Source: Candidatus Gastranaerophilales bacterium (GTDB lineage Bacteria; Cyanobacteriota; Vampirovibrionia; Gastranaerophilales; Gastranaerophilaceae). From it: 64,000 nt of DNA. Below are positions 1 through 64,000 of the stretch, piece by piece. The stretch covers positions 62,001-126,000 of the forward strand of contig CALUQX010000001.1 in assembly GCA_944323045.1 (NCBI GenBank), given 5' to 3'. The notes below the pieces were generated by a model. It did not search any database. It was not told where the DNA came from and saw nothing but the letters and a program-made list of their open reading frames with translations. Both the position numbers and the translations under genes were made by a program. How positions within the stretch are numbered: the stretch's first letter is position 1; each line of letters starts with the position of its first letter.

Positions 1-1
1 T

Positions 2-85
2 AATATTGAAGACAAAACGGTGTTTGATGGCGGAAAATACAATTCTCACTTTGGGGATAAGAACGACAAGACCGTACAAAAATAG
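2..85 (+). CDS. C-terminal end of a gene cut by the window edge
   Basis: An open frame enters from the left edge and gives 27 residues, rich in Asp, Lys and Gly, before a TAG at 83-85. A strong terminator follows at once, as expected for a real gene end. The fragment is too short to name a family. Confidence 0.5.
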   Translation, partial: NIEDKTVFDGGKYNSHFGDKNDKTVQK

Positions 86-100
86 ACAAAATATAAAAAT

Positions 101-141
101 AATTAGAAGACTGTAAATTTACAGTCTTTTAATTATTTTTT
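101..141 (+). terminator. Rho-independent terminator after the first gene
   Basis: A perfect 11 bp inverted repeat (AAGACTGTAAA at 107-117 with TTTACAGTCTT at 118-128) extends outward through AATTA/TAATT and is followed by a T-rich tail. It ends the edge gene and insulates the hydrogenase gene. Confidence 0.75.
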
Positions 142-167
142 GAAAAATTTCATGTTCATGCCATAAT
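140..167 (+). promoter_or_regulatory. Promoter of the [FeFe] hydrogenase gene
   Basis: TTGAAA (140-145) and CATAAT (162-167) are 16 bp apart, just after the upstream terminator and 37 bp before the hydrogenase start. This is read by eye from the sigma-70 consensus. Confidence 0.5.
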
Positions 168-204
168 ATAAAATATATGGAATAGTAAAGAGGTAAAAAG
201 ATAT

Positions 205-1680
205 ATGGCAATGAATACTAATGCTCCGAAACAAACGTCACACTTAAAAAGAGAAATTCTTGTTAGATTAATAAGAGCATATTTGAGCGACAATTTTGAA
301 GAGAATACACGCTTAATCCCATTTGATATGCGTCCTAAAGGCAGTGAAGTTCCTTACAGATGCTGTATTTACAAAGAACGTGAAATACTCAGAGACAGAA
401 CTGTTGCAGGTTTGGGCTGCTCAATTGAAGAGACTGATGACAGCACTTTGCTTTCTGAACTTGCACATAAATCACTTGAACGGGAAGTCCCTGAAGAAAA
501 TCCTTTAACAGTATTGACAACTGCTTGCAAAGGCTGTGTACCGGCAAGAATTTATGTAACAGATTTGTGTCAGGGCTGCGTTGCAAGACCGTGTGTTAAC
601 ACTTGTAAATTTGGTGCAATAAGTGTGCAAAATGGCAAATCTGTTATTGACCCTGAAAAATGTAAAAACTGCGGTATGTGCGTGCAGGTTTGCCCTTATC
701 AGGCAATTACAAAAATTATTGTGCCTTGTGAAAGCGCCTGTCCTGTTGGAGCAATTAATAAAGGCGAAGACGGACACGCAAAAATTGATTTTGACAAATG
801 TATTTCCTGCGGCAAATGTGTTTCAGCCTGCCCGTTTGGTGCTGTTCATGAAAAAAGCCAGATTATTGACGTTCTAAAAACAATTAAATCAGGCAAAAAG
901 GTAATAGCAATGCTTGCTCCGGCAATTATGGGGCAGTTGCCTTGCACTCCTACACAACTTCGCGAAGCCATAATGAAATTAGGCTTTGCAGATGTTTATG
1001 AAGTTGCACAGGGGGCTGATGTTACTACACGTAACGAAGCAAAAGAATTTGTTGAGCGCATGGAAAACGGGGCAGAATTTATGACAACTTCTTGCTGTGC
1101 GGGTTACAACGAACTTATTGCAAAACACCTGCCTGAAATTAAACCGTTTGTGTCAGAAACAAAAACACCGCTTTATTACACAGCAGAAATAGTTAAAAAA
1201 GACTATCCGGATGCAGTTACAGTGTTCTTTAGCCCTTGTGTGGCAAAACGACGTGAAGCTTTGCAAAATCCGAATGTTGATTATGTACTTAACTATGAAG
1301 AAGTTGGCGCATGGTTTATTGCACTGAATATTCAGGTAGACTCCTGCGGTGAATCTTCATTCAAAACAGAAGCCTCTGCAGAAGGTAGAAATTATGCACA
1401 AACCGGCGGGGTAGCAAAGGCAGTTCAGTCAATGCTGCCGGAAGAAATTCCTGCACATCCGGTTATAATTGACGGACTCAATAAACAATCTATCCGCGAC
1501 CTTAAAAAGTATGCGAAAAACGGTATTTGTGATATTGGTAACTTAATTGAGGTCATGGCTTGTCAGGGCGGCTGTCTTGGCGGTAATGCTACAGTTAACA
1601 GCTACAAAGCAGCCTCAAAACAACTCGGCGCTTATGTAAGTCAGAGTAAATCTATTAAGGAAACAGAAGACGAAAATTAG
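205..1680 (+). CDS. Monomeric [FeFe] hydrogenase, group B type
   Basis: Soluble iron-only hydrogenase that links ferredoxin oxidation to H2 formation in fermentation. The N-terminal half carries cysteine sets for several [4Fe-4S] clusters (Cys122-134, Cys153-163, Cys175-179, Cys199-209). The C-terminal half has the three H-cluster motifs in variant form: TSCCAG at 295-300 (usual TSCCP), SPCVAK at 343-348 and MACQGGC at 451-457 (usual MACPGGC). Every ligand cysteine is present, and the variants match the group B branch of the family rather than the well-studied group A enzymes. The chosen ATG has GAGG 11 bp upstream; a second ATG two codons later is possible. No hydrogenase maturase genes (HydEFG) lie nearby, so they must be elsewhere in the genome. 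Confidence 0.9.
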   Translation: MAMNTNAPKQTSHLKREILVRLIRAYLSDNFEENTRLIPFDMRPKGSEVPYRCCIYKEREILRDRTVAGLGCSIEETDDSTLLSELAHKSLEREVPEENPLTVLTTACKGCVPARIYVTDLCQGCVARPCVNTCKFGAISVQNGKSVIDPEKCKNCGMCVQVCPYQAITKIIVPCESACPVGAINKGEDGHAKIDFDKCISCGKCVSACPFGAVHEKSQIIDVLKTIKSGKKVIAMLAPAIMGQLPCTPTQLREAIMKLGFADVYEVAQGADVTTRNEAKEFVERMENGAEFMTTSCCAGYNELIAKHLPEIKPFVSETKTPLYYTAEIVKKDYPDAVTVFFSPCVAKRREALQNPNVDYVLNYEEVGAWFIALNIQVDSCGESSFKTEASAEGRNYAQTGGVAKAVQSMLPEEIPAHPVIIDGLNKQSIRDLKKYAKNGICDIGNLIEVMACQGGCLGGNATVNSYKAASKQLGAYVSQSKSIKETEDEN

Positions 1681-1703
1681 TTGTTTTTCATATATGCAAT
1701 AAA

Positions 1704-1730
1704 GGCGGGCATTTCTACGAAATGCCCGCC
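1704..1730. terminator. Hairpin between convergent hydrogenase and GGDEF/HD-GYP genes
   Basis: An 11 bp GC-rich stem (GGCGGGCATTT with AAATGCCCGCC) closes a 5-base loop between two convergent stop codons. There is little T-run on either side, so it may block read-through from both directions rather than act as a classic terminator. Confidence 0.65.
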
Positions 1731-1751
1731 TCCTTAACACGGAAAATTTAT

Positions 1752-3680
1752 TTAAATCTTTGTAGACAGCGACGGCGCAATTGCAATGAAATGTCTGACC
1801 AGATCGGTATCCCATTGCGTGCCTGCACCCATTTTTAGAATTTCGCAGGCTTTTTCAACGCCCATGCCCTTTCTGTAAGGTCTGTCACTAATCAGCGCGT
1901 GGAAAGCATCTGCAACAGCGACGATTCTTGCGGACAACGGAATTTCTTCACCTTTTAATTTGTCAGGATAACCGCTGCCGTCAATGTGTTCATGGTGATA
2001 TTTAACCATAGGGATTAAGTCATGCAATGCCTCGTTCGGCTCCAGAACTTTTTCAGCACCGATTGTAGGATGCTGTTTCATTATTTCCCATTCCTCATCA
2101 GAAAGATGAGACGGCTTTTTCAACACATTTTCTGGAATACCTATTTTGCCGATATCATGGAGAAGGGCACCTAATTTAATGCGTTCAACTTCTTCTTCAG
2201 GCAGATTAACAGCACGTGCAAGTGCCTCAGAATACCTTGAAACAGATGTTGAGTGACCTTTTGTATACGGGTCTTTGGCGTCAATTGCACCGGCAAGTGA
2301 AGTTACCATTTCAATTAAGTGGTTTTGAGAAATAATCTGTTCATTGTTGAACTTGTGTACAAGTTCTTCTTCAAAGTTAATACCGAGCTGTGCATGGCGT
2401 TTGGCAACAACTTCTGCAAAAGAATTCAATGCTGCGTCGTCCCAGAAATTGAAATCAGAAGAACTGATAATTGCAGACATCCCTTCTTTGTAACCCTTTG
2501 CCTGAGAAATATACATTGCCTGTTCTGCCAGTATCAAAAGTTTTTCCTGATCTTTTGTGCAGTCAGGGTAGGTGGAAATCCCGACTGAAACTTTTACAGG
2601 ACCTACATCGTCAACAAAGCAGCAGGAAAGCGTGTATGTAATATATTCTGCCAGATATTTTGCATCAGCAGTGTTTGTGTCCGGCAAAATCACAGCAATT
2701 TCATCACCGCCGTAGCGTCCGGCATTGTCATTGCTTCTTATATTCTGTTTAATCTTGGATGCTAAAAGTTTTATAACTTCATCACCTTTGGCATGCCCGA
2801 GTTCTCTGTTTATCTTTGATATGTTATTCACATCAAACATAATTATAGATAGTTGGGCTTTGTTTTCTTCGGCTTTTTGCAGCTCAGAAGATAACAATTC
2901 CTGAAATCCGCGGTGATTGTATAATCCGGTTAGATTATCAGTATTTGCAAATTTGCCTGCTTTTTCTTTTAAATCTGCATTATCCATAAACATTGCGCAG
3001 TAATTTGCAAGAAATTCAAAGAAATCTATATGATTATCAATGGCATCTTTACCGATAATCATAACCCCTTTGCAAAGCTTAAGAGATATTAAAGGCAGGA
3101 TTAAAGATTCAGAATCCTGCAAATAAGGAATGTTCAAAAACTTATTATTGTCCTGACGTACAGGCATTGCAGTATTAAAACATTCTATAACAGGGTTTTT
3201 GTCATCGGAAAGAAATATTTTAGAAGAGTATGATGCACCGGTCTGGCTGAAAAGTTTCAAATTTATGCATTTTGATTTTTCATGGTATACACCGAATGCG
3301 GTATAAACATTTTTTATTTTTTCAGCAAAAACTTTATGTATCACAGTAAACAATTCATGAACAGAGGATTTGTCTTTAAGTGCATGATTCAATTCCGCAA
3401 CGAGAGTGTCATAATCAATTGCTTTATTTACGGCTTTCAACGGGTTTGCCATAAAGCTGTTGTAAGTTCTTGTTTGATTATTTTTTACGTTAAAGTTATT
3501 AATTCTTGCAACAATGTTGTTTGTTTCCTGTTCAATGGCTGAGGCGATATTTATTTCACCGGTTGGAATTTCTTTTGTTTTGCCGGAAATAGGATTAGAG
3601 GCATTTTTACGCCTTATCGGGTTTGATGCCTTTTGTTTTATAGTATCTTGTATTTTGATATCTTGATTATTTTTGTTCAA
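1752..3680 (-). CDS. GGDEF and HD-GYP cyclic-di-GMP signalling protein
   Basis: A two-headed cyclic-di-GMP protein with an N-terminal sensor-like region, a GGDEF cyclase domain and a C-terminal HD-GYP phosphodiesterase. The cyclase signature reads GGDEI, with the four catalytic residues kept, and an RSND inhibitory I-site lies exactly five residues before it, so product feedback is likely. The phosphodiesterase keeps HDIGK, the later HHE and the GSGYP motif, so both activities look intact. There are no transmembrane segments, so it should be cytoplasmic. The frame is open from a TTG at 3722, but the TTG at 3680 has AGGTGG nine bases upstream and is the better start (642 residues). A long upstream region with inverted repeats suggests regulated expression. 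Confidence 0.85.
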   Translation of the reverse strand: MNKNNQDIKIQDTIKQKASNPIRRKNASNPISGKTKEIPTGEINIASAIEQETNNIVARINNFNVKNNQTRTYNSFMANPLKAVNKAIDYDTLVAELNHALKDKSSVHELFTVIHKVFAEKIKNVYTAFGVYHEKSKCINLKLFSQTGASYSSKIFLSDDKNPVIECFNTAMPVRQDNNKFLNIPYLQDSESLILPLISLKLCKGVMIIGKDAIDNHIDFFEFLANYCAMFMDNADLKEKAGKFANTDNLTGLYNHRGFQELLSSELQKAEENKAQLSIIMFDVNNISKINRELGHAKGDEVIKLLASKIKQNIRSNDNAGRYGGDEIAVILPDTNTADAKYLAEYITYTLSCCFVDDVGPVKVSVGISTYPDCTKDQEKLLILAEQAMYISQAKGYKEGMSAIISSSDFNFWDDAALNSFAEVVAKRHAQLGINFEEELVHKFNNEQIISQNHLIEMVTSLAGAIDAKDPYTKGHSTSVSRYSEALARAVNLPEEEVERIKLGALLHDIGKIGIPENVLKKPSHLSDEEWEIMKQHPTIGAEKVLEPNEALHDLIPMVKYHHEHIDGSGYPDKLKGEEIPLSARIVAVADAFHALISDRPYRKGMGVEKACEILKMGAGTQWDTDLVRHFIAIAPSLSTKI

Positions 3681-3747
3681 AATAAATTTCCACCTACAAA
3701 CATTTTTTACTTTAAAACGCAAAACAAAATTTTCTTGCTACTAATTT

Positions 3748-3816
3748 GGAATGTTTAACATTCCTTAAAATAATTTTACCCTAATCCGTCCAAAAAACAA
3801 TACGTCGTTTGGACGG
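3748..3816. promoter_or_regulatory. Two inverted repeats upstream of the GGDEF/HD-GYP gene
   Basis: GGAATGTT at 3748-3755 is mirrored by AACATTCC at 3757-3764 around one central base. A second repeat pairs CCGTCCAAA (3786-3794) with TTTGGACGG (3808-3816) over a 13-base loop. They lie in the 367 bp gap 3681-4047, which is otherwise very AT-rich and has further short palindromes near 3830-3860. The first looks like a dimeric operator; the second could be an operator or an RNA hairpin in the leader. I see no gene in this gap. Confidence 0.4.
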
Positions 3817-4047
3817 CACAAATTTATAATACAAAATGTATTACAAATTTATTTGTAATTTTAATCCTTTACAACACATTTGAACCATACATACACAAAA
3901 GTGTTACATATGTAGTATAACATTTTTTTGCAGATTTTTCTAGTGTTTTAGGGTAAATATTAATATTTGTTACAGACATTTTTGAAGGATTATTTTTTTA
4001 TTTAATTGCCTGAATTTTTTTATGCTAAAATATATGCGGAGGCAATT

Positions 4048-4845
4048 ATGACACTACCGGAAAACTTTGGAATAGCAATGATAATGACCCTGTTAGCAGG
4101 TCTGGCAACTGCTATAGGAGCAGGAATTGCTTTTGTAGTAAAAAGGGATAATTTAAAGGCACTTTCCATTGGGCTGGGATTTTCAGCCGGAGTGATGATA
4201 TTTTTATCTTTTACAGATATTATTCCGGAAGCCGGAGAGATGCTGGCTGTAAACTTTCCGAATATGCATGAATGGTTAGTTTTTGGAGGCTTTATTCTCG
4301 GCATAATAATTGCAATGCTTATTGACTATTTTTTGCCGGATCATATTGATCCAGATGAATTGTTACAGCCTGAGGGACCATGCCGTCACAGACACCGAAT
4401 AAAACGTGCCGGTTTATTTACAGCGGTTGCAATATGCGTTCATAATTTTCCTGAAGGCATGGCAACATTTTTAACCGCAACACAGAATTTGACATTAGGT
4501 TTGTCGGTTGCGCTTGCTATTGCTATTCATAATATACCGGAAGGAATTGCTGTTGCACTGCCTCTATATCACGTGACCGGAAAAAAACGTTATGCAATGC
4601 TTTATGCAGCACTTTCAGGAATTACAGAACCTATCGGAGCGTTGATTGGTGTTTTGCTGTTCGGACTATTTTTGCCGCAGGTTTTGATAGGTATTTTGCT
4701 TGCCGCTGTTGCAGGTATAATGATTTATCTGTCATTTGATACATTACTTCCGCTGGCACGTGAATACGGAAGCTGGCATCTCTCTATGGTGGGAATATTC
4801 ACCGGCATGCTGTTCATATGGGTCGGTCTAATTTTAATCGGATAA
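4048..4845 (+). CDS. zupT: ZIP-family metal transporter (ZupT-like)
   Basis: Inner-membrane divalent-metal importer of the ZIP family, probably for zinc and perhaps iron or manganese. The 265-residue protein has about eight hydrophobic segments. The two metal-site motifs of helices 4 and 5 are present as HNFPEG and HNIPEG. A short charged and His-containing loop (CRHRHR) sits before helix 4, where the family has its variable metal-binding loop. An upstream in-frame TTG at 4006 would add 14 residues, but the ATG at 4048 has GGAGG at 4038-4042 and is preferred. It is the first gene of a tight run with the TrpD-like and radical SAM genes (7 bp gap). Confidence 0.88.
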   Translation: MTLPENFGIAMIMTLLAGLATAIGAGIAFVVKRDNLKALSIGLGFSAGVMIFLSFTDIIPEAGEMLAVNFPNMHEWLVFGGFILGIIIAMLIDYFLPDHIDPDELLQPEGPCRHRHRIKRAGLFTAVAICVHNFPEGMATFLTATQNLTLGLSVALAIAIHNIPEGIAVALPLYHVTGKKRYAMLYAALSGITEPIGALIGVLLFGLFLPQVLIGILLAAVAGIMIYLSFDTLLPLAREYGSWHLSMVGIFTGMLFIWVGLILIG

Positions 4846-4852
4846 CGTAATT

Positions 4853-5872
4853 ATGAAAAATTTACTTAAAAAATTAATGGCAAAAGAAAATTTATCTTTT
4901 GATGAAATAAAATATGCGGTAGAAAGTATTGCAAATTATGAGGTTTCTGAGGCGCAAATTGCTGCTTTTTTAACTGCAATTACGGCAAAAGGAGTCAGTA
5001 AAGAAGAATTCTTTGCGTTAGCATACAATATGCGCAATTTTGCACGGAGAGTAAAAACTGATAAATATATAGTTGATAGCTGTGGCACAGGCGCTGATAT
5101 GTCAGGAACAATAAACATTTCAACTGCTGCATCAATTGTTGCCAATGCGTGCGGGGCAAATGTTATAAAACAGACAAATTCTTCTATAACAAGTAAATGC
5201 GGCAGTACAGATTTTTTGAGCGCGCTTGGAATTGAAATAGCAAAAACTCCTGAGCAGGCGCTGGAAATATTTAATCAGTGCGGAATTTCTTTTGTGCATT
5301 CCCCTTATTTTAACGATTTTGCAAAAGTAAATAACCCTGTCAGACAGCAAATCGGGATTAAGACTATTTTTAACTTTTTAGGACCGTTGATTAACCCGTC
5401 TTTTCCTGACGCACAGCTTTTAGGTGTTTCTTCTAACGCTATGTGTGACAATATGGCTTATGCGCTGCAAAAACTCGGCACTGACAGAGCACTTGTTGTT
5501 AACGGGCTGTCACCTAATATAGATGAAATAAGCATTTGTTCTGAAACTCGTGTTTTAGAGTTGAAAAACGGGGAAATTTCAGAATACACTGTTTCGCCGG
5601 AAGAGTTCGGATTTGTCAGAGTAGACTTGTCGGAAATTCAAGGCGGCAGCGGAATTGATAATGCACGTATTGTAACCGAAATTTTTGAAAACAAACGTAA
5701 AGATGCACGGCTTAATGTTATCCTGTTAAATGCAGGAGCAATGGTCTATTTAGCCGGAATTACAGATTCTATAAAATCCGGTATTGAATTAGCACGACAA
5801 AGTATAGAAAGCGGTAAAGTGCTGCAAATTTTAAGAGGGTTACAGAATGAAAAACTTGTCAAATCTGTTTGA
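4853..5872 (+). CDS. trpD: TrpD-family phosphoribosyltransferase (anthranilate PRT-like)
   Basis: A full-length member (339 residues) of the anthranilate phosphoribosyltransferase/pyrimidine phosphorylase fold. The N-terminal helical domain is followed by the PRPP-binding glycine loop, here CGTGAD at 77-82 (usual GTGGD), the ISTAAS stretch, and the NPVRQQIG and FNFLGPL blocks. The acceptor-site motif, normally KHGNR, reads KQTNS at 106-110, so His, Gly and Arg are all replaced; anthranilate as substrate is therefore uncertain. No other tryptophan gene lies in the window. Its end overlaps the next gene by 26 bases, so the two are translationally coupled. It could be a true TrpD, a TrpD2/YbiB-like protein or an enzyme for another acceptor. 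Confidence 0.75.
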   Translation: MKNLLKKLMAKENLSFDEIKYAVESIANYEVSEAQIAAFLTAITAKGVSKEEFFALAYNMRNFARRVKTDKYIVDSCGTGADMSGTINISTAASIVANACGANVIKQTNSSITSKCGSTDFLSALGIEIAKTPEQALEIFNQCGISFVHSPYFNDFAKVNNPVRQQIGIKTIFNFLGPLINPSFPDAQLLGVSSNAMCDNMAYALQKLGTDRALVVNGLSPNIDEISICSETRVLELKNGEISEYTVSPEEFGFVRVDLSEIQGGSGIDNARIVTEIFENKRKDARLNVILLNAGAMVYLAGITDSIKSGIELARQSIESGKVLQILRGLQNEKLVKSV

Positions 5873-6917
5873 TTTCGGGCGTAATCTTTATGCGCTGCCT
5901 TCATACAAATCCAATTCAGGAAAAGCCCTTATTCCTCTAAGATACTTTTTTGAGTTGACTTATCGCTGTAACCTGCAGTGTCCGTATTGTTATGTCGGTA
6001 ATGCGCGCGAAAAAAACGAATTGACTACAGATGAATGGTTTAAAATTATCGACCAGATTCCGTGGTATTCTTTTGTAACGCTTGTAGGCGGCGAACCTTT
6101 AATCAGAAAAGATTTTATCGATATTTTGATGCATACAGCAAAAAAGACATTTGGCAAACTTAATGTTGTGACAAACGGTATTTTGATTAATGACGAAATT
6201 ATCGATGCTTTTATAAAGTCTAAAATGATGCTTTTGTCTGTCTCACTAGACGGTTATGGCAAAAATCACGATATAAACCGCAATAAAGCCGGTATTTTTG
6301 AAAAAATTATTAAAAATCTTGAAAAAATGAACGAACGCAAAAAACGCCCTATGGTTGATATTAAAACAATTGTGCTGGAAAATAATTTAGATGATTTAGT
6401 AAAGCTGTATAAATTATGTGATGAAATGCATTTTAATTTTTTGTCAATTTCATTTTTAAGAAACAACAACTTAAAGCAGAATTCAGTGCTTTTTGACAGT
6501 TTTGTACCGGAATTCAACGGACATTACCCTATAAAAAAATACTTTGATATGGAGCATTTTAAAGAAGTCTATAGAGAACTGGAAGCATTAAGTAAAAAGT
6601 CAAAAGTGCAGATACGTTTTTCACCGAAGTTTGAATACGCAAAAAATCCGCTTGAAAAGATTGAGGAATTTTTCAATACACCTGAAGACAAACCTGTTAA
6701 TCAGATATATAAACCTTGCCTTTATCCATATTCCAATATGATGATAACGCCTTGCGGCGATGTATATCCGTGTCTTTCACAACGTATCGGCAATGTTAGA
6801 GAGATGTCAATAAAGGATGCGTTTAACCTGCCGCATTACAGATGTTTCAGGAAGAATTTGAAAGCCGCAAAAGTTTTTGGTGCCTGTCAGATGTGCTGTG
6901 AACTGGAAGTGAAGTAG
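5847..6917 (+). CDS. Radical SAM/SPASM-domain protein
   Basis: Iron-sulfur enzyme that cleaves S-adenosylmethionine to start radical chemistry. The radical SAM cluster motif CNLQCPYC lies near residue 40, followed by the GGEP loop and a VTNGIL strand. The C-terminal cysteines (around CLYPYS, PCGDVYPC and ACQMCC) form a SPASM-type auxiliary cluster region, typical of enzymes that modify peptides or build cofactors. AGAGGG sits just before the ATG inside the end of the TrpD-like gene. The overlap implies coupled expression, but no precursor-peptide gene is visible nearby. The substrate is unknown. Confidence 0.82.
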   Translation: MKNLSNLFDFGRNLYALPSYKSNSGKALIPLRYFFELTYRCNLQCPYCYVGNAREKNELTTDEWFKIIDQIPWYSFVTLVGGEPLIRKDFIDILMHTAKKTFGKLNVVTNGILINDEIIDAFIKSKMMLLSVSLDGYGKNHDINRNKAGIFEKIIKNLEKMNERKKRPMVDIKTIVLENNLDDLVKLYKLCDEMHFNFLSISFLRNNNLKQNSVLFDSFVPEFNGHYPIKKYFDMEHFKEVYRELEALSKKSKVQIRFSPKFEYAKNPLEKIEEFFNTPEDKPVNQIYKPCLYPYSNMMITPCGDVYPCLSQRIGNVREMSIKDAFNLPHYRCFRKNLKAAKVFGACQMCCELEVK

Positions 6918-6947
6918 CAATCAGAGGACAACGATATGTGAATGAAA

Positions 6948-6978
6948 ATGTTCGGACATTGATACAATATCCGAACAT
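6948..6978. terminator. Hairpin between convergent radical SAM and response-regulator genes
   Basis: ATGTTCGGA (6948-6956) pairs with TCCGAACAT (6970-6978) over a 13-base loop. A run of eight T lies about 25 bases further on, too far for a classic terminator, so the role as transcription stop is only likely. Confidence 0.45.
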
Positions 6979-7010
6979 ATGTTTAAATAACCAGAATTTT
7001 GTTTTTTTTG

Positions 7011-7700
7011 TTATACCATTCCCTCTTTAACAGCTTTCACCGCAGCCTGCACTCTGTCATTTACACACATTTTTTGTAATATTGAGCAAACATGTGCCTT
7101 TGCAGTGTGCACACTTACTATCAATTCTTTTGCTATTTCAGTATTGCTTTTTCCTGAAACTAAGTGTTTTAAAACTTCATATTCTCTTTCTGTTAATGGA
7201 ACTCTGCCTTCTGATTGCGATTTGTTTGGCAAAAATCCGATATTTTCCACTTTCGGGAAAGAATTTAGTGCGAGCTGTGCAACCATAGGGTCTATCCAAC
7301 AAACTCCTGTTGCCACATCTCTTACAACATCTGCAAGTTTCTGCGGATCAATGTCTTTCAAACAATAAGCGCTTGCGCCGGAACTTAATGCCGCAACAAC
7401 TTCTTCTGCTCTGTCATGTGAAGTTAATGCTATAATCTTTGTTTCCGGTGCGAACTCTTTTACTTTAATCATCGCCTCAATACCGTTCATGCCCGGCAGC
7501 CCCAGATCCATTAATACAACATCAGGTTTGTATCTTTCAATAAATTTCAACCCCTCAATTGCATTTTCAGATTCTGCAACAACTTCCATGTCGTCATTTG
7601 CATTCAATGCGCATCTTAAGCCGACACGGGTTAGTTTGAAATCCTCCACAATGATAATTCTAATTACCTTTTTGTTTTCATTTGCGTTTGTATCTTCCAT
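7011..7700 (-). CDS. NarL/LuxR-family response regulator
   Basis: A two-domain transcription factor of 229 residues. The receiver domain (about 12-130) has the acidic pair VEDF near the start, the phosphoacceptor Asp65 in MDLGLPG, and the conserved Lys in CLKD. The C-terminal LuxR-type helix-turn-helix (about 165-225) has the typical LTEREYEVLKHL and HTAKAHV blocks. No histidine kinase is adjacent, so it is an orphan here. A G-rich ribosome site precedes the ATG. The gene faces the GH13 gene across a gap that contains a 10 bp palindrome and a direct repeat, candidate binding sites. Confidence 0.88.
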   Translation of the reverse strand: MEDTNANENKKVIRIIIVEDFKLTRVGLRCALNANDDMEVVAESENAIEGLKFIERYKPDVVLMDLGLPGMNGIEAMIKVKEFAPETKIIALTSHDRAEEVVAALSSGASAYCLKDIDPQKLADVVRDVATGVCWIDPMVAQLALNSFPKVENIGFLPNKSQSEGRVPLTEREYEVLKHLVSGKSNTEIAKELIVSVHTAKAHVCSILQKMCVNDRVQAAVKAVKEGMV

Positions 7701-7783
7701 TAGAAGCCCCCTTTTTTTAGAAATATTATCTACTCCGTTTTAACTAAAACTATTAAAGGATAGCTATGAGAATTAATCCATTC

Positions 7784-7821
7784 CCCACGTGGGTACAATT
7801 ATTGTATCAGGTACAATTATT
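7784..7821. promoter_or_regulatory. Palindrome and direct repeat in the divergent response-regulator/GH13 gap
   Basis: The perfect palindrome CCCACGTGGG (7784-7793) adjoins two copies of GGTACAATTATT at 7792-7803 and 7810-7821, 18 bp apart (nearly two helical turns). The arrangement fits paired binding sites for a dimeric regulator, possibly the NarL-type protein encoded next door. Confidence 0.4.
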
Positions 7822-7847
7822 ATTTTTATGCTATTTATTATTTGTTA

Positions 7848-7856
7848 TGCTATAAT
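7848..7856 (+). promoter_or_regulatory. Extended -10 promoter of the GH13 gene
   Basis: TGCTATAAT is a perfect extended -10 element, 42 bp before the ATG of the GH13 gene. No good -35 is visible, which extended -10 promoters tolerate. Confidence 0.5.
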
Positions 7857-7897
7857 TATTAGTAGTAAAGTTATTATTTTGCTCAGGGGATTTAAAT

Positions 7898-10186
7898 ATG
7901 CTGAATTTTTTATTTGCTAAAAACAAAAATAAATTTGACAAATGTGAAAAACTCAACGAAATTTATGCAAAACTTTTATCTAAATATAGTTTTGATAATA
8001 TTCCGGAAGACCGGAAAAAATATCTCACAGAAATAGTTGAAAAGAACGGATATCTGCCATATCCACATATCAAAGCATTAGAAGAGTTAACAAATGAAGA
8101 AGTCCTTTTTGCCCTGCAAATCAAGTGGAGTCAAAACGGCATATTTAAAGACGGAAAATTTGATTTTGAAGACGATAAGATTAGTGTACTGGCGAGGAAC
8201 AATGTCAAAGATTCAGGCTGGTTCAAACGCGAGGGGCATGACATAAAATTGATTAACCTTGCCGGATTAGGCGACGGCAATAAGTCTAAAGAAACAGGAA
8301 AATTTTTTGATTGGCTGCGTCAGTTATTAATTTTGCCAACCGGAAATTTAGAAAATAATATATTTAATACAACAATTTATCTTATACCGTTTCATCCAAG
8401 AGAATTCGGCTGCGCATACCTGCCGAAAAGTACAGAAGTAAGTGAGAATCTTCTGGATCTGGAGATAAAAGGGTTGACGGATATGGATGCAAAACAACAG
8501 GTACAGACATTTATTGAAATGGCACAGCTTGCCGGACATCCTGTTATTTATGATATTTTGCCGCAGACTGGAAGATTTTCTAAAGCAGTTCTTGCCAATC
8601 CGCATATCGCACGCTGGTTTGACATTACAGAACTCAATTTAAAAATCGATGAATGTGTAGAAAAAATCGCAAACGATTTGTCCGGCGAATACGACAGTGA
8701 TGACATTGAGTTAATGAAACGGATTTACAAGCAATCACAGCAGGGCTGTGCAGGAGATTTGAGCGAACACTATCAGATTATGTTCAATAACTTTGAAGAT
8801 AAAATGCTTGAACTTAAGAAAGAATATTCAAATAAAATGCTTAGTTTCCCTATCCAGCAAAAAATTCACAAACGCGTAAAGGAAATTGTTGCACGAATTC
8901 AAGAGGTAGGTACTAATAAAAAATTAGAAGAAGACGATATAACAAAACAGCTTGATATAATTCAGGAACTGATAAAAATCGGTTTATGGCCGGCACCGGG
9001 CGGGGCATGGTGTTCTGCCGGAATTCCTGTTTATGACAAAATGAGCGAATGCGGCGGATATCCGACATTTAAACATTTTGATTACAAAGGAGAAGATGTT
9101 ACAGAATTTGCAAATCTTGACTGTCAGACACCGTATTATTTTGTTAACCTTGAAAACGGCTCTTACAACAAAGAAGTTATCGACTTTTTCTTAAATGCAA
9201 TGAAAACTTTGCAGAAAGATTACAACTTTGACGGATTCAGGGTTGACCATATCGACCATATTGTAGATAAAGTTTCTGAAAAAGACGGAGTGCCGATTAG
9301 TTACCGTGCACCGCGAAAAGTTCTTGGTGAACTAAATAGAATGATGAAACAGGAAATTCCGTATTTTGCGACGCTTGCTGAATACATGTTGTGGGATGAC
9401 TTTTTGAAAGAGTATCATAAAGACATGAGTTTTGACCTTTTATGGGGAAATGATATTGTTTCTCAATCAAGCAAAGCACCGGAAACAATTGTCGAAGATA
9501 ATCAGCATCTCGCAAATTACAATACTGCATTGAAAAATAGTGATTACCTTTCTATTCTGAAAACTTATAACAATCAGGACGGCGAATTCAGATGTATTGA
9601 CCAGTATCCGGGACAACTTGGCGAACAGGGTGCTTTATACAAATGGTTTAAGTATAAATTTTTACCGGGCGGAAAATTTGCACAACGCCCTGTGCTTTAT
9701 GTAGACGGAGATGAAAGTTTCACCAAACGCGGAATAGAAAGTGTCATCGGAGAAGAAATGTCTATGCCGCGAGAAAAAAATTATCAATTCTTTGAAAAAT
9801 TTAATGCGATTGATAAATTTGTAAAATCTAATCCGATTATTACAGATGGCGAAGCGCAGATAATCTGTCAGGATGATGATGGTTTTGTCTCATGGATTAT
9901 TACAAAAGAACCGTTGAAAACAGCGTTTTTAATAACATCAAATTATAAATATCCAACAGAAAAAGTTTGTGTAGAAGATGAAAATGGCTCACATCCGGCT
10001 ATTGTTGAAGGGAAGAGTGTTTTTAATAAAACTGTTCAACTTCCTTGTGATTACTCAGTTGAAAACGAATATGAACTTGTTAACGGCGAGTATGTGGCAA
10101 AAGAATTAAAACTTATCGGCAACCACGTCGAATTCGGCGAATTAAAACCGGGTGAGTTTTCAATAATTGAACTTAAACGTCAATAA
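7898..10186 (+). CDS. GH13-type (alpha-amylase family) glycoside hydrolase or transglycosylase
   Basis: A large cytoplasmic protein of 762 residues with no signal peptide. The catalytic barrel is recognised from GFRVDHIDHI near residue 446, where the Asp would be the nucleophile, and from LAEYM near 495, where the Glu would be the acid/base. This is the region II and III pattern of the alpha-amylase clan. The N-terminal 300 residues match no domain I can name. The likely substrate is an alpha-glucan such as glycogen or maltodextrin; hydrolysis and transglycosylation cannot be told apart. AGGGGA precedes the ATG. It stands alone, with recN transcribed from its own promoter 40 bp after the stop. 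Confidence 0.72.
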   Translation: MLNFLFAKNKNKFDKCEKLNEIYAKLLSKYSFDNIPEDRKKYLTEIVEKNGYLPYPHIKALEELTNEEVLFALQIKWSQNGIFKDGKFDFEDDKISVLARNNVKDSGWFKREGHDIKLINLAGLGDGNKSKETGKFFDWLRQLLILPTGNLENNIFNTTIYLIPFHPREFGCAYLPKSTEVSENLLDLEIKGLTDMDAKQQVQTFIEMAQLAGHPVIYDILPQTGRFSKAVLANPHIARWFDITELNLKIDECVEKIANDLSGEYDSDDIELMKRIYKQSQQGCAGDLSEHYQIMFNNFEDKMLELKKEYSNKMLSFPIQQKIHKRVKEIVARIQEVGTNKKLEEDDITKQLDIIQELIKIGLWPAPGGAWCSAGIPVYDKMSECGGYPTFKHFDYKGEDVTEFANLDCQTPYYFVNLENGSYNKEVIDFFLNAMKTLQKDYNFDGFRVDHIDHIVDKVSEKDGVPISYRAPRKVLGELNRMMKQEIPYFATLAEYMLWDDFLKEYHKDMSFDLLWGNDIVSQSSKAPETIVEDNQHLANYNTALKNSDYLSILKTYNNQDGEFRCIDQYPGQLGEQGALYKWFKYKFLPGGKFAQRPVLYVDGDESFTKRGIESVIGEEMSMPREKNYQFFEKFNAIDKFVKSNPIITDGEAQIICQDDDGFVSWIITKEPLKTAFLITSNYKYPTEKVCVEDENGSHPAIVEGKSVFNKTVQLPCDYSVENEYELVNGEYVAKELKLIGNHVEFGELKPGEFSIIELKRQ

Positions 10187-10189
10187 ATA

Positions 10190-10218
10190 TTGTTACAAAT
10201 ATTTTTTTGAGATATTCT
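10190..10218 (+). promoter_or_regulatory. Leaderless promoter of recN
   Basis: TTGTTA (10190-10195) and TATTCT (10213-10218) are exactly 17 bp apart. The -10 ends six bases before the recN ATG and there is no ribosome site between them. Transcription should start at or next to the start codon. Confidence 0.55.
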
Positions 10219-10224
10219 GAAAGT

Positions 10225-11886
10225 ATGATTAAGCAGTTAAGAATAAAAGATTACATTTTAATAGATGAACTTACAGCCAATTTTCACGAAGGCTTAAACG
10301 TAATCACAGGTGAAACAGGGTCAGGTAAAAGTATTCTTATCAATGCTATAGATTTAGCTTTTGCACCGAGAGTATCAAAAGAAGTTATTAAAACGGGAAA
10401 AGATAAAGCCGTAATAGAACTTGTTATTGAAAATCGCAGACATAATGTAGAAAAATTATTTGCGGAAAACGGCGTTGATTATTACGGCACTGAAATTGTT
10501 TTATCCAAAGAAATAACTAATAGCGCCGTAAGAACACGAGTTAATGGAACTCTCGTTAATCAGGATTTTGTAAAACATTTGAAAAATTTCTTTCTGGATA
10601 TACATTCCCAGCATCAGACGTATTCTTTTATGCAGCCAAAATCTCATATTGTACTTTTAGATAATTATGCAAAAGACTGCTACGGTGAAAAACTTGAGCA
10701 TTACCGTGAAACCTATAAAGAATATCAGAATTTAAAAAGTCAGCTTGAAGCCTTAAAGACTGCAGCCAATACAACAGAATCACAGCTTGAATTTTTAAAA
10801 TTCCAGATAAATGAAATTGAATCCGCTGAAATCCAAAGCGAAACAGAAGATGAAGACTTAAAAGCCGAATTGGAAGTTTTAGAAAATGCCGAAAAATTAA
10901 AAGAATTAACAGGCACTTCATACTGGGCAATCAACGGTGACGACGGCTCGATTATGGAAGCGTTGGGCAAGATTAAACAAAATGTTTCAAAAGCCGCATC
11001 TTACGATGAAAAACTTGTACCTATTGAACAGTGTTTGATTGATGCTATGGAAAATCTGCGCGAAGTCGGCGGCGATTTGAGAGATTACAGCCAGAAATTA
11101 GATAATGACACTGAAAGGCTGAATAATATTCAGGAAAGACTGTATATTCTGGACAAACTTAAACGCAAATACGGCGGAACGCTGCAAAGTGTACTGGAAA
11201 CTTTTGATAATCTTTCTAAAGAACTGTCTGCAATTGAATTCTCCACCCAGAATATTGATGAACTGGAAGAAAAAATTGTACATACAGAAAAACAACTTAT
11301 AGAAATGGCTAAAGAAATAAGTGAAAACAGAAATAATTATGCAAAAGTTTTGTCTTCACTTGTGCAAGATAAACTTGAAAAACTGGAATTGCCAAAAGCG
11401 CGTTTTGAAATAGCAGTTCGCCCGAAAGAATTGTCATTGGATGGGGCAGATGATGTTGAATTTATGATTTCAACAAATGTTTCCGAAGATTTGAAACCTC
11501 TTGCCAAAGTTGCATCCGGCGGCGAAATATCCCGCGTAATGCTTGCAATTAAATCTATATTTGCTCAGAGTGATGATATTAATACCGTTATTTTTGATGA
11601 AATAGATACAGGTATATCAGGAAAAGCCTCCCAGAGTGTTGCGGATGAAATTGTTGAATTATCTAAATATCACCAGATAATTTTAATTACGCATCAGGCA
11701 ATTATAGCCTCAAAAGCAGATAAACATTTTTATGTGAGAAAGTCGCAGAATGATGAAACTCAGGTTGAAGTTTACGTATTGACCGGAGAAAACAGAATTA
11801 AAGCACTTGCAGAACTCGCAGGCGGTGATATAAATGAACAATCTATTGAATTTGCAAAATCACTTATTCACTATCCTGTTTTGTAA
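10225..11886 (+). CDS. recN: DNA repair ATPase RecN
   Basis: SMC-like ATPase that acts at double-strand breaks before recombination. The 553-residue protein has the Walker A motif GETGSGKS close to the N-terminus, a long central region rich in Lys, Glu and Leu that fits coiled-coil arms, the ABC signature ASGGEISRVM, and Walker B in VIFDEIDTGISG. The length is normal for the family. An upstream TTG at 10207 would add six residues but lies inside the promoter; MIKQLRIKDY matches the usual RecN beginning. Its last 23 bases overlap the end of the convergent amidase gene. Confidence 0.93.
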   Translation: MIKQLRIKDYILIDELTANFHEGLNVITGETGSGKSILINAIDLAFAPRVSKEVIKTGKDKAVIELVIENRRHNVEKLFAENGVDYYGTEIVLSKEITNSAVRTRVNGTLVNQDFVKHLKNFFLDIHSQHQTYSFMQPKSHIVLLDNYAKDCYGEKLEHYRETYKEYQNLKSQLEALKTAANTTESQLEFLKFQINEIESAEIQSETEDEDLKAELEVLENAEKLKELTGTSYWAINGDDGSIMEALGKIKQNVSKAASYDEKLVPIEQCLIDAMENLREVGGDLRDYSQKLDNDTERLNNIQERLYILDKLKRKYGGTLQSVLETFDNLSKELSAIEFSTQNIDELEEKIVHTEKQLIEMAKEISENRNNYAKVLSSLVQDKLEKLELPKARFEIAVRPKELSLDGADDVEFMISTNVSEDLKPLAKVASGGEISRVMLAIKSIFAQSDDINTVIFDEIDTGISGKASQSVADEIVELSKYHQIILITHQAIIASKADKHFYVRKSQNDETQVEVYVLTGENRIKALAELAGGDINEQSIEFAKSLIHYPVL

Positions 11887-13225
11887 AAAAACTTTCAATA
11901 CCATCAGCTATCGCTTTAGCTGCAGCTTTTTGAAACTCAGATTCGCGCAGCAAAACACTGTCATCAGGATTAATCAGATAACCGACTTCTATCAAAACAC
12001 TCAAGGCATTAGTATTACGAACAAGTGCCAGACTTGCCTGACGTACTTTATCATTGTTCATACCTAACTGTGAAGTCATTTTATTTAAAATAGCATTGGC
12101 AAGCGGCTTTGACATATTATAGTAATAGAATACGCTTGTCCCGCGATTTTTATTCGGATCAAGATTGTCCGGAAGTGCATTGCCATGAATACTTATTAAA
12201 ATAACAGCATCCTGCTCATTTGCTTTATCAACTCTTTCTTTTAAACCGTGATAAGTATCGTGAGTGCGCGTCATATAAACATCTGCACCGCGCTTTTTTA
12301 ACTCATTATGCAGATCTTTTGCTATCAACAGATTAATATCTTTCTCTTTTTCTCCAAAACAGCTTACGGCACCGCACTCATATCCGCCATGTCCTGCATC
12401 CACCGCTATTTTTATACCTTTTAGCGGGTATTTTTTGTCAATTACATGCGGCTTGCGTATTTTCCAGATAAAATCATTACCTATAAATTCTCCGCTATAA
12501 CCGTATAATGTTTTACTGCCTGAGGTCTCAGAGTATGGAAAATCAAAGGTATATGGGGAATAATCTTTCACATTATATAGTTTCAATTCCATTGTAGAAC
12601 CTTCTGCAATAACAAATGGAACTTTTTTATCTAAATGAAACACAAATGTGTAAAATTTATCAGTATCAATAAAATCATACCCTTTAAGGTTAGCCTCTGC
12701 ATTTTCTTTGACTGTAATTACATTATTTTTAGAAATCCAGGCAGTCTCCAGATTATCCAAAACAACTCTGTAAAATCCGTTTTGTTCTCCGTTTACTGTG
12801 AGATTAACCCCGACAGGTAAATGCGACAGACGATTTATACCCGCATCAATCGGTGTTGATCGCAAAGGCACATTTTCAGCATTTGTCATAACAACTTTAT
12901 ATTCTGTAAAATCAATCTGTTTGGCTGCAGTTCCTGAATAAATTTTTGGCGTCGGTCTCGTAATTTTATAAATCTCTTTTTGAATAGAATCATCAAAGGT
13001 AAAAACATTTTCACCGATATTCAGCGGTACCACATATGCAAATGCTCCTTTTTTATTACGCGGAACAGGCTGCCCGTTTATCTTGAAATCACGTTCAGAA
13101 TTTCCTATAAAAAATGTTGTCCCCGAGTTAATAGTGACATTCTTTGCTTTTGGATATACAACTTCAAAGGCATTACAGTGAATTCCTAAAATAAAAGCAA
13201 TTAAAACTAAAAAAACTCTCTTCAT
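11864..13225 (-). CDS. N-acetylmuramoyl-L-alanine amidase (Amidase_3), exported
   Basis: Periplasmic zinc amidase that removes stem peptides from peptidoglycan. The start at 13225 gives a clean signal peptide of about 18 residues (MKRVFLVLIAFILGIHC, then NAF). An N-terminal beta-rich region with an SH3-like portion is followed by the catalytic domain in the last 180 residues. The zinc ligands are seen in AVDAGHGG, a Glu nearby (KEKDIN) and the ISIHGNA motif, with a final catalytic Glu in VLIEVGYL. The frame is open to 13255, but the added ten residues would spoil the signal peptide. No ribosome site is visible before 13225; a TATAAT sits exactly six bases upstream. Confidence 0.88.
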   Translation of the reverse strand: MKRVFLVLIAFILGIHCNAFEVVYPKAKNVTINSGTTFFIGNSERDFKINGQPVPRNKKGAFAYVVPLNIGENVFTFDDSIQKEIYKITRPTPKIYSGTAAKQIDFTEYKVVMTNAENVPLRSTPIDAGINRLSHLPVGVNLTVNGEQNGFYRVVLDNLETAWISKNNVITVKENAEANLKGYDFIDTDKFYTFVFHLDKKVPFVIAEGSTMELKLYNVKDYSPYTFDFPYSETSGSKTLYGYSGEFIGNDFIWKIRKPHVIDKKYPLKGIKIAVDAGHGGYECGAVSCFGEKEKDINLLIAKDLHNELKKRGADVYMTRTHDTYHGLKERVDKANEQDAVILISIHGNALPDNLDPNKNRGTSVFYYYNMSKPLANAILNKMTSQLGMNNDKVRQASLALVRNTNALSVLIEVGYLINPDDSVLLRESEFQKAAAKAIADGIESFFTKQDSE

Positions 13226-13231
13226 AAAACT

Positions 13232-13237
13232 ATTATA
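13232..13237 (-). promoter_or_regulatory. -10 element of the amidase gene, leaderless arrangement
   Basis: A perfect TATAAT on the minus strand lies six bases before the amidase ATG. There is no Shine-Dalgarno sequence and no clear -35. Confidence 0.42.
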
Positions 13238-13331
13238 AAACAAAATCTTAAACAAATTTAATAAAATATTTTTTTCTATACCATTGTGCTACAATAATAG
13301 GTAAGACACTAATAAATAGGGGATAACCGTT

Positions 13332-15086
13332 TTGAGCAGAAGATTGAGAAACAGGGCTGAAGAGACTGAAAAAGAAAAACGAGTTCGTATATTTGACAGT
13401 TTACTCGGAATGCTTAATTTCTTTTTCATAGCATTTGCAGCAATGCTTATTATTTATCTGTTTTTTATTCAGGTTGTTGATGTAAAAAATTACCGTGCCA
13501 AAGCCAGAAGCCAACGTGTCGGAAGAATTTTTTCTATGCGCGGAGATATTTATGACAGAAACGGTATAAAACTTGCAACAGACAAAGTGTATTCTGATGT
13601 TTATGCCCACCCTGCAGATTATGACCACTCGGAAGAAGAATTGGCTAAAATGCTTGCCCCTATTTTGAAAATGCCAAAAGACAAACTGCTGCAAAAACTC
13701 AAAAAACCGGGACCGGTTATTACCCTGAAAAAAGATCTTGACAGAGCTACAGCAAAAGAAGTTGCGAAACTTCACCTGAGAGAAATCAGCTTAGGCAAAA
13801 AAAATACACGTGAATACCCGCAGGGAACTCTTGCAGCACATGTTTTGGGTTATTACAACTTTGACGCAGATATTGCCAACGGAGTTGAATACACTGCTAA
13901 AGACAAACTTGAACACGTTGTAAATACAGTCAAATTCCAAAAAACAAGAGATGGTAAAATTATATATGATTTTGCAACAGATCCGGTTGCAACCACAACA
14001 AATCCTAAAGGTGAAAATGTAACACTTACAATTGATGCCGCAATACAACACGTATGTGAAAAAGAAATAGAAAAAATGGTTAAAGAAAAAGAAGCAGAAC
14101 GCGGCACTGTAATAGTTATGAATCCTAAAAATGGTGAAATCCTCGCTTTTGCGGTTTATCCGACCTATGATCCGAATAATTATAAAAAAGCCACAATGGC
14201 GGAGATTAAAAACTGGGCATTGACGGATGTATTTCCTCCGGGATCTACTTTCAAAACCGTAACAGTTGCAAGTGCAATGGAACTTGGCAAAATTAATGCA
14301 AACTCCACAATTCTCGATACAGGTAAAATGACGATAGGCAAATGGGTTATTAAAAATTATGATTATGATGTTCACCCATATCCGGGTAATATAAACCTTG
14401 AATACCTGTTTGAACACTCAAGTAACATCGGGTCGTTAAAAGTCGCATTAATGATGCATCCACAAGAATTCTATGAAATGCTTAGAAAATTCGGCTTTGG
14501 AGAAAAAACAGGAATTGATCTGCCCGGCGAATCTGTAGGACTTCTTACAAACTGGAAATACTGGGATTTGGGGCTTCACAGTACTATGGGTTACGGATAC
14601 GGAACCTCTGTAACCGCAATACAGATGGCATCAGCAGTATCTGCCCTTGCAAACAACGGTGTCCGCGTCACCCCGCACGTAATAAAATACCCGCAGGAAG
14701 AATATGAACAGAAAGTTCATTACACAAGAGTAGTCAGCCCTGAAACGGCAAAAACTATAACCAAAATCCTTGCTGCAAGTGTTAACAACGGACGTTCTGT
14801 AATAAAAATGGACAGATATAATGTTGCCGCAAAAACAGGTACCTCCAGAAAACCTAAAGAAAATTCCGTCGGCTACACTCCATACAATTACACTTCAACA
14901 ATCGGATATTTTCCGGCGTCAGACCCGCAGGTATTGATATACGTTATGGTGGACAGCGCCAAAGTCGGCGCTATCTGGGGGAACACAGTTGCAGGTCCTG
15001 TTTTCCACGAAGTAGCAACGCAGGTTGCAAGAATTATGAACCTCAAACCTGACAAAGCTTCTGAAAAAAACAATAATAAAAATTAA
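13332..15086 (+). CDS. ftsI: Class B penicillin-binding protein (FtsI/PBP2 type)
   Basis: Membrane-anchored transpeptidase that cross-links peptidoglycan, probably in septum formation. The 584-residue protein has a short basic cytoplasmic tail, one transmembrane helix (about 23-48), the class B dimerisation domain, and a transpeptidase domain with the serine motif STFK near 302, SSN near 361 and KTGTS near 500. The start is TTG with GGGGA upstream. murE follows after 15 bp, the gene order of division and cell-wall clusters, which favours FtsI over an elongation PBP2. An extended -10 element (TGCTACAAT) lies about 45 bp upstream. Confidence 0.9.
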   Translation: MSRRLRNRAEETEKEKRVRIFDSLLGMLNFFFIAFAAMLIIYLFFIQVVDVKNYRAKARSQRVGRIFSMRGDIYDRNGIKLATDKVYSDVYAHPADYDHSEEELAKMLAPILKMPKDKLLQKLKKPGPVITLKKDLDRATAKEVAKLHLREISLGKKNTREYPQGTLAAHVLGYYNFDADIANGVEYTAKDKLEHVVNTVKFQKTRDGKIIYDFATDPVATTTNPKGENVTLTIDAAIQHVCEKEIEKMVKEKEAERGTVIVMNPKNGEILAFAVYPTYDPNNYKKATMAEIKNWALTDVFPPGSTFKTVTVASAMELGKINANSTILDTGKMTIGKWVIKNYDYDVHPYPGNINLEYLFEHSSNIGSLKVALMMHPQEFYEMLRKFGFGEKTGIDLPGESVGLLTNWKYWDLGLHSTMGYGYGTSVTAIQMASAVSALANNGVRVTPHVIKYPQEEYEQKVHYTRVVSPETAKTITKILAASVNNGRSVIKMDRYNVAAKTGTSRKPKENSVGYTPYNYTSTIGYFPASDPQVLIYVMVDSAKVGAIWGNTVAGPVFHEVATQVARIMNLKPDKASEKNNNKN

Positions 15087-15101
15087 TAAGGAGAGATAAA
15101 A

Positions 15102-16574
15102 ATGAAACTCGATGAACTAATTGAACATTTAGATTATAAAGACTTAATTAACTTTAAAAATATTGATATAACAGGAATTTCTTACAATTCTAAAACAACG
15201 AAGAAAGGCGATATATTTGTCTGCCTTGTAGGTGAACATACTGACGGGCATGAATATGCTAAAAATGCCTTAGAAAACGGTGCTGTAGCACTACTAGTTG
15301 AACGTCAGCTTGATTTTAAAGTGCCGCAGGTTGTAGTCTCCTCTACACGTCATAAAATTGCCGACATTGCTGACAGATTTTATTCAAGTCCTTCCGAAGG
15401 TCTAAATCTGATAGGAATTACAGGCACAAATGGTAAAACAACAGTAACACATTTGATTCAAAAAATCTTTGAAGAAAATGGTCAAAAATGTGCACTCATC
15501 GGAACTTTGGGGTATAAATTATCATCTGACGGCGAATACAGAGATGCAAAACACACAACACCGCAGGCTCCGGAACTTCAGGCAACATTGAGAATGATTA
15601 AAGATGTTGAAAAAATAGACAATGTTGTTATGGAAGTGAGTTCTCACGCACTGGATCAAAACCGCGTGGGCGGCTGTCGTTTTAACGGAGCTGTGCTTAC
15701 TAATCTGACTCAGGATCATTTAGATTATCACATTACAATGGATAATTATTTTGAAGCTAAAGCATTACTTTTTAAAGGATTGAAGGAAGGTAATTTTGCA
15801 GTAATAAATGCTGATGATAATTATGCAGATAGATTCTTGAGTGTTGTGCCGGAAGGTGTTAAAAAACTTACCTATGGTGTAAAGAAAAATGCGGATGTAA
15901 TGGCAAAAGACATAGAATTTTCAATGAACGGTGCTGAATTTACACTTGTCACCGGCGGTAAGGAATATCCGGTAAATCTTCATATGAACGGAATGTTCAG
16001 TGTCTATAACGTACTTGCTGCTGTAACAACAGCCATTGCGCAGGGAATTGATATAAACATTTCGTTAAAAGCCCTGCAAAATGTCAAAGGTGTTGCAGGA
16101 AGATTTGAAGTAGTTGTAAAAAAACCGCTTGTAATTGTGGATTACGCCCACACTCCTGACGGACTGGAAAATGTACTGAATTCTGCAAGAGAAATAACGC
16201 CAAAAGATGGTCGTCTGATTTGTTTGTTTGGATGCGGCGGGGACAGAGATGCAACTAAACGTCCAAAAATGGGCGCTATTGCAGAAAAAATTGCTGACAA
16301 AATAATTATCACAAGCGACAACCCGCGTTCTGAAGACCCGCAGCAAATCATCACGGATATTATTGCCGGCTTAAAATCAGTAGCGGCGGACAAAGTTACT
16401 GTAGAACCTGATCGAGGCAAAGCAATTGAGTTATTGAAAACCCTTGCAAATAACAATGACGTTGTTGTTATAGCCGGTAAGGGGCACGAAGATTATCAGA
16501 TACTTAAAGATAGAACTATTCATTTTGATGACCGTGAACAGGCAAGAAAAGTCTTTGAAGGCAGTGTGATATAA
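15102..16574 (+). CDS. murE: UDP-MurNAc-tripeptide synthetase MurE, meso-DAP type
   Basis: Cytoplasmic ATP-dependent ligase that adds the third residue to the UDP-MurNAc dipeptide. The 490-residue protein has the P-loop GTNGKTT near 109, the central Mur-ligase domain with carbamylated-lysine surroundings, and DNPRSEDP near 407. The DNPR signature is the one found in enzymes specific for meso-diaminopimelate, so a DAP-type wall is predicted. GGAGAG precedes the ATG. It is in an operon with ftsI (15 bp gap). Confidence 0.94.
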   Translation: MKLDELIEHLDYKDLINFKNIDITGISYNSKTTKKGDIFVCLVGEHTDGHEYAKNALENGAVALLVERQLDFKVPQVVVSSTRHKIADIADRFYSSPSEGLNLIGITGTNGKTTVTHLIQKIFEENGQKCALIGTLGYKLSSDGEYRDAKHTTPQAPELQATLRMIKDVEKIDNVVMEVSSHALDQNRVGGCRFNGAVLTNLTQDHLDYHITMDNYFEAKALLFKGLKEGNFAVINADDNYADRFLSVVPEGVKKLTYGVKKNADVMAKDIEFSMNGAEFTLVTGGKEYPVNLHMNGMFSVYNVLAAVTTAIAQGIDINISLKALQNVKGVAGRFEVVVKKPLVIVDYAHTPDGLENVLNSAREITPKDGRLICLFGCGGDRDATKRPKMGAIAEKIADKIIITSDNPRSEDPQQIITDIIAGLKSVAADKVTVEPDRGKAIELLKTLANNNDVVVIAGKGHEDYQILKDRTIHFDDREQARKVFEGSVI

Positions 16575-16683
16575 CAATAAAAAGTGATTAGGTGATTAAG
16601 TGACTAAGAATGTTTGTTGGGTATTCCTGCCAAACAAACCTGATTTAGGAACACACCACCGAATGATAATTAAAGGACGAATA

Positions 16684-17589
16684 ATGTATACAAAACCATT
16701 AATTGAACAACATTTTCACGGGGCTTTCGGGGTGAACTTCAACACCGCAAGTGCTGATGATATTTTATTTCTTGCAAAAGAAATAAAAAAATACGGTATA
16801 GGCGGAATTTTTCCAACTATTGTAACTGATACAATAGAAAACACACGCAGAGCTATTTCTACAATCAAAAACGCCGCTGAACGCCAAACTTACGATATGG
16901 CGAAAATTTTCGGCATCCACCTTGAAGGTATATTCCTCAACCCGAAGAAAAAAGGCATCCATGATGAAAAATTGTTTCTGACTCCGACAGTCGAAAATTT
17001 TCGCCTGATAGAAGACGATTTTATAAAAATAGTTACTCTTGCGCCGGAACTTGCAGCGCCTGAACTTTTGTCTTATCTTGCTCAAAAAGATATCAAAATA
17101 CAGGCAGGACACTGCATTGGAGGTGATTTAAGCGGATGTACAGGGGCAACTCATACCTTTAACGCAATGGAAGGAATCTCTCACCGTGGAAAAAGTACAG
17201 CACTTTCTGCCCTGATTAATGATGATATTTATACAGAAATTATCGCAGACGGAGTTCATGTGTCTGATGATGCCCTAAAACTTCTTTTTAAATCCAAACC
17301 TCAGGATAAAATCCTGCTGGTTAGTGACTGTCTTCCTTGCACCGGTTCAAATTTAACAGAATTTGACTTTGCCGGCGAAAAAATTTATTACGACGGAAAT
17401 AAAGCCACCTCTAAAGAAGGAACACTAGCCGGCAGTACAACTCTTTTACCAGAGATAATTAAACGTCTGCATTCTGCCGGAATGTTCAATCCTGACTGGA
17501 TAAACAATCCGTATAAGTATCATAAAATCAATCTCACACAAAAAGTCGAATGGGATGACAACTGGAATATGGTGAATTCTTGTAAATAA
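16684..17589 (+). CDS. nagA: N-acetylglucosamine-6-phosphate deacetylase-like amidohydrolase
   Basis: Deacetylates GlcNAc-6-phosphate for amino-sugar or wall recycling. The amidohydrolase features are QHFHG near the N-terminus (metal site), HLEG with the following PKKKG, AGHC, ATHTFNAM, ADGVHVSDD and a LVSDC strand with the catalytic Asp; this order is that of NagA. At 301 residues it is shorter than typical NagA (about 380) and lacks the N-terminal beta-sandwich strands. The frame is open from a GTG at 16600 that lies inside a GTGATTA repeat; the ATG at 16684 has AAAGGACG upstream and is preferred. The C-terminal strands also look short, so activity should be tested. Confidence 0.72.
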   Translation: MYTKPLIEQHFHGAFGVNFNTASADDILFLAKEIKKYGIGGIFPTIVTDTIENTRRAISTIKNAAERQTYDMAKIFGIHLEGIFLNPKKKGIHDEKLFLTPTVENFRLIEDDFIKIVTLAPELAAPELLSYLAQKDIKIQAGHCIGGDLSGCTGATHTFNAMEGISHRGKSTALSALINDDIYTEIIADGVHVSDDALKLLFKSKPQDKILLVSDCLPCTGSNLTEFDFAGEKIYYDGNKATSKEGTLAGSTTLLPEIIKRLHSAGMFNPDWINNPYKYHKINLTQKVEWDDNWNMVNSCK

Positions 17590-17655
17590 ATATTACACGG
17601 GTAGCAAAAAATTCTTATTACGATTTTTCCATAAACAAAAATGGAGAAATATACT

Positions 17656-18171
17656 ATGCAACTAACCCCTGTTAATTACAATTTTGATTCTTACAAAACA
17701 AACACAACGGCATTTCGCGGATATACAACTATTGCAGAGCCGCTTATTGAAGACTTTAGCAAAGATGTATTTCTGACGACAAAGAGTTCTCGACTGCTGA
17801 AAAAAGTCGAAGTACTGTTTGATGAAACATGGCAAGAATACAAATCTAAAAAACTAAAAAGCATTCCGGAATTCAAGCATATAAGAAGAGATTCAAATGT
17901 TACCCTTAAACCGATATATTACGGAAAACAAAATGAAATTCTTCTGAATATTGATAGAGGAGAAGAAATAGAACGGGTAACAATTCCGCGTGAACGGCAT
18001 AATTCGTATAAGTATGAAAAAATAAAAAGAACACCATATGGTACAGCTACTTTAAAAACATACAATTCAAATATTCAAAAAGATGAAGCAATGGATTCAC
18101 GCATAAATATGTTGCTGGAAGAGTATCTCGCAGATTTCTTCAAAAACAGAAGAGGTAATGTTATATATTAA
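17656..18171 (+). CDS. Hypothetical protein with an N-terminal TAFRG segment
   Basis: I do not recognise the family. The 171-residue product is polar and basic, with no signal peptide or membrane segment. It starts MQLTPVNYNF and carries TTAFRG around residue 18, resembling the MQINNC...SSSFGM start of the protein at 63285. The C-terminal half is Lys and Arg rich and ends in an acidic-hydrophobic helix. An ATG at 17641 is in frame, but GGAG at 17643 sits nine bases before the ATG at 17656, so the second start is used here. It stands alone before the rnpB terminator. Confidence 0.6.
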   Translation: MQLTPVNYNFDSYKTNTTAFRGYTTIAEPLIEDFSKDVFLTTKSSRLLKKVEVLFDETWQEYKSKKLKSIPEFKHIRRDSNVTLKPIYYGKQNEILLNIDRGEEIERVTIPRERHNSYKYEKIKRTPYGTATLKTYNSNIQKDEAMDSRINMLLEEYLADFFKNRRGNVIY

Positions 18172-18240
18172 TATTGTACTTCTGATTGAATAATGTATGT
18201 TGTATTTTATCAAACACGCATTTAAATAATAAACTATTAC

Positions 18241-18266
18241 AAAAGAAGGTATAACACCTTCTTTTT
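18241..18266. terminator. Bidirectional terminator between a hypothetical gene and rnpB
   Basis: AAAAGAAGGT (18241-18250) pairs with ACCTTCTTTT (18256-18265) around a five-base loop. A-tracts on one side and T-tracts on the other let it work for the plus-strand gene and for rnpB on the minus strand. Confidence 0.75.
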
Positions 18267-18271
18267 AAAAA

Positions 18272-18617
18272 ATAAAGCAGTTCATAAGCCGTGTTCTGTT
18301 TCTAGATAATCATCTGTCTGGAGTTGTGATTACTCACAACTGCTAGCGATTTTTTTAGAAGAGGCGGACAACCTTTAACCTTCAATTCAATCTTGCATCC
18401 GATCGGGGTTTACCTAGCCGATACCTCTCGATATCGCTGGTGAAGCGCTTAACTCACCGTTGCACCATCGCCTGTGATTTAAAAAAATCCATTGGCAGTC
18501 TTCATTTCTGTGGCACTATCCACCGGCTCACGCCGTCCGGAGTTTCTCCGGCGATCTGTCCTTGGATGCACGGACTTTCCTCACTTTATAAAAGCGCGAT
18601 TATCCGGCTGCTTTATT
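18272..18617 (-). ncRNA. rnpB: RNase P RNA (bacterial type A)
   Basis: Catalytic RNA that trims the 5' end of tRNA precursors. On the minus strand the universally conserved GAGGAAAGTCC is followed by the GC-rich hairpin arms. The 3' part contains the GGTAAACCCC region and the conserved ACAGAACACGGCTTATG segment. The outer helix P1 is formed by AAAGCAG near the 5' end and CTGCTTT near the 3' end, which sets the boundaries to within a few bases. The length of about 346 nt is usual. The terminator at 18241-18266 follows directly. Confidence 0.93.
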
Positions 18618-18632
18618 AAATTTTCAATAATT

Positions 18633-19277
18633 TTAGTTAACCTTTGTATCCAGCATGACGTTTTTGATAGCAATTTCATCGTCTTCGTGGATATGGATTC
18701 TGCCGTTTGAATAAATAACTATTCTGAACTGATCCGGTCTTGAGCAGTTTGTATCTGTTTCAAGACAATTCGGCGCCTCATCACCGTTTACATCAATGAT
18801 AATGTTGCGTTTATTATTTCTAGGTATAACCCCTTGAGCCCAGGGGTTTGTTACAGGCGAATTTGCATCCGTTGAAAAATCAAAAGTCATGCCGTCAGAT
18901 GTTGTTATAATAAATTTACCGCTTTCATCAATTGTCTCTCCATCTACAACATTAAGCTGTTCTGCAAATAATTTAGCAAATTTTGTATTACCTGAATAAG
19001 TTTCACCATTATATGTTATGGCAGAATCATCGTCAAAGCCGTAATAACAAGTTTCACCTGTTACAGGAGTTGTGCAGTACATTGAATTATCAGGATACAG
19101 CACCGGATCATTAATCAGGCTACTTACAACATGTTCTGTTACATAATAAGCCTTTTTAGTCAGCATCTTAAATTCATCAGGTCTTGTGTTAACCAGTGTC
19201 GGTATAACCATTGCCAGTATTATCCCGAGTACTGCCATTGCTATCATCAACTCGGACATTGTAAAGCCTTTTTTCAT
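18633..19277 (-). CDS. Type IV pilin-like prepilin (GFTMSEL type)
   Basis: A prepilin or pseudopilin of 214 residues. The leader is very short (MKKG) and the cleavage/methylation site reads G|FTMSE, with Glu at +5 as required for assembly. It is followed by a hydrophobic helix to about residue 27. The globular part has paired cysteines, an NPWAQG segment and a predicted beta-rich C-terminus with FRIVIYSNGRI. AGGAAGGA lies before the ATG. It is downstream of nothing on its strand and ends 15 bases before the rnpB 5' end. No assembly ATPase or prepilin peptidase gene lies in the window. Confidence 0.83.
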   Translation of the reverse strand: MKKGFTMSELMIAMAVLGIILAMVIPTLVNTRPDEFKMLTKKAYYVTEHVVSSLINDPVLYPDNSMYCTTPVTGETCYYGFDDDSAITYNGETYSGNTKFAKLFAEQLNVVDGETIDESGKFIITTSDGMTFDFSTDANSPVTNPWAQGVIPRNNKRNIIIDVNGDEAPNCLETDTNCSRPDQFRIVIYSNGRIHIHEDDEIAIKNVMLDTKVN

Positions 19278-19556
19278 AATTTTCCTTCCTGATAAATTTT
19301 AAAGTCTATCTATATATTATGATAACACGTTTAATAGATTTTTACAACCTTTTATTTAAATATTATATCGATAATATGTGTTTTACGGCTAATATAATGT
19401 AAATTTTTATTAATATTGTAGCAAAATAATTTATTTAGATGAGTTAAAAAAATATTCCATAAGTTATTCTGGTAGTAGTAAACAAGAGGAATCTTTTTTA
19501 ACAGCACATTAAAAAAGCAAAAACATATGGAAACATCATAATCGAGGGTTAAAGTT

Positions 19557-19949
19557 ATGGTCGATAACAGATCTGCGGGATTTTACGGAATCGGCGGTGC
19601 TTTTAACTTCAAGAGCGGTGATATATCAGGAACGGCAGCCCGTACTCAGGATGACAAAATGGGACAGGGCGGTGAATACTTCGCTCAGAAGAAAAAAGAA
19701 GCTGAAGACGAAAATCAAGAAGACAACAAATATATGGACAGAAGTGCGGTATTAAGAGCCACACTAAATTCTCTTGCCATGATGAATGTCGCTAACGTTA
19801 TTAATGCCAGAAAACGCTCAATTCTTGATGATAAAAATCAACAGAATAATCAGCATCATAATAATGAGGATAATAATAAAAAGAAACACGAAGATGAGGC
19901 TTTAAATAAGGAATTTGATATAGAAACTGAAGAGAGTGAATATTCTTAG
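19557..19949 (+). CDS. Hypothetical acidic/basic low-complexity protein
   Basis: Unrecognised protein of 130 residues. The first 40 residues are Gly rich, the middle has one amphipathic helix (about 62-85), and the C-terminal 45 residues are a charged tract of Asp, Asn, Gln, His, Lys and Glu that is likely disordered. GAGGG precedes the ATG at a good distance. Its stop codon overlaps that of the convergent gene by four bases. The gap before it (19278-19556) is AT-rich with no other gene. Confidence 0.55.
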   Translation: MVDNRSAGFYGIGGAFNFKSGDISGTAARTQDDKMGQGGEYFAQKKKEAEDENQEDNKYMDRSAVLRATLNSLAMMNVANVINARKRSILDDKNQQNNQHHNNEDNNKKKHEDEALNKEFDIETEESEYS

Positions 19950-20464
19950 ATTACTCTATTAAAAATGTTTTCGACTTTGTCGTCTTGAGTTTGTTCTGAT
20001 TTTCCGCCCTGTAAAAGTTCACCGTGATAGAACGGGTGAGAGCCATTTTTATCTTTGGCACTTGCAAAACTAATGATACTGTTGAATTTTGGTGCTTGAT
20101 TTGCGGCTTTAATATCTGCCGGCGCTTCATTAACCCCGATTGTCATTTTGCCTTCAACATTTTTCTGAACAGTCTGTGCGGCTTGTGTGTTAAGGTATTT
20201 AATAGAGTTCAAAACATTCTGGTTAAGTTGAATTTGTAAACCTGAGTTGTTCATGGCGATTTGACGGGCAGTATTGTTGTCTACAGAACCGTTATATAAA
20301 TCAAGACCGAGTTCACGACCGCTGCGGGTAAATGTATTTACATTGTACTGCTGATTCTTTTCGGCAGCACGTTTCATAATTTCCTGAGAGACTTCTTTTA
20401 GAACGCTTCTGTCGATGCCTTTTGCATTCAATAATTCCGGATTGTTGTATACACTTATCGCCAT
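19946..20464 (-). CDS. Hypothetical helical protein
   Basis: Unrecognised 172-residue protein without signal peptide or membrane segment. It is rich in Asn, Gln and Ala and looks largely alpha-helical through residues 20-105, with a disordered C-terminal part. AAGGGA before the ATG supports the start. It is convergent with the 130-residue gene, overlapping it by four bases. It may belong to the group of lineage-specific structural or secreted proteins seen through this part of the window, but the sequence itself gives no function. Confidence 0.6.
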   Translation of the reverse strand: MAISVYNNPELLNAKGIDRSVLKEVSQEIMKRAAEKNQQYNVNTFTRSGRELGLDLYNGSVDNNTARQIAMNNSGLQIQLNQNVLNSIKYLNTQAAQTVQKNVEGKMTIGVNEAPADIKAANQAPKFNSIISFASAKDKNGSHPFYHGELLQGGKSEQTQDDKVENIFNRVI

Positions 20465-20635
20465 CTTAGTAATCCCTTTTTTCCTTATGTTTTTATATAC
20501 GGCTGTTTGCGGCTGTTTCTTTAAAATTTTATACTATGTTTGTAACATTACTTAATATTTTTCCTATTACATGGCAATTTTTATGTAAAAAACATGTTTA
20601 TATATATATCAAGTATATAACAACGAGAATATATT

Positions 20636-21127
20636 ATGAGTTTAGGCAAAGTAAATTACATATTGAGTAACATCAATGCTGTACTTGGCAGTGGTGTAAA
20701 TTATATTTATGACAAACAGCAGGGCGACAAAAGCGGCGCTGCAGAGGTTAATTTTGGCTTAAATGTAATGAATGGTGTTGCCCGAAATGCGATAGCAGAA
20801 GGTATCAGGCGTGATACCGGCAGTTATTTGGGTTATACAGTAAACAACCTTGCAGGATACGGCGATGCGACTTCTAATGCTCAGGGTATGGTTGGCTTAA
20901 TGGGGGCATCTGTATTAACTAATCCGTTTATGTATGGCGGATGTTATGGACCGTCCCTATTTAGCGGATATTTTGCACCTCCGCCGATGCCAGTGTATAC
21001 TGCACCGATGCCAATGATGTACGGCGGATATTATGGCGGCGGATTCTGCGGCGGCAATGTATTTGGCGGCTCATTCTTTGACGTCAACCGACCGTTTGGT
21101 ATGTTTGGCGGAGGTTGCTGCTGTTAG
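20636..21127 (+). CDS. Hypothetical Gly/Tyr/Pro-rich protein with a terminal Cys triplet
   Basis: A 163-residue protein in two parts. Residues 1-95 are mixed helical sequence. Residues 96-163 are a low-complexity tail of Gly, Tyr, Phe, Pro and Met repeats ending GGGCCC in amino-acid letters. Such tails suggest a surface, adhesive or matrix protein, although no signal peptide is present. Its stop overlaps that of the convergent binding-protein gene by four bases. The ribosome site is weak. Function unknown. Confidence 0.58.
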   Translation: MSLGKVNYILSNINAVLGSGVNYIYDKQQGDKSGAAEVNFGLNVMNGVARNAIAEGIRRDTGSYLGYTVNNLAGYGDATSNAQGMVGLMGASVLTNPFMYGGCYGPSLFSGYFAPPPMPVYTAPMPMMYGGYYGGGFCGGNVFGGSFFDVNRPFGMFGGGCCC

Positions 21128-22347
21128 TTATTTAAATCTTTCCAGTTTTTTGCGACACGGTTTAGAATATTCTGTGTCGCATCTTTGTTCAGCAAAACTT
21201 CCTGCACTGCCGTATTAACAAGTGTATTTATATCTTTTTGATTACGATTCGTTTTTGGAGCAGGTGTGATGTACAAAAGCTGTTGCGCGCTTATCACGCG
21301 GGCTTTGGCAATTAAATCATCCTGTGAATATTCCTTATAGAAATCATTCCTGAGTGCTCTGTCATTTGTTGCCAGAACATTGGTTAATCTGCCGAGTTCA
21401 AGCTGATTTTTTTCATTAGTGATGAAGAGTGCAAATTTTAGTGCTTCTGCTTTATGTGCGGCTTTAAGAGGTATTATAAAATTCATCAATGAAAAGTCAT
21501 TCTGTCCGAGTTCGCCTTTAAATTGCGGGGCTACATCTGTTTTTTCATAAGTCGACGGAGCATTTTCCTTAATCATATTCAAAAAATTTGCACCGGATTG
21601 GAAAAATACGATTTGTTCAGCCATGTATTTTTCAAGTGCTTCCCGATGGGTCTGTGTGATTGATTCTTTCGGGATTAAATCCTCCTGATAAAGCTTTTTG
21701 AAAAAATCAAATACCTGTACTGACTTTTCAGAGTTAATATTTTCTGCTGAATTTATGCCATATTTATTTAGAATACGCAGCATTGTATCGTTTTCTGTTA
21801 TATTAGGCAGCATCACATACGCACCTGTTTTGCGTATTTGCGGGGCTATTTGTGCCATTTGTTCGTATGTTTGCGGAACACTCACCCCTGCTTGTTTTAC
21901 CAAATCCTTATTATAAATTGTAACAGCAGAAGTTGCATACCACGGGATTAAATAAAGCTTTCCGTTATATTTGACCGCATCAATTATGTCCTGATTAAAA
22001 TCTTTCATCAAATCTGTATCAATTTCATAAAGCGCGCCTTTTTGTGCCAGAAGTGCTGAAAAATCTGGATTTAAATTGATTAAATCCGGCGGATTGTCAC
22101 TCAATACACTTGCCAGAGTCCTTTTTTCCCCTTCCGAAAACGGTACATCTATCCATTTGATTTTAATATCCGGATTTGCTGTTTCAAATTCTTTTATAAT
22201 ACTATTCATATAAGAAGAAAAATCACTCATCTGCAATGTCCAGAATGTAACTTCCGTATACTTTTCAGCGCCTTTACGGTTAGTGATTTTCACTCCTGTA
22301 AAAATAACCGCCAAAACTATAATTAAGACTAAGAAAACTTTTTTCAT
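21124..22347 (-). CDS. Extracellular solute-binding protein (ABC sugar-uptake type)
   Basis: Periplasmic substrate-binding protein of the sugar-ABC family (MalE/UgpB-like), 407 residues. An N-terminal hydrophobic segment of about 18 residues acts as signal or anchor; no lipobox Cys is present, so it may stay membrane-tethered. The mature protein begins with the typical VTFWTLQ strand and continues with the KYNGKLYLIPWYA region and the late hinge segments expected of a two-lobed binding fold. No permease or ATPase gene is adjacent, so its transporter partner is elsewhere. It is divergent from rarA with only 35 bp between the two starts. Confidence 0.85.
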   Translation of the reverse strand: MKKVFLVLIIVLAVIFTGVKITNRKGAEKYTEVTFWTLQMSDFSSYMNSIIKEFETANPDIKIKWIDVPFSEGEKRTLASVLSDNPPDLINLNPDFSALLAQKGALYEIDTDLMKDFNQDIIDAVKYNGKLYLIPWYATSAVTIYNKDLVKQAGVSVPQTYEQMAQIAPQIRKTGAYVMLPNITENDTMLRILNKYGINSAENINSEKSVQVFDFFKKLYQEDLIPKESITQTHREALEKYMAEQIVFFQSGANFLNMIKENAPSTYEKTDVAPQFKGELGQNDFSLMNFIIPLKAAHKAEALKFALFITNEKNQLELGRLTNVLATNDRALRNDFYKEYSQDDLIAKARVISAQQLLYITPAPKTNRNQKDINTLVNTAVQEVLLNKDATQNILNRVAKNWKDLNN

Positions 22348-22367
22348 TCGCCACCTTTTTCTTTTGA

Positions 22368-22376
22368 TGCTACAAT
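22368..22376 (+). promoter_or_regulatory. Extended -10 of rarA, leaderless arrangement
   Basis: TGCTACAAT ends exactly six bases before the rarA ATG with no ribosome site between. A second -10-like hexamer, TATACT, fills those six bases. No -35 match is evident. Confidence 0.45.
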
Positions 22377-22382
22377 TATACT

Positions 22383-23618
22383 ATGAACAATTTATTTACA
22401 GAACTCGAAAATCAAAATAAACAAATACCGCTTGCAGAAATTTTGCGCCCCAAAACGCTGGAAGAATTTCTCGGTCAGAGTAACGTAATTTCACAAAACA
22501 GTCCGCTTTTAAATTTGATGAAAACACAGAGACTGTTTTCACTAATCTTCTGGGGCACACCGGGCTGTGGCAAAACAACGCTGGCAAGACTTATTGCCGC
22601 AAAAACTAATGCAGCATTTATTGAAATTTCTGCTGTCACATCCGGTGTAAAAGACATAAAAGATGCTGTTGAAACTGCAAAGATGAACTTGCGCAGCGGC
22701 ACTAAGACAATTTTGTTCATAGATGAAATTCACAGATATTCAAAAACCCAGCAGGATGCACTTTTGCCGCATCTGGAAAACGGAACATTATTCCTGATAG
22801 GTTCGACAACGGAAAATCCGTCATTTCAGGTTGTGCCGGCATTACTTTCAAGAGTTCAGGTAATAAGGCTTAATTCAATAGATGACGGGAGTATGGCACA
22901 AATTATAAAACGCGGTTTTGCATATCTTGCAAAACAATATCTGCCGATGGATTGCGAAAGCGGTGTTATTGATTTTATTATAAATCTTGCAAGAGGGGAT
23001 GCCCGATATGCTTTGAATGTGGTGGAAAATGCGTATTTTGCAAGTGATTTAAAGGATAACCGCCGGAATTTAACGGTTTCCATAATTGAGAGTATCTGCC
23101 AGAAAAGGAATACAAGATATTCGCAGCAGGAACATTATGACTGTGCATCAGCCTTTCAGAAGAGTTTACGAGGAAGTGATGCCGATGCTGCTATTTATTA
23201 CCTTGCCAAAATGATAGCCGCCGGCGAAGATCCGAGATTTATTGCACGACGACTGATAACCTGTGCGGCAGAAGATGTTGGAAATGCAGACCCTATGGCA
23301 CTGAATGTTGCTGTTAGTGCATACAAAGCAGTAGAATTATTGGGCTTGCCGGAAGGCAGAATCCCGCTTGCGCAGGCAGTGATTTATGTTGCGCGCGCAC
23401 CAAAATCCAATGAAACAGTCTGTGCCATTGACAAAGCGCTTGCTGATATTGACAGCGGCAATGATTTTCCGCCCCCGATGCATTTGCGCGATGCGCATTA
23501 TAAAGACGCCTCTAAATATGGATTTGGCATCGGTTATGTTTATTCTCACGATGCACCAGATGTAAAGCAGCAGTTTCTGCCGGATGAACTTGTCGGCAAA
23601 AAATATACTTTTGATTAG
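22383..23618 (+). CDS. rarA: Replication-associated recombination protein RarA (MgsA) ATPase
   Basis: AAA+ clamp-loader-like ATPase that acts at stalled replication forks. The 411-residue protein begins with a short segment followed by the LRPKTLEEFLGQ block. It then has Walker A GTPGCGKTT near 58-66, Walker B ILFIDEIHR, sensor 1 GSTTENPSF, and the C-terminal tetramerisation domain with ARRLI, EDVGNADP and the HLRDAHYK block. All catalytic elements are intact and the length is normal. The start codon directly follows a -10 element, so the transcript may be leaderless. Confidence 0.93.
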   Translation: MNNLFTELENQNKQIPLAEILRPKTLEEFLGQSNVISQNSPLLNLMKTQRLFSLIFWGTPGCGKTTLARLIAAKTNAAFIEISAVTSGVKDIKDAVETAKMNLRSGTKTILFIDEIHRYSKTQQDALLPHLENGTLFLIGSTTENPSFQVVPALLSRVQVIRLNSIDDGSMAQIIKRGFAYLAKQYLPMDCESGVIDFIINLARGDARYALNVVENAYFASDLKDNRRNLTVSIIESICQKRNTRYSQQEHYDCASAFQKSLRGSDADAAIYYLAKMIAAGEDPRFIARRLITCAAEDVGNADPMALNVAVSAYKAVELLGLPEGRIPLAQAVIYVARAPKSNETVCAIDKALADIDSGNDFPPPMHLRDAHYKDASKYGFGIGYVYSHDAPDVKQQFLPDELVGKKYTFD

Positions 23619-23666
23619 AGTGCTTGTATTTTGAAATCCATAACGTCAGAGAAGGCAAGGAAGATA

Positions 23667-23969
23667 TTACATTATCGCCAGTATAAGCTTTTTTATTAAG
23701 ACTAACTGGTCATCTTTTGCAAGTGATAACAGGTCATAAATGTCAGATTTTATTTGATTTTCCGGCTTTAAATTCAACAGTTCATTCGGAGTAACCTCTA
23801 ACACACGGGTCAATTTAATAAAGTTTTCCAGAGAAGGCAGACACTCACCTGCCTCCAGTCTTACTACCTGCCGCAGGTCAATATCTATTGCTTCAGCAAG
23901 TGCTTCTTGCGTTAGTTTGCGCAATTTTCTTATGTTTCTTAATTTCTGTCCAAAAGCCTTTTTATCCAT
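23667..23969 (-). CDS. XRE-family helix-turn-helix regulator
   Basis: Small DNA-binding protein of 100 residues with a Cro/CI-type helix-turn-helix (about 8-63). The pattern LRNIRKLRKLTQEALAEAI, then RLEAGECLPS, is that of the XRE family. A short C-terminal helix probably dimerises it. AAGGAAAG precedes the ATG. It is divergent from the prepilin gene at 24105, and an inverted repeat overlaps the prepilin -10 element, so local control of that gene and itself is a reasonable inference. Confidence 0.85.
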   Translation of the reverse strand: MDKKAFGQKLRNIRKLRKLTQEALAEAIDIDLRQVVRLEAGECLPSLENFIKLTRVLEVTPNELLNLKPENQIKSDIYDLLSLAKDDQLVLIKKLILAIM

Positions 23970-24038
23970 AATACTTTCCTTAATTTATTTTAATTTTACC
24001 GGCAGGAATTAATAAGGCTATATATGTCTATATAAATA

Positions 24039-24081
24039 TTGACAATATGTAAAAAATGTCATATTATGAAGTCGTAATATG
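24039..24081 (+). promoter_or_regulatory. Strong promoter and overlapping operator of the prepilin gene
   Basis: TTGACA (24039-24044) and TATTAT (24062-24067) are 17 bp apart. CATATTA (24060-24066) and TAATATG (24075-24081) form an inverted repeat over the -10, and TGTC/GACA extends it by four more pairs after one bulged base. The site sits beside the XRE regulator gene. Confidence 0.65.
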
Positions 24082-24104
24082 CGACAAAAAAGGAGAGAAC
24101 AGAA

Positions 24105-24938
24105 ATGACATTAACAACAAACAAAACAACCGCTCAGACTAATTCCAGAAACCACGGTACTCACCGTACTCACTTCACTCACTTAGCCACTTTTCCAAAA
24201 GCCGCTTTCACTTTGGCGGAAGTCCTCATCACTCTTGCAATAATCGGCGTAGTTGCCGCATTGACAATTCCGTCACTTGTACAGCGTTATCAGGAGCGCC
24301 AGTATGTTACTCACCTGAAAAAATCTTATGCAGTCTTGCAGAACGCTTTTCAAATGGCTATTGCAGAACACGGAACACTTGACCAGTGGGGGTTGTCAAA
24401 AACTGTTACCGGACAGGATGAAGAAGGTAATAATATTCTTGATTACACTGCCACAAATATGATTTTTTCATACCTTGAACCTTATCTGAAAATTGCATCT
24501 TATGAAAATCTTAATGAAGTAGATAAATGGTATTCGCTGGACGGTAGAGAAGTAACCGTAGCTCCTTCAACATCGACAAATGAAATGCACGATGGGGCTA
24601 CACTTGCTGATGGAACTTATTTTAAGATAGGCTGGGTGAATGATGTTGAATGTAAAACTGCTTGTGGAGATTTTTGGATATACCTGCCAGCTAAAAAACA
24701 ACAGTTAGGTGTTACAAGATTTAATTTTGATTTGACCAAATATGGACTACTACCTAGAGGCAGATCTGACTCACCGAGCGATAGGAGTTTTGAAAATTGC
24801 TGTGATATAAAAAACGAATCCGGCTTAAGGTCTGACGAGCAAGGCAGAGGCTGTACAGCCTGGGCGCTGTATGAAGGCAACATGGAATACCGTCATTGTG
24901 ACGATTTAAGCTGGGGCGGCAAGAAAAAATGCGATTAA
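24105..24938 (+). CDS. Prepilin with a repeat-encoded N-terminal extension
   Basis: Type IV prepilin-like protein of 277 residues. The pilin core starts at KAAFTLAEVLITLAIIGVV, with Glu at +5 but Ala, not Gly, at the -1 position. It is preceded by about 35 residues rich in Thr, His and Arg, encoded by a short-repeat stretch that contains ACTCACTTCACTCACTT (24168-24184). The hydrophobic helix is followed by an RYQERQYVTHLKKSY segment and a cysteine-containing globular domain with at least seven Cys. GGAGAG before the ATG and a consensus promoter upstream support translation of the extension. The XRE gene is divergent. A terminator follows at 24953. Confidence 0.83.
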   Translation: MTLTTNKTTAQTNSRNHGTHRTHFTHLATFPKAAFTLAEVLITLAIIGVVAALTIPSLVQRYQERQYVTHLKKSYAVLQNAFQMAIAEHGTLDQWGLSKTVTGQDEEGNNILDYTATNMIFSYLEPYLKIASYENLNEVDKWYSLDGREVTVAPSTSTNEMHDGATLADGTYFKIGWVNDVECKTACGDFWIYLPAKKQQLGVTRFNFDLTKYGLLPRGRSDSPSDRSFENCCDIKNESGLRSDEQGRGCTAWALYEGNMEYRHCDDLSWGGKKKCD

Positions 24939-24952
24939 AATAACAGACTCGT

Positions 24953-24979
24953 AGGGTGCGTCGTTTTGACGCACCTTTT
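24953..24979 (+). terminator. Terminator after the prepilin gene
   Basis: GGTGCGTC (24955-24962) pairs with GACGCACC (24968-24975) around GTTTT, flanked by A/G and followed by TTTT. Confidence 0.75.
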
Positions 24980-24980
24980 G

Positions 24981-25415
24981 AGATCCCGCAAGGCGTTGAT
25001 TCTCGCGTACTGCGTCAGTGCCGCTGCGGGATGACGTTAAGAGTGATTAGGTGACTGAGTGATTAGGTGATTAAGAGGATTTCAAAATAAGGCAAAGCAA
25101 GATTCAAGCGTTGCCTTATTTATTTTTTGTCATGCTGAACTGCGGATTGCGAGCAGAGGCTGTAGGAGCTTTCTTTGGAGGCGGCAAAGCCGCTGAAAAG
25201 AAAGTCCGGAACGCCGTTGCGCGAGAGAGCGGAAGGCGGAGGCTTGACGGCAAAATGGCTCTGCCATTGCTGGCGTCAACCGAAGACCTGCTAAACGCGA
25301 ACGAGTAAGACACACGCGAGCAACCAAGACTGTTTCAGCATCTAGCCAATGTTGCACTTGACAGTGTTCTAGTTATTAAACGCTCACTACGTTCCTCCTC
25401 TTTAGCATTGCCCGC
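24981..25415. repeat. Non-coding repeat block, first part
   Basis: Part of about 1 kb without a credible gene. ATCCCGCA (24983-24990) is mirrored by TGCGGGAT (25025-25032). GTGATTA-type heptads fill 25043-25075. AATAAGGCAA (25086-25095) pairs with TTGCCTTATT (25111-25120) and is followed by a T-run, a likely terminator. A GC-richer stretch at 25128-25345 has internal hairpins and near-matching ends (ATGCTGAA and TTCAGCAT). AAACGCTCACTACGTTC at 25378-25394 recurs at 33731-33747. Confidence 0.6.
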
Positions 25416-25512
25416 ACTTCTTTAGCAGCCACCCAGAGCATAAGAGTAGGCTACGCCTACCCCCTCCTCGGAATTAAAAATTCCGGTCCTCCCTCAAGGG
25501 GAGGACATGAAA
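25416..25512. repeat. Dispersed hairpin repeat, copy 1
   Basis: Starts with ACTTCTTTAGC, then the hairpin GTAGGC-TAC-GCCTAC, a run of five C, the hairpin CGGAATT-AAA-AATTCCG and the hairpin CCTCCC-TCAA-GGGGAGG, ending ACATGAAA. It is nearly collinear with 33787-33886, but the middle stem differs in sequence while still pairing. Confidence 0.75.
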
Positions 25513-25637
25513 AAAACTATCAATGTGATATTCCATGTTGCCTGATTCACCTCTCCAAGGGGGAGGTCACAACACTTAACGAACGCAAGTGAGTTTAGTG
25601 TTGTGGGTGGGGGTTGGTTATATGTTTCTAACATTTT

Positions 25638-25730
25638 TTTGACCCCTCACCAAGTATTGACATTGTCTGGACTTCTTTAGCGGTCACCCAGAGTGTAAAA
25701 GCGGACTTGTCCGCCCCGCAAGGGGCGAGG
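25638..25730. repeat. Dispersed hairpin repeat, copy 2 (partial)
   Basis: GACCCCTCACCAAGTATTG leads into ACTTCTTTAGCGGTCACCC and the hairpin GCGGAC-TT-GTCCGC, which sits where copy 1 has GTAGGC-TAC-GCCTAC. The same lead-in is found at 33757-33782. A further stem, CCCC-GCAA-GGGG, follows. Confidence 0.65.
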
Positions 25731-25762
25731 AAAAGTTTGCGTTGACTGATTAATGTAACCCG

Positions 25763-25972
25763 CTTAATCACTTAATCACCTGTCTTGAATTTGCTCCACG
25801 CTCACGGAGTTTCGCCTATTGTGCTTACGCACAAGCCGGCTCAATCCGTTCGCTATCCGGACTCGTTTCACTCCGTCCGTGCGCAAATTCGCTAGTCACT
25901 TAATCACTTTTGTAACAACCGTTCACGGTTGACCGTTCACAGGTCACAGAGTACTGTTCACCGGTCACAGAA
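25763..25972. repeat. Repeat block with flanking heptads and nested hairpins
   Basis: CTTAATCACTTAATCACC (25763-25780) and TAGTCACTTAATCACTTT (25893-25910) flank a unit whose ends pair as GAATTTGC (25787-25794) and GCAAATTC (25883-25890) and which contains TTGTGC-TTAC-GCACAA. It is followed by GTTCAC/GGTCAC phrases that recur at 33980-34064. I see no gene here. Confidence 0.6.
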
Positions 25973-26185
25973 TCAGTGCAGATCGTCAGGTATATATCTG
26001 AATAATTCCTGTGTATTGCATTCTAACGCCCAGCATAATTTGTCAAGAGTATCAAAATCAATGCCTTTGGTCTCATTATAAAAAATTTTCTTAATTGTTT
26101 TAGATTGTAGACCTGTCATTCTTGCAATGTCAGCTCTCTCTAATCTTTTTATTCCCATTAATTCTGCTAATCTATTTTTTATCAT
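25973..26185 (-). CDS. Small XRE-family helix-turn-helix regulator
   Basis: A 70-residue single-domain DNA-binding protein of the YozG-like XRE group: MIKNRLAELMGIKR, then DIARMTGLQSKTIKKI as the helix-turn-helix, and a C-terminal LDKLCWALECNTQELF helix pair typical of this short family. It faces the 79-residue gene at 26297 across a gap with a consensus promoter and overlapping GGACTA palindrome, so it probably represses that gene and perhaps itself. The last bases of the gene run into the flanking repeat block. Confidence 0.82.
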   Translation of the reverse strand: MIKNRLAELMGIKRLERADIARMTGLQSKTIKKIFYNETKGIDFDTLDKLCWALECNTQELFRYIPDDLH

Positions 26186-26217
26186 ATTATTAATTGTAAA
26201 TTTTTGTAGTATATAAG

Positions 26218-26251
26218 TTGACTTTTGGGACTATAAGGACTATATTAGTCC
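26218..26251 (+). promoter_or_regulatory. Promoter with overlapping palindromic operator
   Basis: TTGACT (26218-26223) and TATATT (26241-26246) are 17 bp apart. GGACTA-TAT-TAGTCC (26237-26251) lies over the -10, and an extra GGACTATA half-site begins at 26229, eight bases before it. Confidence 0.65.
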
Positions 26252-26296
26252 TATAACATCCAAAAAATTTTACATTTATAACATAAGGAGATTAAA

Positions 26297-26536
26297 ATGA
26301 ACAATATAGACCATACTTTAGAGGCTATACAAAATGAAAGTGACCCGGCAAAGAAACTGGAGCATGTCTATGAACTTGTTAACCAGTTGAATAGTTGTAT
26401 CTATATTGTTGATGAATGTTTTTCTAATTACGATGAGCTGCCGGAAGGACTGTTTCATTTAGGCTATATAGTAGAACAAATGGCGTATATGAGCCGCAAT
26501 CTGCTAAAAAGTTTAGCGCAAAATGAAAAGGCATAA
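26297..26536 (+). CDS. Hypothetical 79-residue helical protein
   Basis: Unrecognised small acidic protein, probably a helical bundle (helices about 1-30, 35-50, 55-78), with no membrane segment or signal. AAGGAG sits at ideal distance from the ATG. The stop codon lies inside the terminator stem. It is controlled by the promoter/operator at 26218-26251 next to the divergent XRE gene. Its size and partner would fit a regulated accessory or antitoxin-like gene, but nothing in the sequence shows this. Confidence 0.68.
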   Translation: MNNIDHTLEAIQNESDPAKKLEHVYELVNQLNSCIYIVDECFSNYDELPEGLFHLGYIVEQMAYMSRNLLKSLAQNEKA

Positions 26537-26570
26537 TGCACCACTTTTTCTGTGCATCATGCCTTTTGTT
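26525..26570. terminator. Terminator overlapping the stop of the 79-residue gene
   Basis: AAAAGGCAT (26525-26533) and ATGCAC (26535-26540) pair with GTGCAT (26551-26556) and ATGCCTTTT (26558-26566) around a ten-base loop. It could work on either strand. Confidence 0.7.
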
Positions 26571-26700
26571 TCGACCGTCTCGCAGGTTTTCAACGTACTT
26601 CCCCGCTCAATAACGACGACCGTCCATGCCCTGCCGCTAATTTGTACGCCCGAAAATATCACGGATGATTCGGCTTTAGGACACGAAAATTATATGTTAT
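26571..26700. other. GC-rich unassigned stretch in an AT-rich gap
   Basis: Within the 359 bp gap 26537-26895 this segment is clearly richer in G and C than its surroundings. On the minus strand a short open frame of roughly 50 codons runs toward the terminator, and GCGTAC/GTACGT can pair. It could be a structured RNA on the minus strand ending at the 26525-26566 hairpin, or a decayed gene. 26700-26880 is plain AT-rich sequence. Confidence 0.25.
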
Positions 26701-26895
26701 TTTTTGATTGTTGTTTATTCTGTGTTTGTAATGTGCAGATTCATTTGACATTTTTACTATAAACTTTTTTGATGTCAAAAACATTCGCTTTTCGCGTAAT
26801 TTATTTATTCCGTTATATAGACTTTTGTGCAATAGAATTATGTAAAGTTTCTAAGAATAATACAAATGCCTGAACTTTTTTAAAAGGAGTATTTT

Positions 26896-27924
26896 ATGTC
26901 AATAAATATGTTAGTGTTTGATTACCGACCAACAGAACATGCTTTTTTTGCGAACAATCATTTGAGCAATTTTAATATAAAATTTTTTAGCGAAAGTCTT
27001 AACGAGGAAACAGTAAAAGAGTTGTCGGAAACAGACAGAGATAGCGCTATGGTAATCAGTGTATTTATTGATTCAGAGGTTAGTGAAGAAGTTATTAATC
27101 AATTTAAGAATTTAAGGATAATATCAACACGTTCAACAGGTATAGACCATATTAATGCAAAAGCAGCCGCCAGAAGAAATATACAGATAGTTAATGTCAT
27201 GAATTATGGCAGTACATCGGTTGCACAATATACATTCGGGTTGATAATTGCACTTGTCAGAAACATTGTTGCATCAGCAATTTGTTTAAAGAATTTGCAC
27301 AAAAGCGATATAAGTTTTGTGGGGCGTGATATTTCACAATTGACGCTCGGTGTGGTTGGCACAGGTGCGATAGGTGGGGCTGTTTGTAAACTCGCACACG
27401 CATTCGGCATGAAAATTTTGGCGTATGATTTGAAAGAAAAACAGGAATTGCGGGATAAATGCGGGGTGGAATTTACTACTTTAGAAAATTTATTAAAGAA
27501 TTCAGATATTGTGACCTTGCATTCTCCATACACAGGTGAGAATGAAAATCTCATTTCTTATCCTCAGTTTGAAATTATGAAACATGATGCATATCTTATA
27601 AATACAGCCAGAGGTGAACTGGTCGATATAAAAGCATTAAAACATGCTCTGGATAACAAACAGATAAAAGGAGCTGCACTGGATGTTTTGAACTGTGAAA
27701 GTTATAACCTCAAATGTGATGATCTGGCAAGAAAACTACAGGGCTGCCCTTTGCATTGTTATGAGGAAGTCAAAATTGCACATGAAATAGTTAAGTATTC
27801 CAATGTAATCATAACACCTCATATTGCATACGAAACACAGGATGCAATAGATTACATCTTAAAAAAGAGTTTTGATGGAATAATTGCTATAATAAATGGC
27901 GGCACAAATTACGGCGAATATTAG
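26896..27924 (+). CDS. ldhA: D-2-hydroxyacid dehydrogenase, D-lactate dehydrogenase-like
   Basis: NAD-dependent dehydrogenase of 342 residues that probably reduces pyruvate to D-lactate in fermentation. The N-terminal catalytic part has RSTGIDHIN and VAQYTFGL. The Rossmann domain has GVVGTGAIGG and INTARGELVD with the catalytic Arg. A later Glu (in LNCES) and the TPHIAYET histidine complete the active site. The start has AAAAGGAG upstream. It stands alone. The length and the YET after the catalytic His suit the D-lactate branch, but other 2-hydroxyacid substrates are possible. Confidence 0.85.
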   Translation: MSINMLVFDYRPTEHAFFANNHLSNFNIKFFSESLNEETVKELSETDRDSAMVISVFIDSEVSEEVINQFKNLRIISTRSTGIDHINAKAAARRNIQIVNVMNYGSTSVAQYTFGLIIALVRNIVASAICLKNLHKSDISFVGRDISQLTLGVVGTGAIGGAVCKLAHAFGMKILAYDLKEKQELRDKCGVEFTTLENLLKNSDIVTLHSPYTGENENLISYPQFEIMKHDAYLINTARGELVDIKALKHALDNKQIKGAALDVLNCESYNLKCDDLARKLQGCPLHCYEEVKIAHEIVKYSNVIITPHIAYETQDAIDYILKKSFDGIIAIINGGTNYGEY

Positions 27925-27985
27925 AAAAAAGCCCCAAAAACTACTGCCATGCCATAATCTTTACAAAACTTAATGCAGGCAAAAA

Positions 27986-28098
27986 GCATGGAAACCCATG
28001 CAGGACGCATGATTCCATGATGTTATCATGCTGAAAGCATGTCATAGCTTAATTCTACGGGGGGTTGACTTGTGAAAAGCCTTTATATAAAAGGCTTT
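27986..28098. other. Cluster of short GCATG hairpins in an intergenic region
   Basis: The 362 bp gap 27925-28286 contains several short stems: GCATGG/CCATGC (27986-27991 with 27996-28001), ATGAT/ATCAT shortly after, AGCATG repeats, and a 9 bp stem AAAGCCTTT/AAAGGCTTT (28076-28098). The last one could end transcription from the dehydrogenase gene although no T-run follows. No gene is evident before 28287. Confidence 0.35.
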
Positions 28099-28139
28099 GA
28101 AACCTTCGTTACAAATGTTAATATTAACATGTTATACCC

Positions 28140-28167
28140 TTGAAAAAATATCCTTATTTTCTATAAT
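28140..28167 (+). promoter_or_regulatory. Promoter before the small cysteine-rich gene
   Basis: TTGAAA (28140-28145) and TATAAT (28162-28167) are 16 bp apart. The predicted leader is about 110 bases and holds a small hairpin (CGACG/CGTCG near 28210-28226). Confidence 0.5.
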
Positions 28168-28286
28168 TAAATTAACGGGGCGGCGGAAAGCTACTCGGGG
28201 AGGAGATAACGACGATTCAAACGTCGAAAATCTGCGTTTAGAAGATAGTTTAATTGGAGAATTTATAAGTGTTCAGAAGTAGGGAT

Positions 28287-28490
28287 ATGGGTAGAGCTGT
28301 AGCGGTAAGAAGATGGACTCCGACGGCTTTAGAATGTTATAAAAGAGGATGCAATTGTGAAGGTTGTTTCTACAAAGATTTCTTTAGCGGGTCTTCACAA
28401 AGATGTCAGATGAAAGCATCTGTATTAGAACTCGTTAGAGTCATCGGCACTCCTAACGTTGAATTGCAGCAGTTTATCATTGAAGATTAA
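28287..28490 (+). CDS. Small conserved protein with a Cys cluster
   Basis: A 67-residue protein with ECYKRGCNCEGC and a further Cys in SQRCQMK, a metal- or cluster-binding pattern (C-x4-C-x-C-x2-C then C). The ending LELVRVIGTP resembles small conserved clostridial proteins that I cannot name. The ATG at 28287 has AGGG close upstream. A GTG at 28269 with GGAG nine bases before it is an equally possible start and would add six residues. Its own promoter lies at 28140. Confidence 0.6.
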   Translation: MGRAVAVRRWTPTALECYKRGCNCEGCFYKDFFSGSSQRCQMKASVLELVRVIGTPNVELQQFIIED

Positions 28491-28539
28491 GCTTGTTTGG
28501 GTTCCGTTAAATTTTATGCAGTGAATTTTTCATTAGCAC

Positions 28540-28569
28540 TTTACAAAACGTACTAAAGTATGGTATAAT
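28540..28569 (+). promoter_or_regulatory. Promoter of hpf
   Basis: TTTACA (28540-28545) and a perfect TATAAT (28564-28569) are 18 bp apart, 30 bp before the hpf start. Confidence 0.65.
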
Positions 28570-28599
28570 AATTAAGCAGTATGTTATATGGAGGTTCAC

Positions 28600-28989
28600 A
28601 TGCATATTTACGTTAACGGTAGAAATATTGAAATTACCGATGCTATCAAAGCTTATGTCAAAGAAAAATTTGGTAAGGTTGCAAACCATTATGACCAGAT
28701 TCAAGGCATTGATGTTGTACTGTCAGTTATCAAAAATCCTGCTGCTTCAGGAAAACATGTTGCAGAAGTTTCCTGCAAAATGACAACCGGTGTTGTTCGT
28801 TGTGAAGAGTCTGCAGAATCTATGTATGCAAGTATTGATTTGCTCGCTGACAAACTAGACAGACAGGTTAAAAAGTTTAAAGATAAAACTTTAGGCTCAG
28901 ACAAATCTTCTATCAGAACTGATGTTTCTGCAAAAACTGAAGACGATTCTGACGACGAAGAAGAAATAGTTGAGGCTATTGAAGAATAA
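28600..28989 (+). CDS. hpf: Ribosome hibernation-promoting factor (HPF/YfiA family)
   Basis: Binds the 30S decoding region in slow growth to park ribosomes. The 130-residue protein has the single N-terminal S30AE/HPF domain (about 1-98), with MHIYVNGRNIEITDAIKAYV, and helix 2 with the DLLADKLDRQVKKFK basic stretch. The C-terminal dimerisation domain of long HPF is missing and is replaced by an acidic tail of about 25 Asp/Glu-rich residues. GGAGGT lies at 28590, so the ATG at 28600, not the one at 28588, is the start. A textbook terminator follows. Confidence 0.88.
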   Translation: MHIYVNGRNIEITDAIKAYVKEKFGKVANHYDQIQGIDVVLSVIKNPAASGKHVAEVSCKMTTGVVRCEESAESMYASIDLLADKLDRQVKKFKDKTLGSDKSSIRTDVSAKTEDDSDDEEEIVEAIEE

Positions 28990-29000
28990 ATGATTTAAAT

Positions 29001-29037
29001 AAAAAGTGCTTACGTGATCTGCGTAAGCACTTTTTTT
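29001..29037 (+). terminator. Terminator of hpf
   Basis: AAAAAGTGCTTACG (29001-29014) pairs with CGTAAGCACTTTTT (29022-29035) over a seven-base loop and runs into a T-tract. Confidence 0.88.
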
Positions 29038-29050
29038 AGTGGAAGACAGG

Positions 29051-29836
29051 ATGATTAACGGAAAAAAAGTTGTAATAATAATGCCGGCATATAATGCCGA
29101 AAAGACTCTCAAACAGACTTATGATGAGATATACAAAGACTTTGTGGATGAAGTGATTTTAGTGGATGACAATTCTCAGGATAATACTAAAATTGTTTCT
29201 AAGTCACTGAATATTACAACTATTGTGCATAAAGAAAATAAAGGTTATGGCGGCAACCAGAAATCGTGTTATAAAGCTGCCTTAAAAGCCAATGCAGACA
29301 TTGTTGTAATGCTGCATCCAGATTATCAGTATACTCCGAAATTGATACCGGCAATAGTTTCAATGATGGCATTTGGAGAATATGATGCGGTGCTGGCGTC
29401 CAGAATGCTTGGTAATTCTGCACTCAGAGGCGGGATGCCTTTATACAAATTTGTTGCAAACAAGTTCCTGACCGGATTTGAAAATTTGTTCACCGGTGAA
29501 AAATTATCGGAATATCATACAGGATTTCGCGGGTTTACCAGAGAAGTGCTTGAAAAATTGCCGCTGGAAACCTGTGATAACGATTTTATTTTTGACAATG
29601 AAATGATAGCTTTATTATTTTATTATGGTTTTAAAATAGGAGAAGTTTCCTGCCCTACAAAGTATTTTAAAGAGGCATCGTCAATTAATTTTGTACGTTC
29701 ATGCAAATATGGATTAGGAGTACTTGCGGTGAGTATAAAATACAGGCTTGCAAAAATGGGGTTATTGACAAAGATATTTAAGCCGGACGCTGAAAAATTG
29801 GATTTGAATTCTGAATTAGAATATTATTTTCAGTAA
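29051..29836 (+). CDS. Family 2 glycosyltransferase, polyprenyl-phosphate type
   Basis: A GT-A fold enzyme of 261 residues resembling dolichyl/undecaprenyl-phosphate sugar synthases. The nucleotide-sugar strand is IIMPAYNAEKTL, followed by VDDNSQDN and the HPDYQ metal-binding segment (usual DADxQ). The family's GFRGFTREVL and NDFIFDNEM blocks are present. No C-terminal membrane helices are seen. A GTG at 29039 is in frame, but MINGKK at 29051 with GGAAG upstream is preferred. The nucleotidyltransferase gene follows after 23 bp, so the two may be co-transcribed. Confidence 0.82.
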   Translation: MINGKKVVIIMPAYNAEKTLKQTYDEIYKDFVDEVILVDDNSQDNTKIVSKSLNITTIVHKENKGYGGNQKSCYKAALKANADIVVMLHPDYQYTPKLIPAIVSMMAFGEYDAVLASRMLGNSALRGGMPLYKFVANKFLTGFENLFTGEKLSEYHTGFRGFTREVLEKLPLETCDNDFIFDNEMIALLFYYGFKIGEVSCPTKYFKEASSINFVRSCKYGLGVLAVSIKYRLAKMGLLTKIFKPDAEKLDLNSELEYYFQ

Positions 29837-29859
29837 TATTGTTTATTGCAGGTGTAATT

Positions 29860-30522
29860 ATGACATTAGATATTGAAAACTGGTTGGATAAAGTTGTCAG
29901 AAGACTTCGGGATGTATGGTGTAACCGGCTGCTTTTTGTAGGACTGCAGGGCAGCTATAACAGAGGCGAGGCAACTGCTGAAAGTGATATTGATCTTGTC
30001 GTTATTTTAGATAAATTAGATTTTGTGGATTTGAAAATTTATCGTGAAATTATAGAGGCGATGCCATATAAAGAAAAGGTCTGCGGATTTATTTCCGGCA
30101 AAGAAGAAATTCAAAAATGGTCAGGGGCGGATTTGTTCCAATTTTATTATGATACCAGATATTTGTTTGGTAAATTGGATGATATCATACAACCTCCTTC
30201 GAAAAATGATATCAAAATGTCGGTTAAAATTTCTGCTGAGAATTTGTATCATTCTGCGGTTCATAGTTTTATGCATTCTGATAATAGGGCAGAAGATTTG
30301 CGGAATTTATACAAGATGACATTTTTTATATTACAGGCAAAATATTTTGTGGAGAAAAATACTTATATTCCAACCAAAAGAGAACTGTTAAAATATCTGC
30401 AAGAACCGGATAGGGAAATTTTAGATATCTGTATAAACCGGAAAGAAATTGTTATAGAAAATAATAATTTGTTGGAAAATTTGTACCAAAAACTCATCGC
30501 ATGGAGTGCAGAAAATATTTAG
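29860..30522 (+). CDS. Nucleotidyltransferase-domain protein
   Basis: A protein of 220 residues with the polymerase-beta-type nucleotidyltransferase motif GSYNRGEATAESDIDLVV, that is GS, a spacer and the two metal-binding aspartates, near residue 32-50. The C-terminal half is helical and HEPN-like in size, with no obvious active-site motif. The family includes kanamycin nucleotidyltransferase-like proteins and MNT antitoxins. AGGTG precedes the ATG at 29860; an upstream TTG is rejected. The target is unknown. Confidence 0.75.
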   Translation: MTLDIENWLDKVVRRLRDVWCNRLLFVGLQGSYNRGEATAESDIDLVVILDKLDFVDLKIYREIIEAMPYKEKVCGFISGKEEIQKWSGADLFQFYYDTRYLFGKLDDIIQPPSKNDIKMSVKISAENLYHSAVHSFMHSDNRAEDLRNLYKMTFFILQAKYFVEKNTYIPTKRELLKYLQEPDREILDICINRKEIVIENNNLLENLYQKLIAWSAENI

Positions 30523-30559
30523 ATTAATTCAATAATAAGGGCTGTTTGGGCTATTTTTA

Positions 30560-30568
30560 TGTTATAAT
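30560..30568 (+). promoter_or_regulatory. Extended -10 promoter of the DUF3800 operon
   Basis: TGTTATAAT forms a perfect extended -10, 29 bp before the ATG of the DUF3800 gene. Confidence 0.5.
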
Positions 30569-30597
30569 TATGCTAATTAAAGAAAGGAAGTTTTCTC

Positions 30598-31281
30598 ATG
30601 ACATTAAATGAAATTAATATTTACTGTGATGAAAGTTGCCATTTAGAATATGATGATAATAAAGTTATGGCGATTGGTGGTATAATTTGTCCAAAAGCAT
30701 ATAGAAAAAAAATTTTTAGAGAAATTAGGGATTTAAAAACGAAACATAACATTCGTTCAACTACCGAAATTAAATGGAGCAAAGTTTCAGATTCAAAAAA
30801 AAATTTTTACTATGAATTAGTTAAATATTTTTTTGACAATACTAATCTCGCATTTAGGGCTGTCTTAGTGCCTGACAAAAATAAGTTAGAGCATAATAAA
30901 TATGGTCAAACACATGATGAGTTTTATTATAAAATTTATTATGATATGCTGAAAAAATTATTTGTTCCATTTTATTTTTGGAATATCTATATTGATGAAA
31001 AGGACACTCTTGGCTCAACAAAAATTGAAAAATTAAGATTGTTTCTAAAAGGAGGTAATGTAAAAATTCAAGAAGTACGTTCGAAAGATGTGGAACTAAT
31101 TCAATTAGCAGATATTTTCCTCGGTGCTATAACATATAAAAACAGATTGTTAGAAACTAATCCTACAAAAGTAAATATGATTAAACTTATTGAATCTTAT
31201 GGATATAAACTTGATGAAACGACCCCTTATGTAAAAGAAAAATTTAATATACTTAGATGGAAAACTCGAGAGGAGTTATAA
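30598..31281 (+). CDS. DUF3800-domain protein
   Basis: A 227-residue protein of the DUF3800 family, whose members are thought to have an RNase H-like fold and are common in mobile and defence-associated loci. The family pattern is present: YCDESC near residue 10 (usual YxDESG), an acidic IYIDEKD strand near 140, and VELIQLADIFLGAI near 170 with the last conserved Asp. It is Lys and Asn rich and more AT-rich than neighbouring housekeeping genes, in keeping with transfer. AAAGGAAG precedes the ATG. The stop TAA shares its last A with the ATG of the next gene, so the pair is coupled. Confidence 0.82.
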   Translation: MTLNEINIYCDESCHLEYDDNKVMAIGGIICPKAYRKKIFREIRDLKTKHNIRSTTEIKWSKVSDSKKNFYYELVKYFFDNTNLAFRAVLVPDKNKLEHNKYGQTHDEFYYKIYYDMLKKLFVPFYFWNIYIDEKDTLGSTKIEKLRLFLKGGNVKIQEVRSKDVELIQLADIFLGAITYKNRLLETNPTKVNMIKLIESYGYKLDETTPYVKEKFNILRWKTREEL

Positions 31282-31841
31282 TGCCAAGCTGGTTACCAAA
31301 TACTATAGATTATAACAAATATAAAAATATTCAAGAATTTATTGATGAAATATATAATATTTTCATTACTGATTTTCATATAAAAAAAATCAAATTTAAT
31401 GATAAATATATCGGGTTAGCACAAAAATTATTAAGTTGTACGCCGAATGAAAATTGTTATAGTGCTGAATATAATTGTAGTAATTGTCCTTTTCAGGGGA
31501 AACTTGATATTTTTAATCATGTAATTACTGGTAAAATAAACACATATCGAACTCCCGGAAAGTTTAACTTAAAACGTGCTGTTAGAATACATTGGATTAA
31601 ATATATTATAGATAATTATAAAAATGGAGTGTGTTATTTTAATGAACAAACAAGAAAAGGATTAAATCATTATTTTTGGCTTGTAAATGAAAAATTTATA
31701 GTTATTTTTATAGAAACTAAAACTCATAAATATTTTTTAAAAACTGCTTTTTACATTGACAAGCCAACATATGAACATAAATTTCAGAAAAAGTATGAAA
31801 CTTATTTATTGAAAAAGTCCACTATTAAAATAGCGGACTAA
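31281..31841 (+). CDS. Hypothetical partner of DUF3800, possible RelE/EndoU-like RNase
   Basis: Unnamed 186-residue protein. The N-terminal half has a cysteine cluster (CTPNENC, then YNCSNCPF) that could bind zinc. The C-terminal half, from about residue 95, reads as a compact alpha/beta domain with KRAVRIHWIKYII, then RKGLNHYFWLVNEKFIVIF and YFLKTAFYID. That order of a basic helix, a K/R-rich strand, a hydrophobic strand and a final T-A-x-x-x-D resembles the RelE/EndoU/colicin-type nuclease fold; this is a weak inference from pattern only. AGAGGAG ends eight bases before the start, which overlaps the DUF3800 stop by one base. A predicted small RNA runs antisense across its last 30 bases. Confidence 0.7.
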   Translation: MPSWLPNTIDYNKYKNIQEFIDEIYNIFITDFHIKKIKFNDKYIGLAQKLLSCTPNENCYSAEYNCSNCPFQGKLDIFNHVITGKINTYRTPGKFNLKRAVRIHWIKYIIDNYKNGVCYFNEQTRKGLNHYFWLVNEKFIVIFIETKTHKYFLKTAFYIDKPTYEHKFQKKYETYLLKKSTIKIAD

Positions 31842-31871
31842 TATCTCTTTCTACAACTTGGTAGATGAGCT
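31812..31871 (-). ncRNA. Predicted antisense small RNA with its own promoter and terminator
   Basis: On the minus strand a promoter (TTGACT, 17 bp, CATAAT at 31906-31878) points to a start near 31871. The transcript would form a small 5' hairpin (CTAC-CAAGTT-GTAG) and end in AGTCCGCTATT/AATAGTGGACT followed by TTTTTC. The G-U pair in that stem forms only on the minus strand; on the plus strand it is an A-C mismatch. About 60 nt are predicted, overlapping the last 30 bases of the DUF3800-partner gene. No coding frame of note lies in it. Confidence 0.45.
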
Positions 31872-31877
31872 ACTTAT

Positions 31878-31906
31878 ATTATGACATATTCTATGTAAAA
31901 AGTCAA
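31878..31906 (-). promoter_or_regulatory. Promoter of the predicted small RNA
   Basis: Minus-strand TTGACT (31906-31901) and CATAAT (31883-31878) are separated by exactly 17 bp. The -35 lies in an inverted repeat GTCAATAG/CTATTGAC (31902-31909 with 31935-31942) shared with the plus-strand promoter. Confidence 0.55.
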
Positions 31907-31937
31907 TAGTTTTTTGTAAATTTTTTTACATAAGCTA

Positions 31938-31966
31938 TTGACAAATTTACAAAAAATTGATACTGT
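31938..31966 (+). promoter_or_regulatory. Promoter-like site facing the tRNA gene
   Basis: TTGACA (31938-31943) and TACTGT (31961-31966) are 17 bp apart on the plus strand. Any transcript would run antisense to tRNA-Ala, and no plus-strand gene follows, so it may be a chance match created by the inverted repeat. Confidence 0.3.
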
Positions 31967-32001
31967 TAATTATTTTTTAGTCATGCTCCGCGTTTTACAT
32001 T

Positions 32002-32074
32002 TGGAGCGTAGGGGATTCGAACCCCTGACCCCGACACTGCCAGTGTCGTGCGCTACCAACTGCGCTAACGCCCC
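32002..32074 (-). tRNA. tRNA-Ala (anticodon GGC)
   Basis: A 73-base cloverleaf on the minus strand: acceptor GGGGCGT/ACGCTCC, D-arm GCGC/GCGC, anticodon arm CGACA-CTGGCAG-TGTCG with anticodon GGC, and T-arm AGGGG-TTCGAAT-CCCCT. The third acceptor pair is G-U, the alanine identity mark. The CCA end is not encoded. Confidence 0.96.
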
Positions 32075-32105
32075 TTCATTATTTTACTCTACCACAAAAA
32101 AATAT

Positions 32106-32840
32106 TTAGCGCACATCTTCTTTATATTTTTCATAACATAACTTTATTTCGTTATAGTCAATTTCAGATTTTTTCTTGAATATGTACAGGCTATCCGCAT
32201 TTTCGATTATCTCTAAATATTTCTCAATTATATGATAATATTCTCTTTCCGGATAATCGTGTATTAAAATAGCAGTATCTTCACCACAGTGTATGATAGT
32301 TTTTAAGACACAGGCAACACGAAATCTCCCGTCAACTAAAACAGTATCAAATTCTTCTGGAATATTTTCAAAAATGTCGAAAGAATATTTGTAGAAATTC
32401 CCTTTCTGACTCATATCTTTGGGCACTCCCCATTCACCGGTTGCACCAATATCTATATGTTTAAAATGTAATTTTTGCCGCGAAATTGCTTCACGCATTA
32501 TTTTCCATGATGATAAATACTTAATCCAGTTTAAATCAGATTCTACTGAATAAATATTTAAATTATGGTTTTGTATTGCCAGAAATGTTGAGCCGCCGGC
32601 TCCAAATTCAAGATAGTTTTTTGATTTATTTAAGTATTTTTTTAATAACTTTTGTTCAGCATCACTCAGAGCAATAGGATAACTTACCGGATTATCCTCC
32701 TGACAGTGAATTTGATATGTTATTAGTTCGTTGATGAATTTTTGTTGAGAAAGAATTCTTTGCTGTAATTCTTCGATTTGTTTATTTTTACTTCTAAATG
32801 GTTGTAAAATTTTTTTAATTTTTGATTTTATATTTTTCAT
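32106..32840 (-). CDS. SAM-dependent methyltransferase-like protein
   Basis: A 244-residue protein with a Rossmann-like S-adenosylmethionine fold. LEFGAGGSTFLAI near residue 77 is the glycine-rich loop, YSVESD the acidic second strand, and DTVLVDGR and AILIHDY the later strands. The first 45 residues are a Lys/Gln-rich helix, probably coiled coil. The pattern is close to methyltransferases found in glycan and island loci; the target cannot be read from sequence. It is AT-rich and lies between tRNA-Ala and hicAB, a typical accessory setting. Confidence 0.65.
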   Translation of the reverse strand: MKNIKSKIKKILQPFRSKNKQIEELQQRILSQQKFINELITYQIHCQEDNPVSYPIALSDAEQKLLKKYLNKSKNYLEFGAGGSTFLAIQNHNLNIYSVESDLNWIKYLSSWKIMREAISRQKLHFKHIDIGATGEWGVPKDMSQKGNFYKYSFDIFENIPEEFDTVLVDGRFRVACVLKTIIHCGEDTAILIHDYPEREYYHIIEKYLEIIENADSLYIFKKKSEIDYNEIKLCYEKYKEDVR

Positions 32841-32873
32841 TTTCTAGCTTTTAACCTGTGCACACTATGTATT

Positions 32874-33239
32874 CTAAGCGCTTTGCTGTAATTTTTCATC
32901 TACTGCTTCATCAATCAGCGCGTTGATGCTGATACCCATGACTTTGGCGCGTTTTGCAAGCCTGTAATGCTTATCCGGAGTCGTTCTGTATGGAATTTTC
33001 CCCTTGAAATCAATTGGTTTTAATGGCTCGGGGATGTCATCTCCGTATTGCAAAGAATTGACTATGTAAGATTTTAATGCGTCTTGTATCATTTCCGTTG
33101 CTTCTAAAATGGTATCACCATGCGACATACATCCTTTTAACTCACATATAGATGCGACATAGCATTTGTCTTCATCAGACCATTCAAATCTATAAGACCA
33201 TGGCAAATTCAAATAATATTCAAGATTTTTTTCTGTCAT
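32874..33239 (-). CDS. hicB: HicB-family antitoxin
   Basis: Antitoxin of a type II toxin-antitoxin pair, 121 residues. The N-terminal HicB fold has WSDEDKCYVASICELKGC and the SHGDTILEATEMIQDAL helix. The C-terminal RLAKRAKVMGISINALIDEAV is a ribbon-helix-helix DNA-binding domain. It follows hicA with a four-base overlap (ATGA). Together with HicA it should bind the operator upstream of hicA and repress the pair. Confidence 0.9.
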   Translation of the reverse strand: MTEKNLEYYLNLPWSYRFEWSDEDKCYVASICELKGCMSHGDTILEATEMIQDALKSYIVNSLQYGDDIPEPLKPIDFKGKIPYRTTPDKHYRLAKRAKVMGISINALIDEAVDEKLQQSA

Positions 33240-33481
33240 TTTTGAACTCCTTCATTGATTAGGGCTTCTTGTATCATTTTCATTGCATATTTTTTTAAGG
33301 GTTTTTGGGTTGCAACTAGTGTAATTTTATCACATCCCGCTTTTCTGAATGTTTTGTGTGAACTTCCTCCTTGAGGAAATTCAGAGGCATAGCCCAAATC
33401 CGTAAGTAATTTTTCTGCTTCGGCAAAAGTAATGCAGCCGCCCGACATGATTTTTTGAATAAGTTTATCGCGTTTACTCAT
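33236..33481 (-). CDS. hicA: HicA-family toxin
   Basis: mRNA-interferase toxin of 81 residues with a double-stranded RNA-binding-like fold. The catalytic His is in GGSSHKTFRK, and the following strand KITLVATQKPLKK is typical. It precedes hicB in the usual order. No ribosome site is visible; a -10 element ends six bases before the ATG, so the message is probably leaderless. The gene looks intact, so the toxin is likely active. Confidence 0.9.
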   Translation of the reverse strand: MSKRDKLIQKIMSGGCITFAEAEKLLTDLGYASEFPQGGSSHKTFRKAGCDKITLVATQKPLKKYAMKMIQEALINEGVQK

Positions 33482-33487
33482 ATTAAT

Positions 33488-33517
33488 ATGATATCATATT
33501 TTGATATCATATGTCAA
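33488..33517 (-). promoter_or_regulatory. hicAB promoter with twin TGATATCA operators
   Basis: Minus-strand TTGACA (33517-33512) and TATCAT (33493-33488) are 18 bp apart, and the -10 is six bases before the hicA ATG. Two copies of the palindrome TGATATCA (33489-33496 and 33502-33509) lie on and between the promoter elements, ideal for repression by HicB. Confidence 0.7.
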
Positions 33518-33730
33518 GTGGTTTGTGAATATATTTTAAGAGTAGTTGCAGGTTTTGTGGGGGATTAGCTATTGAGTGCATCTGTGTTTGCCTGCCCATG
33601 ATAAATCTTTACAATGTAAGTAATCCATATTCTCGTTTTGAATTATCCATGCAGCACAAGAGTGTCCGTAATGTAACCTTAGTCCCTTATTCCCATTTAA
33701 AATGTCGGACTGAAGCACGACCTATTTTTG

Positions 33731-33782
33731 AAACGCTCACTACGTTCATATTATTTGACCCCTCACCAGGTATTGACATTGC
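33731..33782. repeat. Lead-in of the second dispersed repeat block
   Basis: AAACGCTCACTACGTTC (33731-33747) matches 25378-25394, and GACCCCTCACCAGGTATTG (33757-33775) matches the lead-in at 25640. The gap 33518-34034 has no convincing gene; 33518-33730 shows nothing I can name. Confidence 0.6.
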
Positions 33783-33786
33783 CTTT

Positions 33787-33886
33787 ACTTCTTTAGCGGT
33801 CACCCTGAGTATAAGAGTAGGCTACGCCTACCCCCCCCTCCTCGAAATCAAAGATTTCGGTCCTCCCTCGAGGGGAGGACATGAAA
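33787..33886. repeat. Dispersed hairpin repeat, copy 3
   Basis: Collinear with 25416-25512: ACTTCTTTAGC, GTAGGC-TAC-GCCTAC, then eight C (five in copy 1), then CGAAATC-AAA-GATTTCG where copy 1 has CGGAATT-AAA-AATTCCG, and CCTCCC-TCGA-GGGGAGG. The stem is kept although three base pairs have changed. Confidence 0.75.
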
Positions 33887-33935
33887 TATTACATGTAATG
33901 CCGCATTCAGTGTTGCCTGATTTTATTAATGGACT

Positions 33936-33967
33936 TAACGTCCTAGCGTCTTAACGTCTTATCGTCT
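33936..33967. repeat. Tandem 8-base repeat, four units
   Basis: Four consecutive units TAACGTCC, TAGCGTCT, TAACGTCT and TATCGTCT, followed by a poly-A run. No function is evident. Confidence 0.7.
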
Positions 33968-34012
33968 TTTAAAAAAAAACAACCGTTCACTGGTCACTGT
34001 TTACAGTTCACA

Positions 34013-34064
34013 GAGCCCAATGTATAAAAGCGGACTAGTCCACCCATTCACTGGTCACTGAGCA
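34013..34064. repeat. Repeat copy 4 (partial) running into the NagZ-like gene
   Basis: AATGTATAAAAGCGGACTAG carries the GCGGAC-TA-GTCCAC hairpin equivalent to that of copy 2. It is followed by CCATTCACTGGTCACTGAGC, a phrase found also at 33982-33997 and, in variant form, at 25918-25970. The last part is inside the 3' end of the hydrolase gene. Confidence 0.6.
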
Positions 34065-35018
34065 CAATTTTAACTGTATTATTTTTTCATAAGATAGTTC
34101 TATATTTGTCTGCAGTTCCTTGTCTGTGGCGGATTTTTGCGCGATTGATTCAATCATCTCAATAATTTTAGGTGTTGAATTTCTATATATAAACATGTTT
34201 AGACCGGCACGTATTCCCATTTCGCAGGCATCTTGCAGACCAAATGCCGCAACGCCTTTCATAATCATGTCATCAGATATTATTACACCTTTAAAGCCGA
34301 GTTTTTCCCGTAGATAAGTCAGAGCATTTTTGCTCAGAGATGTCGGAATATTTTCTTTTTCAAAACAGGTGCAGTGAAGATGTGCTGCCATAATCATTTC
34401 AATGCCGTCTTTAATAGCCGCGGCAAACGGTTTTATATGTGTTTTTTCCATTTCTTCAAGCGGAATATTAATCTCAGGCAGGGTAAGATGACTGTCTGTA
34501 TTTGCATCACCGTGCCCGGGGTAGTGCTTTGCACACGGTATAATCCCGTTTTTTTGGTATTCAAAAGAAACTAAGCGCCCACCACTTATTACATCCTCAA
34601 CGTTTGAAGAAAAAGCACGTTCACCGATAATTGGATTGTCAGGATTGGTGTTAACATCAATACAGGGCGCGAAATTAAGATTCAAACCGTAGGATTTTAA
34701 TTCCTGTGCTATTTCTTCTGTCTGATGACGCAAAAAATTTTCGCCTTTTTCGTAAGCGTACTTTGCAGAAAGGTATTTTTTGCCATGGTGAATGTTTTCT
34801 GTGCGTTCTACCCTGCCGCCTTCCTGATCAATAGAGAGAAAAGGCGGAATTGTTGCCATAGATTTTATATCCTTGACAAGTTTTTGGAATTGTTCCGTGC
34901 TTTCTATATCGCGGGTAAAAAAGATTATTCCGCCAAGCCCCTGACGCAGTGCAGATACATATTCTCCGCCTTCTGTGCCGAGAATAAACATTTGATATAA
35001 TTTAGTCCGGATATCCAT
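34035..35018 (-). CDS. nagZ: Glycoside hydrolase family 3, NagZ-like beta-N-acetylhexosaminidase
   Basis: Likely cytoplasmic exo-hexosaminidase of peptidoglycan recycling, 327 residues. GH3 features are FLSIDQEGGRVERT, the NagZ loop KHYPGHGDANTDSH with its catalytic Asp-His pair, MAAHLHC, and the nucleophile Asp in GVIISDDM. No signal peptide is seen. The last eight residues (VTSEWVD with the preceding Ser) are encoded by the dispersed GGTCACTG repeat, so the natural C-terminus may have been replaced. The start is two bases from the stop of the upstream gene on the same strand, so they form an operon. Confidence 0.85.
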   Translation of the reverse strand: MDIRTKLYQMFILGTEGGEYVSALRQGLGGIIFFTRDIESTEQFQKLVKDIKSMATIPPFLSIDQEGGRVERTENIHHGKKYLSAKYAYEKGENFLRHQTEEIAQELKSYGLNLNFAPCIDVNTNPDNPIIGERAFSSNVEDVISGGRLVSFEYQKNGIIPCAKHYPGHGDANTDSHLTLPEINIPLEEMEKTHIKPFAAAIKDGIEMIMAAHLHCTCFEKENIPTSLSKNALTYLREKLGFKGVIISDDMIMKGVAAFGLQDACEMGIRAGLNMFIYRNSTPKIIEMIESIAQKSATDKELQTNIELSYEKIIQLKLCSVTSEWVD

Positions 35019-35019
35019 A

Positions 35020-35598
35020 TTAAAACAGCTTTCTGCTTAAACTAATCAAGTCTTTGAGATTTCCGTTTTCTACTACTTCTTCAATTTTGGAGAGTATTTC
35101 TTCATCTTTACCAGGATTTTTAAATCCTTCAGGCAGAACTATATCGCTTGTTTTTTCAGTTTTAGTAAAGCCTTCATTTGCTTTTAAAAATGAGCGGTAA
35201 GCTTCCAGAATATTTATGCTGTTTGAATCTATAGAAAACTCTTTTCCTGTGTAATATTTTACATCTTTTTTAAGTTGTTCGATATAGTTCAAGATAAAAT
35301 CGACTTCTGAGAGAGTTTCTTCTTCATTATATTCACTGCCGAGACCAAAATTGTTTAGAATCGGAGTATCATCGAGATTTTTAATATAACTTGCCCAGAG
35401 CATACAGCCTGCGTAAAATCCGAGATAGTTTTCGATTAGCTGTTCTATTTTAGGCAGGAGCATTTTAAATTGCTGCTTTTTCATCCCGAAGTTTTTGAAT
35501 CTGTTCAATGAGCCGTAAGCGTATTCAATATTTGGTACAAATGCCGAAATATGCTGTATAAATCCGGGGTCAAATTGTGCGCCGTCTTTAAAATCCAT
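35020..35598 (-). CDS. Hypothetical protein upstream of nagZ
   Basis: Unrecognised 192-residue protein, mostly helical, acidic at the C-terminus, without membrane segment or signal peptide. GGAGAA is placed well before the ATG. It lies between the putative secreted hydrolase gene (11 bp gap) and the nagZ-like gene (1 bp gap), so all three should share a transcript. Function cannot be assigned from sequence. Confidence 0.65.
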   Translation of the reverse strand: MDFKDGAQFDPGFIQHISAFVPNIEYAYGSLNRFKNFGMKKQQFKMLLPKIEQLIENYLGFYAGCMLWASYIKNLDDTPILNNFGLGSEYNEEETLSEVDFILNYIEQLKKDVKYYTGKEFSIDSNSINILEAYRSFLKANEGFTKTEKTSDIVLPEGFKNPGKDEEILSKIEEVVENGNLKDLISLSRKLF

Positions 35599-35609
35599 TT
35601 TCTATTCTC

Positions 35610-36836
35610 CTATAATTTTTCTTCTTTTGAGTTTTCATTTTTGTTAATATCGTTTTGAATTTTTTTGTATTTTCTGGAGTTTATCACTTTTTGTTGAAAT
35701 TCTTTATCATATTGGAAATCATAACCGTAAAGGTATGTTTTTGCAATAGCTTTAGCCAGAGTTTTTCTTGTACTCCAGTACGATGTATGAGCGAAGATAA
35801 AGGAACGCTTGCTCCAGATGCTTGAATTGTCAAATACAAATCCTTTAGGATTTTCAATTTCAATATCAGCGATTTGAGATATTTCATCAGAAGTCAGATT
35901 TTGCGATGTCGGAAAGCCCAGCGGATCTTCACGGTAGTTTACCGTGAGCCAGAAAAGTCCTTTTTCCATAATGTATTTTAACATCAATTTGTTGTAATAA
36001 GTAAGTTCATATTCCGGATCTGCAAGATCTGAATAGAATAGAACAAGGGGACTTGCAAAGTTTACAATACCTTTGACAGAATTTTCCGGCATGCACACCT
36101 GTGCGGTTACAGCGTCCAGATTGTCATAGTGTTTCTGAAACAGATTTTCTTCTGGATCAAATAATAACTTGCCGTCTTCTGATATTACGCCGATATTCCC
36201 GCTTTGAAGTGCTGCAATGCAAGTATTGTTTTTGGGATGTTCTTTTACATAGTTTTTTATATTGGGATTTACATCCAGCTTGGCAAAAAGATTGTTCAGA
36301 TTCAGATATGGCATACGGTTAAAAAGGTATTCATATGTAACAAAACTGCCGGCGGAATATCCGTATAAAACTACACTGTTACCTTTTTGAAATTCGGATT
36401 TGACAAGTGTATGCAGTTCATCGAGAACTTTATTCATGTTGTGTGTTTTTTGTACCCATATTGCATCATGCAGACAGGAGGCTAAAATTTCACGAACCGT
36501 ATATGCCATTGTAGGGCTCAGAGCTTTAGAGATATCAAGCTGTTTTTTTACATACTTGAGATTATTTTGACTTTTGTCGCCCCAGAAAAAAATAACAGGG
36601 TCGTTATTAATTGTATAATTGCCGTTTTGTAAAAATAGTTCAGTAATTCTGTCGTCTTTTTCAAATTGTTTTTTTAAAACGGGGTGGAGTTTTTGAACCC
36701 CGTTAACAAACCATTCGTATGATTTTTCGTCATTGCTGTTTGAACCGTTTATATAGACAAAACTTATTCCTGTTTGCGCAAATGTTCCTGTTTGAAGTGC
36801 AAAAATAGCTAAAATTAATATTAAAATCTTTTTCAT
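35610..36836 (-). CDS. Exported alpha/beta-hydrolase-like protein
   Basis: A 408-residue protein with a signal peptide (MKKILILILAIFALQTGTFA). VVLYGYSAGSFVTYEY near residue 160 has the G-x-S-x-G nucleophile elbow of lipases and serine esterases; the acid and His partners cannot be fixed by eye. It is probably periplasmic. The C-terminus is very Lys/Asn rich. The frame is open to 36875, but the ATG at 36836 starts the signal peptide and lies six bases after a TATAAT, with no ribosome site, so a leaderless message is likely. First gene of the operon with 35020-35598 and nagZ. Confidence 0.68.
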   Translation of the reverse strand: MKKILILILAIFALQTGTFAQTGISFVYINGSNSNDEKSYEWFVNGVQKLHPVLKKQFEKDDRITELFLQNGNYTINNDPVIFFWGDKSQNNLKYVKKQLDISKALSPTMAYTVREILASCLHDAIWVQKTHNMNKVLDELHTLVKSEFQKGNSVVLYGYSAGSFVTYEYLFNRMPYLNLNNLFAKLDVNPNIKNYVKEHPKNNTCIAALQSGNIGVISEDGKLLFDPEENLFQKHYDNLDAVTAQVCMPENSVKGIVNFASPLVLFYSDLADPEYELTYYNKLMLKYIMEKGLFWLTVNYREDPLGFPTSQNLTSDEISQIADIEIENPKGFVFDNSSIWSKRSFIFAHTSYWSTRKTLAKAIAKTYLYGYDFQYDKEFQQKVINSRKYKKIQNDINKNENSKEEKL

Positions 36837-36842
36837 AATAGG

Positions 36843-36872
36843 ATTATAGCATAAAAAAACGACTGCCTTTAA
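36843..36872 (-). promoter_or_regulatory. Leaderless promoter of the exported hydrolase gene
   Basis: Minus-strand TTAAAG (36872-36867) and TGC-TATAAT (the hexamer at 36848-36843) are 18 bp apart. The -10 ends six bases before the ATG at 36836. The -35 lies in the loop of the aquaporin terminator. Confidence 0.58.
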
Positions 36873-36883
36873 CAAGGCAGCCG
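36853..36883 (-). terminator. Terminator of the aquaporin gene
   Basis: On the minus strand CGGCTGCCTT pairs with AAGGCAGTCG (one G-U pair) over GTTA, followed by seven T. Confidence 0.85.
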
Positions 36884-36894
36884 GTCATGAAAAA

Positions 36895-37533
36895 TTAATT
36901 ACATTTAATAAATTTGTATATAAAAGCAGCTACAAATCCTCCGAGAAGATTGGCAAGTACGGTTAAGAGAATGCTTTGCCAGTCAGCGATTTGCATTGTA
37001 CCTAACCCGAGTGCTACAGCCGGATTAAATGCACCGTAGCAGATAGCGCTTCCTACAGCAAATATGCCGACCATAACAGTTGAACCTATTGCCAGTCCGT
37101 AGTATGAATTCCCTTCTGTTTCTGGGGAAGTTGCGGTCAAAAGAACTACGTAGCAAAGTGCGAAGGTGAATAAGAATTCGCCGATTATTAACCCTGTGCT
37201 TTCATAGTTTACAGTACTTGAATAAGCCGGCGGGGTTACCATTTGTAAAATAAGGAATGCTGCAGCAACACTGCCGAGGATTTGCGCAACCCAGTATGGT
37301 AATAATTCTTTTGCGGGCAGTGCGCCTCTGACCACAGCAGCCAGAGAGACGGCAGGGTTGTAGTGTCCGCCGGAAACATGTCCTCCGGCGTAAACCATTA
37401 CCATTAATACCATACCTATTGCAATGGCAGGGATTACCCCAGGAATGTCAAACAGTACGCAGCAGCCGACTGTGAATACCAGAAAAAATGTTCCGATAAA
37501 TTCTACCAGATATTTTTTACAATTTTCTCTCAT
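36895..37533 (-). CDS. Aquaporin / MIP-family channel
   Basis: Inner-membrane channel for water or small neutral solutes, 212 residues with six membrane helices. Both NPA boxes are present: GGHYNPAVS in the first half and GAFNPAVALG in the second. The residue before the first NPA is His-Tyr and the second half has no Asp after the box (NPAVAL), which fits a water-type aquaporin rather than a glycerol facilitator (NPARD). AAAGGAG precedes the ATG. It is divergent from pgeF and has its own terminator. Confidence 0.9.
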   Translation of the reverse strand: MRENCKKYLVEFIGTFFLVFTVGCCVLFDIPGVIPAIAIGMVLMVMVYAGGHVSGGHYNPAVSLAAVVRGALPAKELLPYWVAQILGSVAAAFLILQMVTPPAYSSTVNYESTGLIIGEFLFTFALCYVVLLTATSPETEGNSYYGLAIGSTVMVGIFAVGSAICYGAFNPAVALGLGTMQIADWQSILLTVLANLLGGFVAAFIYKFIKCN

Positions 37534-37607
37534 AATATAAACTCCTTTCCTTTGATCAATTAAGTTTTACTATTTAATTTTATTTAAAATCTTAATAATT
37601 TGTATAG

Positions 37608-37635
37608 TTAACTTTACCTATTTTTAGTGTACTAT
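37608..37635 (+). promoter_or_regulatory. Leaderless promoter of pgeF
   Basis: TTAACT (37608-37613) and TACTAT (37630-37635) are 16 bp apart, with the -10 ending six bases before the ATG at 37642. No ribosome site is present. Confidence 0.48.
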
Positions 37636-37641
37636 AAAAAT

Positions 37642-38379
37642 ATGTTTTATTTTACTTATATAAACAAGAAAAAAATATTGAAATCAGATATGCTTGAATG
37701 CGTGGAGCATTTTTTTACGACAAGAGAAACATGTATCAAGTCAAAAGAGCCTGATTATGAAAGGATTGTTGGGGCAAATAAGAAAGATATTTGTGAGTAT
37801 TTAAATATTGCACCTGAAAATTTAATTACTCCGTCACAAACACATACGGCAAATGTTGCGGTTGTACAGCCGGAAATTAAAAGTTATCCTGATACTGACG
37901 GACTTATTCTGACTAATTCAGAGCAGGCGGTATTTTTGAATTTTGCAGATTGTACGCCGGTGATTTTTTATGACAGAAAGCAGAATATCGGAGCAGTTTC
38001 ACATGCGGGTTGGCGTGGTACTGCACAAAAAATATCATATTTAACTGTAAAAAAAATGGTATCAGAGTTCAATTCTAATCCAAAAGATATTATTGCAGTA
38101 ATCGGACCAGCTATTTCAAAGTGCTGTTACAATGTCGGTGAAGATGTTTTTCAACAACTCAAAAATACAATTAGTGTTCATAATGGTTTGTTTGAAGAGC
38201 GCGAAGGCAGTTTGTATGTGGATTTAAAAGGAATAAACAGGCAGCAAATTCTTGAAGCAGGCGTTGAAAATATTGATGTTTGTCCGTATTGTACTGTATG
38301 TGATAACGACCTGTTTTTCTCTTACAGAAAAGAAAATACAACTACCTGCCGTCACAGTGCAGTGTTAAAGTTAAATTAG
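37642..38379 (+). CDS. pgeF: PgeF/YfiH-type multicopper-oxidase-fold protein (peptidoglycan editing factor)
   Basis: A 245-residue protein of the DUF152/YfiH family, credited with removing wrongly built UDP-MurNAc-L-Ser and with purine-nucleoside phosphorylase activity. The metal site residues are seen in PSQTHTANV (His), NFADCTPVIF (Cys) and VSHAGWRGT (His). PAISKCCYNVG and the final SYRKENTTTCRH are family marks. A GTG at 37627 is in frame but overlaps the -10 element; the ATG at 37642 is preferred. A Mur-ligase homologue follows, consistent with a wall-quality role. Confidence 0.88.
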   Translation: MFYFTYINKKKILKSDMLECVEHFFTTRETCIKSKEPDYERIVGANKKDICEYLNIAPENLITPSQTHTANVAVVQPEIKSYPDTDGLILTNSEQAVFLNFADCTPVIFYDRKQNIGAVSHAGWRGTAQKISYLTVKKMVSEFNSNPKDIIAVIGPAISKCCYNVGEDVFQQLKNTISVHNGLFEEREGSLYVDLKGINRQQILEAGVENIDVCPYCTVCDNDLFFSYRKENTTTCRHSAVLKLN

Positions 38380-38408
38380 TTGCGGGTTTTGAAAATTTAT
38401 GGTAAATT
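38380..38408 (+). promoter_or_regulatory. Leaderless promoter of the Mur-ligase homologue
   Basis: TTGCGG (38380-38385) and TAAATT (38403-38408) are 17 bp apart. The -10 ends six bases before the ATG, with no ribosome site. Confidence 0.48.
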
Positions 38409-38414
38409 GATGAT

Positions 38415-39809
38415 ATGGATTTTTGGAATGAAAAACGGGTTAGATTGGCTAATCCAAAAGCAAAATTGTATAATTTTTACGAAGGCTGGCATTCAAAAGG
38501 CATTAAAATAACCCACAGTTCCTTTGAAGACGGCAATATCGCCATAGTGCGCCAAGGGGAAGAAACAATAGGCATTCCTGTTGAATCTCTGGAAAAGGTT
38601 CTTGATAGGGCAAGTGCAATTGTCTGTTCAAATGCTGAACCGTTTCTTGAATTGAATATTCCGATTATTGAAGTGCCGGATTTGAGCAAATCCGTTATTT
38701 ATTTTGCTAAATTTATAAGAAAAGTTTTCAAAGGTAAGGTAATCGCAGTAACAGGCAGTTCCGGAAAATCAACTGTTACAAAGATGTTTTATGATGTATT
38801 GGAAGAGTACGGTGTATCCTCAAATCTTAACCAGGCAAATACAACCTGGGGGATTTGCTGGAATATGTCAAACTTTTCATTACATGTTCCTTACTGGGCG
38901 ATTGAAACATCTCTAGGCGGCGGTATGACAAGAAATTCTTTGATAACCCGTCCGAATTATGCAATTGTAACAAATGTCGCTCCGGTACATTTAAAAGAAC
39001 ATCAGAGTGTCGAGGATATTGCACGCAACAAAGCTAAAATATTTGATGCTGTACCTGAAAACGGCGTTGCCGTAATTTACAAGGAAATGCAATATTATAA
39101 TATACTGGAAACAGCGGCAAAAGATAGAAACTTACGTATTATAACTGTGGGTGAGAGTGTAGATGCAGATGTAAGAATTGAAACTGCATCTGAAAATGTT
39201 ATTTATGTTGGTGACAAAAAATATATTATGAAACAGTTTTTGCCGCGGCATATTCTTCTGGATATGGCATTTGTCGTTGCCGTAATTAACGATATGGGGT
39301 TATCTGTGGATAGTGCGTGTGAAAAATTAAATAAATTTCAGGCACTTGCAGGTCGCGGTGAAGTTTATAAAGGTAAAATTCTACCTAATCGTGAAATTAT
39401 TATGGTTGACGAGGCATTTAACGCCAATCCGTTATCAATGAAAGCATCACTTGAAGGGTTTGGTAAAATGTTTGGCGGTGCTGATAAAACACGTGTATTA
39501 ATCCTCGGTGATATGGCTGAAGGCGGACCCGAAACACATAAAAATCATCTCGCGCTTGCCGAAACAATAGACAAAATTCAACCTGTCAGAGTATTGCTTT
39601 GCGGCGAGCAGATGAAGGCGTTGTGGGATGTTTTAAAAGATAAATATTCAGGTCAATGGTATCCTGAATATAAAGCTCTTAACAAGGATTTATTAAATTG
39701 GCTTAAAGACGGAGACTGTGTATTTATAAAATCTTCGCATTCAATCAGTCTTTATAGAATTGTCAATTACTTGAAAGTATTAATGGCTAAATACAATGAT
39801 TCTGTATAA
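38415..39809 (+). CDS. Mur-ligase family protein, MurF-like
   Basis: An ATP-dependent amide ligase of 464 residues. The P-loop TGSSGKSTVTKM lies near 118, followed by NTTWGICWN, the Mur domain with ETSLGGGM and NVAPVHLKEH, and the C-terminal domain with VDEAFNANPLSMKASLEGF and LGDMAEGGPETHKNH. These late motifs are those of MurF (D-Ala-D-Ala adding enzyme). The N-terminal UDP-binding domain is unlike standard MurF, so the substrate may be a different acceptor, as in other MurF-like ligases. It overlaps the next gene by 14 bases. Confidence 0.75.
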   Translation: MDFWNEKRVRLANPKAKLYNFYEGWHSKGIKITHSSFEDGNIAIVRQGEETIGIPVESLEKVLDRASAIVCSNAEPFLELNIPIIEVPDLSKSVIYFAKFIRKVFKGKVIAVTGSSGKSTVTKMFYDVLEEYGVSSNLNQANTTWGICWNMSNFSLHVPYWAIETSLGGGMTRNSLITRPNYAIVTNVAPVHLKEHQSVEDIARNKAKIFDAVPENGVAVIYKEMQYYNILETAAKDRNLRIITVGESVDADVRIETASENVIYVGDKKYIMKQFLPRHILLDMAFVVAVINDMGLSVDSACEKLNKFQALAGRGEVYKGKILPNREIIMVDEAFNANPLSMKASLEGFGKMFGGADKTRVLILGDMAEGGPETHKNHLALAETIDKIQPVRVLLCGEQMKALWDVLKDKYSGQWYPEYKALNKDLLNWLKDGDCVFIKSSHSISLYRIVNYLKVLMAKYNDSV

Positions 39810-40398
39810 TTATATTCGATATCTGGATTATTTGACGAATAAATTAGATGGCTTTTTTAAAAACCAGCAGCCCTATATTTGTTGTAAAAAAGGCTGTGCA
39901 AAATGTTGTAAAAACGGTAATTATCCGTTTACAGAAATTGAATTCCGGTATCTGATGCTAGGGTTTAAAAAACTTAAACCGGAACTGCAAAATATAATCA
40001 AAAATAAAATTCAAAATATATTTGAAGACAGATTGACTTTTGAGGGCGAACATTTTAATTACGAATGTCCGTTTTTGCAAAACGATGAGTGCCTTGTCTA
40101 TGATTATCGGGGCATAATATGCAGAACTTTTGGACTTATGTATTTTCGCGATGACGGGTCTTCGAAAATACCATTCTGCGCCTTTGAAGGACTTAATTAT
40201 GCAAATGTTCTTGATGCTGAAACAAAAACTATTTCAGAAGAAAAATACAAAGAACTCGGTAATGTTATTGAACCGTATGCTTTCAATGTAAGTTATAACT
40301 ATCTTACAAATGAAGACCATGAATTTGCATACAGTATTCAGTTTGGAGAACGCAAAACACTGCTGGATTGGCTTGTAGATGAGTTTAAAATCCAATAA
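39796..40398 (+). CDS. YkgJ-family cysteine-cluster protein
   Basis: A 200-residue protein with the YkgJ/CxxxCC pattern: ICCKKGCAKCCKNG near residue 30, then CPFL, ECLVYDYRGIICRTFG. The spacing of the eight cysteines fits a metal centre, probably iron-sulfur or zinc; the biochemical role of the family is not settled. It overlaps the MurF-like gene by 14 bases, so co-translation is likely. Convergent with the HD gene, 10 bp away. Confidence 0.8.
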   Translation: MILYNYIRYLDYLTNKLDGFFKNQQPYICCKKGCAKCCKNGNYPFTEIEFRYLMLGFKKLKPELQNIIKNKIQNIFEDRLTFEGEHFNYECPFLQNDECLVYDYRGIICRTFGLMYFRDDGSSKIPFCAFEGLNYANVLDAETKTISEEKYKELGNVIEPYAFNVSYNYLTNEDHEFAYSIQFGERKTLLDWLVDEFKIQ

Positions 40399-40408
40399 TC
40401 ACTGGGGG

Positions 40409-41215
40409 CTACAGGTAACATTTAGGTTCCTGACCTTCAACGCCTGCGTATAATTCAACATACTGTTTGGCAGGACTTGAATCAATTTTAGTCAGAAGAA
40501 CTTCTTCTATCTGGAAAAATCCAACATCTGCTGTCATTTCAATAGTTATCTTAATCGGTTTTCGCTCACCGTGATGAATTCCTATACGTGTAATTGCATT
40601 TGCTGAATACTTGTGAATATCACCGACTTTAGGGGTTGTGTTTATCGCAAGCGGTATTCTTGCACGTCCTTTTGTCATGTCACAGCCGTCAGCAATTAGT
40701 ATAATGCCGGCTTCAAGCGAGTGAATTTTCTTAGATGACATATGCCCGATAATCGCTTCTGTTGCAAGCGATTTGATAACAACACGTTTGTGTAAATTAT
40801 CTGGAAAAATATGCATCAAAGCCCGTTCAATAATCGGCTGTGCAAGTATTACTGACATATCTTCATGCCCCTGACGTCCGATTGTCATGCCTAAATCGTG
40901 CATTAAACCGGCAAGAATTACTGCGCACATGCTGTCTTCAAAAGTCCCTATCTCTTCTTTTTCAAGTGATGTCTGTATGCCGGAATCCTGAAGAATATTC
41001 AGCATTTTTATTGCATTTCCAACAACCTGTCTCATATGTACAGGTCCATGATCGTTATACCCGAGACGCTTGATAGAAACATTATTTGCATACTCCTGCA
41101 ATTCCTGCAGTTCTTCATCAGCAAATAAGTATTCTGCAAGTTCCAGTGCTTTTGAATTCTTCTTTAATCGTCCCAGTATTTTTGTTTCTATTGCTATTTC
41201 TTTTACAGATTTCAT
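40409..41215 (-). CDS. HD-domain phosphohydrolase
   Basis: A 268-residue cytoplasmic protein with an HD domain. The metal ligands are in HGPVHMRQVV (His), LAGLMHDLGM (His-Asp pair) and ADGCDMTKGR (Asp), with GHEDMS as the extra His near the active site. The C-terminal 70 residues form a beta-rich domain. Members of this group hydrolyse nucleotides or signal nucleotides; the substrate is unknown. AGAGGTT precedes the ATG. It stands alone, downstream of the tolC terminator. Confidence 0.78.
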   Translation of the reverse strand: MKSVKEIAIETKILGRLKKNSKALELAEYLFADEELQELQEYANNVSIKRLGYNDHGPVHMRQVVGNAIKMLNILQDSGIQTSLEKEEIGTFEDSMCAVILAGLMHDLGMTIGRQGHEDMSVILAQPIIERALMHIFPDNLHKRVVIKSLATEAIIGHMSSKKIHSLEAGIILIADGCDMTKGRARIPLAINTTPKVGDIHKYSANAITRIGIHHGERKPIKITIEMTADVGFFQIEEVLLTKIDSSPAKQYVELYAGVEGQEPKCYL

Positions 41216-41273
41216 AATTTAACCTCTTATATATAATATACCCTATAATACAAAAAAAATGCAAATTAAATAT

Positions 41274-41303
41274 AAAAAAAGCCGGCAACTGGAGAATTGC
41301 CGG
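41274..41303 (-). terminator. Terminator of the tolC-like gene
   Basis: On the minus strand CCGGCAA pairs with TTGCCGG over eight bases, followed by seven T. It separates the efflux gene from the HD gene. Confidence 0.85.
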
Positions 41304-41345
41304 GGCTTCACTTTAGTTTTTAAAGTAAAGAGGTGATGATTATAC

Positions 41346-42743
41346 TTAAATCTTGCTTCCTGTTGCTTTATACAAACTGATGTAATCCACCATACATTCA
41401 ACTTTTTGTTGGGCAACAAGTTTATCAATTGTCAATAAATTTTCTTTAAACTGAATTAAATCTAATTTAGAAATTGTGCCTTGAGCATATCGCATTTCAT
41501 TATATTTGTAATCGGCTCTTTCTAAATTAGCCTGTTTAAGTGTTTGTTCCATTTTTTCTTTATCAAGCCTTGCAGCCACAAGAGAGTCATTTATCTCCTG
41601 CATCGCTGTAAGGTTTGTTTTGTAATAATTCTGAAGAATTCTTTCATAAGTATTTTTTCTCAATCTCAGAGTTGCAACCCTTGAACCGCCGGTGAATAAT
41701 GGCAGTAAGGCTGCCCCGCCAAGTGCATATAACATACCTTTTGTAGAGAACAAACTGCCAAAACTTGTCGTATTGAATAATGCTAAACCGCTTAAATTAA
41801 TTGTCGGTAAAAACTCTTTCTTCGCTATTCTAACATCCAGACCTGCTTTTTCCACCATTTTTTCAGCTTTCAGATAATCCGGACGCTGAACAATTACTTC
41901 CGTTGAAATACTGTCAGGTATTGTATGGTTATAAGTTAAATCATCAAGTGTGGCTCTTGTAAGATTTGCAGCGTTTTCCGGGCTTTCGCCAATTAATACC
42001 GCAAACTGGTGCAATAACTGTTCTCTTTGTTTTTTTAATTCCAACAAGTCTGTTTTTCCGTTAACAAGTGATTTGTTGGCATTTAAGGTGTCAGCAGTTG
42101 AAGTTAATCCTTCTCTGTTTCTTACCAGCATTAAATCATATATCACCTGTCTGTCCGTTACTATTTCTTCTTGAAGTTCAATCATCTTATCTAACTTGAT
42201 AATATTAAAATAGGTTGTTCCAACGGCAGAGGCAACCGAAATGTAAGCTGCTCGTTCGTCGAATTTTGAAGCTTCATAATTTTTCTTAGCGGATTTTGTT
42301 TTATCGCGATTTTTTAGGAAAATATCAAATTCATAATTAACTAAAGCAGGCATGGCGAACATCCAGTCTCCGGAAGAAACATTTGGCATTTTTACATAAT
42401 TAGGCGCAAAACCTATACCAGCCATAGGCAATTCGTTTGCAAATTGAAGTTTTACCTGTTGATAATATTCTTCAGTTGCGAGTGTTGCCATTTTTAAATC
42501 ATAGTTGTTTAATACTGCTTTTTGAATATAGCCGTTTAATAAGTCATCATTAAATCTTTCCCAGTAATCAAGATTTACATAAACCAGTTTGTAATCATCA
42601 CCGGTACGTTTATTTTTTTTAACCATGCTCTTGAATTGTTTCGGGGTATTGTCTGTTTCCTGTTTATTTTTTATTGCAAATACAGGCATGGTATTCATAC
42701 CCAAAATGCTTAGAATAAGTGCTATTGATAGTATCTTTTTCAA
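41346..42743 (-). CDS. tolC: TolC-like outer-membrane efflux protein
   Basis: Outer-membrane channel of a tripartite drug exporter, 465 residues. It has a signal peptide (MKKILSIALILSILGMN, then cleavage after VFA) and no lipobox, so it is not lipidated. Two long helical repeats with conserved LVNGKTDLLELKKQREQLL and late ADYKYNEMRYAQGTISKLDL blocks match the OMF family; the PDYLKAE segment in the middle is also typical. The start codon is TTG with AAAGGAAAAAG upstream. It is divergent from the marR-emrA-emrB genes and shares their control region. Confidence 0.9.
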   Translation of the reverse strand: MKKILSIALILSILGMNTMPVFAIKNKQETDNTPKQFKSMVKKNKRTGDDYKLVYVNLDYWERFNDDLLNGYIQKAVLNNYDLKMATLATEEYYQQVKLQFANELPMAGIGFAPNYVKMPNVSSGDWMFAMPALVNYEFDIFLKNRDKTKSAKKNYEASKFDERAAYISVASAVGTTYFNIIKLDKMIELQEEIVTDRQVIYDLMLVRNREGLTSTADTLNANKSLVNGKTDLLELKKQREQLLHQFAVLIGESPENAANLTRATLDDLTYNHTIPDSISTEVIVQRPDYLKAEKMVEKAGLDVRIAKKEFLPTINLSGLALFNTTSFGSLFSTKGMLYALGGAALLPLFTGGSRVATLRLRKNTYERILQNYYKTNLTAMQEINDSLVAARLDKEKMEQTLKQANLERADYKYNEMRYAQGTISKLDLIQFKENLLTIDKLVAQQKVECMVDYISLYKATGSKI

Positions 42744-42799
42744 TTTTCTTTTTCCTTTTTTAAAACTACTTGCATTTTCTATATTAGTATGATAACATA

Positions 42800-42839
42800 A
42801 TATTGTTGTAAATGCAACAAATTTTTTTTACAACAATAT
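42800..42839. promoter_or_regulatory. MarR-type operator between tolC and marR
   Basis: ATATTGTTGTAAA (42800-42812) is mirrored by TTTACAACAATAT (42827-42839), a 13 bp perfect inverted repeat, and TGTTG/CAACA forms a smaller palindrome inside it. On the minus strand TTTACA and TACTAA, 17 bp apart, make a promoter for tolC that starts in the repeat. Repression of both directions by the MarR protein is the natural reading. Confidence 0.68.
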
Positions 42840-42869
42840 GTTAAAATTGTAAAGCAAATTGGAAAAAGA

Positions 42870-43346
42870 ATGCAAAAAGTACAAAAAATACCTATAAAAC
42901 ATTTTACAGACAGTATATATTACGATCTGGAACAAACAGCCAGATTAATGAAAAAGTTAGGTAATCAGGTGTTTGAAAAGCTGAATCTTGGACTTACATC
43001 AGATGAATATATTACGTTAGATACTATTTCCTGTAATGCCGGTATATGCCAGCGCGATCTTGCAAAGCTTATTTTGAAAGACAGGGCTAACACCGGCAGA
43101 ATTCTTGATACATTAGAAGGTATGGGGCTTATAACAAGGTTTATTGATACCAAAAATAATCGTCTCGTGAGAAAGATGGGAATAACAGAAAAGGGTTTAA
43201 AAAAGCTGCAAGAGTTAAGTAACAAAATGGAAGTGCATTTTAGAAATACAACCGCATCTTTTTCAGAAGAAGAAATTGACGCCCTACAAGTGTCATTAAG
43301 AAGATTTAAAAACAGTATAGAAGAATTTGTAAAAATGAATATATAA
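42870..43346 (+). CDS. MarR-family transcriptional regulator
   Basis: Winged-helix repressor of 158 residues. The recognition region has CQRDLAKLILKDRANTGRILDTLEGMGLI followed by a DTKNNRLVRKMGITEKGLKKL wing, exactly the MarR pattern. It is the first gene of the efflux operon and faces tolC over a 13 bp inverted repeat. A small-molecule ligand probably releases it from that site to switch on export. Confidence 0.9.
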   Translation: MQKVQKIPIKHFTDSIYYDLEQTARLMKKLGNQVFEKLNLGLTSDEYITLDTISCNAGICQRDLAKLILKDRANTGRILDTLEGMGLITRFIDTKNNRLVRKMGITEKGLKKLQELSNKMEVHFRNTTASFSEEEIDALQVSLRRFKNSIEEFVKMNI

Positions 43347-43373
43347 TATTTATTATAAGTAGAGGTAGTAAAA

Positions 43374-44369
43374 ATGGAAGAAAAACAAGTAGAAAACAAT
43401 ACAGAAGAGCATAAAGCCAAAAAAGTTAAGAAAAGATATTTGGCTATAGGACTTGGAGTATTAGTAGTAATTGCAGTAGGGTACTTTATACACGAAACAC
43501 TTATGTTTCAATCTACAGATGATGCTTATGTTGAAACTACAACTGTTCAGGTTGCTCCAAGGGTTGCAGGACAGATTACGGATGTGTTTATTACTGATAA
43601 CCAGAGAGTACATGAAGGCGATTTAGTTGCAAGAATTGATGATGCGGATTACAAAATAAAGGTTGAGCAAGCAAAAGCACGTTATGAAAGAGAATTGCTA
43701 AATCAAACAAATGCAAAAGCAAATTTTACAGCTGCAACTACTAATATTGAAGTTGCAGAAAAAGATTTGGAAAGATATAAAAATCTGTATGCAGAAGGCG
43801 CAGTATCCAAACAAACACTAGATGCTGCACAGGCAAAATATGATTCTTCAAAAGCACAGTTGACAACAGCTGAACAATCTTTGTTTTCAAAAGATAATAG
43901 TAAAGTTGCCGATGCTGACTTAAAAGAATTAAAGGCATTGAAAGATGAGGCTGAATTAGATCTTTCATATACAAATATTTATGCGCCTCAAAATGGTACT
44001 GTATCAAACAGACGCGTAGAAAAAGGTATGTATGTGCAAGTTGGTACTCCGCTTTTTGTAATTGTACCGGATGATGTATGGGTTGTCGCAAACTTTAAAG
44101 AAAATCAATTAAGGCATATGAAACCCGGACAGGAGGTTGATATAAAAATTGATACTTATCCTAATAAAGTCTTTAAAGGAAAAGTTGATAGTATTCAAAG
44201 GGCTTCAGGGGCAAAATCCAGTCTTTTCCCGCCCGAAAATGCGGTCGGATCTTTTGTAAAAATTGTACAGAGAATACCTGTTAAAATTGTATTTACTGAA
44301 AAAATTAATCCTGAGGAATACAATATTGTACCTGGTATGTCAGTTATCCCTAAGGTTAGGGTAAAATAA
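43374..44369 (+). CDS. emrA: EmrA/HlyD-type membrane fusion protein
   Basis: Periplasmic adaptor of a tripartite exporter, 331 residues. A short cytoplasmic tail and one membrane helix (about 24-44) are followed by the lipoyl half-motif VAPRVAGQITDVFITDNQ, a coiled-coil hairpin with RYKNLYAEGAVSKQTLDAAQ, and the second half INAPQNG-like IYAPQNGTVSNRRVEKG. The beta-barrel part contains NFKENQLRHMKPGQ, as in EmrA. AGAGGTAG lies before the ATG. It should connect the DHA2 pumps downstream with the TolC-like channel. Confidence 0.92.
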   Translation: MEEKQVENNTEEHKAKKVKKRYLAIGLGVLVVIAVGYFIHETLMFQSTDDAYVETTTVQVAPRVAGQITDVFITDNQRVHEGDLVARIDDADYKIKVEQAKARYERELLNQTNAKANFTAATTNIEVAEKDLERYKNLYAEGAVSKQTLDAAQAKYDSSKAQLTTAEQSLFSKDNSKVADADLKELKALKDEAELDLSYTNIYAPQNGTVSNRRVEKGMYVQVGTPLFVIVPDDVWVVANFKENQLRHMKPGQEVDIKIDTYPNKVFKGKVDSIQRASGAKSSLFPPENAVGSFVKIVQRIPVKIVFTEKINPEEYNIVPGMSVIPKVRVK

Positions 44370-44384
44370 TAAAAATCTGGTAAC

Positions 44385-44431
44385 AAAAAGCCGTGTTTTT
44401 AAAATTTAATATTTTATAAATTCGGCTTTTT
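44385..44431 (+). terminator. Internal terminator or attenuator between emrA and emrB
   Basis: AAAAAGCCG (44385-44393) pairs with CGGCTTTTT (44423-44431) over an AT-rich loop that can pair further, inside the operon. Partial read-through would lower pump expression relative to the adaptor. Confidence 0.55.
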
Positions 44432-44465
44432 GATTATCCATGACTTGAGGGAGTTGGAGGAAACA

Positions 44466-46028
44466 ATGGCAGAACAAATTACACAAGAAACAGAATGGCA
44501 GCCTTCGGTGAGTCCGTGGCTTATAATAATGCCTGTAATGCTTGCAACATTTATGTATGCGCTGGATGAAACAGTTGCAAACGTTGCATTACCGCATATT
44601 GCAGGGTCATATTCAGTTAGTAATCAGGAATCTATATGGGTTTTGACAAGTTATTTGATGGCAAGTAGTATTGTTATCCCGATGATTGATTATTTCTGTA
44701 AGCTTTTGGGCAGAAAAAATCTGTTTATGCTAGGTGTATTTATTTTTACACTGGCATCATTCTTATGCGGGATATCCACTTCTATAGGGATGATAGTTGT
44801 TGCACGTGCAATGCAAGGTATTGGTGGCGGCTGTCTGATGCCTATGGCACAGGCAATTACTATGGAAAGTTTTAAAGGAGAAGCCAGAAACAAAGCAATG
44901 TCTGTATTTGGTCTGGTTGTTGTTGTAGCTCCGATTTTGGGACCGGTTATGGGCGGTTATATCACTGAAAACTGGTCATGGCCATATATTTTCTTTATCA
45001 ATGTACCGTTTGGATTTTTGTGTATTGCGCTTGCTAAAAAGTTTCTTGAAGATCCACCTTATGCGCGCAGACAAAAGAATGTTCATCTTGATAAATTCGG
45101 ATTTTTATGGCTGTGTGTATGGCTTGTGCCATTACAAATTGTATTTGATAAAGGTAACGATGCGGACTGGTTTAATGCTCCGTGGATTTGCTGGCTTTCT
45201 GCTATTGCTGCGTTGGGCTGTATTTGTTTTTTCTATACACAGGTCAAGGGCAAAAATCCGCTTGTTAAACTGGATGTGTTAAAAGATGCCAATTTCTTTT
45301 GCGGAACGACAATGTTAATTCTTTTAAACGGTGTACTGCTGGCATCACTTGCTATATTACCTCAATTACTCCAGAATATGATGGGATATGATGCATTTAC
45401 AAGCGGACTTGCGATAATGCCAAGAGGTGTGGGGGCATTTACGGCGCTTGCAATTTTCGGCGGCTTAGGCGGACGCTTGAGTTATAAAACTTACGGTATT
45501 ATAGGGCTTTTCTGTATGGGACTCGGCGGCTGGATACTCGGATCGTTGAATCTGGAAATAAGTATGATGAATATTGTTATACCAAATATTGTTTTCGGTG
45601 TCGGACTTGTATTCACAATGATGCCTATTACAACTCTGTCCTGTATAACCTTGAGAAACGACCAGATGACAAACGCCTCCGGATTTCAGAACTTGTTAAA
45701 GACAATCGGCGGCGCTATCGGAACTTCGCTTGTTGCCACTATGATATCAAGATTGTCACAGGTTCATCAGAACGGACTTGTAAAATCACTGCATGAAACT
45801 AATACTATTTTTATGGATAGACTGAGTTCTTATGCTGCCTCATTTGTTCATCAGGCAGGTGAGATGATGAATGCCACATATATGGCAGGGAAAATGCTCT
45901 ATAATCAATTGATTCAGCAGTCAACACTCTGTGCATATATGACAACATTTAAAATTTTTGCTATTGCATGTTTTATTTTAATCCCGTTTATGTTTTTATT
46001 AAAAGGAGAGAAAAAAGCAGAGAATTAA
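44466..46028 (+). CDS. emrB: DHA2-family MFS drug transporter, first copy
   Basis: Proton-driven multidrug antiporter of 520 residues with 14 membrane helices. The DHA2 marks are ALDETVANVALPHIAGS in helix 1, VARAMQGIGGGCLMPMAQA, VAPILGPVMGGYI (motif C) and the middle NFFCGTTMLILLNG segment. The first-helix Asp that is important in EmrB-type pumps is present. An upstream start at 44430 lies in the hairpin; GGAGG before the ATG at 44466 decides the start. A close paralogue follows after 3 bp. Confidence 0.9.
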   Translation: MAEQITQETEWQPSVSPWLIIMPVMLATFMYALDETVANVALPHIAGSYSVSNQESIWVLTSYLMASSIVIPMIDYFCKLLGRKNLFMLGVFIFTLASFLCGISTSIGMIVVARAMQGIGGGCLMPMAQAITMESFKGEARNKAMSVFGLVVVVAPILGPVMGGYITENWSWPYIFFINVPFGFLCIALAKKFLEDPPYARRQKNVHLDKFGFLWLCVWLVPLQIVFDKGNDADWFNAPWICWLSAIAALGCICFFYTQVKGKNPLVKLDVLKDANFFCGTTMLILLNGVLLASLAILPQLLQNMMGYDAFTSGLAIMPRGVGAFTALAIFGGLGGRLSYKTYGIIGLFCMGLGGWILGSLNLEISMMNIVIPNIVFGVGLVFTMMPITTLSCITLRNDQMTNASGFQNLLKTIGGAIGTSLVATMISRLSQVHQNGLVKSLHETNTIFMDRLSSYAASFVHQAGEMMNATYMAGKMLYNQLIQQSTLCAYMTTFKIFAIACFILIPFMFLLKGEKKAEN

Positions 46029-46031
46029 AAC

Positions 46032-47612
46032 ATGTCAAATGAACAAATAAAAGAAGAATGGACCCCGTCGGTAAATCCGTGGATAATGGTAATACCGGTT
46101 ATGCTGGCAGTTTTCATATATGTGCTGGACGGTACAATAGGAAACGTTGCCTTGCCGCATATGGCAGGAAGTTTTTCAGCGACCCGTGATGAATCCATGT
46201 GGATTTTGACGAGTTATTTGATTGCGGCAGGGATTGTTATTCCTGCTGTTGACTTTTTTGGTAAGGTATTCGGACGTAAGAATTTTTTCATAATAAGTAT
46301 AATGCTGTTTACAATAGCCTCAATGCTTTGCGGAATGGCTAAGAATATTGAATTTATGATATTGGCGCGTGTATTGCAGGGCTTTGGCGGCGGCGGAATT
46401 CTGCCGATATCGCAGGCGATAATGATTGAAAGTTTTCCTAAAGAAAAACGCGGGCTTGCGATGTCTATATTTGGTATGGGGGTAATTCTTGCACCTATTA
46501 TAGGACCTGTTCTGGGCGGGTGGATTACCGACAACTGGACATGGCCGTGGATTTTCTTTATCAATGTACCTTTTGGATGTATTGCGGCGCTTTTGTGCCA
46601 CAAACTGCTTGAAGATCCTCCTTATGCAAAAAAGCAAAAGAATGTAAAAATTGACGGGAAGGGATTTTTCTATCTTACTATCTGGCTTGTTACATTGCAG
46701 ACGGTGCTTGATAAAGGTAATAATGCCGACTGGTTTAATGCAACCTGGATAAGGTGGACATTTGGTGTTTCAATGGTTGCGTGTATACTGTTTTTCCATT
46801 CGCAAATCACCAATAAAGAATCTTTGATAGATTTATCTGTGTTCAAGGACAGAAATTTTTCAGCCGGAACAGTTATACAGGTTGTAATTCAGGCTGTATT
46901 GTATGCATCCCTTGCAATATTACCGCAGTTTTTGCAGAGTATGATGGGATATACTGCATTTTTAAGCGGGGCAACTATGATGCCTAGAGGCTTTGGAAGT
47001 ATGACGGCAATGCTTTTGACTGCAACTTTGACAAACAGAATGGATAACAGATTAATGGTAATGATAGGTTTGTCACTTATTGGCGGGGCAGGGCTTGCGT
47101 TTGGTGCATTGAATCTGCAGATATCCAATATGAATATTGCAATACCGAATTTCTTTATGGGAATGGGTATGGGGCTTTCAATGGTTCCTATTATGAATTT
47201 GTCAGTCGACACTTTGAAAAATGACCAGATGACAAATGCAACAGGTATTCAAAACTTGTTGAAAAACATAGGAAGTGCGGTGGGTACATCGCTTGTTGCA
47301 ACTATGCTGACCCGATTTGCGCAGGTGCATCAGTATATGCTTGTTGGCAAAATGCATGAATTGAACCCGAATTTTATTGAAAGAATGCAGTCTACAGCAG
47401 GGGCGCTTGCACAATACACAGAAATTACCATGGCGCAGTATATGTCGCAGTATTCTCTGTACAAACAGTTAATCCAGCAGTCAACTCTGTGGGCGTTTAT
47501 TGATTCATTCAGAATTTTCGGACTGTTGTGTTTTATTGTTATACCTTTGTTACTGTTGATTAAAGTAAAGAAGACTCCGAAAGTTCAACCGGTTGAGGTA
47601 AAAGAAAAATAG
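46032..47612 (+). CDS. emrB: DHA2-family MFS drug transporter, second copy
   Basis: Second 14-helix pump, 526 residues, clearly homologous to the previous gene along the whole length (VLDGTIGNVALPHMAGS, LARVLQGFGGGGILPISQA, LAPIIGPVLGGWI, NDQMTNATGIQNLLKNIG). The two genes look like a tandem duplication that has diverged. They may form a heteromer or export different compounds through the same EmrA-TolC path. An AAAGCAG-type site overlaps the end of the first copy. Convergent with the barrel-like gene at 47642. Confidence 0.9.
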   Translation: MSNEQIKEEWTPSVNPWIMVIPVMLAVFIYVLDGTIGNVALPHMAGSFSATRDESMWILTSYLIAAGIVIPAVDFFGKVFGRKNFFIISIMLFTIASMLCGMAKNIEFMILARVLQGFGGGGILPISQAIMIESFPKEKRGLAMSIFGMGVILAPIIGPVLGGWITDNWTWPWIFFINVPFGCIAALLCHKLLEDPPYAKKQKNVKIDGKGFFYLTIWLVTLQTVLDKGNNADWFNATWIRWTFGVSMVACILFFHSQITNKESLIDLSVFKDRNFSAGTVIQVVIQAVLYASLAILPQFLQSMMGYTAFLSGATMMPRGFGSMTAMLLTATLTNRMDNRLMVMIGLSLIGGAGLAFGALNLQISNMNIAIPNFFMGMGMGLSMVPIMNLSVDTLKNDQMTNATGIQNLLKNIGSAVGTSLVATMLTRFAQVHQYMLVGKMHELNPNFIERMQSTAGALAQYTEITMAQYMSQYSLYKQLIQQSTLWAFIDSFRIFGLLCFIVIPLLLLIKVKKTPKVQPVEVKEK

Positions 47613-47641
47613 CGGTAATGTTTTCTTCTGCAATTTGTGTC

Positions 47642-48166
47642 TTACAAATTCCAGGTTATGATAGCATTAACGCCCCAGTTTTTACCGGAGTTGTCTTTTA
47701 TATCCTGTAGATTGTAGCGTTGTGCCTCAAGCGAAACAGACATATTTTTAGAAACTTTTTGGGTTACACCGGCAAAAACCCCTGCACTGTTTGTCCATTC
47801 TCCTGTTTTGTAATTTATTTTTCCTACATAGTGCGGATTTGCATATAGTGAAGTTTTATCAGAAAGCGGTATATTTACACTCAATGGTGAATATCTTATT
47901 TGTGTGGCTGCACTTTTTAGCCCGACTGTGTTACGTACTCTGAGATTTTGATTTAGAAGACCTTTTTTGTCGTAATTGTAAGTTCCTTTAAAATCCAGAA
48001 CAGCCATTGCATCTTTAGAAAAGTCTGTACCAACGCCTAAAAATACACCGGCAGACCCGCGTTTTGAAACGGCTTTTTCCTCCAGACCACCAATAGTAAG
48101 ATTAGTGCCGTCAAAGTTTTGATAAGTGTTTAATGACGTATTCCCCTTTATTCCATCGACAGGCAT
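47642..48166 (-). CDS. Beta-strand-rich protein, possible small outer-membrane barrel
   Basis: A 174-residue protein made of alternating polar and hydrophobic stretches (for example GVFLGVGTDFSKDAMAVLDF and TSLYANPHYVGKINYKTGEW) ending in GVNAIITWNL, with an aromatic near the C-terminus as in outer-membrane barrel proteins. No signal peptide is present, which is odd for that role. It starts MPVDGIKGNTSLNTYQNFDG. It may be another of the lineage-specific proteins with short N-terminal tags seen in this window. AGGAGG precedes the ATG. Confidence 0.6.
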   Translation of the reverse strand: MPVDGIKGNTSLNTYQNFDGTNLTIGGLEEKAVSKRGSAGVFLGVGTDFSKDAMAVLDFKGTYNYDKKGLLNQNLRVRNTVGLKSAATQIRYSPLSVNIPLSDKTSLYANPHYVGKINYKTGEWTNSAGVFAGVTQKVSKNMSVSLEAQRYNLQDIKDNSGKNWGVNAIITWNL

Positions 48167-48295
48167 GACAAATCCTCCTGAATTTCCCCGTATATTTCTA
48201 TAAAGTATTTTTATTCAGAAGAATTGTCATTATGGGATACAAAAGTTTACAATTGAAAACAAAGTCTTAAAGTGTATGTTTGTGTGATGTTTATT

Positions 48296-49300
48296 TTATA
48301 GTTTATATTCCGGCATGAAGGCGCGGTCGCTGAAATATTTATCTACAAGTTTTTTATTGTCTTCCGGTGGCGCGGTTCTATATTTATTGAAAAATTTCTC
48401 ATTATTCTGCATATAATCGTCATATTCTTTACCATTATCCTCCAGATTATATTTTTCAATAAAATAGTGATATAAATCGTTATTTGCATAGTATGTTGAG
48501 ATATAAATAATATAGTTTTTATCACATTCATTAGCGATTTTAGATTTTGATGCTATATCAATTAGGTGAAATCCCTCATCGTTAACTATAATATTTGTAG
48601 GATTGGCATCATAGAAGTATCCGGGAAATTTCCCTGTTTCAGGGTTTATGTAATTGTTAAATACATATTCGTAATATTTTTCAAGAACTTCTTTTTTTTC
48701 TTCATATGTTCTTACACTTAAATAGTCTTTTAGACTGGTTCCTTTAATAAATTCTTTTTTATAACCTTCTATATATTCATAGTAAGGGCAATCCATTGTG
48801 CCTGTTCGTTTTTTACAAATTTCTAATTTGTCTTTGTCATTAATTCTAACAAAGGTATTGTGTATTTCAAATCCATTGTTTGTGTAAATCCAGACAATTT
48901 CATCCTGTTCAACTTTTTCCATGTGTTCTTGATATAATTGGCAATCCGGATTTAGCGGGTACATTTTTAGAAGTTTAGGGTTGTAAATATGATTTAGAAA
49001 ATCAAAAACAAATTGTCTGTCCTGTTTAAAAAATTCTTTACTTATAATCCACATTTGGCTATCAGTACGCATACAAAATAATTCGGATGGAGAATGAGAT
49101 TCTATCAATAAATTGATGAGATTTTCATGCAGCTTTGCCCCCCCCCCTTGCTGAAAAGCAAGCTGTGCAAGGCTTTCCGCCATATTGTATAACGTCTTTT
49201 TGATATTTATGAATTTAATTTTAATTCCGAAAATTTTCATAACTTTGTAAACAGTGTGTCTGTTAATTTCATTTTTAACAGAAAAAATATCTTCCAGCAT
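48296..49300 (-). CDS. Kinase-fold protein of the glycan operon, with a poly-G tract
   Basis: A 334-residue protein with a protein-kinase-like core: YDANPTNIIVNDEGFHLIDIA near residue 235 has the catalytic-loop (D-x-x-x-x-N) and Asp of the metal loop seen in sugar kinases such as LPS heptose kinases. The N-terminal KIFGIKIKF segment is common in surface-glycan proteins. Codons 51-54 contain a run of ten G; one slip would truncate the protein after about 55 residues. It is the last gene of the glycan operon. The substrate is unknown; a phosphotransferase acting on the glycan or its lipid carrier is the best guess. Confidence 0.6.
   Translation of the reverse strand: MLEDIFSVKNEINRHTVYKVMKIFGIKIKFINIKKTLYNMAESLAQLAFQQGGGAKLHENLINLLIESHSPSELFCMRTDSQMWIISKEFFKQDRQFVFDFLNHIYNPKLLKMYPLNPDCQLYQEHMEKVEQDEIVWIYTNNGFEIHNTFVRINDKDKLEICKKRTGTMDCPYYEYIEGYKKEFIKGTSLKDYLSVRTYEEKKEVLEKYYEYVFNNYINPETGKFPGYFYDANPTNIIVNDEGFHLIDIASKSKIANECDKNYIIYISTYYANNDLYHYFIEKYNLEDNGKEYDDYMQNNEKFFNKYRTAPPEDNKKLVDKYFSDRAFMPEYKL
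49138..49147 (-). repeat. Homopolymer G10 tract, candidate phase-variation site
   Basis: Ten consecutive C on the plus strand, G on the coding strand, in the first fifth of the kinase-fold gene. The tract is in frame as written (Gly-Gly-Gly-Ala). Confidence 0.85.
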
Positions 49301-49332
49301 ATTCTTAATTCCTTTTTTCGTTTTTTCTTTTT

Positions 49333-50169
49333 TTAAATATTTTTAATCATATCTTCAATTTTGGGCGCAAATTTGTATTGAGAGGCGCGCCAGATTTGCG
49401 TATTTTTTTCTTCGTTTATTGTCGAAAGTGTACGGTCAATTTTAATTTCTGTATCTGTTTCCTTAATTTTTATATCCTGCCTGTCAAATACTTCTGCAAA
49501 TATTTTCAGCATCTGATATTTTGAAACAATATCCGCCGGCACAATGTGCTGTGTGCCGCTGAAGAATATATTATTCCGGATTATGCCGAGGCAGATATCA
49601 GCAAATGCACCTGTTGTAACCCCGTTCCACAAATGATTTTTAAAGCCTTTTACTTCAGCATTTCTCTCCTGATTTAAAAACCATTCCAGAAGGGATAAAT
49701 AGGATTTTTCTTCACGTCCGATGATTGAACAGCGCAAGTTTAGAAAGTTTTCCTGATGAACTTCCCCCAAACTTTTTGTTTTGCCGTAAACATCTGTGGC
49801 ATTGTGTTTGGAATTTTCATCATACAATCCTGCCTGACCGTCATAAACACAATCGGTTGCAATCTGAATAACTTTTGTGCCGGTCACCAGAGATGCTGCT
49901 GCGAGTTTGTGCGGAAAAAGTGCATTAACCTCAATTGCGCGTTTAACTTCAAAAGAATTTTCATCGTGAATATAAGGTTTAATTATGCCGATGCAATTTA
50001 TCGCGTAGTCACAGCCGTGCAAAATATTTTCAATATCTTTTGGGGCGGATTTTTGTGCATCAAGTTCTTTTCTCGTTGTTGCAATTATTTCAAAATCCGT
50101 GTTAGAAAATGCTTTTAAAACAGCATTTCCGAGCATTCCTGTTTTTCCAAGTATTGCAATTTTGGTCAT
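49333..50169 (-). CDS. RmlD-like NAD(P)-dependent sugar reductase
   Basis: Short-chain reductase of 278 residues resembling dTDP-4-dehydrorhamnose reductase. The cofactor loop GKTGMLG is at the N-terminus, IATDCVYDG and the active-site pair in DVYGKTKSLGE follow. Its place next to a CapE-like dehydratase and with a WecB-like epimerase in the operon suggests that it reduces a UDP-4-keto-6-deoxy-HexNAc intermediate. RmlD-type partners are known for UDP-L-QuiNAc/L-RhaNAc routes, whereas the L-FucNAc route uses the longer CapF. The ATG shares one base with the preceding stop. Confidence 0.8.
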   Translation of the reverse strand: MTKIAILGKTGMLGNAVLKAFSNTDFEIIATTRKELDAQKSAPKDIENILHGCDYAINCIGIIKPYIHDENSFEVKRAIEVNALFPHKLAAASLVTGTKVIQIATDCVYDGQAGLYDENSKHNATDVYGKTKSLGEVHQENFLNLRCSIIGREEKSYLSLLEWFLNQERNAEVKGFKNHLWNGVTTGAFADICLGIIRNNIFFSGTQHIVPADIVSKYQMLKIFAEVFDRQDIKIKETDTEIKIDRTLSTINEEKNTQIWRASQYKFAPKIEDMIKNI

Positions 50170-51209
50170 TATTTGGCAACCCCCACATATTCTTTTGAAT
50201 GTAATTCTTTTTGAATGTAATCAAGTTTTAGTAATGTCTCAATTACTTCGTCTTTAGTTAATCGGGTAGTGTTTGCGGATGTGTATTCTTCTTTTTTTGA
50301 AATTTGTTCATTACCTTCAATAAAATACTTGTCATAATTTAGGTCTCTATTGTCAGCCGGAATTCTGTAGAATTTACCCATATCCTGCGCTTTGATAATT
50401 TCTTCTCTACCAACCAGAGTTTCGTGAGCTTTTTCACCGTGTCTTGTGCCGATGATTTTTATTTCCACATTCGGGTTAAAGAGTTCTTTAACAGCAAGAG
50501 CAAGATCATAAATCGTTGATGCCGGAGCTTTTTGTACGAAAATATCACCGCTGTTTGCATGAGAAAATGCGAATAGAACAAGTTCAACGGATTCTTCTAA
50601 AGACATCAAAAATCTTGTCATATTTGGATCGGTAACTGTTATCGGTTTGTTTTCTTTGCACTGTTTAATAAATAATGGTATAACAGAACCGCGGGACGCC
50701 ATAACATTACCGTATCTGGTTGCCGAAAGAATTGTTTTATTCGGATCGGTATTTCTGGATTTAGCAACCATAATTTTTTCCATTAAAGCTTTTGTCATAC
50801 CCATGGAATTTATCGGATTAACAGCTTTGTCAGTAGATAAAACTACGACATTTTTAACTTCATTTTCAACAGCAGCATTTACGACATTGCTGGCGCCAAG
50901 AACATTAGTTGCAACCGCTTCCATCGGATAAAATTCGCAAGAAGGAACCTGTTTTAATGCGGCGGCATGAAACAACAAATCAACACCTTTCGTTGCCTCA
51001 AGAATACTTCTGTAGTTTCTGACATCGCCTATGTAGTATTTAATTCTTTGGTCTTTGAAAACAGTTCTCATGCGGTCTTGTTTTTCTTCATCGCGAGAAA
51101 AAATTCTAACTTCTTTAATATTTGTATTGTTGATAAAGTAGTTCAACATTTTTTGTCCGAAGGAGCCTGTACCTCCCGTAATCAACAGTGTTTTGTCACT
51201 AAAATCCAT
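50169..51209 (-). CDS. capE: UDP-GlcNAc 4,6-dehydratase/5-epimerase (CapE/FlaA1 family)
   Basis: Extended SDR enzyme of 346 residues that turns UDP-GlcNAc into a 4-keto-6-deoxy sugar. The cofactor loop TGGTGSFG begins the protein, followed by IGDVRNY, AAALKQVPSCE (the family's Lys-Gln-Val-Pro block), STDKAVNP, and MGMTKALMEK, where Met replaces the usual Tyr as in the inverting dehydratases. SATRYGNVMASRGSV is also diagnostic. No membrane domain is present. GGAGAG precedes the ATG. It feeds the RmlD-like reductase. Confidence 0.92.
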   Translation of the reverse strand: MDFSDKTLLITGGTGSFGQKMLNYFINNTNIKEVRIFSRDEEKQDRMRTVFKDQRIKYYIGDVRNYRSILEATKGVDLLFHAAALKQVPSCEFYPMEAVATNVLGASNVVNAAVENEVKNVVVLSTDKAVNPINSMGMTKALMEKIMVAKSRNTDPNKTILSATRYGNVMASRGSVIPLFIKQCKENKPITVTDPNMTRFLMSLEESVELVLFAFSHANSGDIFVQKAPASTIYDLALAVKELFNPNVEIKIIGTRHGEKAHETLVGREEIIKAQDMGKFYRIPADNRDLNYDKYFIEGNEQISKKEEYTSANTTRLTKDEVIETLLKLDYIQKELHSKEYVGVAK

Positions 51210-51226
51210 TTTTATTCTCTCCTTTT

Positions 51227-53380
51227 TTATAAATATTTTTTGTCATATTTTTCGTGCACAACTTTTTTGCCGTAGCGTTTTTTCAAATAGATACGGTAAG
51301 TAAGTTTGTAAAACAGCCTCCACAATTTATTGTCCGCCAGTTTAAATCTTTTTCTTAACTCTGAATTTTTGGCATATTTATTCAATTGCTCAAATACAAA
51401 TTCGGTTTCTGCATCAGTTTTATGATTTGCGATTACTTCTTTGTAAATGTTTATCATTTTGTTGATGTAGACTTCTTTGTCGTAATTTTCTTTTGCAAAA
51501 GTTAATGATTTTTCTCCGCGTTCTTTTATTTCTTCTGGAGTATTAATCAGTCTTTGTAATTCTGTAGAAAATTTATCTGCATCGACAGCAAGCCCGCATT
51601 GTGGAGAATTTATTACATCCGGTAGTGCCGTTCCAGTAAGTGCAAGCACCGGAACTTTGCAGCTCATAGCCTCAATAGCCATCATTCCAAAGGCTTCTTG
51701 AGTTGAAGGCATAAGAAATAAATCCGAAGCCTGATAAAGTTTTGCGAGTAGTTTATCATCTTTTAACCAGCCGTATTCCCTTATGTCAAATTTGTTTTTT
51801 AATTCTTTAAGTTTGCCTTTTTGGGCTACAGTTAACAGGACAATTTTTTTATCTGTTTTTAAGTTTTTCAGTGCATTTTTTATTAAATCAAGTCCTTTGA
51901 ATGGAGAAAGATCACTTCTAAACATTAGAACGGTTGCATCTTGAGGAATATTTAAATCCTTTCGTATTTTATTTTTGTCCTCCGGTTTAAAAATATCCTG
52001 ATTAATACCGAATGGCAGTCTGTGTATTGTTTTCCCCTGCCAGATCGGTGATTGTGCAACTTTATTTTCCATCCATTTAGATGCAACAATTGCTGTGATA
52101 TTTGAATTTTGAATAATATGTTTTTTCATTGCAAATTCAAAAGCAGAAGAATCTCTTTTAAGCGGAAATGGTGAATCTAAATTTGGACAATCTTTGCAGA
52201 ATGATTTCCATTTTTCGCAATCAAAATGATGAATGCAATGTCCGCCCAAAAAATATGGATCGTGCAATGTAATAACAGTAGGTTTCATTGCCGTAATTAT
52301 TGGTAAATAATTTAAATCAAAGAGTGTATTATGAATTAGATGCAAATGTATAATATCAGCATCCAAAAACAGATCAGAAAAGATTAAACTTTCTGTAAAT
52401 TTTTTTTCTGATTTTGTTCTGAGAAAAAGAAAAGTATTTTCATCATCAGAAAGTTTCATCATGATGATATGATTTGCGTCAATATTTTTTTCACGTAAAT
52501 ACAAATGCAAATCATGTCCGTTAAACTTGTTGCCTATCAGGTCGTTGTCACCAATTTGTAATATGTTGGGTCTTTTTATTTCTTTGACAAGGTCTGTATA
52601 GCCCTTGGAGATTAAATTTTTAACAAAGAAATAATAGTATTCAGTTTTAAAATTTTTAATCTCATCTTTAAAAAGACTTATTGCAAATTCATTTAACTTT
52701 TTTAATTCCTTTAGATGTATTTCATTATTTTTAATGGTATCTTGTTGGTTATGAATTCTTTGAGATATTAATATTTCTGGTATATAATAAAATCTATAAC
52801 CAAATTTTAAAAATTGATACCATTTTGTATAATCCTGCGTGGTTTTTAAAGTTTCGTCAAACATTCCTGTTTGAGAAAATGCATGGCGTGGAATTAGGAG
52901 AGTACATCCATGTAAGCCAGATGTCATTAGTAACTTTAATGAACTAAAAAGTTTATTTTCAGTGTTATCAAAATCTTTTGCAAAGTGTTTTCTCTCTTTA
53001 TTTTGGTTAAATATCTGGTCAAAATCTGAAAAAAGTATATATTTAGGTTCGTTGATTTGTTTAAGTAGCTGGATTTGTCTTTCTATTTTGTTTGGATAAT
53101 AGACGTCATCATGTGAAAGCCACGAAATATAATCGCCTTTTGATTTTTGTATTGCAAGATTTAAAGCCGTGGCGACCCCGCCGTTTTCTTTTGAAAAATA
53201 GCGGATTTTGTCGCCATAGCTTAAAGCAATTTTTTCTGTATCATCGGTTGAACCGTCATTTACTACGATAACTTCAATATTCGGGTAAGTCTGCGCAAGC
53301 GCTGAATCAATTGCTTCACGCATATAATTTGCGCCGTTATATACCGGTATAATTATCGAAACTAAAGGATTAAAAGTCAT
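51227..53380 (-). CDS. Bifunctional GT2-GT4 glycosyltransferase
   Basis: A 717-residue fusion. Residues 1-240 are a GT-A family 2 domain (VSIIIPVYNGANYM, VVNDGSTDD, SHDDVYYP). Residues 285-660 are a GT-B family 4 domain with HDPYFLGGHCIHHFDC, the LPFGINQDIFKPED block and the donor-binding EAFGMMAIEAMSCKVPVLA. Both active sites look intact, so one protein may add two successive sugars. It overlaps the next gene upstream by four bases (ATGA). The HCIHHFDCEKWKSFCKDCPN segment may hold zinc or just be the acceptor loop found in related GT4 enzymes. Confidence 0.88.
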   Translation of the reverse strand: MTFNPLVSIIIPVYNGANYMREAIDSALAQTYPNIEVIVVNDGSTDDTEKIALSYGDKIRYFSKENGGVATALNLAIQKSKGDYISWLSHDDVYYPNKIERQIQLLKQINEPKYILFSDFDQIFNQNKERKHFAKDFDNTENKLFSSLKLLMTSGLHGCTLLIPRHAFSQTGMFDETLKTTQDYTKWYQFLKFGYRFYYIPEILISQRIHNQQDTIKNNEIHLKELKKLNEFAISLFKDEIKNFKTEYYYFFVKNLISKGYTDLVKEIKRPNILQIGDNDLIGNKFNGHDLHLYLREKNIDANHIIMMKLSDDENTFLFLRTKSEKKFTESLIFSDLFLDADIIHLHLIHNTLFDLNYLPIITAMKPTVITLHDPYFLGGHCIHHFDCEKWKSFCKDCPNLDSPFPLKRDSSAFEFAMKKHIIQNSNITAIVASKWMENKVAQSPIWQGKTIHRLPFGINQDIFKPEDKNKIRKDLNIPQDATVLMFRSDLSPFKGLDLIKNALKNLKTDKKIVLLTVAQKGKLKELKNKFDIREYGWLKDDKLLAKLYQASDLFLMPSTQEAFGMMAIEAMSCKVPVLALTGTALPDVINSPQCGLAVDADKFSTELQRLINTPEEIKERGEKSLTFAKENYDKEVYINKMINIYKEVIANHKTDAETEFVFEQLNKYAKNSELRKRFKLADNKLWRLFYKLTYRIYLKKRYGKKVVHEKYDKKYL

Positions 53381-54309
53381 TTTTCTCTTTCTAATATTTC
53401 ATTTACTACATCGTGCCATTTTTTCATACATGCTTTTTTGTCAAGTTTTAAATCTAAAAGAGTTTTTCTTGGAGAAAATTCGGAGATATTATTGAAAATA
53501 TATCCGATATCTTTAATAAATTGCCCCCCCCCCCCGTCTGAAAGCCGCCCCCAGCCTGGGTTTTGGAGCGAAGGGTAAATGCCGACTTTGGTAGCGACAA
53601 CCGGCAGATTCATTGCACAGCATTCTATGCCTGCAAGATGAAATGTTTCCATTCTTGAGGTGCAAACTGCCATTCTGCATTTTTTCATTATTGATTTTAA
53701 TTTTGTGTGATCAATTTTGTTAAAAACTTTAATGCGCGGATGCTTTATTTGAAAATCATCTTTCATTACAAATGTAAAATTATAATTTGTTTTATTTACA
53801 ATTTCCATGAGTAAATCAAATCCTTTGGGCCATTCTGTTGCCGCACCGATAAATAGAATTGAATCAGGGAGTACATCAATATCTTCTGCCGGAAGTGCAG
53901 GATTAAAAAAATCAAAGTCTACACCCATAGGAATCATTTTTATGTTTAAGCCATATAAATATTTTTCTACTTTGTTATAAATATAAGGTGAATTTATTAC
54001 TGTTACTTTACACGATTTAATGACAGGAAGTTGTTCTGTTATAAATTTTTCTTCATCATAAAAATCCTGCAACAGACAAATTTGTGGAACCTTTGTTTTT
54101 ATTGGTCTAAAAAATGTCGCGTTTCTAATTATATAATCCGGTTTTTTATGCCAGAATAGTTCTCTCTCAATTTTTTTTGCCAATTGGTCAAAAGGAGTAT
54201 AGCCAAAAGTTTTATCTTCCAGCCCCTCAATGTTTTCCAACAGGTCATGCCAGAACGTCTTTGTATCTGGTATGCAAGTTAAACAATCATTTACAAGCCA
54301 GCCTTTCAT
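53377..54309 (-). CDS. GT4-like glycosyltransferase with a poly-G tract
   Basis: A 310-residue GT-B-type enzyme. The C-terminal half has PMGVDFDFFNP, ILFIGAATEWPKGFDLL and the donor-site stretch SRMETFHLAGIECCAMNLPVVAT with the E-x7-E pattern. A run of twelve G encodes four Gly near residue 258, in a loop after the donor site. A slip would replace the last 50 residues. The ATG at 54309 shares one base with the stop of the upstream gene; a TTG one codon earlier is ignored. Confidence 0.82.
   Translation of the reverse strand: MKGWLVNDCLTCIPDTKTFWHDLLENIEGLEDKTFGYTPFDQLAKKIERELFWHKKPDYIIRNATFFRPIKTKVPQICLLQDFYDEEKFITEQLPVIKSCKVTVINSPYIYNKVEKYLYGLNIKMIPMGVDFDFFNPALPAEDIDVLPDSILFIGAATEWPKGFDLLMEIVNKTNYNFTFVMKDDFQIKHPRIKVFNKIDHTKLKSIMKKCRMAVCTSRMETFHLAGIECCAMNLPVVATKVGIYPSLQNPGWGRLSDGGGGQFIKDIGYIFNNISEFSPRKTLLDLKLDKKACMKKWHDVVNEILEREK
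53524..53535 (-). repeat. Homopolymer G12 tract, candidate phase-variation site
   Basis: Twelve consecutive C on the plus strand, in frame as four Gly codons in the GT4-like gene. It is the longest homopolymer of G or C in the window. Confidence 0.88.
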
Positions 54310-56510
54310 CAATTATCACCCCCTTCTGCAAACAATAAAAACATAGTATTATTCTCATAACTTTTATACTTTTTAATCTTTAAAGTTTTAAAAAAATCTT
54401 TATGTAATCCGCATCTATGTATTTCAGAAGAGATGTCTGATGTTTGTTCCTGAAATCCGATTGGACCATTTATTAATATATATTTATATCTTGTTTTTAT
54501 TTTATCTATAACATTTCTACATTCATTTTCAGGTAAATGTTCTAAGACATCTCCACAGATTAATAAGTCTGCTGACAGTTTATCTGCAACATTAACTATG
54601 CTATCGTTTATAACTCTATCATATATTTGAGATAGATTATTTTTTTCGATATATGAAGATTCCAGCTCAACTCCGGTTATATTGTATGCAGAGTTAATAT
54701 ATTTACAAAGTTTGCCCCAAAATCCATCTCCGGCACCGAAATCGACAACGGTTTTAATATTTTTGATATTTTTAATAATTTTATATGCATCTTCATTTAT
54801 GACGGGATTATGCTTCCAGGTTTTAATATTATCAGGCAGACCCTTTATGCCATTAAATTTTTCAGAAGGTTTCTTTTTATAAGAAATTTTCAACCCTAAT
54901 AGATGCAAGATTCTTTTATTTCCAATTTTTTCTTTGTACAAGAGTTTTTTAAGAGCTGTTTTTGTATTTGTTTTCCAGTCAGAATCTTTTTCACCTTCTT
55001 GTATGTGATAACAGAGCGAATCAAAAACAGTTATATGCTTCATATTGTATTTTTTTGTAAGAATTTCACTAAAAAAATAATCATCACCGCTTTTTATAAC
55101 ATTTCCATTGCAGGTGCCGATTGTATTATCTTTGTAAATATTCCCTTCAGGATATCCGCCGGCTTCTAAAAATCTGCTTTTTTCAAATATGACAGGCATG
55201 AATAGTCCGCCGTCTTTTACTGTATCTTTATCTTCGTTTTGGAGTTTTTCTGATATCTTATGCCACTTTTCAAAATCAATATTAGTTGCAGTTTTTCCGC
55301 AGTTTATTCCTATACCATATTTCCCACTAGGCATTTTGCCGCTTTCAACCAAACGTGAAGTTGGTATATTTATACCATCATGATATTTTAAAAGATTTTT
55401 TAGCCAGTTTTTTGCAAATACCATGTCAGAATTTATAAGACAAACGTTATTATATTGACTTGTTTTTACTGCATAATTGTAGCAGCGATAAACTCTATTT
55501 ATGTAGTAATCTTTTGGATTTTTGTCGTTATAAATTGTATAGTTTATATTCAAAGCTTTTAGTTTTTTTAGAACTTTTTTATTCGCATCATTGGCAATAA
55601 TTCTTGTTCCTACTATAAGATCCGGATTTTCATCTTCTATCTTTTTCAATTCTTTGGCAATTAAGTCTAAATATTCAGTACTGCAATAGATTAAGCTAAT
55701 AATTTCAATATTCTTTTTGTTGTTTATAAAGTTCGGATATTTATTTAAAAATTTATCTAATTTTTGTGGTTTATATTCATTTAGTAATATCAGCTTTTTC
55801 TTTGCATAATCATCGGTTCTATCCCATAAATCATTGACTTTATTCCTTGAATTTTGGATTTTGTCTATGTCGCCGACTTTTTCGATAATAATTTCTGATT
55901 CTGCAATATTATCAACTTTTTCTTTTATTCTTTCAGCACCGCCCATATAAGAATAGTGCCAGCCGCCATTTTGAATTATATTTGGCTTTTCATTAAATCT
56001 TGCATAATTTCTCATTTCCTGTGGAGTCATAAAACCATAAGGTGCATAACAGGTGCCGTTCCATTTACAATTTTGTTTACAGTTTACCCAGTAATAAAAT
56101 AAATCCTGCTCAAATACTTTTGGATACTCACAGCCAATACATTCATTTAATTTATCTACATTCCAAAATTCATCACAATCGGACACAAAAATAGCATCAC
56201 CTTTTTTAGCTATTCCGTTCAGACCTCTTTCAATAGCGTTTCTTTGAAAATTTTCTGCCGTCCATATGTTATCACTGCTATAATCAGGCAAATCTTTTAC
56301 AATGATATGAATAATTTTGTCCCAATATTTTTCTAACTGTGGTTTTAAACTATTAAGGATAGGCTGATGCGGCTTCCCTGTATGAGTTTTTGTTGCTTCA
56401 ACAATTACAAAATAATCTACATAGTCATAGTATTCCATAAGACGTAGTTCTAATAGTTCTTTTTCATTAAAAAATGTAAAACAGTCAAATATTTTATAAT
56501 CATTAACCAT
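54309..56510 (-). CDS. Three-domain protein: GT17-like, GT2-like and methyltransferase
   Basis: A 733-residue fusion. Residues 1-235 resemble family 17 N-acetylglucosaminyltransferases (FDCFTFFNEKELLELRL, VEATKTHTGKP, FVSDCDEFWN, GGWHYSYMG). Residues 265-500 look like a GT2-type transferase (LINSDMVFAKNWL, with an SDM metal site, and GGYPEGNIYKDN). Residues 575-733 are a SAM methyltransferase (VVDFGAGDGFWGKLCKYI, GVELE, ICGDVLEHLPENE). The methyltransferase may cap the glycan. It overlaps the upstream wecB-like gene by eight bases. I know of no described protein with this exact order. Confidence 0.78.
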   Translation of the reverse strand: MVNDYKIFDCFTFFNEKELLELRLMEYYDYVDYFVIVEATKTHTGKPHQPILNSLKPQLEKYWDKIIHIIVKDLPDYSSDNIWTAENFQRNAIERGLNGIAKKGDAIFVSDCDEFWNVDKLNECIGCEYPKVFEQDLFYYWVNCKQNCKWNGTCYAPYGFMTPQEMRNYARFNEKPNIIQNGGWHYSYMGGAERIKEKVDNIAESEIIIEKVGDIDKIQNSRNKVNDLWDRTDDYAKKKLILLNEYKPQKLDKFLNKYPNFINNKKNIEIISLIYCSTEYLDLIAKELKKIEDENPDLIVGTRIIANDANKKVLKKLKALNINYTIYNDKNPKDYYINRVYRCYNYAVKTSQYNNVCLINSDMVFAKNWLKNLLKYHDGINIPTSRLVESGKMPSGKYGIGINCGKTATNIDFEKWHKISEKLQNEDKDTVKDGGLFMPVIFEKSRFLEAGGYPEGNIYKDNTIGTCNGNVIKSGDDYFFSEILTKKYNMKHITVFDSLCYHIQEGEKDSDWKTNTKTALKKLLYKEKIGNKRILHLLGLKISYKKKPSEKFNGIKGLPDNIKTWKHNPVINEDAYKIIKNIKNIKTVVDFGAGDGFWGKLCKYINSAYNITGVELESSYIEKNNLSQIYDRVINDSIVNVADKLSADLLICGDVLEHLPENECRNVIDKIKTRYKYILINGPIGFQEQTSDISSEIHRCGLHKDFFKTLKIKKYKSYENNTMFLLFAEGGDN

Positions 56511-57630
56511 GAATGGTACTCCTCCATACTTTTTCGTTTACGTAATCTGTGTAGCTGAGGATTGTGCGGACAACTTTTTTCGATACATTATCCGCCTCAT
56601 AATCCTTCACTATATGCATCGGATTTTCCCTATGCTGACGCATCACAACCTCAACCGCTTTCAGCACTCTGTCCCGCTTATATCCACACATCACAAGTGT
56701 GCCTTCGTCATTGCCTTCAGGACGTTCGTGCGCGTTTCTTATTGTGACAGCAGGAAATCCTAAAATTGAACTCTCTTCAGTAATTGTGCCGCTGTCGGAC
56801 AGAGTGCACGCCGCGTTTTTTTGCAAAGAAATATAATCAAAAAATCCAAACGGTTTTGAAAAAATTATCCGCTCATCCGCCTTTAAATCCGCGATTTTTT
56901 CGAGTTGTTTTTTTGTCCGCGGGTGTGTTGAAAAAATTATTGGATAATTATATTTTTCAATTAATCCGTTCAGCGATTCTATCAAATCTTTTAAATTTTC
57001 CGGACTGTCAACCACTTCTTCCCGATGCGAACTTACTACAAAATACCCGCCTTTTTTCAGATTCAACCGTTCTAAAATGTCAGAATTTTCAATTTTTTCT
57101 TTGTATTTTAAAAACAATTCTTTCATTGACGAACCTGTTTTTATAATCGTCTCCGGTGCTATGCCTTCGCGTTCTAAATAATTTCTTGACTGTTCTGTTA
57201 ATACAAGATTTATGTCTGATAAATGATCGACAATTTTGCGGTTTATTTCTTCCGGAACACGAAGATCAAAACATCTGTTGCCGGCTTCCATATGAAAGAT
57301 TGGAATTTTTCTACGCTTGGCTGCAATTATTGAAAGACATGAATTTGTATCACCGTATAACAAAATTGCATCGGGATTTTCTTTTTCTAAAATTTCATCA
57401 GTTTTTGCAATGACATTTGCAATAGTTTGTGCAGCATTCTTGCCTGCCGCATTCATAAAATAATCCGGCTTTCTCAACTCTAAATCCTTGAAAAATACTT
57501 CATTCAATTCGTAATCAAAATTCTGACCCGTATGCACTAAAATATGGTCGGTGTATTTATCCAATTCTTTAATAGTTTCTGCAAGTTTTATTATCTCCGG
57601 TCGTGTTCCGACTATTGTCATTACTTTCAT
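56503..57630 (-). CDS. wecB: UDP-GlcNAc 2-epimerase (WecB/CapG family)
   Basis: Non-hydrolysing epimerase of 375 residues. Family marks are VGTRPEIIKLA at the N-terminus, LVHTGQNFDYELNEVFF, LLYGDTNSCL, HMEAGNRCFDLRVPEEINRKIVD, and the C-terminal SDSGTITEES with the catalytic Glu. In the CapE-reductase-epimerase trio it would act last, on the reduced 6-deoxy sugar. The frame is open 58 codons further up, but GGAGGT lies before the ATG at 57630, one base beyond the upstream stop. Confidence 0.92.
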   Translation of the reverse strand: MKVMTIVGTRPEIIKLAETIKELDKYTDHILVHTGQNFDYELNEVFFKDLELRKPDYFMNAAGKNAAQTIANVIAKTDEILEKENPDAILLYGDTNSCLSIIAAKRRKIPIFHMEAGNRCFDLRVPEEINRKIVDHLSDINLVLTEQSRNYLEREGIAPETIIKTGSSMKELFLKYKEKIENSDILERLNLKKGGYFVVSSHREEVVDSPENLKDLIESLNGLIEKYNYPIIFSTHPRTKKQLEKIADLKADERIIFSKPFGFFDYISLQKNAACTLSDSGTITEESSILGFPAVTIRNAHERPEGNDEGTLVMCGYKRDRVLKAVEVVMRQHRENPMHIVKDYEADNVSKKVVRTILSYTDYVNEKVWRSTIHG

Positions 57631-57631
57631 A

Positions 57632-58984
57632 TTATTTTTTACCTCCGACAAACTGTTTGTAGTCGTCAAAATTTCTGATGTATTCTTTTTCAAAATACGG
57701 TTCATCAGCCAGCGCAAGCACAACTGCATCATCTGAAAAATCTGACAATTCACACCAGACTTTTCTGTTAAAATAAACGGCGCGGGTCGGATTGTTGAGA
57801 ACAAATTCCCCTGTTTTATTGTTTAATCCGTCAATCAATTTTACTCTCACAGACCCTCTGATTGCTGACAGCACACGTGAAGATTTTTTGTGCGCATGGT
57901 GTGCTCTGTCTTTGCCTTTAGAAACATCTGAAAGATAATAAACTCTTTTGATTTTGAAAGGTATATCGGCGTTTTCGATTGTTGTTAAATACCCTCTGTC
58001 ATCACCGTATCTTCTTATATCCAATTCATAAAAATTTTTACGATTTTTTCTGCATTTTAAATACTGTTTTATACCTTTAATTAAATACAAAAATCCAAGT
58101 TGAAGAATATATTTCAGATAGTAATTTTCGTTATGATATCTGTAAAAAGTTTTCAATTCTTTATAAAGTTCTTTTGGCTTTAAATATTTTTTCAATTCTC
58201 TGACAGAAATGTTTTCTTTATTGCGTAAAATTTTTCTGACTTTCATTACAGAATTCATATAATTTTTGAGTTCAGGATATTTTTCAAGATACGCTTTTTC
58301 ATACTTAAACATCATGTCAAAATCTTTAATTCTGCCTGTATAAATATTTTGTCCGGTGAGACTTTTGGAATGTAATCTGTATACATAAAGCCGCTGCGGA
58401 ATATTCGCGATTTTTGTCATCAAACCAATGCGCAGCCAGTATTCATGATCTTCGACAAGGTCAACGCCTTGAGTGTATTCGCCGACATTTTGAGCTGTTT
58501 CTTTTGTGTACATAAAGCAGGCGCCAATGTAGTTGGCATCAAATATTTTTTCTGGAGTCGCTGGAGCCGCACCCCACTCTGCATATTTTTTACCACTCTC
58601 ATCAACCATGTCGCTAATCGCATAAACCATTCCGTAATCAGGATTTTTCTCTAAAAATTCAGCCATTACTTCAAGCGCATCCGGATAATAGTAATTGTCA
58701 TCAGATGTCCATGTATAATAGTCGCCGCTTGCCTGCGAAAAACCGATATTTAATGAAGCTGCAACTTTTTTATTAACATCATTTTTTATAACTTTTATGC
58801 GCGAATCTTTTTGTGCATATTCATTCACAATTCTGTTTGTATTATCGGTTGAGCAGTCATCAACGATTATCAATTCCCAGTTTGTATAAGTTTGAGCAAG
58901 AATTGCATCCAGCGCTATTCTTATATATTTTTCGCCGTTGTATGTCGGAAGAACTATAGAAACTTTTTTGAGTTTATCAGGCAT
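57632..58984 (-). CDS. GT2 glycosyltransferase fused to a WxcM/FdtA-like cupin
   Basis: A 450-residue fusion. Residues 1-220 are a family 2 transferase (VSIVLPTYNGEKYI, IVDDCSTDN, WTSDDNYYYPDAL, EDHEYWLRI). The last 130 residues are a small cupin like the FdtA/QdtA 3,4-ketoisomerases and WxcM (RRYGDDRGYL, DRAHHAHKKSSRVLSAIRGSV, NNPTRAVYFNRKVW). The His pair of the isomerase active site is present. The cupin could prepare the sugar that the transferase adds. The start at 58984 has GGAGGTCGG upstream; the longer frame to 59020 is rejected. Confidence 0.85.
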   Translation of the reverse strand: MPDKLKKVSIVLPTYNGEKYIRIALDAILAQTYTNWELIIVDDCSTDNTNRIVNEYAQKDSRIKVIKNDVNKKVAASLNIGFSQASGDYYTWTSDDNYYYPDALEVMAEFLEKNPDYGMVYAISDMVDESGKKYAEWGAAPATPEKIFDANYIGACFMYTKETAQNVGEYTQGVDLVEDHEYWLRIGLMTKIANIPQRLYVYRLHSKSLTGQNIYTGRIKDFDMMFKYEKAYLEKYPELKNYMNSVMKVRKILRNKENISVRELKKYLKPKELYKELKTFYRYHNENYYLKYILQLGFLYLIKGIKQYLKCRKNRKNFYELDIRRYGDDRGYLTTIENADIPFKIKRVYYLSDVSKGKDRAHHAHKKSSRVLSAIRGSVRVKLIDGLNNKTGEFVLNNPTRAVYFNRKVWCELSDFSDDAVVLALADEPYFEKEYIRNFDDYKQFVGGKK

Positions 58985-60071
58985 TTCCGACCTCCAGAAT
59001 TTGTTTTCCAAACAGCACAATACTTATTCTTCTTGCAGGATTAATCCTCACAGAAAACAGTTTTCTTCTCTGCATTTTTTTGTTCTCTTTTTCAATAATT
59101 TTTTCTACAGATTTTTTGAATAATTCTTTGTCGTTAATCAGTTGATTAAACAAATTTTTATCGTGTTTTTTGTAAAATTTTTCGCTGATTTCTCCGGCAT
59201 CAAAATATTTTTTGAAAGTGTCTGCAAAAACATCCATAAAGCTGTCTTTGAATTTGTCATCAATTCTTTTCAAATTCCACAGATAAGTCGAATATTGTTT
59301 GATGAGTTTTTCTGTATTGACAGCCTTTTTAATCTTCGGATTTTTATTGAGAAAATCGGTAATTTTATCGTATTCACCGCAGACAAGAAAAACTTTTTCT
59401 TTTGAATTTACTGATGAATTTTCGTTGTCCTGTCTGTAATATAAAAATGCTTTATCTGTAAGAACAATTTTTTCAGCAAGTGAAAGAGTTATGAATGCAA
59501 AAGATGTATCCTGATAACTCGCCCCCGGAGTTTCCAAAAATCTTATATTATTTTTTGTAATTAATTTTCTTTTATAAATCGCACTCCAGATACTTGGCGG
59601 CATTTTTAACAAATCCGGATATGTAAAAATATTCAGCGGCTTGTCTGCATATTTTTTAGAAATTATTCCTGATTTTCTTGTGTGTTTATTTGAGGTTGTG
59701 TATTGAAGAAAATCTGATTTAACAATTTCCGCATCATAATTTTTCGCAAGATTATACAGATTTTCAAACATTGTTTTTTTGACAAAATCATCGGGTTCAA
59801 CAATGCCGATATATTCGCCTGATGCGGCATCCAGTCCTATATTCATTGAGGCACCGTAGCCGGAATTTTCTTTGTTAATTATTTTTATACGATTATCTTT
59901 TCTGCTGTATTCTTGTAAAATTTCAAGACTTGAATCTGTTGAGCCATCATTTATACAAATAATTTCAATATTATCTAAAGTTTGGTTCAGAATACTATCG
60001 AGACATTCTGTCAGATATTTTTCCACATTATAAATCGGAACGAGTATTGAGACGGCTATATTGGTATTCAT
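58977..60071 (-). CDS. Family 2 glycosyltransferase
   Basis: A 364-residue GT-A enzyme: VSILVPIYNVEKYLTECL, CINDGSTDSSL, NSGYGASMNIGLDAA and VEPDDFV as the metal site. The C-terminal 130 residues are helical and rich in Lys and Phe, as in capsule transferases. The ATG at 60071 overlaps the glf stop (ATGA), with GAGGAGG seven bases upstream. Acceptor and donor are unknown; the adjacency to glf makes a galactofuranosyl donor possible. Confidence 0.86.
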   Translation of the reverse strand: MNTNIAVSILVPIYNVEKYLTECLDSILNQTLDNIEIICINDGSTDSSLEILQEYSRKDNRIKIINKENSGYGASMNIGLDAASGEYIGIVEPDDFVKKTMFENLYNLAKNYDAEIVKSDFLQYTTSNKHTRKSGIISKKYADKPLNIFTYPDLLKMPPSIWSAIYKRKLITKNNIRFLETPGASYQDTSFAFITLSLAEKIVLTDKAFLYYRQDNENSSVNSKEKVFLVCGEYDKITDFLNKNPKIKKAVNTEKLIKQYSTYLWNLKRIDDKFKDSFMDVFADTFKKYFDAGEISEKFYKKHDKNLFNQLINDKELFKKSVEKIIEKENKKMQRRKLFSVRINPARRISIVLFGKQILEVGNA

Positions 60072-61183
60072 AAACAAACCTCCTCAAACAATTCAATTGC
60101 GCGCAGAATTGCTTTGTCCATGTCATAGTATTTGTAATCGCCGAGTCTGCCGAGAAAATATACATTGTTTAATTTTTTTGCCTCTTCTAAATACTTGTTA
60201 TAGAGCGCGAGATTTTCAGCATTCAAAATCGGATAATATCTTTCATTTTTTGCTAATTCAAAATCTTCTGAATACTCTTTTGCAATTACTGTTTTTTCAG
60301 ATTTGTCATTCAAATAATGTTTAAATTCATGAATTCGTGTAAAGTCATAATTGCATGGATAATTTATTACAGAATTTTGTTGATAAAAATTTTTTTCGTG
60401 CGTTTCAAATTTAAAATTTACACTCCTGTATGGCAGCATTCCAAATTTATAATCAAAAAATTCGTCAATAGAACCGGTGTAAAATATGCGGTCAAATTTT
60501 TCATTCACTTCTTTATAATCAGTGTTTAGCCTCACCTCAATATTGGGTAAGTTCAGCATATTTTCAACAAGTTTTGTATATCCATTCAGAGGAATTCCCT
60601 GATATTTGTCCTGAAAATACCGGTTGTCTTTTGAAAGATAAACAGGCACTCTTGCTGTCACTGCAGAATCGATTTTATCTGGCTGGAGTCCCCATTGTTT
60701 TGTTGTGTAATGAAGAAAGATTTTTTCATAAACATAATCCGCCAGAAATTTTAAATCTTTGTCATCTTGCTTTAAAAATTTCAGAATTGGTACTTTGGAA
60801 TTATATTCAAATTTTTGCAGAAGTTTTTCTTCAATTTTTTCTGCGAGTTTTTGCGGAAAAACATTGTAGAGCGTATTAAAATTGAACGGGATAGTTGTTT
60901 CAATGCCGTCAATCAGTGCGTAAACTTTGTGCATATACTGATTAAAATCGCTGAATTTTTTTACAAAATTCCAGACTTTTTCGCTGTTTGTGTGAAAAAT
61001 GTGCGAGCCGTATTTGTGAATCATTATACCATTTTCGTCGCGAAAATCATGGCTGTTTCCTGCAAGATGTGATTTTTTATCAATTATGACAACCTGTTCA
61101 TTTAATTTTTCTGCAATAAGATTTGCTATTGCCGCCCCTGAGACTCCTGCTCCTACTATTAAATTTTTTCTATTAGTATTCAT
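60068..61183 (-). CDS. glf: UDP-galactopyranose mutase
   Basis: Flavoenzyme that interconverts UDP-galactopyranose and UDP-galactofuranose, 371 residues. The FAD-binding VGAGVSGAAIA is at the N-terminus, followed by AGNSHDF, KYGSHIFHTN, IPFNFNTLY, the YTTKQWGL segment and RVPVYLSKDNRYF, with FLGRLGDYKYYDMDKAI at the end; all are family-specific. It shows that the glycan probably contains galactofuranose. Confidence 0.95.
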   Translation of the reverse strand: MNTNRKNLIVGAGVSGAAIANLIAEKLNEQVVIIDKKSHLAGNSHDFRDENGIMIHKYGSHIFHTNSEKVWNFVKKFSDFNQYMHKVYALIDGIETTIPFNFNTLYNVFPQKLAEKIEEKLLQKFEYNSKVPILKFLKQDDKDLKFLADYVYEKIFLHYTTKQWGLQPDKIDSAVTARVPVYLSKDNRYFQDKYQGIPLNGYTKLVENMLNLPNIEVRLNTDYKEVNEKFDRIFYTGSIDEFFDYKFGMLPYRSVNFKFETHEKNFYQQNSVINYPCNYDFTRIHEFKHYLNDKSEKTVIAKEYSEDFELAKNERYYPILNAENLALYNKYLEEAKKLNNVYFLGRLGDYKYYDMDKAILRAIELFEEVCL

Positions 61184-61207
61184 TATTTAAATCAGCTCCC
61201 CGGGTAA

Positions 61208-61714
61208 TTATTTTGCATCTAACAGTAACGACTCTTTGATAAATTCGTCAGTAAGTTCATGCAGATTCAGCCAGTATTCTTTGAGTAAATCCGGATTATT
61301 TATAAAATTGACAAGTTTCTCTTCAAAATCATTTGGATTTTCTGTATCAAATGTGAATAATTCACTTTTGCAAAGTTCGCAATCTCCGCCTTTATTGCCG
61401 CACAAAACAGGTATGTGTTTGGACAGAAATTCAATGGTTGACTGTGCGATTGTTTCTTCAAATATTGCAGGGACAATTCCCAGTTGTATATTTTGGGTTT
61501 CAATATCACTGCTGTTTGCAAGAACAAAGACAGTATTTACATTATTTTGCAAATCCAGAATATCATTTTCTGTCGCCAGATGTGATATCAGATAGAGGTT
61601 AACATTTTTTGTAACCGCAATATTTGCATTAATTATCAAGTTTTTAAAATAATTCAGTTCTTCCCTTGTGTTGAGATAGTCTATATATGCAATATTTAAG
61701 ATTTTTTTACCCAT
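61208..61714 (-). CDS. Short protein resembling the C-terminal half of a GT4 glycosyltransferase
   Basis: A 168-residue protein, first in the glycan operon. LGIVPAIFEETIAQSTIEFLSKHIPVLCGNKGG resembles the donor-site strand-helix of GT-B enzymes, and the final 40 residues resemble their C-terminal helix. The N-terminal acceptor domain of a complete GT-B enzyme is missing, so it is either a decayed gene or an accessory subunit. AGGT precedes the ATG. It lacks any stop or frame break in its upstream leader that would reveal the missing half. Confidence 0.6.
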   Translation of the reverse strand: MGKKILNIAYIDYLNTREELNYFKNLIINANIAVTKNVNLYLISHLATENDILDLQNNVNTVFVLANSSDIETQNIQLGIVPAIFEETIAQSTIEFLSKHIPVLCGNKGGDCELCKSELFTFDTENPNDFEEKLVNFINNPDLLKEYWLNLHELTDEFIKESLLLDAK

Positions 61715-61751
61715 TAATAACCTGCATTGTCTCTAATTTTTTTGTGTAATC

Positions 61752-61930
61752 TCATCACTTTTTAATCAAAATGTGATGAGTTTTTTAAGCATCCGCTTAA
61801 ATATATAATAACACAAAAAAAATACGGTTAAGTAATTATTAACTTTTGTTATGAATTTTCTCAATATAAAGTTCTTATATGTCTTAATGCCTTATATATT
61901 CAAGCTTTCAGCACTTCATCACATTTTGAT
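61752..61930. promoter_or_regulatory. Inverted repeats in the leader/promoter region of the glycan operon
   Basis: The 306 bp gap 61715-62020 has a local stem CTCATCAC/GTGATGAG (61751-61758 with 61773-61780), and the 14-base ATCAAAATGTGATG (61765-61778) is repeated in perfect inverse as CATCACATTTTGAT at 61917-61930. The arrangement could be a regulator site pair, a leader RNA switch or recombinase sites. No gene is visible here; the rest is AT-rich. Confidence 0.45.
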
Positions 61931-62020
61931 TATAAGTTGATAAGATTATAAGCGGGTAAAATAATTTTATTAAATATTATTAATAATTTTATTTAGCCCG
62001 AAATAATTCAAAATTTTGAA

Positions 62021-62560
62021 TCATAAAATAAAATTGGCATAGCTTTCGTCGATTTGATCCTGTTCTATGCCAATATATCTTAGAGTTATCTGCGGACTGG
62101 AGTGATTAAAAATCTTTTGAAGCATTGCAACATCTTTAAATTTTTGATAATGGTGATAGCCGAATGTTTTCCGCATTGTGTGCGTGCCGACCTTTTCTTC
62201 CAGTCCGGCGGCTTTACAGGCATCACGGATTATGTGATATGCCGCGAAGCGTTCAAGTCTGTTTTTGAAAATCGTTTTAAACAAAGGCTCATCAGCACTT
62301 CTGCCTCTGGTATATTCGTCAAACATCGGCTTTAGTTTGGCATTAATCGGGAATTTTTTGAACTTGCCGGTTTTCTTTTCAATAATCTGTATATGAGTTT
62401 TGCCCATAACATCCCCGACATTCAACGCAAGTATGTCCGAAACTCTGAGTCCGCAATTTGTTCCTATTGTGAACATAAGCAGATTTCTCGCATTTTGTTT
62501 TAATACTTCTTCAACTTTTTTGATGTCTTCTTTTTTTCTAATTGGTTCAACTGTGGTCAT
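62021..62560 (-). CDS. Short tyrosine recombinase (integrase/invertase-like)
   Basis: A 179-residue site-specific recombinase consisting almost only of the catalytic domain. The active residues are visible: Arg in NCGLRVSDIL, a Lys in the beta-hairpin KKTGKFKKF, HTMRKTFGYH (H-x-x-R), His in FNHSSPQ and Tyr in LRYIGI. The N-terminal arm-binding and SAM-like domains of full-length integrases are missing, as in small recombinases that invert or resolve local DNA. It is the neighbour of the glycan operon, with small palindromes just upstream. Confidence 0.85.
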   Translation of the reverse strand: MTTVEPIRKKEDIKKVEEVLKQNARNLLMFTIGTNCGLRVSDILALNVGDVMGKTHIQIIEKKTGKFKKFPINAKLKPMFDEYTRGRSADEPLFKTIFKNRLERFAAYHIIRDACKAAGLEEKVGTHTMRKTFGYHHYQKFKDVAMLQKIFNHSSPQITLRYIGIEQDQIDESYANFIL

Positions 62561-62608
62561 TATTTGGGTCTCCTTTCTATTTACCAGTTGTGATTATCTG
62601 CAATATTG

Positions 62609-62655
62609 TTACTAGTAAATTGAAATACTTGATAAATTTTTATTGCTACTAGCAA
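62609..62655. promoter_or_regulatory. Two palindromes upstream of the recombinase gene
   Basis: TTACTAGTAA (62609-62618) and TTGCTACTAGCAA (62643-62655), both centred on CTAG or TAC-TAG, lie in the divergent gap. They could be binding sites of the recombinase or of a regulator. Confidence 0.4.
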
Positions 62656-62696
62656 AATTTATTTTTACAGTTTTTGTAATTTCAGGAGGTTCTTTA

Positions 62697-63260
62697 ATGA
62701 ATACTAAAATTATCGGAAATTATGACAGATTTATAAATATGTTTTCCAAAACAGGTCGCGTGAAAAACAAGATGTATAAAGAGTTATATCATAACGGTAT
62801 GAAAGAAATACGCGAAAGAGAAATTTCAAAAGACCAGTTTGTTTTACTTGCATCAAAACAAGTTAAAAATGGCAGAAGTAGTATGACTTTCGGAGTTGAT
62901 ATGCAAAAAGGTTATGTACAAAAAGAAACAGGATTGGCAAAAATGATGCTGCCTTTTGATAGATATAGATCAAGTATTGTAAAGCATTTTACTGACTGGC
63001 AGGGAAACCTTATTGCCAGATTGACTAAGAGCAAAGTCTTTGATAACGGTAAAACAGTAGATTCCAAAATCGTTAAAGAAATTCCTGGCAAATATGCAAA
63101 AGTCTGTGAAACAAGTGTATATACTCCAGTAAGACGCAGTGTAAATGTAGAATATGCTAACGGAAACAAATATGCATTTGCTGAATATAAAACAGGACAC
63201 AGAGAATACAACAGAACTGTTGATGGTGTAGAATACAGTTTTTCAAGTAAAAAAGACTAA
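62697..63260 (+). CDS. Hypothetical basic protein
   Basis: Unrecognised 187-residue protein, strongly basic, with no membrane segment. The sequence alternates short basic helices and beta stretches (for example VRRSVNVEYANGNKYAFAEY). CAGGAGG lies at ideal distance from the ATG at 62697; the frame is open from 62643 but inside the palindrome. It is followed by another unknown gene after 24 bp, so they probably share a transcript. Function unknown. Confidence 0.6.
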   Translation: MNTKIIGNYDRFINMFSKTGRVKNKMYKELYHNGMKEIREREISKDQFVLLASKQVKNGRSSMTFGVDMQKGYVQKETGLAKMMLPFDRYRSSIVKHFTDWQGNLIARLTKSKVFDNGKTVDSKIVKEIPGKYAKVCETSVYTPVRRSVNVEYANGNKYAFAEYKTGHREYNRTVDGVEYSFSSKKD

Positions 63261-63284
63261 TAAAAACGGAAAGGATAAATTTTT

Positions 63285-63842
63285 ATGCAAATTAACAATT
63301 GCCCACATTCATCAAACTCATCATCTTTTGGTATGGCACTCAAGATTACTCCGGCAGCCAAATCTGCACTGGAAAAAGCAACAATGAAACAGATTGAACA
63401 GCTCCAAAAAGCCGGTGAAGCTTTAAAAGATACTAAATATTATCATCTTGAAATAGGTGAAGGTTTAACACCGAGAATTGATTCTCCATATGCAAATTCA
63501 TATTTGCCGCCGTTTTCACCGGTAAAACCGACAGCATTAGACCCATATTTATCTATAAAAACGACATGGGACGGAACGACAATAAATGGTAGAACAAAAG
63601 GGCAGGAAGTACATCCGGCTATTAAATTTGATACAGCCGAACAGGCAGAATCTGCATATAATAAAATCAAAAATATGTATTCAGACATTGAACGCGCAAC
63701 TGAAATAACTAAGCTTATGGATAAAGCTGAAATTAAAAAGATTGAAGCCAGAGATGCAGAGACAGCTAATAAGGCGAAAATTCAGGCAGCAGTGAAGGAT
63801 TTGCTGGCAAAATTCGGCGCAGAAAGCCATGTTAAAGATTAA
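63285..63842 (+). CDS. Hypothetical protein with an N-terminal SSSFGM segment
   Basis: Unrecognised 185-residue protein. The first 20 residues (MQINNCPHSSNSSSFGMALK) form a polar tag, then come a helix rich in Ala, Lys and Gln (about 22-50), a Pro-rich middle (YLPPFSPVKP) and a long C-terminal charged helix. There is no standard signal peptide. The tag resembles that of the protein at 17656. GGAAAGG precedes the ATG. Confidence 0.62.
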   Translation: MQINNCPHSSNSSSFGMALKITPAAKSALEKATMKQIEQLQKAGEALKDTKYYHLEIGEGLTPRIDSPYANSYLPPFSPVKPTALDPYLSIKTTWDGTTINGRTKGQEVHPAIKFDTAEQAESAYNKIKNMYSDIERATEITKLMDKAEIKKIEARDAETANKAKIQAAVKDLLAKFGAESHVKD

Positions 63843-63852
63843 ACGTTACATG

Positions 63853-63996
63853 AAGTGATTAAGTGATTGGGTGATTAAAGTGAGTGAAGTGAGTATTGTG
63901 AGGTGGTGATTAATCAGTCAACATGAAATGCCACATAGCCTAATTTATTGTAAAAACTTTACTCACCTTAGTCACCCCACTCACTTCACTCACTTT
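63853..63996. repeat. GTGATTA heptads and an 18-base inverted repeat
   Basis: AAGTGATTAAGTGATTGGGT continues as heptad repeats from 63853. AAAGTGAGTGAAGTGAGT (63877-63894) is mirrored exactly by ACTCACTTCACTCACTTT (63979-63996). The right arm shares 17 bases with the prepilin gene at 24168-24184. Confidence 0.75.
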
Positions 63997-64000
63997 TCCA
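63928..64000 (+). CDS. Probable start of another prepilin gene, cut by the window edge
   Basis: From the ATG at 63928 an open frame of 24 codons encodes a Thr/His/Phe-rich stretch (THLSHPTHFTHFS) that closely parallels the extension of the prepilin at 24105 (THRTHFTHLATFPK). That gene then continues as KAAFTLAEV. No strong ribosome site is seen before 63928, and the pilin core lies outside the window, so this is an inference from similarity. Confidence 0.4.
   Translation, partial: MPHSLIYCKNFTHLSHPTHFTHFS

Follow-up and report, generated by a model that had tools for sequence, protein, structure and literature searches.

A small RNA conserved with the rlfAB gene pair and carried alone by phages suggests an RNA-controlled RNase module

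A 64,000-nucleotide stretch of the genome of a Candidatus Gastranaerophilales bacterium (contig CALUQX010000001.1; hereafter the window) carries a DUF3800 gene followed by a second gene without a name, and a putative transcription unit on the minus strand runs into the pair from the opposite side. This locus raises the questions of whether a small RNA is really made there and, if so, what it does to the two proteins encoded beside it. An initial annotation, made from the letters alone, had described the two genes as overlapping by one base, had assigned the minus-strand unit a promoter with 17-bp spacing, a 5' hairpin and a terminator, and had read its product as an antisense RNA. Both plus-strand open reading frames were found, sharing exactly base 31281, and rlfA and rlfB, as we call them after their phage P1 homologues, are translationally coupled. 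The promoter, hairpin and terminator were likewise found as described, and they recur behind rlfB in relatives (Table 1).

Table 1. Features of the rlfAB-RNA locus in the window
Feature	Position	Strand	Basis or remark
rlfA homologue	30598..31281	+	DUF3800 protein, 227 aa, RNase H2-like fold (model)
rlfB homologue	31281..31841	+	186 aa, predicted BECR-fold RNase with Cys4-type insert
Two-hairpin small RNA of about 60 nt, convergent to rlfB	31812..31871	-	Covariance model, fold and conservation
Hairpin 1, near-invariant CUCAUCUACCA...GUAGAARGAG	31845..31869	-	56-sequence alignment
Hairpin 2, stem of intrinsic terminator	31816..31839	-	U-tract 31815-31812 next to it; overlaps 3' end of rlfB
Small-RNA promoter TTGACT-17-CATAAT, extended -10	31878..31906	-	Kept in Gastranaerophilales relatives
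AT-rich region: TTTGTAAA/TTTACAAA repeats plus another promoter-like site, pointing rightward	31920..31975	+	By eye

The product of the first gene matches the Pfam DUF3800 model (PF12686) with 55.6 bits (E 1.3e-14), above the family cut-off of 21, and the PADLOC model PDC-M04A with an E value of 9.3e-79. The product of the second gene matches PDC-M04B (E 2.2e-23), as did all 80 of the 80 RlfB members scanned, and the window pair consists of adjacent M04A (DUF3800) and M04B genes, the arrangement of PDC-M04 and of the RlfAB pair of phage P1. The P1 proteins share 45% identity with the window RlfA over 96% and 29% with the window RlfB over 89% (E 3e-6). The AF2 model of RlfA (pLDDT 91.2) resembles RNase H2 (Foldseek E 3.0e-6; VIA Z 12.5, rmsd 3.0 over 163), and its residues D11, E12, D133 and D172, invariant in 53 relatives, correspond to what we take to be the active site of RNase HII (D-E...D...D). 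RlfA is modelled, by both fold and site, as an RNase H2-like enzyme, in agreement with the RNase H fold already published for DUF3800 and for RlfA (PMC10910872, PMC3710099). A DNA-level scan with one genome per species had more than 500 relatives of RlfA among the matches listed, from which 80, belonging by record title to about a dozen phyla, were kept; an RlfB-like ORF lies directly 3' of rlfA in nearly all the fetched loci with sequence there. Immediately upstream of rlfA, the window holds an NTP_transf_2 (nucleotidyltransferase-fold) gene (29869-30522).

For RlfB, the initial annotation had noted that the C-terminal domain weakly recalls RelE/EndoU RNases, and this is still the best reading after structure prediction. 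With the AF2 model (pLDDT 92.5), Foldseek alone returned no significant match; BECR RNases were grouped only by the second aligner, VIA, where they take the first 14 of 50 rows with low Z-scores (5.2-3.1) and include CdiA toxins, colicin D, HigB, RelE, BrnT and Cami1. A sequence-profile search of solved structures gave nothing for RlfA or RlfB, while weak matches to Pfam PBECR2 (PF18810) were found in 2 of 80 RlfB members (best E 7.6e-4), the window RlfB itself having none. Residues H80 and R99 are invariant and T/S155 is nearly invariant among 121 members. RlfB is thus likely a BECR-fold (colicin D/RelE/EndoU-like) RNase, a fold that we regard as likely and not as proven because the Z-scores are low. 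The cysteine cluster that had also been pointed out is real (C53-x5-C59-x6-C66-x2-C69), but the insert is present only in a subset of members. One RlfB match, at locus L013, was false and adjoins unrelated regulators. Several E. coli plasmid records, such as CP148313 and NZ_CP012497, label the rlfB stretch as 'oxidoreductase', which is probably a misannotation.

In the window itself, covariance model R1 places the RNA at 31810-31876 with 56.2 bits (E 2.3e-11), and the 60-nt RNA folds much more stably than shuffled sequences do (z = -5.07). Neither element is more frequent in the window than in shuffled sequence, with 30 sigma70-like sites (shuffles, 26.0 +/- 4.3) and 3 terminators (shuffles, 2.0 +/- 1.6); the small-RNA promoter, judged from the window alone, is therefore not beyond chance, and the case for the RNA rests on relatives. 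The G-U pair of the terminator stem, previously taken as a sign of a minus-strand RNA, does correspond to a C-A mismatch on the plus strand, but it is weak alone as proof. The AT-rich region with its TTTGTAAA/TTTACAAA repeats adjoins the RNA promoter and is, by eye, common to Gastranaerophilales loci; it may be a regulated divergent promoter.

The minus-strand stretch is kept in the nearest relative with 88% DNA identity over 108 nt. When 383 genomes of the family were searched with the stretch by BLAST, all strong matches adjoined an rlfB gene and none of the 17 loci with weak, promoter-only matches did, for which reason the promoter sequence alone is not the signal. A regular-expression scan showed that this hairpin also follows rlfB in unrelated phyla and in phage P1. 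In an alignment of 56 sequences, picked by motif and thus leaning to conservation, 96% of the hairpin 1 cells are paired and 12 cells are changed on both sides, a result reached by 0 of 500 shuffles; its paired variants are UCUAC/GUAGA, UCAAC/GUUGA, UCCAC/GUGGA and UUUAC/GUAAA, and its loop is variable, with an insert of 0-22 nt. The terminator stem covaries much more than hairpin 1, with pair-keeping double changes in 8 of 9 pairs across relatives. Because that alignment was motif-selected, the covariance-model search is the fairer test. It gave one match in each of 79 of 81 sources (the window and 80 genome loci) at E <= 1.8e-5, always directly behind rlfB and on the strand opposite to it, so that the gene pair with a conserved RNA is found again in relatives as well as in P1. 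Of the two sources without a match, L037 is a contig broken off within rlfB, and L094 has a copy that has visibly diverged. The minus-strand unit was present in essentially all relatives with the pair, and its promoter is conserved in those of the Gastranaerophilales.

Further loci show how the arrangement varies. Those that appeared to lack the RNA (L128, L132, L133, L142, L149 and L037) were discarded as such, their sequence ending at or in rlfB, and L006 gave no covariance-model match. Four divergent rlfAB loci (L146, L147, L150 and L153) seem by eye to have another hairpin in place, e.g. UUCAUUCUCC..GGAGGAA, and two tandem RNA copies lie behind one rlfB at L129 (7312-7598). Within 386 genomes of the phylum the covariance model found 12 places: 9 adjoin rlfAB, 2 are orphans in what look like prophages, and 1 is probably false (L209, most likely a chance match to a terminator). 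Such orphan copies, at L206 (1501-1579) and L208 (1571-1501), have prophage-like settings (DNA methyltransferase, serine recombinase), with one stem weakened.

Upstream of the RNA, a sigma70-like promoter with at least 9 of 12 positions was found in 34 of 43 non-Bacteroidota loci against 2.6 expected, and TAnnTTTG, the Bacteroidota promoter type, in 28 of 35 Bacteroidota loci against 0.68 expected and in 1 of 43 elsewhere, the expectations being those of mononucleotide shuffles and the lineages those of the record titles. Such lineage-matched promoters are strong evidence of RNA transcription. Taken together, these computations support a real small RNA that is conserved with rlfAB across about a dozen phyla.

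The RNA matches no family of Rfam 15. Rfam already holds structured RNAs found with DUF3800 genes, the motifs DUF3800-I to DUF3800-XI, but none of these models matches the window or 36 loci at gathering score, nor 9 loci even up to E 5, and its identity with a known RNA family was rejected, permissive thresholds included. In a literature search, with subscription papers and preprints outside its range, PDC-M04, the combination of DUF3800 with PADLOC, and the small RNA were each without a paper. The DUF3800-linked RNAs, the DUF3800 RNase H fold and the PDC-M04 pair are already known; as far as the literature searched shows, the RNA, its fixed convergent place, its P1 copy, the BECR-like RlfB and the orphan phage copies are new.

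The genomic surroundings suggest what the module may be for. In a sample of 63 genes flanking 24 genomic rlfAB loci, 7 HsdM, 6 HsdS and 5 HsdR matches were found, as raw counts. In one locus (L028) the order is type III mod - rlfA - rlfB - RNA - res; mod is also present in L030 and L091, type I hsd genes in L071, L074 and L090, and HerA in L063. Restriction operons of type I or III thus often enclose the module, a context that, like its status as a PADLOC candidate and the orphan copies in phages described below, fits the RNA-regulated toxin or defence system that the initial annotation had thought possible, a plausible reading. Other neighbours seem to have less to do with it. A tRNA-Ala (32002-32074) and a HicB-like gene (Pfam match, 32874-33481) lie beside the module as first annotated, with a small ORF upstream of the latter in the HicA position that has no HicA match in Pfam, but they look like chance or insertion-site neighbours; a relative keeps the tRNA and not the other flank. 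In L018, the closest named relative, the module is again at the 3' side of the same tRNA gene (about 7414-7486) with a different other flank, which suggests a shared insertion site. That the unit might be the terminator of tRNA-Ala was considered and rejected, since it is rlfAB that the unit accompanies, and in genomes of the same genus the matches to the tRNA region stop short of it.

Phage P1 carries the same arrangement in a well-known genome. Its RNA (NC_005856, 52910-52982 complement, 58.3 bits) is convergent with RlfA-RlfB (RapA-RapB in P7), a homologous pair with the one-base overlap; in the P1 record the two genes are credited with no more than a possible part in lytic replication, and the RNA is absent from the annotation. 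PADLOC likewise has models for both proteins as PDC-M04, but its hits are protein models and include no RNA.

The RNA is also found in phages without the proteins. A viral scan with a single RlfB protein found nothing, the RlfA alignment being required. The exact degenerate pattern of hairpin 1 occurs in at least 120 stretches of viral contigs, against a few expected by chance from base arithmetic (uniform bases, tens of gigabases). RlfA and RlfB were absent by HMM in 68 of 80 fetched viral loci, whose orphan copies form 53 distinct groups, so that at least 53 distinct phage sequences carry the RNA alone. These copies score at least 32.8 bits with the covariance model, hairpin 1 having been the criterion of their selection, and the 48 nt behind the hairpin have a mean fold z of -2.51 compared to -0.77 in front, as expected if the second hairpin is present. 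A tRNA gene lies within 500 nt of the orphan in 19 of 67 cases, compared to 10.0 when positions are drawn at random from these loci, a count that none of 2000 draws reached, although the loci are in part related to one another. Among the carriers with a name are phages of Bacillus subtilis, namely SPbeta, phi3T, Goe11-14 and BUCT083. The SPbeta and phi3T copies occupy an unannotated stretch before yonK, doubled in SPbeta, beside a DUF3800-VIII RNA above gathering score; at least these phages therefore combine DUF3800-type RNAs of two kinds at a place that lacks rlfAB. The SPbeta stretch between yonN and yonK (NC_001884; L330, 2828-4247) is a small-RNA array without annotation, in which two tandem copies, the second with UGUAC/GUACA, accompany the DUF3800-VIII RNA, which scores 47.5 bits, and a skipping-rope RNA that at 29.6 bits stays below threshold. 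Three phage loci (L216, L254 and L268) have an orphan copy together with a ROOL RNA.

Solitary copies in phages without the system nearby are also the mark of Racr RNAs, phage copies of the RNA of a host defence system (PMC10651486). Racr RNAs mimic CRISPR repeats, whereas the matching system here would be RlfAB, in a predicted role; they are the closest tested parallel to the orphan copies. We infer that the orphan phage RNA may serve as an antidote or decoy against RlfAB.

Two nuclease-type proteins made together, a separate near-invariant structured RNA and the occurrence of this RNA by itself in phages point to restraint by binding, lifted on infection, and to phage antidotes. The explanation that we favour, at about an even chance, is that RlfAB-RNA is a three-part RNA-controlled RNase module, its two RNases kept in check by the RNA, which in phages would serve as an antidote. 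The coupled genes encode the RNase H2-like RlfA and the BECR-modelled RlfB, and the third gene, convergent and with its own promoter, specifies the small two-hairpin RNA, which would bind protein and hold RlfB or an RlfAB complex inactive through the near-invariant hairpin 1. Infection might stop or outcompete the synthesis of the short RNA, or the associated restriction system might be inhibited; the freed RNases would then cut RNA and the infection would be aborted, except in phages that bring the RNA, without rlfAB, as antidote or decoy. The RNA and the two folds have computational support, and toxicity, neutralisation, release and counter-defence are what we infer from the arrangement. Several points count against this model. 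The Z-scores of RlfB against BECR folds are low (at most 5.2), with no significant match by Foldseek alone; in P1 the C1 operator in front of rlfA means that the gene may be active during lytic growth and not in lysogeny, an unexpected pattern for a defence of the resident prophage; the RNA is in single copy and separately transcribed, unlike type III antitoxins; and the orphan RNAs could serve an unrelated phage function.

Known systems resemble the restraint model in part. The type III toxin-antitoxin layout, with the RNA upstream, co-transcribed and in tandem repeats, is not the one observed, as the RlfAB RNA is convergent, downstream, driven by its own promoter and in single copy in nearly all loci. 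PrrC and RloC anticodon nucleases are, like RlfAB, RNase-type proteins embedded in restriction (type I) loci, but the proteins are unrelated, and we know of no RNA partner for them. The closest precedent with tests behind it is AbiF/Abi_2 with RCd22, a type III-like toxin-antitoxin of phages and bacteria whose small conserved hairpin RNA, next to the toxin gene, binds the Abi toxin directly and so neutralises it (PMC12373285). That toxin family is unrelated, and RCd22 lies upstream with two motif copies, whereas RlfAB combines RNase H2-like and BECR-like proteins with one convergent RNA.

The main rival makes the RNA a positive cofactor or scaffold: it would bind RlfA, and the nucleases could not be assembled or aimed without it, so that RlfAB would be an RNA-dependent effector and the phage copies would act as decoys, trapping the proteins in dead complexes in the way that Racrs trap Cas proteins. 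Other structured RNAs are linked to DUF3800 proteins, which also occur with Cas12a2 and at VI-F loci (PMC10910872, PMC12669027), the variable hairpin 1 loop could be functional, and orphan phage copies fit decoys, but the RNA has no variable spacer-like stretch and does not look like a guide, being almost invariant outside the loop and the terminator; we hold this reading to be unlikely, if worth serious attention. In a different order of events, the orphan would be the original, a phage small RNA that RlfAB, with a copy of its own, senses or competes with. The orphans are common and lie near phage tRNA genes, yet cellular copies are mostly with rlfAB in the 386 genomes, which makes this origin improbable.

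The initial annotation had taken the unit for an antisense RNA. On a third alternative reading, it would be a cis regulator that acts on the rlfB mRNA through their 3' overlap or through transcriptional collision. The unit does cross the 3' end of rlfB, and only that end; the overlap recurs in 62 of 78 loci with a median of 18 nt. But the overlap is absent from 16 of the 78 loci, the RNA persists in phages that lack rlfB, and what overlaps is the fast-changing terminator, the most conserved part, hairpin 1, being outside the gene and near-invariant across phyla. Moreover, the RNA pairs with the start regions of its own rlfA or rlfB no better than with those of other loci, for which reason binding to protein is likelier than antisense control, and the antisense role is very doubtful. 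Even less credible to us is the reading suggested by the P1 gene names, in which RlfAB-RNA would help the phage to replicate or to process RNA. In P1 rlfAB lies behind repL, a C1 operator precedes rlfA, and rlfB is annotated as 'replication protein'. However, the names are position-based ('possibly associated with lytic replication'), rlfAB was non-essential in a CRISPRi screen of P1 (PMC10695390), and many chromosomal copies sit inside restriction operons.

Extending the restraint model, RlfAB-RNA might be a widespread RNA-gated abortive-infection system, present in P1 and in restriction operons, against which a wide range of phages, with SPbeta at one end and contigs of hundreds of kilobases at the other, bring ready-made RNA antidotes, in places arrayed with other DUF3800-type RNAs, as a general class of RNA counter-defence outside CRISPR; this broader proposal we put forward tentatively, at somewhat below an even chance. 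A small RNA conserved in about a dozen phyla, and present in a textbook phage such as P1, has apparently been missed, and two genes named for replication by their position, together with a nameless defence candidate, become one RNA-protein system with testable parts, for which P1 in E. coli and SPbeta in B. subtilis are ready laboratory models. The orphan copies could also account for some of the small RNAs in phage tRNA regions that have had no explanation, as these may be antidotes to RNA-controlled defences.
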